From a virus, in IMG/VR virus record IMGVR_UViG_3300047667_000926, positions 1 to 37,743 of that record: DNA of 37,743 bases; one strand, 5' to 3'. A program made the position numbers and the translations under genes. The notes beneath the pieces were generated by a model. It was not told the DNA's origin. It ran no database searches and saw only the letters and a list, made by a program, of their open reading frames with translations. Of the stretch, positions 1-37,743 are shown piece by piece; the stretch's first letter is position 1, and each line of letters begins with the position of its first letter.

Positions 1-68
1 CCAGAAGACAAAAGTCTAAAGCTAACAAGAGAAAAAGGAAGAGAAGAAACAACCCTACTGTAAAGTAG
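1..68 (+). CDS. 3' fragment of the arginine-rich basic peptide gene
   Basis: The reading frame starting with AGA at position 3 encodes the last 21 residues of the basic peptide whose full copy is at 37630-37710. It ends with TAG at 66-68. It is cut only because the window opens inside the gene, so it is not a separate pseudogene. Confidence 0.6.
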   Translation, partial: RRQKSKANKRKRKRRNNPTVK

Positions 69-101
69 AGTAAAACCGAGTTGCTAAGTAATCCTTAGTA
101 A
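1..101. repeat. Terminal direct repeat, left copy
   Basis: This stretch recurs at 37643-37743 with mismatches only at positions 68, 69 and 76. It shows that the two ends of the window overlap, so the molecule is circular, circularly permuted or has a short terminal repeat. The copy holds the 3' end of the basic peptide gene (stop TAG at 66-68 here, TAA in the other copy) and most of the hairpin at 78-104. Confidence 0.9.
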
Positions 102-104
102 CTC
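78..104 (+). terminator. Hairpin after the basic peptide gene
   Basis: The arms 78-88 and 94-104 form an 11-bp stem with one G-U pair around a 5-base loop. It lies 9 bases after the stop of the basic peptide and fits transcription end or 3' protection. The downstream sequence is A/T-rich but has no clean T run, so intrinsic termination is uncertain. Confidence 0.45.
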
Positions 105-120
105 AATCTAAATATATAGG

Positions 121-192
121 ATGTAGTGTGTAAAAGTTAATCATAAACTTGGTAGATGAAAAGCTGCTGGTGGCAATATTTACACATTACAT
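121..192 (+). ncRNA. Structured element, possible small RNA
   Basis: Positions 121-134 pair with 179-192 in a 14-bp stem containing a single G-U pair. Inside it, 134-138 can pair with 146-150, and the segment 151-178 is relatively G-rich, so a branched fold is plausible. No ORF of note lies here, and the first gene starts at 217. A weak TTAGTA/TAGGAT pair with a 16-base gap ends at 122. It could equally be the 5' leader of the gene at 217. Confidence 0.4.
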
Positions 193-216
193 TTTATATA
201 TTTAACAAAGGAAAGG

Positions 217-393
217 ATGAAGGAAATAATATGTAAAATATTCTGACATTTTGATAAAACAGAAACTACTATGGTTCAAGATACTTGATCTATGCAGAGT
301 TATAATTATAAAGATACTTGTAAGCTATGTGGTAATGTAAGAAAGTGAGGTTATACTTGCGTTGAGTGACCTACAATATCATTAAAGAAATAA
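217..393 (+). CDS. DUF1660-like small cysteine protein
   Basis: The protein has 58 residues when TGA is read as Gly. It begins MKEIICKIFGH and later has CKLCG and a third Cys in YTCVEG. The pattern C-x3-GH followed by C-x2-CG is that of the small prophage proteins called DUF1660, whose role is unknown; a metal-binding knuckle is likely. The start is preceded by AAAGGAAAGG, a reasonable ribosome binding site. It is the first gene of a run of small genes that continues to 1350. Confidence 0.75.
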
Positions 394-396
394 ACC

Positions 397-579
397 ATGA
401 ACACAATAAGAGAAAAGATAGAATCAAATGAATTAATATGAGAGATACAAAGAAGGATAAATGAATTATTATGATGGGAGAAAGGAAGAATGACAAGTAG
501 AACAAAAGAACAAGTAGAAGAGGTCTTAGATCAAGAAAGGGAGAAGTTAAAGAGACATATAGAATTTAACATAAGATAA
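397..579 (+). CDS. Hypothetical charged helical protein
   Basis: Sixty residues, rich in Glu, Lys and Arg and predicted mostly helical. Two in-frame TGA codons encode Gly at LIGEI and LLGWE. It starts 3 bases after the previous stop, so the two are co-transcribed. I do not recognise a family. Confidence 0.7.
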
Positions 580-580
580 G

Positions 581-925
581 ATGAAAGCAATAAAACAATA
601 TATAGAGTTTGCTAAAAAAAACTTAAAAAAATCATATACTTTTGATATAGATATAGATATATTTGAGATAAGATGGAATTGATACGAGTATGTAGTTGTT
701 TATAAAACTGAAAACTCAGAAGATAAAATTGCTTTAAATAGTATGATAATGAGACCTGAATTTATAGAAGCAATAGCGAGAGGGAAATCAGAAGCAATGT
801 GGATGTTAGCTAAATGATTACATACTAAAGATAGTATAGTAGAATATATCACGATTAAACAAGCAATAGCTATAAGAGACAACAAACTACCTGAATATAT
901 AACCAACCTACTATGAAAAAATTAG
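581..925 (+). CDS. Hypothetical protein
   Basis: The protein has 114 residues and starts one base after the previous stop. In-frame TGA codons give Gly in WNGYEY, AKGLH and LLGKN. It is acidic to neutral with aromatic strands in the first half and helices in the second. Its last 13 bases overlap the next gene. No family recognised. Confidence 0.75.
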
Positions 926-1074
926 AAAAAATGATAAACATTACTATACCTATAGCATTAGGTCTTTTGTTAATAGGACTTATATTTGATAATACATATA
1001 CAGCAGAATTAGGGGCTATACTATGATTAATAGGGGCATCACTCATTTTTATAGATGTATTGAAAGCCCATTAA
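913..1074 (+). CDS. Small membrane protein
   Basis: Fifty-three residues with two hydrophobic stretches, about 9-25 and 33-49, separated by a short polar turn (DNTYTAE). This suggests a two-helix hairpin in the membrane. It overlaps the previous gene by 13 bases. The function is unknown. Confidence 0.7.
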
Positions 1075-1122
1075 TAACCTATTAGACATATAAGAAAGAC
1101 TATTAATACTTAAAAAGGAATT

Positions 1123-1350
1123 ATGAATTATGCAGATTTTATAGAAAAAGTATCTCTAATATGATGGGAGGTACAAACAGAATGAAAATACTATATCACA
1201 CTCATTAAAGATTGAGAACATATCCAAGAGTATGCCACAAAAGAATCTTTTGATAAACTATCAGATGAAACTTATAACTGACTAATATCTGATTTAGAAA
1301 ATCATTCACCAGTAGGAACAGCAGTAGTATATAAGAAGATTAATACTTAA
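1123..1350 (+). CDS. Hypothetical protein
   Basis: Seventy-five residues. Gly is encoded by TGA at four places (LIGWE, TEGKY, KDGEH, YNGLI). The start is preceded by AAAAAGGA at suitable spacing. The alternation of short strands and helices suggests a small alpha-beta fold. It is the last gene before the promoter at 1370 and is not recognised. Confidence 0.75.
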
Positions 1351-1369
1351 AAGGAAACTAGAACAAACC

Positions 1370-1397
1370 TTGTAATTTAAGACTAAATAAGTATAAT
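1370..1397 (+). promoter_or_regulatory. Promoter TTGTAA-16-TATAAT (packaging operon)
   Basis: TTGTAA (1370-1375) and TATAAT (1392-1397) are separated by 16 bases in the 81-base gap before the gene at 1432. This is the same spacing seen in most other promoter candidates here. Transcription would start near 1404 and cover the small gene at 1432 and the terminase genes. Confidence 0.65.
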
Positions 1398-1431
1398 AGA
1401 GATATTAATTAAAGGATTAACTAAATAGATT

Positions 1432-1596
1432 ATGATAGAATGATATAGTATAGGATTAGATTATATAGATGCTATTTGATCTAAATGAATTAGTTTCTGT
1501 TTTGATACAGAAGAAGAAGCTGAGAAATGTTTAGAATACTTATCTAATTTAAGTATAAAAAGAAGTAAAGGATATAAATCAATATTTGTTAAGTAA
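1432..1596 (+). CDS. Hypothetical small protein
   Basis: Fifty-four residues. Three TGA codons encode Gly (IEGYS, AIGSKG). A short FDTEEEAEKCLEYL segment is helical. It is the first gene downstream of the promoter at 1370 and sits 6 bases before the small terminase gene. No family recognised. Confidence 0.7.
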
Positions 1597-1602
1597 TAGA
1601 TT

Positions 1603-2010
1603 ATGATAGAAGAATCAAAAAGAGCTGATAAGAAAAAGAATCAAGCAGAAGTAGTAAAAGCACTTATAAAAGAACCAACATTAACAGAAAGAGAACTAGC
1701 AAAAAAGACAGGATTGTCTAATTGAACCGCTCATAATCATAAAATAGAACTTGAGCAAAACTGAGCAAAAAGCACTATTTTAGATAAAGTACTTGAAATG
1801 GATGATCATATAATGGACTTATCAAACCAAATAACATTGCAAAAGATAATGGAAGAAGCTCCAAAAGATGAAGAAGGAAATATTATAGTTTCAAGTTTAT
1901 CTCTATCTGATGTAAAAATGATATGAGATTTAGCTAATAACTCTACTAAGAGAAAGGCAATCTTCTGAGAAGGGAATAAAGATAGTAAAGTTCAGTTTAT
2001 AATCGGATAA
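1603..2010 (+). CDS. terS: Terminase small subunit (probable)
   Basis: The protein has 135 residues. The first 60 contain a helix-turn-helix (TERELAKKTGLSNGTAHNH), followed by a helical region and a C-terminal tail ending VQFIIG. A DNA-binding domain followed by an oligomerisation region, placed directly before the large subunit, fits a small terminase that recognises the packaging site. The assignment rests on context and the HTH rather than on a conserved catalytic motif. Confidence 0.7.
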
Positions 2011-2074
2011 TTATGATCGCTAAGTAAAGGGGTTAGTTTAACATCGTGCATACGGTAGATCTAATTAATATCAA

Positions 2075-3385
2075 ATGACAAAACAAGTAAAGATTCCACA
2101 TAATCTAGAATACAGAGGCTATCAAACTCCACTCAGAGACTATATGAGGGAATGAGGTAGTTTTTTAGGTAAGAGAGCTGTAACTAAATGGCATCGTAGA
2201 GCATGAAAAGATAAGACCTTCTTTAATTTAACTGTAGAAGCAGCAATAAGAGAGGTTTGAGGTTATGCTTATATTTTACCTACTTATGCACAAGGTAGAA
2301 AGATTATATGGGATTCAATAGATAAGATGTGATTAAAGTTTAAAGATCATATACCAAATGAAGCCCTAGAGAATACAAACACGGTAGAACTTAAATTCAA
2401 CTTAAAGAATTGAAGTTTTATTCAAATACTATGATCAGATAGAATAGATACGATCAGATGAACGAACTGGAAATGAGTTATATTCTCAGAGTATGCTTTC
2501 CAGAATCCTACTGTTTGGGATGTATTAAGACCTATTCTTGCTGAAAATGGTTGATGGGCTATATTTAATTCAACTCCTAATGGTAAGAATCACTTTTATG
2601 ATATGTGTGAGAATGCTAAAGATAATTCTAAATGGTTCTATCAAAGTTTAACAGTTGAAGATACTTGAGTTGTAAGTGCTGAATACATACAATGAGAGAG
2701 AGAAGAATGAATGACTGAGGAAATGATACAGCAAGAGTTTTATGTATCGTTTGAAGTAGGTGCAATATGATCTTATTACGCTGATCTTATGACTAAGGCT
2801 AATAATGAATGAAGAATCACTAAATTACCTAAATTATTTAATCAAGTTGATATTTACTTTGATCTATGAAGGAATGATTCAACTGCTGTATGGATGAAAC
2901 AGAATGATTGACAGTTTTATAATTTTATACATTCTTACGAAGCAAGTTGATTACATATTTCAAGATACTTTGATTATATAGATGATTACCTAGCAGAACA
3001 TAACCTACAGCTAGGGCAATTATTCTTTCCTCATGATAGTACTCAAAAGCATATAGAAGCAGAGAAAAGCAGTCTACAGTTAGCTCAAGAAAGGTATTGA
3101 GTACATAAGATTCATTATATTACTAGAACAACTAGTGTACAAAAAGATAGAGATGCTGTAAGAGCTATTCTTCCTAAATGTAGATTTGATATAGATTGAT
3201 GTAAGCAAGGAATAAGGTGTTTAGAAAGTTATCATAAAAAGTATGATGATAAAAGAAAAGTATACTTAGATACTCATGATCATGATTGGTCTTCTCATGC
3301 AGCGGATTCATTTAGATACTTTGCTGTTACTCAAAGAACAGAGCCTAAAGTTATTAATAAAATTAAAAGGGTATCAATAAGGTAA
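2075..3385 (+). CDS. terL: Terminase large subunit
   Basis: This 436-residue protein pumps DNA into the prohead and cuts it. The ATPase part shows a Walker A-like WHRRAGKD at residues 39-46 (Gly 44 is TGA) and a Walker B ending VIFSE with Glu 139. The coupling motif FNSTPNG follows. The RNase H-like nuclease part shows Asp 263 in YFDLGRND, Asp 321 in PHDST and Asp 411 in HAADSFRY. All the expected acidic residues are present, and the length is typical. A 64-base gap with no clear gene separates it from the small subunit. Confidence 0.95.
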
Positions 3386-3395
3386 GTAAAAGGTC

Positions 3396-3435
3396 TTGCA
3401 AAGGTTATAGAAAGTATTATACTAGCTATAACCTT
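3396..3435 (+). promoter_or_regulatory. Promoter TTGCAA-16-TATACT inside an inverted repeat
   Basis: TTGCAA (3396-3401) and TATACT (3418-3423) are 16 bases apart. The 10-bp inverted repeat 3401-3410/3426-3435 brackets the spacer and the -10 box and is followed by TTTTATTATT. It may be an operator over the portal promoter, or in RNA a terminator for the terminase transcript, or both. Confidence 0.55.
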
Positions 3436-3455
3436 TTATTATTAATTACAAAAAT

Positions 3456-3656
3456 ATGTTTAAGATAGGCGATAAGGTTGTGATTTTATCACTAAATGAA
3501 GACGAGGGAGCAGAAAACTTTAGATACTACTCTATTGTTGATGGAATCCAAGTAAAAGAAGACGGAGATGATATTTATACTGTATGAGGAAAGAAAGTTA
3601 ATCCTGATATTACAATATTAGCTACAGAAGATGAGATAAAAGCATTTTACATCTAA
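3456..3656 (+). CDS. Hypothetical small beta-rich protein
   Basis: Sixty-six residues, acidic, opening MFKIGDKVVIL and predicted mostly strand, resembling small SH3-like barrels. One Gly is TGA (TVGGK). It is the first gene after the promoter at 3396 and lies 11 bases before the portal gene. Function unknown. Confidence 0.7.
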
Positions 3657-3667
3657 TAAAATAAACT

Positions 3668-5593
3668 ATGAAAATTATTGACATGCTAACTCATGAAGAT
3701 GAAGAGAGATTAAGGGTTCAAATGTCTTCTGAATTCCAAGCATCTGATGTTCACACAAGTAACTGGAAATCCTCAGTTGAGAATGTAGGGAGAGATTACC
3801 TATTCCCTGAACCAGAACAAGATAAAGTAAAAGTAAGAAAGATATGGAATAATCTAAAGATCAGAAAAAGTATATTCTTATCTGATGAGTTACAAGTAAC
3901 AAATATACCTAGTGATTGAGTAGTTTGACAAAGTATTGCATCTAATTGAGATAAAATATTCAAAGCAAATTACAGATCAATGAGTATTAGAGATAAGTAT
4001 GAAGAAGTATTAGTTGATGATGCTATGCAAGGTATATGAGTTCTGACTGTTAGTTGATGGAATGATCACGATCAAGAACCAATTATATCTTATGTTGATT
4101 CAAGATTAACTTATCCAGACCCTAAAAACTGGAGATGAAATAAAATGAGATTCTTCTGAACTCTATTAAGAAAAAACTTATTTGAATTAGAAGCAGATGA
4201 AGCTTATGATCAAGAAAGAATAAATGAAGTTAAACTTCAAAGAGATACTGAACTAGATAAGATAGACAGAGCAAATAATAGAATTAAATGATTTACTGAT
4301 ACTGATGTATGAGATGATTTAGTTGATATGTATAATCATATTACAATCTTTAAATCAAGTAAAGATAAAGAATATCATTTATATTTAACTTCATGGGGAG
4401 CTGATAGAGCAACTCTAACAAGAGCTATCAAGATGAGAGCATTAACAGCTACTGAAAAAGCTGATCCAAGTAAAATAACTCTAGGTGTACAATTATTCAG
4501 AGCTAATCCAATAAAATGAAGCTATGCAGGTGCAAGTTTGATAGATGAAGTTGGACAATACCAAGATTTAGAAACCCTATTAACTAATTTACTTATAAGT
4601 CAATCAATAGAAGCTTGATTATGAGGTAAGACATTTATCGATAGTGATTTATGAATTGATACAGATGACCTAGCAAGTATTACATGACCTGCTGTAATTC
4701 CATATACTTCAGATAATCCAAATAAGAATGCCGCTAATAGTATTAGTTTAGAACAACCTAGGCCTAATAATCCTGCTGTTCAAAATGGTCTTGCATTACT
4801 ACAATGATTAGCTCAAGAATGATCTAGTACAGGTAGTGCATTAGTACAAGGTCAAAGCTTATGAGGATCACAAACTAAATCAGAAGTACAAACATTACAA
4901 CAAAATATCAATCAAGGTATCTCACTTATGGCTTCCAATTATATGGATTCATTAATTGATTTATGGTCTGATATAATGAGAAGTTACTCAGTCAATATGA
5001 GTCCTCAAAGAAAAAAGATTATTGTTACAATAGATGATAATGATAAAACTAATTCATACGGATTCAAAAAGAATGAATTTGTATCTAAATGAGATGTATA
5101 TGTAACTATTAAATCAAAAGCTCAAGAAGATATTAAACAAAAGCAAGATTTTGCTGTATTACTAAGTGTTATAGGAACATTAAAGCAATCAGTGAAACCT
5201 TGAAGTACGCAAGATATAATTATAGATAGAACTCTAATAGCTAAATCTGGTATAAAATGACTAGATGCAGACGCTATTCACCCATTAACTAGAGATGAAA
5301 GGATTGCATACGATAATTTAGAGATATTAAATAATAATATGCAGCTAAAAACTAAACCAGCAGCATGAGAAGATCATAATGTTTATATTAATATATATAA
5401 ATCTGGATTAGAGAATGAAGCGAGAGCTAAAGCTATATGATTAAGAGAATTAGCTTTAGAACAAGAACCACCTGAACCAACTGCTGAAGAATGAGCTGGT
5501 TGATGATGAGTTGCTCAACAATTATGAGCTTCTATGTTAGCTTGAGAAGCTTCTCAATGAGCTAATCCTAGTATCCAAGATGTAAGTGCTTAA
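3668..5593 (+). CDS. Portal protein (probable)
   Basis: At 641 residues it is in the size range of podovirus portals, the ring at the unique vertex through which DNA passes. It lies between terminase and scaffold, the classical portal position. The sequence starts MKIIDMLTHEDEERLR, has a long acidic alpha-beta body, and a helical Gln-rich stretch near residues 410-440 (QTLQQNINQG) consistent with a channel helix. It ends in a Gly/Ala-rich tail where GGGG is GGT TGA TGA TGA. Only the first 84 codons are free of TGA. The assignment is from size and order. Confidence 0.75.
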
Positions 5594-5610
5594 TTATTAA
5601 TAAAAGGAAT

Positions 5611-5859
5611 ATGAAATTAGATAAATTACAAAAGGAAGATTTAAAAAGTCTTACAGAACATAGAGGATTTAAAATCCTAGAAGAGTTAGTGAAAGATATG
5701 GAATATAGTCTACTTAGTAAGTTTAAAACTCATAACTTAGCACTTGAATGAGTGGCTATAGCTCTTAGTAATTCGCAGAATATGTTATCATGAGCTGAGT
5801 ACTTAATTAATACTGCAAAAACATCTACTCAACAAATAGTAAAAAAAGATTTAGGTTAG
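5611..5859 (+). CDS. Hypothetical head-region protein
   Basis: Eighty-two residues, largely helical, with two Gly encoded by TGA (LEGVA, LSGAE). The start follows AAAAGGAAT. Its last codons lie in the left arm of the terminator that follows, so the gene and its terminator overlap. No family recognised; it may be a minor head or connector protein by position. Confidence 0.7.
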
Positions 5860-5876
5860 CTCCTAGTCTTTTTTTC
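5841..5876 (+). terminator. Intrinsic terminator after the portal cluster
   Basis: AAAAAAAGA (5841-5849) and TAGG (5852-5855) pair with CCTA (5862-5865) and TCTTTTTTT (5867-5875) around a 6-base loop. The T run forms the release tract. It lies immediately before the scaffold promoter. Confidence 0.75.
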
Positions 5877-5904
5877 TTGACAAGATATAAAACAAGTATA
5901 TATT
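5877..5904 (+). promoter_or_regulatory. Promoter TTGACA-16-TATATT (scaffold and capsid)
   Basis: A perfect TTGACA (5877-5882) is followed after 16 bases by TATATT (5899-5904). It stands between a terminator and the scaffold gene, so it should drive scaffold and major capsid expression. The expected transcript start near 5911 is followed by a short stem 5912-5916/5926-5930. Confidence 0.8.
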
Positions 5905-5944
5905 GTATATCAATAGTTAGTTAGCCTATTCAAAGCTTTCCACA

Positions 5945-5976
5945 GTTAGTATGTCTGATTAAAACATAACACTAAC
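5945..5976 (+). promoter_or_regulatory. Leader hairpin before the scaffold gene
   Basis: GTTAGT (5945-5950) pairs with ACTAAC (5971-5976), and ATGT/ACAT pairs inside it. The hairpin ends 11 bases before the scaffold ATG. A hairpin with the same GTTAGT/ACTAAC stem precedes the capsid gene. Confidence 0.5.
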
Positions 5977-5987
5977 CATATATTATT

Positions 5988-6488
5988 ATGGAAGAAGTAA
6001 ACGAAGAAGTAGTTGAAGTTGCAAATGATACTACGGAAAATCAAGCAATTGATTACAAGGCTGAATTTGAGAAAGCAGATAAGGAAGCAAAAAGATTAAA
6101 CTCACTTATCCAAAAACATAAAAAAGCTCCTAAAGCTGATGCGTCTTCTGAAACACAGACATTCTGAAAAGAAGATATGCAAAAAATGTTAGATGATAGA
6201 GATTTCTATTCTGCTAATCCTAATATGACTGAACATAAGGAAGCTATTGACAAACATACTTCAAATGGATTGAGTAATAAAGATGCAATGACATTAGTTA
6301 TGGCAAATGATTCTACTATCCAAGCTAGACAAAACACTAACAATTCTAACTTTACTGATTGAGTTAGTTGAGGTGGATCTAAATCATATAGTCAAGAAGA
6401 CTTATATAATCTAGGGCAAAAGAATCCCGCTTTAAAAAGACAAGCAATGGAAGAAATTGCTTCTGGTAAAGCTACTGAAACTATTTAA
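5988..6488 (+). CDS. Scaffold-like protein (probable)
   Basis: The 166-residue protein has an acidic start (MEEVNEEVVEVANDTTENQA), a Lys/Glu-rich helix around residues 22-50, a Gly/Ser-rich linker near 128, and a helical C-terminus ending GKATETI. Charged coiled-coil proteins directly before the capsid gene usually template shell assembly and then leave. Three of its eight Gly codons are TGA. No protease gene is seen beside it. Confidence 0.7.
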
Positions 6489-6494
6489 TAAGTA

Positions 6495-6523
6495 TTAGTT
6501 AGTATATTTTTAAAACTAACTAA
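6495..6523 (+). promoter_or_regulatory. Leader hairpin before the major capsid gene
   Basis: TTAGTTAGT (6495-6503) and ACTAACTAA (6515-6523) form a perfect 9-bp stem with an 11-base A/T loop, ending 8 bases before the capsid ATG. It could protect the capsid message after processing or set the start site accessibility. Confidence 0.55.
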
Positions 6524-6531
6524 CAAACAAA

Positions 6532-7371
6532 ATGCCAAATACAATTATCCTAAGAGAAAATCTTAGAGACAAAATCGCTCTATTTAGAGATCAAAATTTC
6601 GTTGTTGTACCTTTCTTCAATAGAGAATTTGAAGGAGAATTAACTAAAGCTGGTGATACAGTTCTAGTAGAAGTATTCCCAGATACTGCGTGGACTGACG
6701 CTACAGTTGCTGATGCAGGTAATGCAATTACAATTACTGATTTCGCAATTACTACAGAATCTTTCCAAGTATTACAAGTTGCTCAAATCGGGCAAAGAGT
6801 AAAAGACATTGAAAAAGTTAGATCTAACCTAAACTTACAAAATGAATTAGCTAAAAGAATTGGTTATAACCAAGCTCTTAAATTTGACACATACGCAACT
6901 GCTCAAGCTATTGCTGGTGTTGGTGCTGCTAATATATTAACTCCTGCTACTGCATTAACAGCTGCTAATATCTATAATCATTTCTTACTAGGTACTACTG
7001 CTTTAATTGAAGCAAATGTAGATCCTTTAGTTACTCCAGTTGCTTGTTTCGTAGAACCTAAATATTCTGCATTATTAAAACAATCAGGTGTATTAGACGG
7101 TACTGATGGAGGACTTGATATTAGAATGAAAGGGTTTATTGGTATGTTAGACGGTGTTAGATTATACACTACTAACTCTATGCAAAATGTTGATAGAATC
7201 TTGTTTATGCAAGATAAATCAGGTCACTTTGTAGATCAATTAAATCAACTTGAAGTAGAAAAAGAAGTAGGTGCATTCTCTCATATTATAACTGGTGAAG
7301 TTGTATATGATGCTAAAATTATGACATCTAACGGTCTTAGACTAGCAACAGTTAATTATACTGCTATATAA
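6532..7371 (+). CDS. Major capsid protein (HK97-fold, probable)
   Basis: The 279-residue protein follows the scaffold gene and matches the size and pattern of HK97-fold coat proteins: an N-terminal segment, FPDTAWTDATV-type strands, an internal domain, and a C-terminal region with IITGEVVYDAKIMTSNGLR. It is the only gene of any length uninterrupted under the standard code. All 19 glycines use GGT (14), GGA (3) or GGG (2) and none uses TGA. Heavy expression is expected, so the codon choice probably reflects translational selection. Confidence 0.85.
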   Translation: MPNTIILRENLRDKIALFRDQNFVVVPFFNREFEGELTKAGDTVLVEVFPDTAWTDATVADAGNAITITDFAITTESFQVLQVAQIGQRVKDIEKVRSNLNLQNELAKRIGYNQALKFDTYATAQAIAGVGAANILTPATALTAANIYNHFLLGTTALIEANVDPLVTPVACFVEPKYSALLKQSGVLDGTDGGLDIRMKGFIGMLDGVRLYTTNSMQNVDRILFMQDKSGHFVDQLNQLEVEKEVGAFSHIITGEVVYDAKIMTSNGLRLATVNYTAI

Positions 7372-7386
7372 TAACCATATAGAAAT

Positions 7387-7548
7387 ATGAAGTTTAAATA
7401 TAAAGCTAATTATTTCCTAGCTACTTTAGGTGGAGGTATTGAATTTGATGACAAATGAGAATTTGAAACTAAAAAAGATATTGAAATCCAAATACTAGAG
7501 GAATTAGGGGCTGAAAAAGTAGTGATTAAAAAAACTACTAAGAAATAA
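7387..7548 (+). CDS. Hypothetical small protein after capsid
   Basis: Fifty-three residues. It begins MKFKYKANYFLATLGGG and has one TGA Gly out of five. It ends in a Lys/Thr tail directly against the terminator. Small proteins here in other phages can be head decoration or completion proteins, but I see no motif that proves it. Confidence 0.7.
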
Positions 7549-7575
7549 GAGAGCCTTCGGGCTTTCTTTTTTTTT
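7549..7575 (+). terminator. Strong intrinsic terminator after the capsid genes
   Basis: GAGAGCC (7549-7555) pairs with GGCTTTC (7560-7566) across a TTCG tetraloop and is followed by nine T. It closes the capsid transcript just before the next promoter. Confidence 0.9.
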
Positions 7576-7601
7576 GATTATATACTTATTATAAGTATAC
7601 T
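7574..7601 (+). promoter_or_regulatory. Promoter TTGATT-16-TATACT over a palindrome
   Basis: TTGATT (7574-7579) and TATACT (7596-7601) have a 16-base gap. The spacer and -10 carry a perfect inverted repeat, TATACTTAT (7581-7589), T, ATAAGTATA (7591-7599), which could be an operator. It precedes the tail gene block. Confidence 0.65.
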
Positions 7602-7628
7602 TAATATAAATATTAATAATGCCTTCTT

Positions 7629-8324
7629 ATGAATTGAATACAAATATATAATAGAGCGTTAAGTCAAACGCACACAAATGCAGTAGATTACACTACTACA
7701 GAAGCGGATATAGATATAGATATAAGATACCAAGAGTTAATTGATGAAGTTGTTTCAGTTTCTAAGTGAGACTATTTTTGGGATACATGAGTTACAAATA
7801 CAGTAATATGACAAAGTGAATATGTAGCAGAAAAACTAGGTATTTCACCAGATGACCTTGACATTAAGAAAATAAACAAAGTTTGGATTAAATATACTTC
7901 AACACAAAGTAAATTTACAAGAGCTGTTTATCAAAACCCTTGAGTCTTAGAAGAACATCCAGATTATTATTCAGTAAATCAACCAACTATAGAACCTTTT
8001 TTCTATATACAAGATAATAGTATATTCTTATTCCCTGCTCCTACGGAAGTAGTTACATGAGGACTAGAACTTTTTGTTATACATAAACCAGTTGCAATTA
8101 CTACAGCTACTGCGGAAGATATAATAGAATTACCTGTACAATTTCATAAACTAATATCTGATTGATTAAGAATAGATATATTTTTAGGACAAGGTAAAGA
8201 GAATGAAGCTCAAGCAGCACAAGCAAGATACGATAGTTGAATAAGGGATATGGTTGCTGTAATGAAACAAAGATATAACCAGCCTATTAAAAAACAAAAT
8301 GTAGTTCCTAACTCAATGCGTTAA
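7629..8324 (+). CDS. Head-tail adaptor (probable)
   Basis: At 231 residues it fits podovirus adaptor or upper-tail proteins that sit under the portal. The helical start (MNGIQIYNRAL), a middle of strands (PFFYIQDNSIFLFPAP), and a C-terminal helix rich in Gln/Arg match that group in general shape. Eight Gly are TGA. The start ATG at 7629 gives the only long frame; an ATG at 7619 is in another frame and stops after 10 codons. Confidence 0.65.
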
Positions 8325-8351
8325 GCGTGATATTTTCTTAATTAAACAATA

Positions 8352-9824
8352 ATGGCTACTAGATCATACAATGCGTTTTATCCATGAGTAAAACAAGACG
8401 ACTATTTAACTGGTTGAGCTAATTTTATTGAGCATAAAAACGTGGACGGGTTAAGAGATGGGTATTGAATAACTCTATGACCTTTAGTGAGTAATCAATT
8501 ACTTACAAGTACAAGTGCAATGAGGGCAATGGAATGAAGTCAAGTATCTACTTGAGATACATCAAAAATATGGGTATGATGAGATAATTGACACATATAT
8601 AACCTAGATTCAGTTGATAATACTCCTGAACATACACTTTCAGCAGGACAACATATAGTACAGGTTGTACAACAATGAGATAATCTATTCTTTTTTACCA
8701 AAGATTCATACGCTGCTAAAAATATGAAGGTTGCATATATTCTAGCATCAGATGCTGCTCTTTGACTCTGGTGAACAATGAATGAAGCACTAGTTATCTG
8801 AATAAGTGTAGAAGGGTGTCCTCCTATACTTGTAGTATGAACAGATGTATTTGCATGAGGATCATGATATATACATAGAATTACAAGTGCTTGATTACAA
8901 GATAGTTATGCATTTCCAGATGATGATGTATTCTGATTAACTCTTCAAGGATCTACAGTAGTTGTATATAGTCAAAGTTGAACTATTTACTTCTGGGATT
9001 GAGGTTCTACAAGTGAGAACGCAAGAACAAAGCTAGGATCAAGAGTGCAAAAAGTAACTCAAATATCTAATCAAGACTTTGTAACTACAGAAGACGGTCA
9101 ATTATATATTTGAAGCGGTTATACTTATCAAAGAATAACTAAACCTAAAAGAAGTTTAAGGCTAGAAGATAATTCTACTCTTACAGATAAACTTAAATTT
9201 ATTAATGATGATACAGGCGCTCATCAAAATAAAACAATGATCTCAGCAAGAGACGATATATATATGTATGCGTCAGATACTACTAAATGAATATATAAAT
9301 ATTGAAACATTCTACCATGATTACCAAAAGGTCTTCATAAGATAATATCTGAGAATTATGCAGGTACTCAAATAGATTATATATATGACTTCTTCTATTT
9401 CGAGAGAACAATAAATAAATTATTCTTCAGTTATAAAGCAGGTACTACATATGGGGTAGATTTCATAGATTTAGAGACATTAACAACAAGTACAGATTGA
9501 TATATAATAAGTGACGTATTTAGTTGAGGTACAAGCTTCAAAAAGAAAATAAATACAGTAAGAGTAGCTACAAGTAATACAGCCTCTACAAACACTGTTA
9601 TATTGTCATATAGAATAAATAATTGATCTTGGGAGGTATTAAGAACAATAAGTGAGGATAATAATACTATAATTGCTGAGAATATACATAAACTTCCAGA
9701 TGGAACATCATTCAAGCAATTTATAGATATACAATTCAAAGTAGAATTTCATAGTGATGACGGAGATAACACTCCACCAACACTACATGAATTCATGTTA
9801 GATTATGATATAATTTGAACTTAA
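8352..9824 (+). CDS. Tail nozzle or DNA-stabilising protein (probable)
   Basis: The 490-residue protein is rich in repeated strand-turn units containing Trp, Gly and Asp (for instance KIWVGGDNGHIYNL, SGTIYFWDGG), which suggests a beta-propeller. Podoviruses carry a similarly sized propeller-type protein after the adaptor that plugs or prolongs the tail. The gene opens MATRSYNAFYPG. Most glycines are TGA, so the standard code hides the gene completely. The identification is by fold impression and position. Confidence 0.6.
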
Positions 9825-9825
9825 T

Positions 9826-9951
9826 ATGACTAAAAACAAAGAATTTAAAGCTTCGTATCTAAAAGAACTAGATCCAGAACCTTTTAAACCAACAGAAGAA
9901 ATAGGAATTAATGTTCCTCAGATACAGCAAGATATTGCAATACAGACTTAA
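9826..9951 (+). CDS. Hypothetical 41-residue protein
   Basis: It starts two bases after the nozzle gene. It is acidic and Pro/Gln-containing and has a single Gly (GGA). The next promoter lies across its 3' end. It may be a small virion or chaperone protein; no family recognised. Confidence 0.6.
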   Translation: MTKNKEFKASYLKELDPEPFKPTEEIGINVPQIQQDIAIQT

Positions 9952-9962
9952 ATATGTATACT
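9935..9962 (+). promoter_or_regulatory. Promoter TTGCAA-16-TATACT (virion proteins)
   Basis: TTGCAA (9935-9940) and TATACT (9957-9962) are 16 bases apart and lie across the end of the preceding gene, 27 bases before the ATG at 9989. The fit to the other promoters is exact. Confidence 0.6.
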
Positions 9963-9988
9963 GATTTTAATATTATTAATTGAAAACT

Positions 9989-12520
9989 ATGGCTTTATTA
10001 AAAGATCCAATTACATGAGGAGGAAGTACTCTTCCAGAATGAACACTTCCAACAGAAGAAAAAACAGCTCAATGAGGTGCTACATGATTTTTTAATCCTT
10101 CTGTTTCTACTCAAGAGGATGTATTTACAGCAGAAAAAGCACAAACTATAGCAGAAAATCCCGTTATAGAACAGCCTATAATTAATACTCCTGTTATAGA
10201 AGAAACTCCTGAATTAAATAAAACAACAGAACCTACTCCGATAGAAGCTCCATCTAAATCAACAATAACTATTAACTGAACTAAAGAAGAAAAGGTAAAG
10301 CCAATTCTTCCTACTGAACCAGTTGAAACAGCACAGGATATAAAAGCTAAGGAAACTGCTAATGCAAGTGCTGAGAGTGCTTTAAATGAACAGAATAAGA
10401 TAAAAGCTACTGATGAGTTCACAAAAATGTTAGAAAGTGGTTCTTCAATAGAAGATATGGCTACTTTTGCTAATAAGAATATCAAATTTAGAGACTCATT
10501 TAATTCAGTATTAAAATCTCATTTTAAAAACAGTGCTAATACTAAGTATTTTAGTAAATACTCATGAATGAGTAATGAACAATTACAAGCTCAAGTTGAT
10601 GCAGGTAATATAGTTCCATGAAGTGAACAATATAACTTACTACCAGAAGAACAAAGAAATTCATTTAAACAATTCCAAAATATAAATGAGTCTGTTAATA
10701 TTAATGACAAGACTGATTTTACTGCGTCTGATAAAGTCACATCATGAACAGATATAATAAATTTACCAGATACTATATTCTCAACTAATCTAAGAGCTAA
10801 GTATAAAGCGATGATTAATACTCCTGAAATAACTAAACTTGTTTCTACTTTATCAAGTAAAAAAGCTGAGATAGAAAAGTTTGATATAGAAATGGAAGAC
10901 CAACCAGAAAATATAAGAAAAGAACTAGCTTGAAGTTTACCATGAACTATTGATGCTGCTGTAAGAGATGCAAATAGAGACTCAGTAAAAGAAAAAAGAC
11001 TCTTATTAGCTGAATATAACGCTAGTCTATGAGAATATCAATCATTAAAAGATAATGCTGCTCAAGAGTTAGACTTTATAAAATATGAAGATCAACAAGC
11101 TAAAGAAAAGTATATGACAGCTTTAGGTATCTATGAAAAAAGAAGAGGGGAAATGAGGGAAGATGAAAAAGATGAGTTCTTAGCTAAAAATAAAAAGATT
11201 GCTGCAGAATCTCAATTCGAAAGACAAAAAGAATTAGCTGAGTTTAATAATGAGCTTAGAACTTCTTGAAATACTTGAGGTAATTATATAGATAATGGTA
11301 AGTGAGATCTGTCTTATGTAAAGAATGGTAAAATACTCAATACTTTAACATGATTATGAAAACCTGTGTGATCTAGTGAAGATGATAACTATACTTATCA
11401 AATAAAAGCTAATGAAGATGGAAGCTATGAAGTATTTGGGTTACCTAAGAAGGGGCAAAACTTATTTCATAAAACATTTAGTGCTGCATGAGAAGAATCT
11501 ACAAGTTGGATTGAATGAACTGGGACTTGATCTATAACTTCTTATGGATGACCTCATGATAAATTCCAATGATTAGATATAGATGGTGAAATAGGTGACT
11601 CTATAACATTGCCAGTATGATGAATAGTAGAGAATATGATGAATCATCCTCTATATGGAAAAACAATGATTATAAAAACAGAAGATGGTAATGAAATTAG
11701 ATTATCTCATTTAGATGAATTTTTTACTAAAGTATGAGAAAAGGTATGAGCTGGTTCAGTTGTAGGTACTATATGAAATACAGGTAATGTATTAAAGTTA
11801 AATTGAAATAAGCCAACACAATCTGAATTAAAAGCATGATTTGGTTCTCACTTAGATATAGTTACTACTTGACCAGATGGAATAACAAGAAGTTCTAAAC
11901 AGACTGAAGAATATCTCAATAATATAGGTATAGACAAAAAAGAGTTTTCAGATATTTTAACAAGAGACCAACAAGTATTCTTTAATCAACAACAAAGTAA
12001 ATTTAAATCAGATCCACAAGTAAAATCATTCGAATCTGCATTGTCTTCTGGATGAGATCTAATAAAGTCACTTGACTCAGTTAGCTGACCATGAGATGTA
12101 GCTGCAATATTCCAATTTATGAAAACTCTTGATCCTGCTTCTGTAGTAAGAGAATCTGAATTTGCGGTTGCTGGGAATAGTGCAGGTATATCAAGTAAAC
12201 CAGAATTACTTATTAAAAAGATAAGTACATGAGAACTATTAACAAACGTACAAAGAGAAGAATTTTGAAGATTAGCTTTTGAATTTGTTAAGAATAAAGG
12301 GAAACTATATGATATAAAGTATAATGATATGGAAAGAGTACTAGGGAATGCTAGTATATGAGGAACAAACTTACCAACTAGAATTACTGATTTAATATCA
12401 GACTTTAAATCAAATGATATTAAATCTATAAGTTGAAATAAAACATATACAACTTCTTCTTGATTTAAATATGATACAACTTGAACAAAGAATAATAGAA
12501 GTAACTTCTTTAATAATTAA
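9989..12520 (+). CDS. Large virion protein with M23-like domain
   Basis: The 843-residue protein has a low-complexity Thr/Pro/Glu-rich N-terminus, a long helical region around residues 100-430, and near residues 505-630 a domain with the layout of LytM/M23 peptidases: SYGGPHDKFQGLDIDG, PVGGIVE, RLSHLD, VGEKVGAGSVVGTIGNTGN, then GSHLDI. In active M23 enzymes zinc is held by H-x-G-x-D and H-x-H. Here the first is FQGLD and the second HLD, so two ligands look altered. A C-terminal helical domain follows. It is probably a tail or internal protein that contacts cell wall, with the enzyme activity uncertain. Confidence 0.7.
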
Positions 12521-12531
12521 TATATACAAAA

Positions 12532-14331
12532 ATGGCAACTTGAAATTTTCTAGTAGACATATGATTACAAGAGCAGGTGACAACAGAAGCACCTGCATGA
12601 ACATTTGCTAATCAAGCACCATACCTGCAAGATATAGAAAATACTTTGCAACCAACATTAAATGTACCAGAGATAGCTGAACAAGAAATTGACTTGGCTA
12701 GTTTTGGTTTACATAATATGGAAGAATACCAAATGATGGTTGATATAAAAGAACAATGAGGTTCTGAAGAAGATTTTAATGAAATACTTACTCAAGTGAG
12801 ATGAGATAAAGTTACTCAAATAACAGAAGCAGAAGAGGTAGAGGTAACAGAAGAAGATATACAGTGATTTGATATATGAGTTAAGTGAGGACAAGCTATA
12901 AGTGAAACCGCTAAAAAGTTTAAGTTCCAATCTAATGTAGATGACGGGATAATTGAATCAACATTTAAATTCTTATGAAACTTACCACAGAATACAGCTC
13001 AAATAGCTTGAGATTTAATAAGTATTATCTCAGATCCTGTATGAACTATAAAATCAGTAAATAATTTAGCTAAGGCAGGAGTTGAGTCTACATTAAATAG
13101 ATTATTCCTAGATGACTGAAAAGAACATTTCACAAGTGATGAAATTAAACTAGTATCTGATACTGTTTGAAAAGAATTCAATAGATTATCTAATGAACCT
13201 TGAAGACTAAAAGAAATCTTAGTTGAAAACCCAGCAGATGTACTACTATCATTTGTATGATGAGCGTGAATTGCAAAGAATATAGCTAAATCTAAGAAAC
13301 TTACTTGATTAGTAACAAAATTAGAGAAGGTAGAGTCTGCATTAAACCCTATAAAAGTACAAGTTGAAGCTCTAAAATTAGCAAAAACAAAAGCAGGTAA
13401 GATTAAAAAAGGTTTATTTCCAGAAAAAACATTAGATGAGTTAGTATTAGAAATATCTCAATGAGACGTAGCTAATCTACCTGGAGTTAAAAAGACTCTA
13501 TGATTAATAGACACGAAAGGAATAAATACATTTGAAGACTTTACTTCAACAATATCAAATAAAATAACTGATATATCGAGGAAACAAGATACGTTATTAC
13601 CTACTGATGAAGTATTAAAGATAGATGACTTAGTTACAACTAAAGGGAAAAGAACTACAAACTTTGTAAAAAATGCACTTGATGATCTAGAAGAGGTTTG
13701 AAATAAATCAAATGACCTAGAGTTATTAAATAAAGTAGATGACTTAAGAGATAAGACTGCTCTAAGTGTAAAAGATATAAATGACCTTGCTAGATTCTAT
13801 TGATCAGAGTTTAAAAATAAATCATTCGATAAACTAGGTAATCAAAAATCATCTATAACATCTTCAACTTTTGAGAATAACAGAAAATGATTAAAGCAAA
13901 TATCTAGAGATTTACTACCAGATGATACAGTAAAGGCATTGGATAGTGAACTAAGCGCTCTATTTGAAACAAAAGATCTTGCAAGTAAATCAACAAAGAA
14001 AGTAAATGATCTATTTAAAAAATTAAATAAAAGATGAATAGGTGCTAAGATTTGAGGAGTTGTAGGTAAGATTATAAACTCTCTAACGTTATGAGCTGCT
14101 GGATGATTAACACAAGCCTTCATATGAAGTAATGTAGGTCAAAAGACTATGAACAGTTTAGCTATACAATCTAATCTAGCTAAGAACTTAAAGAAATTTG
14201 CAGAATTAGAGAAGAAAGCCGATACTCTAACAGACAAACAATTAGAAAAAGAGACTAGAAGCATATTTAGTGATTTTGTTTGAGATAATGCACTAAAGAT
14301 AGAAGCAATAAGTAATTTAGAAAATAATTAA
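12532..14331 (+). CDS. Probable ejected internal virion protein
   Basis: The 599-residue protein is mostly helical with many Lys/Glu heptads. Two glycine-rich hydrophobic segments, about residues 233-262 and 502-534, could insert in a membrane. Such long helical proteins beside a murein-hydrolase-like protein, between the tail and fibre genes, are usually injected to form a channel for DNA in podoviruses. Many glycines are TGA. The role is inferred from architecture and place, not from a motif. Confidence 0.6.
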
Positions 14332-14336
14332 AATTT

Positions 14337-14504
14337 ATGACACTATTATATATTATACTGGGGACTTTCTTAATATGATGGGGATTCGAATCTATAAAAG
14401 CTATTATTATAGATTTAAATTACATCTATGTGTTAAAACTTTCCTTAGTATTTATATGTATATGAAGTACAATACATTTATTACAATATCTTGTAACTTG
14501 ATAG
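14337..14504 (+). CDS. Small membrane protein
   Basis: Fifty-five residues with two hydrophobic stretches (about 1-15 and 33-50), the first ending LIGWG with TGA as Gly. It is placed between virion and fibre genes, 5 bases after the former. Function unknown. Confidence 0.65.
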
Positions 14505-14507
14505 ATA

Positions 14508-14819
14508 ATGCCTAGAACTATAATAACAACTGTAATAACACCTAGAACAGAGCCTACAACTGAATATACTAGACCAAGGAATAATCCATGATCTACTTCA
14601 GTATCTTTTGATAGTGATATAATTACATTTGATTCCACATTATTTACATTTGATGAAACAGTCTCATGATGAGCTGAAATAAGTACAAGTTATACTACGC
14701 CAAGATATGGGTCGTATGTCGAAGATATAACATGAGCAAATGTTTTTGATATATCTTGAAATCAAGTATTATGAATATCGTGAGGTAGGACAAATAAAAT
14801 AGATACATTTTACACTTAA
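14508..14819 (+). CDS. Hypothetical Thr-rich protein of the fibre region
   Basis: The protein has 103 residues, very rich in Thr, Ser, Pro and Arg at the start and with strand-forming repeats FDSDIITFDSTLFTFDE. Composition suggests a small tail or fibre-attachment protein. It starts 3 bases after the previous stop. Confidence 0.65.
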
Positions 14820-14829
14820 ATATATAATT

Positions 14830-15600
14830 ATGACTGTATTCCCAACATGATATACATCAAAAGCTATACCAGATTGAACAGATGTTGTTTGGTCTTCTGA
14901 TGCTATAATAAATTTTAACTTAACAGTCGCTAGTATAGCTTTATATACTATGACTAATAATTCAACAACTGATTTACTAGAGGGAACTAATCTATACTAT
15001 ACAGAAGCGAGAGTTACTGCTAATACTACTGTAGTAGCAAAGGCAGATAAAACTAATGTACTTGAATTAGATAATGCCGCAGTATATACTCCTACAGCGG
15101 ACTACCATCCTGCTACTAAAAAGTATGTTGATGATAATCCAGTTCCAAGTGCTACTGAAACATCAGAATGAATTGTTGAAAGAGCAACAGATGCTGAGGC
15201 TGCTGCTGGTACAGATACAACTAGATATATAAGTTCAAAACAATTAGCTGATAACTTACCAGTTCAACCAGCTCAAACGACAACATATTTAAGTAGTGCA
15301 TGAGAAGATAACACAACTAGTACATCATTTGTTACATTAAAAACATTTACAGCAACAAAGAGTGGTGCATACAGAGTTGAATATACTTGAAGAGAAACAG
15401 CAAACTCGTGATCTGGATGAACTACTCGAATTGAGGTAGATTGAATAATCTATTGAGAATTCTGATTAGCAGCTAATAATACTGATACATTCTTATGAGT
15501 TGTACATATAGTAGCTGGGGATGCAATAAATTTCCAAGCTAAGCAAACTAGTTCATGAAGTAATATGAGAATTAATGCTACTACAGTGAAATGAACTTAA
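14830..15600 (+). CDS. Tail fibre protein
   Basis: The 256-residue protein carries two segments common in phage fibres: LLEGTNLYYTEARV near residues 48-61 and YTPTADYHPATKKYVDD near residue 90. A beta-rich C-terminal domain follows (SGAYRVEY, TTRIEVDG, TFLGVVHIVAGD) that resembles small receptor-binding jelly rolls. It would act at the tail tip to bind the cell. Ten or more Gly are TGA, mostly in the C-terminal domain. Confidence 0.8.
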
Positions 15601-15616
15601 TAATTAATAAAAAAAT

Positions 15617-16906
15617 ATGTCTACAATAACGGATTTAAACCTATGAACAACTGCTAATGATAGGACTTGAACTCCATTGAGAAGTGCTGGTACAATTATT
15701 AATGATAACTTTGATAATCTTAATGCAGATAAACTTGAGTCATCTGATATAGCTTGAAAGCAAAACATACTTTCTGAGTGAGCTTTTGTAGATTGAGATA
15801 AAACTAAGTTAGACTCAATAGCAACGTCAGCGACTGCTAATAGTTCAGATGCTTATTTATTAGATAGAGCTAACCATACTTGAACACAAGCATCGACTAC
15901 AGTTGGATTAGGTAATGTAGATAATACATCTGATGTTGATAAACCAGTATCTACGGTACAACAAGTTGAAATAAATACTAAAGAAGATAGTTTTACCAAA
16001 AACACTGCATTTAATAAAGACTTCTGAACAACTGCTTGAACTATATTAGAATGAGATACAGTTATTTGAGATGTTACTCTAACTTGAGCTGAAACACTTA
16101 CAAATAAGACAATTGATTATAATGATAATACAATAACAAATTTACCTTGAGGGGGAGGGTGATGAGTAGCAACAACTAGTGATTATACTGCATTTGCGGG
16201 AATAACTGCATGACAAGCTGTATATATGAGAGGTGATGGTCAAATTAATCTGACGATATGAAACAATCAAGCAAGAATAGATTGATTTATATGATTTGCT
16301 ACTAATACAGTATTAGCTACTGAGACTGTTACAGTTACAACTTCATGAGTTAATGCAAATCAAACATGATTAACAGCGTGAAGTATTTATTATTTATCAG
16401 ATACAGCTTGAGCTATATCAACTACTCCTTGAACTATTACAGCAAAAGTATGAATTGCAGATAGTGCAACAGGAATATTAAAAGATAAAGTTGTTTGAGG
16501 TAGTGAAATATTTGATACTTATATGAGTGCAGTATATAATCTTACTACTACTACTTCTGTAATTACTTTTAATACTGAAAATGTAGATACTGGAAGTAAT
16601 TATAATACTTGAACATATCAATTCACAGCTCCGTCTGATTGACAGTATTTTATATGTTATAATGTAGTTATTGACACATTAACAGATTGAGACTTAATCC
16701 AGTTTTATATCCATGAAAATACAACATTAAAAAAATTAATACAATCTACTGTCTGATGAACTCAATTATCTTTTTCAATGAGTGCTGTATTTGATTTGAC
16801 AGCATCTGACACTATTGAAATCAGGTGAAGAAATACAACAGCTTCAAGGTGAGTAATAAGAGAATGAAATCAAAAATCTTCTTTTTCTTGATATAAAATA
16901 TCTTAA
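15617..16906 (+). CDS. Tail fibre protein
   Basis: The 429-residue protein has the fibre motif NHTGTQ near residue 88, followed by VGLGNVDNTSD and KPVST, as seen in many phage fibre shafts. A run of six glycines at residues 178-183 (16148-16165) is TGA GGG GGA GGG TGA TGA, a direct mixing of TGA with GGN codons. The C-terminal half is strand-rich (SIYYLSDTAG, KVGIADSATG) like a knob domain. It probably forms a trimeric receptor-binding fibre. Confidence 0.85.
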
Positions 16907-16922
16907 TTAATAATAAAGCATT

Positions 16923-17279
16923 ATGGAATTAACACTCGCAATAAAACATTTATACCCTACTTTATGAGATGAGGATTTCATGGTATTAAATGATAGTCAA
17001 TGAGAGCCAGATTATATACAATGGAAAAACCAAGAGATAACACAACCTACCAAATCAGAACTAGATACTGCTTGGTCAGAAGTTGAAGCAATACAATTAG
17101 TAGAACAAGCAAAAAAACAAAAAGCTATTGATATTGAAAAGATAGCAACTATTACAGACCAGATAAACCAACTAGCTCTTATAATGGAAGAAATGGTACT
17201 TGAAAGAGAAACTATATCTCCTACTATGCAAAATGGTTTAGATATGACTAATTGAATCAAAAATATTCTTAACAAATAA
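16923..17279 (+). CDS. XkdW-like fibre-region protein
   Basis: The protein has 118 residues. The segment PDYIQWKNQEITQPTKSEL followed by a long helix with DTAWSEVEA and VEQAKKQKA recalls the XkdW-type proteins found next to tail fibres, in which a W...PT..EL motif is typical. It may help fibre folding or attachment. The family call is moderate. Confidence 0.65.
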
Positions 17280-17284
17280 AATAT

Positions 17285-18094
17285 ATGTTAGATATAAATA
17301 TTAACTGAAACCTAAACGCAAAACTTAAAGGTCAATTAGAGTTAATTGAGTCTTTAAGTAATGCTAAAGGAGATATAAATATTGAATGAGATATTGATGA
17401 AGAAACATTAAATAATATAATCCTTCAACTTACGTTAATAGAGAAATCAAAAGAACTTTGACTTGAATATAATTGGAATTGAACTCAGTTATGAATTAAA
17501 AGAAAAGTAGATAATAAGTTTATTTATCAAGACTTAAAAGGTAAAGATTGAATAGATGGTAACAAATGAGATAACTGAAAAGACTGAGTAAAATGATCTG
17601 ATTGAAAGGATGGGATTACTTGAATAGACGGAATAGATTGAGTTGATTGAATTGACTGATTTGATTGAGTAGATTGAATTAGTTGATCATGACTTGAATT
17701 TGATTGGAAGGATACTGATCTATGAGTAAAAAAAGTATGAGATAGGGACTTTGAATATAGAAGTTTAAAATGACCTAGATGAGTAAGAGGTTTCTCTTGA
17801 GATGATTTCAATAGGACATCATTTACATATACAGCATGAACACATACCTTAAATACTGCATATGGTACTATATATTGTGATACAAGTGCATGACAAGTAA
17901 ACTTAAATTTGCCTGAAACTTGAATTAATAAAGATATTGCGTATTATATAAAAAAGACTACAGCAGATTCTAATCTGGTTTCCATAATTCCACAAAGTGG
18001 TTTAATAGAATGAGAAACAACAGTAGAGCTTGATGATAATACTTGAATTTTATTCTCAAATGACTGAACCAACTGGTTCGCATTAACTTATTAA
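17285..18094 (+). CDS. Collagen-like tail fibre
   Basis: The 269-residue protein has a helical N-terminus, then the unit GLEYNWNGTQLGIK up to DLKG, then 16 uninterrupted G-X-Y triplets (about residues 86-133), then a second copy of the unit (GLEFDWKDTDLGVK to SLKG) and a beta-rich C-terminal domain. Twelve of the 16 triplet glycines are TGA and four are GGN. A collagen triple helix would trimerise the fibre. The flanking duplicated unit resembles the W-x-GT-x-LGV segment often found beside collagen tracts in phage fibres. Confidence 0.9.
17540..17692 (+). repeat. G-X-Y codon repeat with TGA as glycine
   Basis: Within this tract a glycine codon occurs every nine bases, and most are TGA followed by ATA/GTA/ATT plus GAT/GAC. 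The periodicity is visible in the raw DNA. It encodes the collagen-like shaft of the fibre. Confidence 0.9.
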
Positions 18095-18097
18095 AAT

Positions 18098-18409
18098 ATG
18101 CCTTTAATTAAGAAAACTAATATAAAGAATGTTGCTAATGTCATCATTAATCCTTCTACAGAGGAAAAACAAGATGCTATTATTTCTGCGTTATGAGGGG
18201 CATCTACTTATGATCTATTACTAGATAATACTACAACAGCTAATAATAAATATGTATGAGAAGCTGCTATATGATCTGCTAAATCTTCTGCAGTTTGGAG
18301 AATCAAGAAACTAGATGAAACAACTTGACTCGCTGTTTGATGGGCTGATAGTAATGCAAACTTTGATAATATTTGGGACAATAGAGCATCTTTATCATAT
18401 TCACAATAA
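18098..18409 (+). CDS. Fibre-region protein, virion-associated
   Basis: The protein has 103 residues. The sequence INPSTEEKQDAIISALGG followed by NKYVGEA, AVWRIKKLDETTGL and WDNRASLSYSQ is a recurrent phage module found with tail fibres. The exact role is not known to me. Conserved Trp are TGG codons while Gly in the same motifs are TGA, which separates TGA from tryptophan. Confidence 0.7.
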
Positions 18410-18429
18410 TATCCACTAACTTTTAAAAT

Positions 18430-21400
18430 ATGCCAATTCCTAGTGTAACTGGTTGAGTAACAGTATTAAATACTTGTGATACATGATCATGATGAGTAAG
18501 CCCGTTATCTCCAATAGGGGGGACTCCATTAGCAGCAACTAGTATATGAAATTGATATGAAACATGAATTAATCTTACAGGGTCATGAACCTATAATCCG
18601 TCTTGAAATACTCAAAGTAGTGCTTTGATGGGATGAATATATGCTGTTACTACTACGGATTTTAGTGTAGCTAATAGACTTGCATTTTTCCATTATTACA
18701 ATACTAGCAGAGTGAGTGCTATTACATTAAATACAGGGTTAATGTTATATGTAAACTCAAATTGAACAGGAACACAAGAAGCAGCATGGGCGGTTAATGG
18801 GGGAAATAATCCTATCAGCTCTTTTGATTGTGCTGTAGTTAATATGAATAGGTCTACAGATGCACATTTATATAGTTGAACTTTTGATGTAAATAATATT
18901 TCACACATGGGTTCTGCTGCTACTTTTTCTACTAATTATTCAAATGTAGTTATTGATAGTTTTTGATATGTAGACCCTTATGTTGTTATTAATTGAACAT
19001 CTGGGGATAAAGGTAGTTTTTTACAAATTACGACTAATACAAACAGTTTAAATACCTTAGTTAATGTTTCACCTACAGATAATATACATCTTTGTTTCTT
19101 TGCATGGTGAGTAGGTGATGGGTCTACATTAACTCATTTCTCTGATATTTTAAAAGTTTGGGAATTTGCAAAACAAGTTGATTTTTCAAGTAATTATGGG
19201 AGAGCGCATATAAATGATAATGATATATGATATGAAGCTAACGCTTCAAGTTCTGATGTTATATATTTTGAACTTTGTAACTGGATTAGTGATACTCCAT
19301 TCTTTTGGAACTCAATCGGGTCATCATCAGCTACAGTAAATTATCTATCTTGTGTAATTAAGAACGCTTGAGAATCTACTATAAGTGATTGACATGATTT
19401 TAATGCTGTTACTTTTGATTGATGTTCAACATTAAGTGTTACAGACCCCTCTTTTACAAATGTAATAATTAAAAACTCAACTGCTACAGTCGCACTAGAT
19501 ATTATAAGTGCAAGTAATCAAACTGGAACAAGTTTATCAGGAAATACTACCGCTATGCGTTTCAATTTTGCTGGTAGTTCTTCGGTAACGCTTACTAATG
19601 TTTCTTTTTCAACTAACACAACTGATATAGAATATACATGAAGTGGTGTTTTAACAGTGACAATATCATGAGGATCAACGCCAACAACTAACGCATCTGG
19701 TTCAGGTTCAATTGTATTAGTAGCACCTGCAAAAGGTATAATATTCTCTGGTCTACTTGCAACTTCTCAAGTAGTTGTTTATGCAACGGGTACAACTACA
19801 GAAAGATTCAGAGTAAATAGCTCTTGAACATGAGAGACATATACAGCTACAATTGAAGAAGATGTTGATTATACAATTCTATTACCTTGACAAGTACCAA
19901 TTAGAAAAACAGTTACAGTATGATGAACACAAGTTGCTGAATGAATACAGCAAGTAGTTGATAGAGCTTATGTAGCTTCATCAGGGCTTGTATATACAAC
20001 TGACGCAACAGCGAATGAATCAACTAAGATTTTCACACTAACGAAAGCAAGTACATTGCAAAACTATTACTCTTTCATGATGGAAGAATGGAAAGACAAT
20101 GATACAGGAGCTAATCAAAACTTAAGAAATGTTACATTCCCTATAATTCCAAACTGACCGAATTCATTTACTTTAGATGATACTTGGGAATTTGCATGAA
20201 GTACAGATATAGCATTCCTTTCAAGAGATTGATTAAGATACTTAGATGCTTCATCAGTTGAAACGGCTGCATGGTCTGCTATATTAACAACATGAGATGT
20301 AACTTGATTCACTGCTGAAATACAACAAGTTATTTGAGCTGCACCAATAGATGCTGCTAATACATGAGTAGTAGATGAATTAGTACAAATATACTGAGAT
20401 GCTTCACATTGAAACTTTAACTATAGAGGTTACATGGTGATAAAATATCAAGTAGCTTGATATTATCAAGGAGAAGTAGATGTTGTTTCTACATACGGAT
20501 GAGCTGATTTATCAGATGAATTATATATTGTTTCTCTTCAACCAACTCTAGCAAATATAACAGCTTCTGATCCTGCTGTTTCTATAACAATTACAAATCA
20601 TTGAGCTAGTCCAGTAACATGGAATGGTAAAGTTTACTCTTTGACTATAACAGATACAACATGATTATCATGAACTATTATACAACAAGAGATTAACTAT
20701 AATTTAGCACAAGATGCAACTTTCCAATCAGAAGATCCATTTAATTGGTCTGATATGGTATATGATAACTGAACGAAGTTTAAAACAGAGAGAGGAACAC
20801 TAATTAACTCCGCTTGAGCGTTACTTAAATGAATAAGGGTAGTACAAGCAGACGGAACAACTCCTCACGCTGATTTCGATAGTTTTATGGCTGATGACTG
20901 AACTACTTTTGCTCCCGCTATACAAGTAACAGTGAGTGCAGCTAATTTAGTAGACTGAACAAGGTATCAATTCTATAATGTAACACAAGCATCTGAATTA
21001 GATAATGCTCTTGTATCTGGTGGCTCATGAGCTTCACTATCAGCATTATTCTGACCATGAGAAGTAATAGAAAATTGAGATGTAATAAGAATGAGGGCTA
21101 CTTATCAATCAACAACAACTGCAAAGATTCCATTAGATTCAGAAGCAGTAGCATCATCTGGTTGAGTAAGTTTTATTAATACACAAGTAGACGATTCTAT
21201 ATATATTCTATACTGACTTGATTGATCTACTATTACTAAGTTTACAGCAGATTTTGTAAATGATGAGATTGATCTAATAGTTGCTTCAAACTTTTCAGCA
21301 CAAGAATTATATGCTTGGTGGACTTATACATTAACAACAGTACAAGGAGTACAAGAATTCTATGGATGAGTTACAGCAATAGATTCTGCTAATCTAAGAA

Positions 21401-21684
21401 TAAACAATGCAACTATTGATGTATTCTTTGATAATACTACTACAACGAATGTTTTTCAATCAGATAATATAAGGATATATAGATCTGATGATGCCTACCC
21501 TATAAAGAATCCAACTACTTGAGGATGATGAATAGATATAGTTTGGAAGAATCAAATCTTTATTGCAGAGACATGAGTAAGTTGATTAACTCCTGCTGAG
21601 AGTACTCAGTTATGAGAGATAGATACTGTTAGTACAAAGGTTGATAAAACACTCACTACAAACTTATTTATTTGATTAAAATAA
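18430..21684 (+). CDS. Giant tail fibre or tailspike
   Basis: At 1084 residues this is the largest protein of the phage. The first half is Asn/Ser/Thr-rich with short repeated strands, as in beta-helix spikes. The second half contains domains such as VTVGGTQVAEGIQQVVDRAY, repeated strand blocks and an ending DTVSTKVDKTL plus a hydrophobic tail. It is likely the main receptor-binding or depolymerising structure; I see no clear catalytic motif. Glycines are predominantly TGA, so under the standard code only fragments remain. Confidence 0.8.
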
Positions 21685-21688
21685 GTCT

Positions 21689-21961
21689 ATGCAAACAAAT
21701 TGATGTTGATGAAAGGGTGGGTGGTTTAAGCCACCTTACTCTATATTCTTCGATACAAGCTGTCGTATTCATGATGTGAACTATGATAACTGATGAACGG
21801 AAGATGATAGATTAAAAGCGGATAAATGATTATTAAAATATATGTCTGAGGATGTCACAAGGCTTACAAAATGGAAACAACCATATTTCTATATGTGGTG
21901 CTATATATATTATATAGGTGTAAGATTATTCTGACGGAAATATTTTAATTATATTAAATAA
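21689..21961 (+). CDS. Phospholipase A2-like protein
   Basis: The protein has 90 residues. A Gly-rich loop (CGGKGGWF, residues 6-13) precedes SCRIHDVNYDNGG with the His28-Asp29 pair and Tyr32, followed by DDRLKAD. In phospholipase A2 the catalytic His-Asp lies in C-x-x-H-D-x-x-Y after a calcium-binding Gly loop, so the residues for activity seem present. The C-terminal part is aromatic and hydrophobic and may sit on membranes. It lies between the fibre genes and the holin-like gene, so it could act in entry or lys. The gene starts 4 bases after the fibre stop. Confidence 0.7.
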
Positions 21962-21965
21962 AACC

Positions 21966-22003
21966 TTGCAATTAGCGGGTTTTTATGGTATAAATGATAT
22001 AAT
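21966..22003 (+). promoter_or_regulatory. Promoter region before the lysis genes
   Basis: TTGCAA (21966-21971) and TATAAA (21989-21994, preceded by TGG) are 17 bases apart. A second -10, TGA-TATAAT (21995-22003), overlaps downstream. The AAAACC/GGTTTT stem (21960-21965/21978-21983) with its short T run may also terminate some upstream transcripts. Both -10 boxes would feed the holin-like gene. Confidence 0.6.
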
Positions 22004-22020
22004 ATTATTAAATTCCAGTT

Positions 22021-22335
22021 ATGCCAATGGACATATTTGAAAAGATAGCCGAGTTTATACCACCCCACTCTTGGATTTGAGCTATATGAGGAATGGCTAT
22101 GTACTTGAACCAAGTAAGGAAAGGACAAAAATTTACAACTTGAATGTTTATAGTTAATATACTTTTAGCTATGTGGGTTTGATACCTAGCGTGAGAATTT
22201 ATACCAGATTCATTCTGAAATATAAAAAACTCAATGATTTCAATATGTTGATTTCTTAGTTACCCTATATTAGATCTATTAGAGAAAAGAGGTTTACCAT
22301 TAATTCTAAAGAAGATAGTATGAAACAGCAAATAA
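22021..22335 (+). CDS. Holin-like membrane protein
   Basis: The 104-residue protein has about three hydrophobic segments: WIGAIGGMAMYL (residues 18-29), MFIVNILLAMWVGYLAGEF (about 42-60) and MISICGFLSYPILDLL (about 72-87), ending in a basic tail. This topology and size match class I holins, including the LydA-like group, which open the membrane at lysis. It is the first gene after the promoter at 21966 and overlaps the next gene by 16 bases. Confidence 0.6.
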
Positions 22336-22496
22336 GCAAGTACTCTATAATAGAGATGGCAATATTAATATTATTAGTTTGAGGGTTAGTATATATTGCT
22401 AGTGTATCTCTTGAAGTAAATAATAGAATAGCTGATACTCTCGTTCAAATAGAACTAAATACTAGAGAAATAATAGTAGAAGTAATAATTGAATAA
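22320..22496 (+). CDS. Small single-pass membrane protein
   Basis: Fifty-eight residues: a short basic N-terminus, one hydrophobic helix (about 10-30) and an acidic, helical C-terminus. It overlaps the holin-like gene. Possible roles are a holin regulator or part of a spanin, but no lipobox is visible. Confidence 0.6.
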
Positions 22497-22506
22497 TAAA
22501 ATAATT

Positions 22507-22662
22507 ATGACAAAAGTAACTGTAAAGATTAAAAAACCTTCTAAATATAAGGTTAAAAAAGTAAATGTAACTAATGCTATAAAAAAACCTAAGAAAATAA
22601 AGATTAAAATTTGAGGGGCTAAAATGCTTACAAAGAAAAAAGCAAAGACAACTAACTCTTAG
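22507..22662 (+). CDS. Lysine-rich small protein
   Basis: Fifty-one residues with about one third Lys and no acidic residue, built of short KV and KI repeats (KIKKPSKYKVKKVNV). It probably binds nucleic acid or membrane phosphate. One Gly is TGA. No family recognised. Confidence 0.6.
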
Positions 22663-22665
22663 ATT

Positions 22666-22854
22666 ATGATAAAAAAAATATTCTACGAAGCTGTATTCCT
22701 TGTATTGCTATGATTCTTATGACTCATATGAACTATCCCAGTTATAAACTATATAAATAGCGTACAGCAAGAAAGTTTAGAACAGGAAGTAATTGATAAC
22801 CAAGAAAGCCATGAAAGTAATAAAAACTTCCAATTTGTCTGAAAAGTAATATAA
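22666..22854 (+). CDS. Small membrane protein
   Basis: Sixty-two residues: a Lys-bearing start (MIKKIFYEA), one hydrophobic helix to about residue 28 with three TGA-coded Gly, and an acidic, Gln/Glu-rich exterior part. It resembles inner-membrane spanin subunits in layout only. Confidence 0.55.
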
Positions 22855-22855
22855 T
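22828..22855 (+). promoter_or_regulatory. Weak promoter TTCCAA-16-TATAAT
   Basis: TATAAT at 22850-22855 overlaps the stop of the preceding gene, with TTCCAA 16 bases upstream. The -35 is poor, but the expected start near 22862 falls exactly at the beginning of the structured leader. Confidence 0.4.
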
Positions 22856-22861
22856 ATATAT

Positions 22862-22940
22862 GGATAGATTAAATGTTTTGGTATTTTAATAAGTTTATAA
22901 AGAGGGTTCTATCCAAAACAGCCTAATTTATAAACTTATT
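22862..22940 (+). promoter_or_regulatory. Structured leader before the HNH gene
   Basis: A perfect 14-bp inverted repeat (22888-22901/22927-22940) surrounds a 25-base loop. That loop holds CTATCC and CCAAAAC, complementary to GGATAG (22862-22867) and GTTTTGG (22875-22881) upstream, which allows pseudoknot or alternative pairing. It could be a terminator for the lysis genes or a leader controlling the HNH gene. Confidence 0.5.
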
Positions 22941-22953
22941 TAAGTATACTCTT

Positions 22954-23556
22954 ATGCACGTAAAAGAATGAGATAAATACTGAAGGCTTATATTATTAGT
23001 AGGCTGAAATATTTATTGTAAAGATAAAATTAAATGTCTATGTGAATGTTGAATTATAAAATATATTAAATTATGACACATAAGATCTTGAGATATAATA
23101 TCATGTGGGTGTTATTCATCAGAAAAAGCTAAAGAAAGAATAAAATCAATAAGACCATGATTAAAACATTGACTTAGTAGGTCAAGAATATATAAAATAT
23201 TTTGATTAATAAAAGAAAGATGTAATAATACAAATAGTACTAGTTATCATCATTACTGATGAAGATGAATTAAATGCGAATGGGGATCTTTTGAATATTT
23301 TTATAAAGATATGTCTGAATGATATTCAGATACTTTAGAAATAGATCGAGTCGATAATAATTGAAATTATTGTAAGTCAAATTGTAGATGGGCTACTAGA
23401 AAAGAACAGATGAGGAATAGAAGAACAAATCATTTATATAAATGAAAATGTATTACACAATGGTGTGAGGAATTGGATATTAACCCCTCAACTGTTTTTG
23501 GAAGAATAAATAGGCTATGATGGACTTATGAAAAAGCTTTAGAATTAACTAAATAA
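22954..23556 (+). CDS. HNH endonuclease with zinc finger (homing type)
   Basis: The 200-residue protein has an N-terminal zinc-binding part (CLCECG ... SCGCY), then the module HHYGGRGIKCEWGSFEYFYKD, LEIDRVDNNGNYCKSNCRWAT and RKEQMRNRRTN typical of phage HNH proteins, and a C-terminal HTH-like part. The three Gly of YGGRG are all TGA. Such genes are usually mobile and insert between host phage genes; here it splits membrane genes from the peptidase. It is likely a free-standing homing nuclease. Confidence 0.85.
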
Positions 23557-23558
23557 CC

Positions 23559-24176
23559 ATGAAATTTAAATTTAATAAAATCAATGATATTGCATTATTT
23601 CACAATCTTAATCAATGAGATGAAGTGTGGAGTAAAATGTGCTGCACTTATTTCGGACCTGCTGCAAATTTAAAATATAACTGCTGAATAGATATATCAG
23701 AATCAGATATAAAAGGAATTGCATTAAAAAAAGAGAAGGAATGAAAGTTCTCATTTAAAAACGGATGAAGAGGTTCTGATTGAATTGAGGCAATACTAGA
23801 ATTCGTAAAAGAAAACGCTCTTGAGAGATGATATAAAGTACCAAATTTAGCTATATTTAAGAAAGAAGATGAAGTAGAATTATTCGATTGGATAAATAGA
23901 GGGTACGCAGCTGTTATTTGAATCAAAGTAAATAAAGAATTTTATAAGGATTCTAGAGATGGGTCTATTGATATTAAAGATTATGCTAACCTTGTATGAT
24001 GAATAGGTCATTTCAATTGTATAGCAAAATGGATTTCCAGAGGGGAAACAAATACAGAAGAACATCATAAAGATATGTTTATAGATAATTATATGGAAAA
24101 GAATTCAACTTATAAGTGTGATATAAAAGAAGTATTAGAGGACCTATCTATGAATACTAAGTATATTTTCTTTTAA
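23559..24176 (+). CDS. Papain-fold (C39/C1-like) cysteine peptidase
   Basis: The 205-residue protein has SKMCCTYFGPA with Cys28/29, later GGIGHFNCI with His151, then FIDNYMEKN with Asp176/Asn177, the order Cys-His-Asx of papain-like peptidases. It starts two bases after the HNH gene and near the holin-like gene. It may be the peptidoglycan endopeptidase of lysis or a processing enzyme. The fold call is by motif order. Confidence 0.6.
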
Positions 24177-24183
24177 ACAACCT

Positions 24184-24342
24184 ATGGAAAACTTCGAGAC
24201 TAAACTAGCCGATGTTGTTATATGAACATTAATTGTAACTACAGTAGCTTGAATAGCTGTAGTGTGATTAACTTTAATCGTTGTTTTACATACAAGAAAC
24301 AAAGTTTATAAGATCCTAGGGAAAGAAGAAGTTGATATATAA
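24184..24342 (+). CDS. Small membrane protein
   Basis: Fifty-two residues: an amphipathic N-terminus, a hydrophobic helix (about 10-34, three Gly as TGA) and a basic-acidic tail. It is the last gene before the non-coding region. Role unknown; possibly a holin partner. Confidence 0.6.
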
Positions 24343-24377
24343 TAGATAATCAATATAATACATATACATTTCAAAAG

Positions 24378-24405
24378 AAACTCTTACGACACATAAGAGT
24401 TTTTT
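24378..24405 (+). terminator. Intrinsic terminator closing the lysis block
   Basis: A perfect 9-bp stem AAACTCTTA/TAAGAGTTT with a 7-base loop runs into a T tract (24400-24405). It separates the preceding genes from the small transcription units. Confidence 0.85.
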
Positions 24406-24406
24406 G

Positions 24407-24434
24407 TTGCATTAAATTCAGAAATTATTATAAT
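24407..24434 (+). promoter_or_regulatory. Promoter TTGCAT-16-TATAAT (small RNA)
   Basis: TTGCAT (24407-24412) and TATAAT (24429-24434) with a 16-base gap, directly after a terminator. A start near 24441 is expected. Confidence 0.75.
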
Positions 24435-24440
24435 ATATCT

Positions 24441-24617
24441 ATGTAACAGTAGACCTTTCTATGCGTTTTATGAAACGGTCACTTTACAACAGGAAACAAA
24501 CCAACGCAGTACCTCAGGAGGTGATTAAGCCTATCTATTCTAACAGAATCTTGTTAGTCTTATGAAAAGTATAATCCCGACAGACCTTTCGCCCTATGTT
24601 ACTAGGGCTTTTTTTTT
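24441..24617 (+). ncRNA. Candidate small RNA, about 175 nt
   Basis: The element has its own promoter upstream and ends in a terminator (GCCCTA/TAGGGC, 24591-24608, then nine T). Predicted stems are GACC/GGTC with GTTT/AAAC inside (24452-24480) and CTAACA/TGTTAG (24540-24557), and a palindrome ACCTC-AG-GAGGT lies at 24511-24522. The motif AGACCTTTC occurs near both ends. G+C is higher than around it. An alternative is a 37-codon ORF at 24461-24574 (start MRFMKRSLYN, one TGA Gly) without a ribosome site and with codons rare elsewhere here. Confidence 0.55.
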
Positions 24618-24643
24618 GACTTTAAATCATTTCTCAATATACT
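24616..24643 (+). promoter_or_regulatory. Promoter TTGACT-16-TATACT
   Basis: TTGACT (24616-24621) starts inside the T tract of the preceding terminator; TATACT is at 24638-24643 with a 16-base gap. A start near 24650 is expected. Confidence 0.65.
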
Positions 24644-24649
24644 AGTTGC

Positions 24650-24703
24650 ACAGAATAAACAATAAGTGGTTACATAAAAAGTCTTTGCAAGGGGCTTTTT
24701 TTG
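24650..24703 (+). ncRNA. Candidate very short RNA, about 55 nt
   Basis: Between the promoter at 24616 and a terminator (AAAAAGTC paired with GGCTTTTT, 24676-24698, plus a T tract) there is room only for a short transcript. It has no ORF. The pairing includes one G-U. Function unknown. Confidence 0.45.
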
Positions 24704-24736
24704 TTGTAATCTTCACGAACTCTCTACATAATCCTA

Positions 24737-24764
24737 TTGTAAAGCCATCATAAATATATACAAT
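24737..24764 (+). promoter_or_regulatory. Promoter TTGTAA-16-TACAAT
   Basis: TTGTAA (24737-24742) and TACAAT (24759-24764) with a 16-base gap, 28 bases before the 27-codon ORF. Confidence 0.55.
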
Positions 24765-24792
24765 ATACATACTTAATGTATAAGAAATAACT

Positions 24793-24876
24793 ATGAAGAA
24801 AGAAGAAACAGCCCTCACTAGATACGCTAGAGAAATGAAAGAAGAAAGAATGTATAGATTACAGACTGAGTGTTAA
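24793..24876 (+). CDS. 27-residue peptide in its own transcription unit
   Basis: It begins MKKEETALTRYAREMK and ends QTEC, highly charged and helical with no Gly. A promoter precedes it and its last two codons form the left arm of the terminator. The tight promoter-ORF-terminator arrangement supports a real small gene, although the RNA itself could be the product. Confidence 0.5.
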   Translation: MKKEETALTRYAREMKEERMYRLQTEC

Positions 24877-24893
24877 ATCGACACTCTTTTTTT
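24868..24893 (+). terminator. Intrinsic terminator overlapping the 27-residue ORF
   Basis: GAGTGT (24868-24873) pairs with ACACTC (24881-24886), followed by seven more T. The stop codon is in the loop. Confidence 0.85.
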
Positions 24894-24915
24894 ATGTCTC
24901 AAAATATTACAGTTA

Positions 24916-24942
24916 TGATACATGTATAGCTTATATGTATCA
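24916..24942. promoter_or_regulatory. Inverted repeat, possible operator
   Basis: TGATACAT (24916-24923) and ATGTATCA (24935-24942) form a perfect 8-bp inverted repeat with 11 bases between, lying 28 bases upstream of the -35 box of the replication promoter. The size suits a dimeric HTH repressor such as the one encoded at 33157. Confidence 0.4.
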
Positions 24943-24970
24943 GGTGTGATAAGTTTTTTAGACTTTTTAT

Positions 24971-24998
24971 TTGTTTTTATTTAAGTTTATGATATAAT
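24971..24998 (+). promoter_or_regulatory. Promoter TTGTTT-16-TGATATAAT (replication operon)
   Basis: TTGTTT (24971-24976) and TATAAT (24993-24998) with a 16-base gap and a TG element at 24990-24991. It is the obvious start for the replication and recombination genes. The expected +1 is near 25005. Confidence 0.8.
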
Positions 24999-25004
24999 AC
25001 TCGT

Positions 25005-25096
25005 GACTAAAGAGATTAAATAGTTCCGACAATCAAATTTAAGACTCATATTTGTAGGTTCTCTTTAGTCGGAACAGCCTACAGGTATGAGTTTTT
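25005..25096 (+). promoter_or_regulatory. Structured leader with exclusive pairings
   Basis: Three strong helices compete. Helix A pairs 25005-25015 with 25060-25070 (11 bp). Helix B pairs 25023-25030 with 25068-25075 (8 bp). Helix C pairs 25041-25050 with 25086-25095 and includes 25053-25058/25078-25083. A and B share bases 25068-25070, and their right arms lie in the loop of C, so pseudoknot or switching is possible. The leader ends 15 bases before the initiator ATG. It looks like an attenuator or translational switch, ligand unknown. Confidence 0.6.
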
Positions 25097-25110
25097 AATT
25101 GTATAGAATT

Positions 25111-25884
25111 ATGGAATGATTTATACAGCTTCATAGAAAGATGCTGGAATGGGAATGGTATGATGATATAAATACAAAGACATTATTTATACATTTACTA
25201 CTAAAAGCTAATTGGAAAGATAAGAATTGGAGAGGTATATATATAAAAAGATGAGAGCTATTAACATGAAGAATAACACTTGCTGCTGAGACCTGATTAT
25301 CAGAACAACAGATAAGGACTTCACTTACTAAGCTAAAATCAACCAGCGAGATAACCATCAAACCAACCAGTAAATATAGCATTGTTAAGCTATTAAACTA
25401 CAATGAGTATCAATGAGATAACCAGCAAGATAACCAACAAGCAACCAACAAGCAACCAGCAAGTAACCAACAAGTAACCACTACTAATAAGGTTAATAAT
25501 AATAATAAAGAAAATAATATAATTAAGTCTATAGATAAGGAAGTTTCAATCGCAACTAAAGTTGCTACCCTAGAATCATATATAAAGAATGATTTTAGTT
25601 TAGAATTTATTTCAGATATATATAATAAATACAACTTAACTAAAACAGACTTTCAAGAAGAGTGTGAATCATTTTTATTATACTGGAAAGAGAAATCTAT
25701 TAATTGAAAAAAGGAAAGACGGGAGAAAGAGAAAACATTTGACCCAAAGCTTAGATTCAGAAACTGGATGAAGAACAATGATAAGTGGAGTAAAACAGTT
25801 ATTGTAAATTCAGAAGATGATGAGAATAAAAGAAAGCTAGAAGAGATAGAAAGAAAGAAGAGAGATTTATTTAATAAATTTTAG
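25111..25884 (+). CDS. Replication initiator (phage winged-helix/DnaD type)
   Basis: The 257-residue protein begins MEGFIQLHRKMLEWEWYDD, continues LFIHLLLKANWKDKNWRG and IKRGELLTGR, then an HTH (LAAETGLSEQQIRTSLTKL) and EITIKPTSKYSIVKLLNY. This is the common N-terminal domain of phage replication proteins that bind the origin. A Gln/Asn/Thr-rich linker from short CAACAAG-type repeats (25420-25500) follows, then a helical C-terminal domain that probably contacts the host helicase loader. It is the first gene of the operon, controlled by the leader. Confidence 0.85.
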
Positions 25885-25887
25885 ATT

Positions 25888-26151
25888 ATGTGAAGACTTG
25901 CACATGTAAAGAATGTATGAGATATGTATAATTGAATAGAATTATTACAATGATGAACGTATAATGATAAGATTAAAGTTAAAGCAAGATGTCATTGCTG
26001 AGAGATTTATTATCCTAGATTTGCAAATTTAACACAGGGTAAATCAAAATCTTGTTGATGCTGAAGTCCTGTTTGACGTGAGATAATAGTGGAATATAAA
26101 TGAGAATCGCACTCAAAATCAGAATGGAAAAGAATATTAGGTCTTACATAA
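25888..26151 (+). CDS. Zinc-finger protein related to HNH accessory domain
   Basis: Eighty-seven residues with CHCGE and CGCG knuckles 17 residues apart and an HTH-like end (SEWKRILGL). The knuckle pair resembles the N-terminal part of the HNH protein at 22954, so it may be a DNA-binding remnant or partner of such an element. It opens with ATG TGA. It starts 3 bases after the initiator stop. Confidence 0.65.
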
Positions 26152-26164
26152 TAAAATAAAAAAT

Positions 26165-26575
26165 ATGCTAACTAAGAACCAAAGAACTCACGCAATCGTA
26201 TTCAAAGACTGAAATAAGATAAGCATAACTCAATCACAATACGAACTATACAGAGAAGAGATAAAGATTAAGAAGCATAATGATTTCATAACTATACACG
26301 ATATAGATACTGATGAGATTACTTATGAATGAAGATGTAATGAAATAAAAGCATTTCAAGCAATTAAGAGAGATCCTACATTATGAGACAAAGTAACTAT
26401 CTGTTCATTCTGAACAAGACATGAATTATCATTAACTTGAGATTGTGAATGTAGTAAGAAGTTTTGAACGTTATGAATATTATTCAAAGATGAATTACAG
26501 AAGTTATGATATAAAGTATTCTACGATTCAGATATAACTAAGGAGATGCAAGAAGCTTATTTAAATAATAAATAA
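26165..26575 (+). CDS. Hypothetical protein of the replication operon
   Basis: The 136-residue protein contains strand-rich KISITQSQYELYREE and TICSFGTRHEL, a CECSKKFG segment, and a helical tail ending TKEMQEAYLNNK. A damaged copy of that tail is found at 26925-26955. No known family recognised. Confidence 0.7.
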
Positions 26576-26577
26576 TT

Positions 26578-26718
26578 ATGAAAATAAAAGATTTTAAATG
26601 ATGATTAACAGAGAATGATAAATTATCATATAGCTGACATAATACTATTAATCAATGAGATTTTATAGTACATAAAGAAAAAATATTAATAGATGTATGA
26701 CTAATTGATAATCAATAG
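26578..26718 (+). CDS. Hypothetical 46-residue protein
   Basis: Small and charged, with five Gly encoded by TGA (FKGGL, SGHN, QGD, VGLI). It is separated by two bases from the gene before. No family recognised. Confidence 0.6.
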
Positions 26719-26722
26719 AACT

Positions 26723-26920
26723 ATGGAAGAAAATAAAGAATTAAAAAAATATATCTGAAAAACAATAAAGAACATAGAAAAAACTAAAACACCTAATAAT
26801 TTTCCTGAATCAGAACGAATTAGAATATACTTTACAAATTGAGAACTTTTAGATTTATATTCATGGGATTATGAGAGTTATATAAGTTGAATATCTATTA
26901 GTTATAATCCTCATATTTAG
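26723..26920 (+). CDS. Hypothetical 65-residue protein
   Basis: Lys/Glu-rich helix at the start, then strand-like RIRIYFTNGELLDLYSWDYE. It is tiled with its neighbour (4-base gap). No family recognised. Confidence 0.65.
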
Positions 26921-26924
26921 GGTA

Positions 26925-26955
26925 AAAGAAATCCAAGAAGCTTATTTAAATAGAT
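26925..26955 (+). pseudogene. Remnant of the tail of the gene at 26165
   Basis: The frame KEIQEAYLNR then TAG copies the tail KEMQEAYLNNK of the gene at 26165. Nineteen bases (26934-26952) are identical to 26549-26567. Upstream similarity is lost. It indicates a duplication or recombination scar around the two small genes between. Confidence 0.55.
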
Positions 26956-26983
26956 AGGTATTATAATAAATAACAAAAGGAAT

Positions 26984-27175
26984 ATGAGAGAAACAAATGA
27001 AAAAGAATTAGATTGGTGAGAAGCTAGTAAAAGGTTACATGAATTTATTCCATTATATATGGAAATATGACCAGTAGGGACATTTTGATTAATATTATTA
27101 AATCAATTAAAGCATAGGCTTGATAACTGAGAAAGATCAAAAGAGTTACATGAAGAAATTATGAATGTAGAATAA
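26984..27175 (+). CDS. Hypothetical 63-residue protein
   Basis: Helical, with ribosome site AAAAGGAAT before the ATG. Contains FIPLYMEIGPVGTFGLILL, a moderately hydrophobic segment with two TGA-coded Gly. Function unknown. Confidence 0.65.
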
Positions 27176-27193
27176 TTTATAACAAATAGAACA

Positions 27194-27451
27194 ATGAAAA
27201 CTAAAAAAGAATATTTATATGCTATAGTAATGTGTTTTTTATGACCTCTATGAATTAGCTTTGCACTTTTTTGGGAAGATGATAAAACGTGGGGAAAATT
27301 TAAAAAAGAGACAAAATATATAATTGTATGAAGCAGTTTAGTTACGGTTTTATGGTTTCTATTTCCTATAACATTTACAGTAAGTATTATTACATTTGTT
27401 ATCTGATTATTAATTTCAGTCTGAGGGGGTAACGGAAGATATTATTATTAA
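27194..27451 (+). CDS. Membrane protein, about three helices
   Basis: Eighty-five residues with hydrophobic stretches near 9-26, 42-60 and 63-77, separated by charged loops, and a Tyr-rich end. Gly in FLGPLG and VIGLL are TGA. Possibly a superinfection-exclusion or host takeover membrane protein; this is only a guess from topology. Confidence 0.65.
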
Positions 27452-27462
27452 CAAATAGAACT

Positions 27463-27690
27463 ATGGTAAAACACTATCACTATGACTGTATAAGTATTAC
27501 TGAAAGAAGTAGACTATATGAAATAGAACAAACTACTTGTAAATACTGTTTAGAAAGACTTTGAAAATATAAAATCAATACATCTACAGGAACAAGAGAT
27601 ACTACAAAAGCAAAAGCATACTTCCAAAAGAAAGATAATACTGATAAGAAGCGGAAAGAATTAAAAGAATTAAAAAAAGGACTTATTTAA
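27463..27690 (+). CDS. Small cysteine-bearing basic protein
   Basis: Seventy-five residues. CKYCLERLG may bind zinc, together with the upstream HYHYDC. The C-terminus is Lys-rich and helical. DNA binding is plausible. No family recognised. Confidence 0.65.
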
Positions 27691-27715
27691 TAAAAAGAAC
27701 ACCTAACAATACTAC

Positions 27716-28015
27716 ATGGAAATAATTAGAAAAACTAAATGCAGTAGATGTAGTTGTATAAGTGTAATGGATAAAATATACCACTTTAAAAACAATATTC
27801 CTAAAGACGATCAAGAGGCTATGTGTTTAGATGAAATACTAGACTATTGATGTTTAGAATGAGAATTATTTCAATGCTATATGGACCAAAACGGAACTAA
27901 GTGTAAAGGACTACATGAATATATCGAATTTTTAAAGGATAATGAAGAGGTTGAAAATGTGATTATCTGTAATTTACAAAAATATAAAGATGGAAGAAAT
28001 AAAAACATTCTTTAA
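27716..28015 (+). CDS. Cysteine-rich hypothetical protein
   Basis: Ninety-nine residues with CSRCSC near the start and further Cys at roughly 37, 46, 54 and 63, suggesting a metal-binding fold. The last 26 bases overlap the HNH gene. Function unknown. Confidence 0.65.
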
Positions 28016-28274
28016 AACAAAGACTAAGAAGAAAAAGAGTAAATGAAGCCAAAAAGAAATGTTTATAGAGATATGGAATGATCGTGATCATAATTGTATT
28101 GATTGTTGAAGATTACTTCATACTCCAAAACCTCACAACTTTGATCATATAAAAAGCAAGTGAAGTAGACCAGATTTAAAATACGATAAAGATAATATAC
28201 AAATCGTATGCTTTAAATGCCACTTCTTCAAAACAAATAAGTTAATTTATAAATGACCTGATTTAGATGGATAA
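27990..28274 (+). CDS. HNH endonuclease (small, structural type)
   Basis: The 94-residue protein has a Lys-rich start, then FIEIWNDRDHNCIDCGRLL, FDHIKSKGSRPDLKYD, DNIQIVCFKCHFFKTN. This gives two CxxC zinc pairs and the H-N-H order expected for a nuclease. It is located with RusA and other recombination genes, so a role in DNA processing or packaging is more likely than homing. It overlaps both neighbours. Confidence 0.8.
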
Positions 28275-28656
28275 TATATTAACTCTTAGATACGACATAC
28301 CAATAAAAGTATCAACAAATCAAATATATAGCTGAATGCATCGGACCCAAAGGAAAAGAATAGCTGATATGTACCATAAATTAACAAAGGAAGTTCAACA
28401 GTTTGAAACTTTAACAGAAAAGGTTGATATAGAAATACTATTTTACTTCCGTAGTAGGTACTTAGATAGCTCTAATTGTTCTTTTATGTGAAAGATGATA
28501 GAGGATAGCTTGGTAAAAAATAAACTACTCTCAGACGATTCTAATACCTATGTTTGAAAGTTTATAACTGAGAGTATATTATTAGATAAAAAGGAGCGTA
28601 AAAAAATAGAGAAAGATTATTTAAGAATATTAATAACTAAAAATGAAAAAGATTAA
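28267..28656 (+). CDS. rusA: RusA-like Holliday junction resolvase
   Basis: The 129-residue protein begins with the strand IPIKVSTNQIYSG, has VDIEILFYFRSRYLDSSN and then MIEDSLVKNKLLSDD. The Asp of LDxxN and the Asp of MIEDSL correspond to the metal-binding acids of RusA, which cuts four-way junctions. The length is typical. It overlaps both adjacent genes, so translation is coupled. Confidence 0.75.
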
Positions 28657-29068
28657 ATATAAAGAAGAGTATTACAAAGAATATTGTACTAAGGTGGACG
28701 ATAATAATAGATTAAAATATAATTGATGGGTATGACTTATAATGAAAGACTGAGTATCTTATGAAGACGCATGGAATTATACAATGCAAAAAAATAGACC
28801 TTTGACGAAATTATTTGAAAAATATCAAAGTCTATGTACAGATTGTGAACCATTTAACAGGTATTGATTTAGATTATATTATTCAAAAAAATGACTGAGT
28901 ATGGAACAAGTCTTAGAACTTACAAGATCAGATAAATATATTTATAGGAGTCATATGACAGAATCAAAACCTAAAACACAAACGAGAATAAATAGAGAAG
29001 CAAGGGAAAATGGCTTATTAGAAAAAATCAGGCTTAAAAGAATAGAATTAGGGCATATTATTATATAA
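28643..29068 (+). CDS. Hypothetical protein, paralogue of the next gene
   Basis: The 141-residue protein has YNGWVGLIMKDGVSYEDAW, YTMQKNRPL, FRLYYSKKGLSMEQVLELT and the tail EKIRLKRIELGH. The same blocks occur in the same order in the gene at 29078. The tail looks like an HTH. A Gly is GGG here where the paralogue has TGA. Unknown function. Confidence 0.7.
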
Positions 29069-29077
29069 AAAAAGGTT

Positions 29078-29605
29078 ATGATTTTAAAAGATAGGTATGC
29101 GATCTATGCTGAAAAGGTAGATCCTAAAGAAAAAATATCATTTTGCGGATGGTATCTGAATATTAAACACAAAGGTAAAACTGATGAGCAGATGTTTGAC
29201 CATAAAAAGCCAGTATCAAGTAAAAATATTTGATATAAAAAATACTGCGTAAAAGTCCCAGAATGGAACAGAATGACACTCCAATGATGGATGATAATAA
29301 TGAGTAGAGATAATTTATCAGAAGAGGATATGTACACATATGTTATGCAAAAGAATTCATTAAAAATAAAACAGAAAATAAAATATAATAACAAATGTAA
29401 GAAGTTATGATTAATTCCATTTAATGCCTGATGATTTATGTTATACCATTGACAAGGTAAATCATTAGATTGGATTATCCAACATACTAAAGAAAAACCT
29501 TATATATATAGAAGAGAAATTAAAAAGGTAAAGAAATACGAAGAAATCTCAATGTGAGAAAAAATCAGGCTTAAAAGAATAGAGCTATGACATATTTTAA
29601 CATAA
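29078..29605 (+). CDS. Hypothetical protein, paralogue of the previous gene
   Basis: The 175-residue protein shares LQGWMIIMSRDNLSEEDMY, YVMQKNS, FMLYHGQGKSLDWIIQHT and EKIRLKRIELGH with the gene at 28643. The final shared DNA stretch (29558-29583) is identical over 26 bases. Function unknown; the pair probably arose by tandem duplication. Confidence 0.7.
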
Positions 29606-29611
29606 TACACT

Positions 29612-29824
29612 ATGAACTTACAAGTAATAAATCATTGAAAAACTATACTTAATCAAGATGTATCTTATTTTTCATTAGAAACATTTAAAATTAAGTATTG
29701 AATTGCAGGTGCTGAGTTCTTATCAGGATCAGAATACATATATAAGAAAAGGGTTAGAATAATCGAACTAGAGCCTACAGATATAGTATTAAGGGATTGA
29801 ATAAAAAGATTAAGAAGAACTTAA
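29612..29824 (+). CDS. Hypothetical 70-residue protein
   Basis: A mixed alpha-beta small protein with SEYIYKKRVRIIELEPTD and a basic end (IKRLRRT). It is the last gene before the promoter at 29836. No family recognised. Confidence 0.65.
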
Positions 29825-29835
29825 TGTAAAAAGAT

Positions 29836-29863
29836 TTGCATTTTGTAATTAAATGAATATACT
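29836..29863 (+). promoter_or_regulatory. Promoter TTGCAT-16-TATACT
   Basis: TTGCAT (29836-29841) and TATACT (29858-29863). The 15 bases TTTGCATTTTGTAAT are shared with the promoter at 33421, so the two are duplicates. It should drive the recombination genes. Confidence 0.75.
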
Positions 29864-29864
29864 T

Positions 29865-29940
29865 GAGTTATCAAATCAGATAAACAGAAACCAGCTTGCT
29901 AACATCTGTTACTATCTAAATTGATAACTCTTTTATTTTT
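29865..29940 (+). promoter_or_regulatory. Long hairpin between promoter and recombination genes
   Basis: GAGTTATCAA (29865-29874) pairs with TTGATAACTC (29921-29930); inside, AGATA/TATCT (29878-29882/29913-29917) and AACAG/CTGTT (29883-29887/29906-29910) pair. A T-rich run (29931-29940) follows. It may end upstream transcription or attenuate the promoter that overlaps it. Confidence 0.6.
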
Positions 29941-29952
29941 AATTAAATGATT

Positions 29953-30159
29953 ATGAAAAAATCAGAAATAGAACAAAAATTTGATGATAGAATTTGTTGA
30001 TTAAATACATTATATTTAGAACTTACTGATTCACCAGAAGATGAAGTACAAAAAGAAATATATTTAGAACTTACAACAAAACTAGATCAATCAAAAGCAG
30101 ATTTTATAGAAATGTATGATGAGGTTAAACAAGAAAAAGAGAAAGAAGATTTAGATTAA
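29953..30159 (+). CDS. Hypothetical acidic helical protein
   Basis: Sixty-eight residues from ATG 29953; an in-frame ATG at 29947 adds two. It is Glu/Asp-rich with coiled-coil character and placed before the ERF gene, a common place for accessory proteins. No family recognised. Confidence 0.65.
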
Positions 30160-30172
30160 TAACGAATAAAGG

Positions 30173-30715
30173 ATGGAAACAAATATATATAAGAAATTAT
30201 TTGAAGTAAAGAAAGCAGGAATAAAACTTACAAGAGATACAAAAGCATTTAATTACAAATATGCTACATTATCTCAGATACAAGAAAAACTAAATTGAGA
30301 ATTAGAAAAACAATGATTGCTAGTATTTCATTTAATAAAAGATAATTCTGTTTGTACTATTATACAAGATATAGAATCTGAAAGACATATAGAAAGTTCA
30401 ATACAATTATCAGAATGAACTAAGCCACAAGATAAAGGTTCAGAAATAACATATTACAGACGCTATAATCTATTATCATTACTAGATCTAGAAGTTGAAG
30501 ATGATGACTGAAAGAAAGCACAAGATAGTTGATGAGCTAAAAAAGAATTTAAAGGAAAGTTTGATCTAATGGATTATATACAAAGAATCAAAGATGAAAC
30601 AGATGTAAATGCTCTTGATAGTTTATACAAAGAATTTATAGCTGAATGACCAACTCAAAAACAAATAGATTGGTTTGTGAAAGATTGTAAAATAAAGAAA
30701 GAACAACTTATATAA
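30173..30715 (+). CDS. erf: ERF-family single-strand annealing protein
   Basis: The 180-residue protein has FNYKYATLSQIQEKL near residue 27, then KGSEITYYRRYNLLSLLDLEVEDDDG, the signature block of ERF recombinases, which anneal single strands and may circularise DNA. A variable linker and a helical C-terminal domain follow. The start is preceded by AAAGG. Neighbours with nuclease, RusA and NinB-like functions support a recombination module. Confidence 0.9.
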
Positions 30716-30727
30716 TAATTTAAAAAA

Positions 30728-30886
30728 ATGGAAAAATATAATGGATGGTTAGTATCAGAATCAATAGTAAAAAGAAGTTTAGCAGTATGGTGACATTTCA
30801 TGCTAGGATATGTAATAATAATATTAACAGTATGATTATTTGCTGTAGTAATAGGATGAATTATAACATTATTTAATAATCTATAA
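30728..30886 (+). CDS. Small membrane protein
   Basis: Fifty-two residues with a hydrophobic region from about residue 23 to 50, Gly by TGA in WGHF, VGLF and IGGII. Unknown role. Confidence 0.6.
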
Positions 30887-30889
30887 ACT

Positions 30890-31105
30890 ATGTTTTACGA
30901 ACACTGAGAAAAAGTACATCTTTCTTATAAAGAAGAACAACAACTAGAAAAAGAGAGAATGGAAAGGAGAGAAGAATACGCAAGGAATATAAAGAAGCCA
31001 GATTCAATAAAAATGTTTACTCTACATGATAGAACAGTAATTAAAGAAAGTGAACTAACAGAAGATATGATAGAAAGAGAGATAGCATTTTGATTTAATA
31101 AATAA
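30890..31105 (+). CDS. Hypothetical charged helical protein
   Basis: Seventy-one residues, Glu/Lys/Arg-rich (EEQQLEKERMERREEYAR), two Gly by TGA. Placed between the ERF and coiled-coil genes. No family recognised. Confidence 0.65.
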
Positions 31106-31114
31106 TAATAAAAA

Positions 31115-32044
31115 ATGGATAATAAAATTATACTTACAGAAGAGGATTCAATTTCTAATGCACTAACAACAGTATGAACAGATGGAATTAAAAATGAATT
31201 ACAAAAAAATATAGAGTTTTCACAAGCTATAACTATAACAGATGCAAAAGATAAAAAACAATTACAAACAGTAAAAGATACTAAGAACTGATATGTAAAA
31301 ACAAGAAACACTATAAAAAGAGCTTTTAAATCTAAAAGAGATAAAAACACTCAGGAAAATAGAGATAACCTTGAAGCTGAAAGAGAAGTATTATTAGTAA
31401 TTGAAGCAGAAGAAAATAGATTAAATGATTTAGTAATAAAAGTTGAACTAGAAATATTAAGAGAAGAAAATACGTTAAAGCTGATAGACAGAAAAGAAGC
31501 ACTTAGAAAATGTGAATATGAAACAGAAGATGATCTCTTACTAGTAATGAAAGAGAAAGACTTTGAAGAGTTATTAACTAATAAAAGATTTGAATTTGTT
31601 GCAATAGAAGAAGCGAGAATACAGGCAGATAAAGAAAAAATAGCTAGGGAGAAGGAACTTGAAGAAGCTAGAAAACAAGCTAAAATTGAAGCAGAACAAG
31701 AAGCACAAAAAAAAGCTGATTTAGAAAAACAAAGAGTAGAACAAGAAAAAGTTGAAGCTGAAAGAAAACAAAAAGAAGAACTTGAAAGAGTAGAACAAGA
31801 GAAAAAAGACGAAATAGATAGAATTAAAAAAGAACAAGAAGCTAAAGAATTAAAAGAACGTCAAGATAAATTAGACTTAGAAGCTAAAAAACAAAGAGAA
31901 GAAGCAGAAAAACAAGCTGAAAAAGAATTAATGGAAAAAAGAAAAGCATTTACTGATTATAGAGATAGTATTGAATTTGACCATTATGAAGATAAAGATG
32001 GGAAAAGAATATTTTATAAGAAAGTTTGAGAATTTAATATATAG
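31115..32044 (+). CDS. DUF1351-like coiled-coil protein
   Basis: The 309-residue protein has a globular start (to about residue 140) with GYVKTRNTIKRAFKSKRDK, and then a long Glu/Lys/Ala/Gln coiled coil to about residue 280 and a short strand end. This layout fits the DUF1351 proteins often found next to single-strand annealing proteins. The standard code shows only 31547-32029; the real start and end appear when TGA is read as Gly. Confidence 0.7.
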
Positions 32045-32074
32045 AGGCAGGATTTAATAGATAATAATAAAAAA

Positions 32075-32341
32075 ATGTGAACAGCAGTATTGATATATGA
32101 AGATTGAGAATCGGAAACATTTGGTTGTGAAAATAAGAGTTGGGCAGATTATTGGATAAGAAGAAGATATGAAAAATGAAGAAGAATAGTAGTACAGGCA
32201 TATTATGCAACAAAAGATAATGAAATAAACCCAAAGAAGATTATAGATAAATATATAGAAGAAGAACAAGAGCAACAGGAGGAAGAAAATGAAAGAAGAG
32301 AAAAAGCAGAATTAGAAAGGCTTAAATATAAATATAAATAA
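32075..32341 (+). CDS. Hypothetical protein
   Basis: Eighty-eight residues, opening ATG TGA ACA. It has a YWIRRRYEKGRRIVVQAYYA strand-helix part and a Glu/Gln/Lys-rich helical end. Its stop TAA overlaps the next ATG by one base. No family recognised. Confidence 0.65.
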
Positions 32342-32727
32342 TGAAATGAACTAAAGAAGTAATCCAAGAGTATATAGATAATTGAAAAGAGGATCAAGAA
32401 TATATAATCGAAAAAACTACAACAAAAGCAGGGAGATCACAAGCACAAAATAGAACATTCTGGAAAATATTTAAAGGAATAGGAGATAAGCTATGATATT
32501 CGAAAGAAATCGTAAGAACGAATATACTCACAGCTTTATTCTGAACCTATGAAGTACAGATGTTTTGATCTACTCACTTAATAGCAAATAAAACAAGTAC
32601 AGCAACTCTTACAAAAGAAGAGGGAATACAAGTAATAGACGGAGCTTTAGCTTATGCAACTAAAATAGATGCAGGAATTACTATAACACCAAGGGAGATA
32701 ACAAGTTTATACGAATCTTTTAATTAA
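32341..32727 (+). CDS. NinB-like recombination protein (tentative)
   Basis: The 128-residue protein has GRSQAQNRTFWKIFKGIGDK, a helical middle, TSTATLTKEEGIQVIDGALAYA and a hydrophobic-polar end. NinB proteins of lambdoid phages share an N-terminal R-S-x-x-Q-N segment and the TST-L pattern, and bind single-stranded DNA to aid recombination. The match is partial. Context with ERF and RusA supports it. Confidence 0.55.
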
Positions 32728-32741
32728 TAATAAAGGAAATT

Positions 32742-33191
32742 ATGGAATCATTTATAATTATAGTAAATATTATAGCTATATTAGCAATAACATCAGTTTA
32801 TTTAATAAAGCTAATAGAAGATCAAGAAGTAATACAACTAAGAAAAGATATTAAAAAAGAAGAAGAAGAAAACCACTCTTTGTTTAAAAAAAACAGTAGA
32901 TTAAAAACAGAAAAAGAAAATCTAGTAGTTATTATAGATTCGCTTGACTATGAAAAAGAAGTATTAGAACAAGACTTAATAAGAGAAAAGAAAGAAACAT
33001 CAAGATGGGAATTAAACTATCAATCAATGAGAAGACAAAAGATTGTCTTTCAAGACTTCTTAATTAACTTTAAAGAATGAGATGGAGATAAACTAGATAA
33101 ACTATTAAAGAAAATGCTATCAGAGAATAAATATTTAAAAGCTAAACAAACAATAAATGAATTGAATACTAATAAAGATCAGATCAAGTAA
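32742..33191 (+). CDS. Membrane-anchored coiled-coil protein
   Basis: The 149-residue protein has one hydrophobic helix (about residues 4-23) and then a long charged coiled coil. The layout resembles an inner-membrane spanin or a membrane-bound replication accessory protein. The gene continues through the TGA at 33078-33080. Confidence 0.65.
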
Positions 33192-33414
33192 GATAGAAGA
33201 TATTAGAAAAACTCTATGATATACTCAATCAGAAATGTGAGATAAACTCTGATTAACACTCAGAGGATATGTTACTGCAATGTATAGATGAACTATGAGA
33301 CCAAAGAATATCACAGAATTAGTAAAAATATTTAATAGATGAAGAAGGTCTTTCGGCTTCGTAACAAAGCCATTAAAAGAGTTTACAGAAAAAGATATTA
33401 TAATTAAACTGTAA
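33157..33414 (+). CDS. XRE-family HTH regulator
   Basis: The 85-residue protein holds an HTH of the Cro/C1 type: SKIEDIRKTLGYTQSEMGDK followed by LTLRGYVTAMYRGTMRPK and a basic end. The Gly in LGYTQ is TGA. The ATG at 33157 lies 35 bases inside the previous gene; the internal ATG at 33235 would cut the first HTH helices off, so the longer start is chosen. It probably represses promoters such as those with inverted repeats. Confidence 0.7.
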
Positions 33415-33420
33415 AAATAT

Positions 33421-33472
33421 TTGCATTTTGTAATAGATGTGATATACTTAGTTCATAAGTTAAATAACTTAT
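33421..33472 (+). promoter_or_regulatory. Promoter TTGCAT-16-TGATATACT with +1 hairpin
   Basis: TTGCAT (33421-33426), 16 bases, TATACT (33443-33448) with TG at 33440-33441. ATAAGTTA-AA-TAACTTAT (33455-33472) begins at the expected +1. It drives the lysozyme operon. Confidence 0.8.
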
Positions 33473-33498
33473 CTATTTTAAAAAATAAATACAAAAAC

Positions 33499-34173
33499 AT
33501 GAATACTAATGATAGAAGAGAAACTTTAATAAAATATGCAGAAGAGAGTGAAAAGACAGTAGATTTATTTCTAACTCTAGCGACAGCTTTCTTGGTATTA
33601 ATTGGAATATGATTTGCTTGTATGATAGTATATGTAACTCCAGTTGATGCACATGGTGCAGATAATGCACTATGTGAAAACCTATACAGAACAGATACAG
33701 AAGAAGCAAAAAGATTAGGATGTGATCTAAATGCAATAGAGAAAGATATTATGAGAGTAAAGCAAGGTAAATTACCAAGTGTAGATGAAAGAGCTTTCAA
33801 TTTGATAGTTAAGTATGAATGATATGCAGATAAACCTTATTGGGATCATAAGCAATGGTCTTGTGGATACGGTATGAGATGTACAGCAACAACAACAGGT
33901 ATAACTAAAGAGAAATCTAAGATGTTCTTAGTAGATAGAATACAAACAATAAGAGAAAGATTTAAGTTACATGATATTGATGATGATATAGAAGTAGGTT
34001 TAATATCATTTATATACAATATAGGACACCCTCCCGTAGGTTATAGATGGTTTATAGCACATTGACACATAAACGCATTAAAAAACAGAATGAAGGAGTA
34101 TTCTTATGCCTGAGGAAAGTATTTAAGAGGACTTCAATTAAGAAGAGTTGATGAAAGCTCATTTACTAACTAA
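33499..34173 (+). CDS. GH24 lysozyme with N-terminal membrane segment
   Basis: The 224-residue protein has a hydrophobic segment (about residues 22-47) and then a phage lysozyme domain: FNLIVKYEGY with Glu107, YWDHKQ with Asp116 and WSCGYG with Ser121, in the E-9-D-5-T/S spacing of T4-type muramidases (Thr replaced by Ser). Later blocks SFIYNIG and YLRGLQLRRVDE also fit. The anchor suggests a signal-anchor-release lysozyme or export by the host. The ATG at 33499 is chosen since an upstream in-frame TTG lies inside the promoter. Confidence 0.85.
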
Positions 34174-34184
34174 ATCCCATACTA

Positions 34185-34343
34185 ATGGAAGATAAGATTA
34201 AGAAGTTAAAAGATAAAAGAAAGTTCTTTACAATATGGATGGAATGATTTATGGATGATCCTAAACATTTTAATACTGAGATACAACTATGTGAAATACA
34301 ATTAATTGAGATAGCAAAGCAACTTAATTTATTAGAAAAATAA
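34185..34343 (+). CDS. Hypothetical 52-residue protein
   Basis: Charged helical protein with KKLKDKRKFFTIWMEG. It is tiled with the membrane gene that follows (1-base gap). No family recognised. Confidence 0.65.
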
Positions 34344-34344
34344 A

Positions 34345-34539
34345 ATGCAAACAATACTAACAATACTGGCAATACTAACATGAATAGTAATGTGGATATG
34401 GTATATATTATTTATGTTAATTATTAATTGATTATTCGCTTGGTTTATCCTATGGATAGGATCACTAATATTCTGATATAATATAACATTACCCATGATT
34501 TGATTTTGTGCGGTAGTAATGACATTACTTAGAAGATAA
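34345..34539 (+). CDS. Small membrane protein
   Basis: Sixty-four residues, nearly all hydrophobic in two or three helices, ending LLRR. It could be the holin partner of the lysozyme operon. The role is inferred only from position and hydropathy. Confidence 0.6.
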
Positions 34540-34549
34540 CCAATTAAAC

Positions 34550-34702
34550 ATGGAACAATATAACCACTTTTTAGAAGAGATTAAAAGAACAGAAGAAGAA
34601 ATAAAAAGGCTTAAAGAGAATACTAATAAATGGGTAGCTGATGTAATGGAGGATAAGAGTGATAATGAACTTCCTCAAGTATTAAGAGACCAATCTATTT
34701 AA
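34550..34702 (+). CDS. Hypothetical 50-residue helical protein
   Basis: Acidic-basic helix (EEIKRTEEEIKRLKENT) without Gly. It belongs to a run of small accessory genes. No family recognised. Confidence 0.6.
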   Translation: MEQYNHFLEEIKRTEEEIKRLKENTNKWVADVMEDKSDNELPQVLRDQSI

Positions 34703-34715
34703 TAAACTATAACAT

Positions 34716-34955
34716 ATGAAAACACTAGACCAAAGAAGTAATGAAGAACTACATGTACAATACAATAAACAAGAGAAGTTAAAGTTAGAGAACGAACACA
34801 ATGACCTAGCGTTAATACAAATTGCAGAGACACAAGAAAAGATAATGGATATATTAAGTGATAGAAAGATAATTAAAGAAATGGAAGAAGATAGAGAAAT
34901 TGATTCATTAAGTTGATTTAATGATGTGGGGAGTAGCTGAATATCTATTAATTAA
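34716..34955 (+). CDS. Hypothetical protein with KEMEEDRE tail
   Basis: Seventy-nine residues: charged helix to about residue 65, and then KEMEEDREIDSLSGFND. The gene at 35133 has the same tail (KEMEEDREVDELSGFNN), so the two share a duplicated end. The last part is read through TGA. Confidence 0.65.
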
Positions 34956-34961
34956 AAAACT

Positions 34962-35129
34962 ATGAACCACTTAACACTACAAGACATAGCAGATATCCCT
35001 AATAAAGAAAGAGGGGAGGAAATACTAGAGAGGTTAGAGAGTATAGTACCAGAAACAGTAACAGAAATAAGACGTACACAAATGTATATAGATGCAGTTA
35101 AAAGAAGAATTAATGAATTAATAAAATAG
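34962..35129 (+). CDS. Hypothetical protein, first of a paralogous pair
   Basis: Fifty-five residues starting MNHLTLQDIADIP and ending with a helical TQMYIDAVKRRINEL. It matches the gene at 35803; 48 bases (35074-35121) are identical to 35915-35962. Unknown function. Confidence 0.65.
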   Translation: MNHLTLQDIADIPNKERGEEILERLESIVPETVTEIRRTQMYIDAVKRRINELIK

Positions 35130-35132
35130 ATT

Positions 35133-35348
35133 ATGTATAATAAGAAAGTCTGGGATAAAATGATAGAAATTCATTGACAACCTCAAGATTGAGATACTTA
35201 CTTATTCAAAGCACTTCAATTAGATTGAACAACTAAAGCATGGAGAGAAAGTTCAGATCTTGTATACTGGAAAACATTAAAAGAAATGGAAGAAGATAGA
35301 GAAGTTGATGAGCTTAGTTGATTTAATAATATAGAATGAACAATATAA
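35133..35348 (+). CDS. Hypothetical protein with KEMEEDRE tail
   Basis: Seventy-one residues with WDKMIEIHGQPQDGD at the start and the same KEMEEDRE tail as the gene at 34716. Gly codons are all TGA. Overlaps the next gene by 13 bases. Confidence 0.65.
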
Positions 35349-35815
35349 GAAAACAAATAATAGAAATTCTAGAGCCTTATATGGATAAGACTTTGAGTGA
35401 GGGGTGTTATGTTACGCTAATATCATATTCTGGACTTACATTAGAAAGGATAGATAGTATGATATATAAATTGTGAGATTGATTTCAATGAGATTTTCTA
35501 TATAAAGGTACTGAAAGAGATTGTGAAGACTTATATGTAAATTTTTACCAATATACTTGATATCAGGAAACAGATGAAAAACCAAGTGAGACTATTGATA
35601 AAATCCTATGACACTACGATATAACAGCAGTATTGAAGTATATAGAAGAGAGAACAACTAAATACTTTGAGATATGTGAATGACATTTTGTTTTACAATG
35701 AGATTATTGAATATGAAGCGTAGATTGAAGTTTCCCAAATAAACCTATTAAACTATATACAGAACAAGAAGAAAAAGATTTACTTGAACTATTAAAGAAA
35801 CTATGAACCACATAA
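35336..35815 (+). CDS. Hypothetical protein
   Basis: The 159-residue protein is acidic and aromatic, with YVTLISYSGLTLERIDSM, and Gly-rich GDYGIGSVDGSF. Most Gly are TGA. It lies inside the duplicated small-gene module and overlaps both neighbours. No family recognised. Confidence 0.7.
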
Positions 35816-35970
35816 CATTAAAACACATAAGTGAAATACCAACAGTTAAAATAGCTGAAGAGATAAAAGAAAGACTAGAAGAGATAGTGCCTACTAATAA
35901 AATACAAGCAAGAGGTACACAAATGTATATAGATGCAGTTAAAAGAAGAATTAATGAATTAACAAACTAA
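35803..35970 (+). CDS. Hypothetical protein, second of a paralogous pair
   Basis: Fifty-five residues, MNHITLKHISEIP and TQMYIDAVKRRINEL, the paralogue of the gene at 34962. It overlaps the previous gene by 13 bases. Confidence 0.65.
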   Translation: MNHITLKHISEIPTVKIAEEIKERLEEIVPTNKIQARGTQMYIDAVKRRINELTN

Positions 35971-35981
35971 TAAAATAACCT

Positions 35982-36572
35982 ATGAAGATACTTAATTTAT
36001 ACGCTTGACTATGATGAAATAGAACATTATGGTGAGATGAACATGAAATAACAGCAGTTGAAATAAACCCAGATATAGCAAAAGTATACCAAGATAGATT
36101 TCCAAATGATACAGTCATTGTATGAGATGCACATGAATACCTATTAGAAAATTATGACAAGTTTGATTTTATATGGACTTCTCCACCTTGTCAGTCTCAT
36201 TCTAGCTTTAGACAAAACATAGGAGTAAGATATAGAGGAGTAAAAGCTATTTATCCAGATATGAAACTATGGCAAGAGATCATATTCCTACAAGCTAATT
36301 GTAAGTGAAAATATGTAGTCGAGAATGTAAAACCATATTATAAATCTCTTATAGAACCGTCAGTAGTCTTACAAAGACATTACTTCTGGGCTAACTTTGA
36401 AATAGAACAAGTAGAGATAGAACAGGATAAGATCAGAACAGCACAAATTCCAGATTTACAAAAATTACATTGAATAGATTTATCAGAAGTTAAGATCAAA
36501 GATAAAAGGCAATTATTAAGGAATTGTGTACATTACAAACTCTGAGAACATATTATTAATAATATAAAATAA
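35982..36572 (+). CDS. DNA (cytosine-5) methyltransferase, short form
   Basis: The 196-residue protein shows motif I (LNLYAGLGGNR; three Gly are TGA), motif IV SPPCQS with Cys70, motif VI VENV with Glu114, and a RHYFWANFEI end typical of short phage C5 methyltransferases. It would methylate cytosines and may protect phage DNA from host restriction. It lacks an obvious large target recognition domain and motifs VIII-X, as in other short forms. Confidence 0.85.
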
Positions 36573-36575
36573 CCT

Positions 36576-36932
36576 ATGGAAAAGTATAGACAAGACCACC
36601 TAGAAAGAATTATAGAAAGCCATGATGAAGAAGCAAAAACTATAATGTTGAAAAGCTCAGTGATAGCATATAACAACCTCCCTGAATGAGATTGTGCTGG
36701 AAATAAACTAGAGATAGCTGAGACAATAACTAAACTAACAGAAAGCGTAAATAGAAAAGTTGTTTATGTAATAGATAAATGAGAATATCTCAGTATGTGA
36801 ACAGTAAAAGAAAAAGATTCTAATATAAGAGATATATCAACAGCAGATTGGATAAAACTAATGGAAGCTAAATTATGAGATGTCAATGAAATACAAGAAG
36901 TAATAAGAGAGATTTTAGATGATAATGAATAA
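36576..36932 (+). CDS. Hypothetical protein
   Basis: The 118-residue protein has two helical parts around a strand-rich centre (RKVVYVIDKGEYLSMGTV). It lies three bases after the methyltransferase gene and may be its partner. No family recognised. Confidence 0.7.
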
Positions 36933-36935
36933 AGG

Positions 36936-37328
36936 ATGAGGGGAATAAAGTTCAGAGCTTGGGATAAAGAAGAAAATAGAATGATTTATGATACTGAAAG
37001 AGATTCAATGAGTTATTGGGATTGAGTAACTTGAACATCGGTTGAGATAGTAAATAGCCAATTAAGGAGTAATTCCTATGAGTGGTTACAGTTTACATGA
37101 CTCAAAGATAAGAACGGGAAAGAGATATATGAGGGGGATGTGGTAGAAAATAAAAGAAACTCTGTTAAAGATCTTATTGAAGATAACACTACAGTATGGA
37201 ATAGATGAGAAGTAAGATTTGATAACTCAGCATTCAGAGTACACGCATTTACCTTAAACCAGATTGCAAGAGATCTTGAAATAATCTGAAACATACACGA
37301 GAATAAAGAACTATTAACTAATGAATAA
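36936..37328 (+). CDS. YopX-family protein
   Basis: The 130-residue protein opens MRGIKFRAWDKEENRM and has EWLQFTGLKDKNGKEIYEGD, VVENK and IIGNIHENKELL, the standard YopX pattern of phage proteins with an unsettled role. AAAGG precedes the start. Gly of FTGLK, IIGNI and NRGEV are TGA. Confidence 0.85.
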
Positions 37329-37331
37329 ACT

Positions 37332-37496
37332 ATGTATATAGATGAAGAAGGATATTTGTGTAAAAATGTGATAGACAAATCAACATATATTCCAAGCACA
37401 ACACCATGAGTTTTCTGAGGGACTGTAAAAAGAAGGATTACTAAATACAAAGTAAATAAAGACTGATTATTTGAAGAAGTTATACTTGATTTATAA
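37332..37496 (+). CDS. Hypothetical 54-residue protein
   Basis: Strand-rich small protein (GYLCKNVIDKSTYIPSTTPG). Its end overlaps the -35 box of the next promoter. No family recognised. Confidence 0.6.
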
Positions 37497-37512
37497 TTAA
37501 AATCATTATAAT
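37486..37512 (+). promoter_or_regulatory. Promoter TTGATT-15-TATAAT
   Basis: TTGATT (37486-37491) and TATAAT (37507-37512) have a 15-base gap (CTTGAT gives 16). The expected +1 near 37519 begins a 14-base palindrome GCTATG-TA-CATAGC (37519-37532). Confidence 0.6.
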
Positions 37513-37533
37513 AGATAGGCTATGTACATAGCA

Positions 37534-37572
37534 GTGTAATGGGATAGTTACTCCTTTGCTATCCTATTACAC
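37534..37572 (+). promoter_or_regulatory. Leader hairpin with anti-Shine-Dalgarno loop
   Basis: A 14-bp stem (37534-37547/37559-37572, one G-U) carries an 11-base loop holding CTCCTTT (37551-37557). This is exactly complementary to AAAGGAG (37616-37622), the ribosome site of the basic peptide gene, and also resembles the 16S rRNA 3' end. Confidence 0.55.
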
Positions 37573-37576
37573 ATTC

Positions 37577-37705
37577 ATGGACAAACATATCAATAAAGAT
37601 ATTAAGTTCACCATAAAAGGAGATAAGCTATGAGAGGACAAGCCAGAAGACAAAAGTCTAAAGCTAACAAGAGAAAAAGGAAGAGAAGAAACAACCCTAC
37701 TGTAA
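37577..37705 (+). CDS. Overlapping 42-codon ORF (alternative)
   Basis: It begins ATG GAC 4 bases after the leader hairpin and reads MDKHINKDIKFTIKG, then one TGA Gly, ending ETTLL. It overlaps the basic peptide in another frame. It has no ribosome site and may only serve as an upstream ORF. Confidence 0.3.
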
Positions 37706-37710
37706 AGTAA
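37630..37710 (+). CDS. Arginine/lysine-rich 26-residue peptide
   Basis: The peptide starts MRGQARRQKSK and has 7 Arg and 6 Lys in 26 residues, with no acidic residue. AAAGGAG lies 7 bases before the ATG, the best ribosome site in the window. Composition suggests a nucleic-acid-condensing or RNA-binding peptide, like small basic proteins packaged with DNA. The final codons lie in the terminal repeat. Confidence 0.65.
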   Translation: MRGQARRQKSKANKRKRKRRNNPTVK

Positions 37711-37743
37711 GGTAAAAACGAGTTGCTAAGTAATCCTTAGTAA
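37643..37743. repeat. Terminal direct repeat, right copy
   Basis: Matches 1-101 at 98 of 101 positions. It carries the 3' end of the basic peptide gene with stop TAA at 37708-37710 and most of the following hairpin. Confidence 0.9.

Follow-up and report, generated by a model that had tools for sequence, protein, structure and literature searches.

Our analysis of the 37,743-base IMG/VR virus record studied here (hereafter the window, meaning the whole stretch of DNA that was analysed) indicates that its best-supported feature of interest is a putative structured leader of ~340 nt, which would run from position 37519 through the joined ends of the record to about position 216, between the replication and the structural genes. 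We consider it about an even call that this is a structured leader of the late operon with a role in stability or processing, and this reading appears likelier than one in which the loop of its first hairpin forms a pseudoknot with a downstream ribosome site. The genes of the window were read in code 25 (TGA = glycine), because in-frame TGA codons lie within most long frames and because long-frame coverage of a same-phage locus (L003) is 0.88 in code 25 versus 0.11 in code 11. Judging from code 25 alone, the host is presumably a member of the Gracilibacteria or Absconditabacteria. The features that place the leader within the genome are as follows:

2075-3385: TerL
6532-7371: major head protein
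25111-25884: DnaD-like gene, marking the replication side
30173-30715: ERF gene, likewise marking the replication side
36936-37328: YopX family protein (Pfam PF09643, E 1e-23), the last larger gene ahead of the leader
37643-37743, + strand: terminal copy of window 1-101, with three differences (37710, 37711, and 37718)

The leader stretch is flanked by frames 37332-37496 and 217-393, with the DnaD-like and ERF genes upstream and the TerL and head genes downstream. Apart from three differences, the last 101 bases of the record are a copy of the first 101, which makes a circular or terminally redundant genome probable; the join of 37743 to 102 is our inference from this 101-base overlap, the record itself being no proof of circularity. 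All three differences fall within 9 bases (37710-37718), extending from the final stop-codon base of a small peptide frame to just before a hairpin at 78-104, and the 67 bases before and 25 bases after them are identical. The differences may reflect either two alleles or an assembly effect, and we count their confinement to this gap in favor of the structured-leader reading.

Three stems make up the predicted structure of the leader:

37534-37572, + strand: leader hairpin of 14 bp with an 11-nt loop (from the letters, the fold, and the tile ranks)
78-104, + strand: second hairpin of 11 bp (one G-U) with loop TAATC, lying directly downstream of the peptide frame
109-204, + strand: 26-bp stem (109-134 with 179-204; 23 Watson-Crick and 3 G-U pairs) with a 44-nt top, directly ahead of the next gene

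A preliminary description of this DNA had claimed a 14-bp leader hairpin, which we confirmed: its arms (37534-37547 and 37559-37572) enclose the loop TTACTCCTTTG (37548-37558) and form 13 Watson-Crick pairs and one G-U pair (37541/37565). Folding of 37517-37710 yielded a z-score of -4.71, and none of 200 shuffles was equally stable. Likewise, when only the + strand was scanned in 120-nt tiles (30 shuffles per tile, and one of the tiles hand-placed at 37519), the tiles covering the hairpin ranked 3rd and 5th among 629. The stability of the hairpin is thus beyond chance, and it is a real outlier. The tiles at ranks 1, 2, and 4 of the 629 fall elsewhere, in or beside genes, and that such tiles are equally structured counts against the structured-leader reading. 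On the other side of the join, the region 70-216 folded more strongly than the 14-bp hairpin (z -7.53, 0 of 200 shuffles). In the five places where the three stems depart from Watson-Crick pairing, the pair on the + strand is always G-T and never A-C, although our search for the first two stems permitted only G-T, such that just the three G-T pairs of the long stem are free of this bias. As departures that are all G-T on the + strand would be expected of a + strand RNA, they point to the stems acting as RNA.

The bases 3' of the hairpin stem (ATTCATGG) lack the T run of an intrinsic terminator. A terminator scan of the + strand between 36500 and 37743 returned no site, and it was unable to report the leader hairpin because it accepts only loops of 3-8 nt. 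On the - strand, a terminator-like site was seen at 37694-37713, where it overlaps the end of the peptide frame. Rfam 15 gave no match at gathering score over the whole window, which also weighs against the structured-leader reading, and relaxing the threshold to E values up to 5 for 37400-37743 and 1-260 gave weak, sub-threshold matches only.

Within the leader, the loop of the first hairpin faces two sequences that resemble ribosome sites:

37551-37557, + strand: loop heptamer CTCCTTT, the complement of the ribosome site
37616-37622, + strand: AAAGGAG, resembling a ribosome site and separated by 7 nt from the ATG at 37630
206-212, + strand: CAAAGGA, before the ATG at 217, an exact 7-nt complement of the loop letters TCCTTTG (37552-37558)

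The exact 7-nt complementarity of CTCCTTT to AAAGGAG, pointed out in the preliminary description, holds. It raises the possibility, which we regard as rather doubtful, that the two pair in an H-type pseudoknot masking the ribosome site, so that translation of the peptide, and possibly of the next gene, would take place only when the pseudoknot is opened. The duplex has a calculated energy of -9.3 kcal/mol, and CTCCTTT has a single copy on the + strand of the window; AAAGGAG has four, the other three lying inside frames of 269, 129, and 71 residues. The geometry derived from the coordinates, i.e., a loop complementary to the site, a stem 1 of 14 bp, a stem 2 of 7 bp, and loops 1, 2, and 3 of 3, 1, and 43 nt, is that of a workable H-type pseudoknot with canonical loop lengths, and the pairing is sterically sensible and would cover the ribosome site.

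How unusual this match is depends on the null against which it is set. More specifically, a 7-nt complement was found for 0.30% of window 11-mers in the 17-nt site region and for 0.64% in the 35-nt start region, and the duplex energy of -9.3 kcal/mol was reached by 0.64% of 12,578 sampled + strand 11-mers and 3.0% of - strand ones; the rates of 0.30-0.64% favor the pseudoknot. In contrast, when the loop letters were shuffled, 4.7% of the shuffles kept a 7-nt match and 10.0% reached the duplex energy, and of the hairpins with at least 9 Watson-Crick pairs, 2 of 19 (+ strand) and 1 of 11 (- strand) have loops with a 7-nt complement directly upstream of an ATG no more than 150 nt away. With chance rates ranging from 0.3% to 10%, the match is borderline and suggestive; given these rates, and the fact that it was picked out after reading, we regard it as noteworthy and not as proof. 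Its specificity is also questionable, because the loop fits the site of the next gene over 7 nt as well. CTCCTTT resembles the 16S anti-Shine-Dalgarno sequence, and the exact fit of the loop to CAAAGGA at 206-212 indicates that the loop is a general mimic of that anti-ribosome-site sequence and not the mate of one particular site.

Ribosome-site-like sequences of at least 5 nt precede 7 of the 67 longer genes in the window, versus 3.9% of 5,000 random positions, and the motif reaches a maximum of 6 nt in any of those 67 genes; the peptide frame has 7. By eye, many gene starts in the window are preceded by an AT-rich stretch with a stop close by. AGGAG followed 3-10 nt on by ATG or GTG occurs at seven places on the + strand and one on the - strand. 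Since the other six + strand places lie inside longer frames, the combination of AGGAG with a start codon is not rare and does not by itself make a gene; the other three copies of AAAGGAG are absent from this set.

Two overlapping frames compete for the sequence downstream of the hairpin:

37630-37710, + strand: possible gene for a 26-residue K/R-rich peptide, with its ATG after a 7-nt spacer and TAA at 37708-37710
37577-37705, + strand: rival 42-residue frame in code 25, which reads one TGA as Gly and takes AAA GGA G as coding sequence

The first of these, MRGQARRQKSKANKRKRKRRNNPTVK, is indeed the 26-residue Arg/Lys-rich frame that had been proposed to follow AAAGGAG, with 13 of its 26 residues being K or R. 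It contains no TGA and so reads the same in the standard code. Its site and spacing are good, which speaks for a gene. Of the 95 + strand ATG frames with 20-45 codons it ranks first in basicity, and only 2 of them reach a K + R content of at least 45% (0 of 62 on the - strand), although K and R codons are favored here because the + strand is purine-rich. The differences between the terminal copies spare the 67 compared bases of the peptide frame, and its stop is kept (TAA to TAG). However, its codon score does not resemble that of a gene (-0.04 versus 0.08, the 5th percentile of real gene pieces; wrong frames often reach it), and the score of the 42-residue frame is as poor (0.02). A repeat of AGGAGATAAGCTATGA at 32481 sits in frame 32341-32727, and this sequence is read there and in the 42-residue frame in the same codon phase, as GDKLG, a shared phase that slightly favors the 42-residue rival. 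Protein searches with the peptide, including PDB at E up to 10, gave no matches. We therefore treat the 26-residue frame as a possible candidate gene whose codon use is not gene-like. Both this codon use and the coding role of AAAGGAG in the overlapping 42-residue frame argue against the specificity of a pseudoknot at that site.

Upstream of the hairpin, two further elements bear on where a transcript could begin:

37507-37512, + strand: TATAAT, a possible but weak -10 element
37519-37532, + strand: perfect 14-bp palindrome GCTATGTACATAGC

The sole -35-like hexamer noticed, TTGATT (37486-37491), lies 15 nt from TATAAT, and a promoter scan with 16-18 nt spacing reported none at the leader, a result that speaks against the structured-leader reading; TATAAT itself has 65 copies on the + strand. 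The preliminary description had placed a second palindrome at the expected +1. The palindrome is there and is perfect, but its length is at chance level (7 palindromes of at least 14 bp were seen in the window versus a mean of 5.35 in 20 shuffles), and the +1 assignment is weakly supported. When up to 3 mismatches are allowed and the palindrome itself is counted, near-matches to it are slightly in excess (5 versus 1.9 expected; 3 of 100 shuffles reach this number). We nonetheless rejected the palindrome as a special operator on account of its chance-level length.

These observations also bear on whether the DNA itself is the signal, i.e., an operator or a site for replication or packaging close to the terminase genes, the RNA complementarity being incidental. 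The position ~2 kb before TerL, the good length of the inverted repeats, and the slight excess of palindrome near-matches are consistent with such a role, whereas the chance-level palindrome length and the G-T departures on the + strand, which are a sign of RNA albeit biased for two of the three stems, are not; we judge a DNA signal to be unlikely.

The second half of the palindrome, CATAGC, is able to pair with GCTATG at the start codon of the peptide frame. In the lowest-energy nested fold, the hairpin is kept and this half lies on the start codon, with pairing probabilities of 0.89-0.97 over 37627-37632, and opening it would cost 3.7 kcal/mol. Five of the seven ribosome-site bases are open in this fold, the GG of the site being paired at 0.84-0.85, so the nested fold is predicted to hide the start codon and leave the ribosome site mostly open. 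By nested-fold energies only, holding both the loop and the site free for a pseudoknot would take 3.9 kcal/mol of the nested fold, a cost that is compatible with the pseudoknot. Control by the nested fold, in which the start codon and not the ribosome site is held and the palindrome's own hairpin represents the open state, would require a putative transcript start near 37519. Moreover, a match of at least 6 nt is found for 5.5% of window 16-mers, and with 112 nt of leader folded the start region ranks only 42nd of 68 in closedness. Despite being the lowest-energy arrangement, masking of this kind thus seems to us quite improbable.

We also searched for relatives. A TerL search of viral contigs gave six loci. 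The record IMGVR_UViG_3300046534_001172 is the same phage (99.97-99.99% identity in three pieces) and covers only positions 1621-26748 of the window. Three loci (L004, L006, and L007) were also flagged by a crude code test, but we judged them to be standard-code because of their 49-58% G+C and because their code 11 frames already span 608, 561, and 576 residues; two further TerL loci (L005 and L008) were not flagged by that test. Comparison of 37000-37743 with the same-phage record, L004, L005, and L008 gave matches of 15-30 bases in three of them and none in L004. Against phage records, TerL matched 1057 records (best ~43% identity), and the leader gave short matches in six; the head protein search returned the same-phage record only, and the YopX-like neighbor returned 53 loci, with best segments at 28-53% identity. 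A hairpin scan of 65 loci found CTCCTTT in no listed loop except that of the window's own leader (L001). Pattern searches were likewise negative: TerL gave 24 matches but no relatives in genome contigs, none of four exact DNA patterns drawn from the leader or the peptide matched any viral contig, and the 42-residue frame extended to 49 residues gave 26 pattern matches and no relatives. Two matches of the peptide pattern in genome contigs lie inside long frames of other genes and were judged to be chance. Since these contig and record searches yielded no relative covering the leader, which also tells against the structured-leader reading, pairing and chance are so far inseparable for the loop and the site.

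Other sites in the window are also structured. Between frame 24184-24342 and the DnaD-like gene, the stretch 24340-25100 carries several terminator-like hairpins (e.g., 24591-24608 and 24868-24886) and, at 25041-25095, a 20-bp stem (5 to 20 pairs wide, in part by G-T); its overall fold has a z-score of -4.85 versus 20 shuffles. Within it, AGGAGGTGATT (24516-24526), with no ATG at ribosome-site distance, is complementary to the usual 16S tail and could bind it. It lies in a possible transcript that would end at the 24591 terminator; the fold of 24440-24620 is ordinary (z -1.21). The top-ranked 120-nt + strand tile, at 14341-14460 (z -5.6; wider fold z -2.1), lies within a 55-residue frame. Finally, a terminator-like hairpin at 5841-5875, flanked by an A run on its 5' side and a T run on its 3' side, overlaps the end of frame 5611-5859.

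In the structured-leader reading, the 14-bp hairpin would be the first element of a ~340-nt leader ahead of the terminase-head genes, and the small frame and its ribosome-site-like heptamer would sit inside it. The leader would act on the late mRNA in cis, its main role being that of a 5' element for stability or processing. Our data show the predicted stems, how far their folding exceeds that of shuffles, and where they lie; production of the RNA, its cis action, and its role are what we infer. Phages place stability or processing hairpins at the heads of operons, and it is on this basis that we propose the role. Loop pairing to the site may add translational control but is unnecessary for the structured-leader reading. 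A self-contained circuit, in which the 26-residue peptide binds its own leader hairpin and opens or locks the loop-site pseudoknot, thereby setting late-gene translation in a code-25 phage most of whose other genes have no ribosome site, strikes us as highly improbable. At present, the leader stands as a predicted structure with a putative function. Should it prove real, the late operon of a phage infecting Gracilibacteria or Absconditabacteria would be headed by an RNA switch. It also bears on how genomes poor in ribosome sites use the few strong ones.

Code-25 phages of Absconditabacteria and Gracilibacteria have been described (PMC10746230), leaders not being treated in the available part of that source, and the available part of PMC6851277 holds nothing on Gracilibacteria ribosome sites. 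Our literature searches on code-25 hosts, their phages, and translation initiation gave no title on RNA control in such phages among the matches listed. As for known RNA elements, the preQ1-II and SAM-II riboswitches form an H-type pseudoknot in which a strand of the loop is paired to the ribosome site, resembling the pseudoknot model considered here; in contrast to a true member of either family, the window showed neither among its weak Rfam matches (E up to 5, 37400-37743 and 1-260). The boxB hairpin of phage lambda is small, unlike the 14-bp stem with an 11-nt loop found here. Likewise, lambda N, whose arginine-rich motif and boxB binding are covered in the available part of PMC11480772, has 107 residues in the nutL-N leader system versus 26 in our peptide. 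Aligned in register with the 107-residue N, the peptide shares 6 of 21 identities, which 3.1% of shuffles reach, and against the longer annotated N start it shares 1 of 21; we treat this sequence likeness as a possible lead only.

The nearest case that we know to be described is the leader pseudoknot of T4 gene 32. The gene 32 leaders of T4, T2, and RB69, which serve autogenous control, are similar in that a 5' structure lies tens of nucleotides upstream of the start; according to the available part of PMC3014915, the T4 pseudoknot lies ~67 nt upstream, compared with 57 nt from hairpin to ATG here. A further likeness may be a nucleic-acid-binding product, which for the 26-residue peptide is a guess from its charge. 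The T4 system differs in that its pseudoknot serves to nucleate the binding of a protein, which is what covers the site (PMC3014915, in the part available). Moreover, gp32 is a full protein and relatives support the T4 leader, whereas our frame has 26 residues and no relatives were found here. The T4 e, soc, 49, and I-TevI mRNAs offer another parallel, since RNA pairing has been proposed to mask their initiation regions (same source and part); in those mRNAs, however, a helix holds the site or the start codon, whereas the pairing proposed here would be a loop-to-site pseudoknot.
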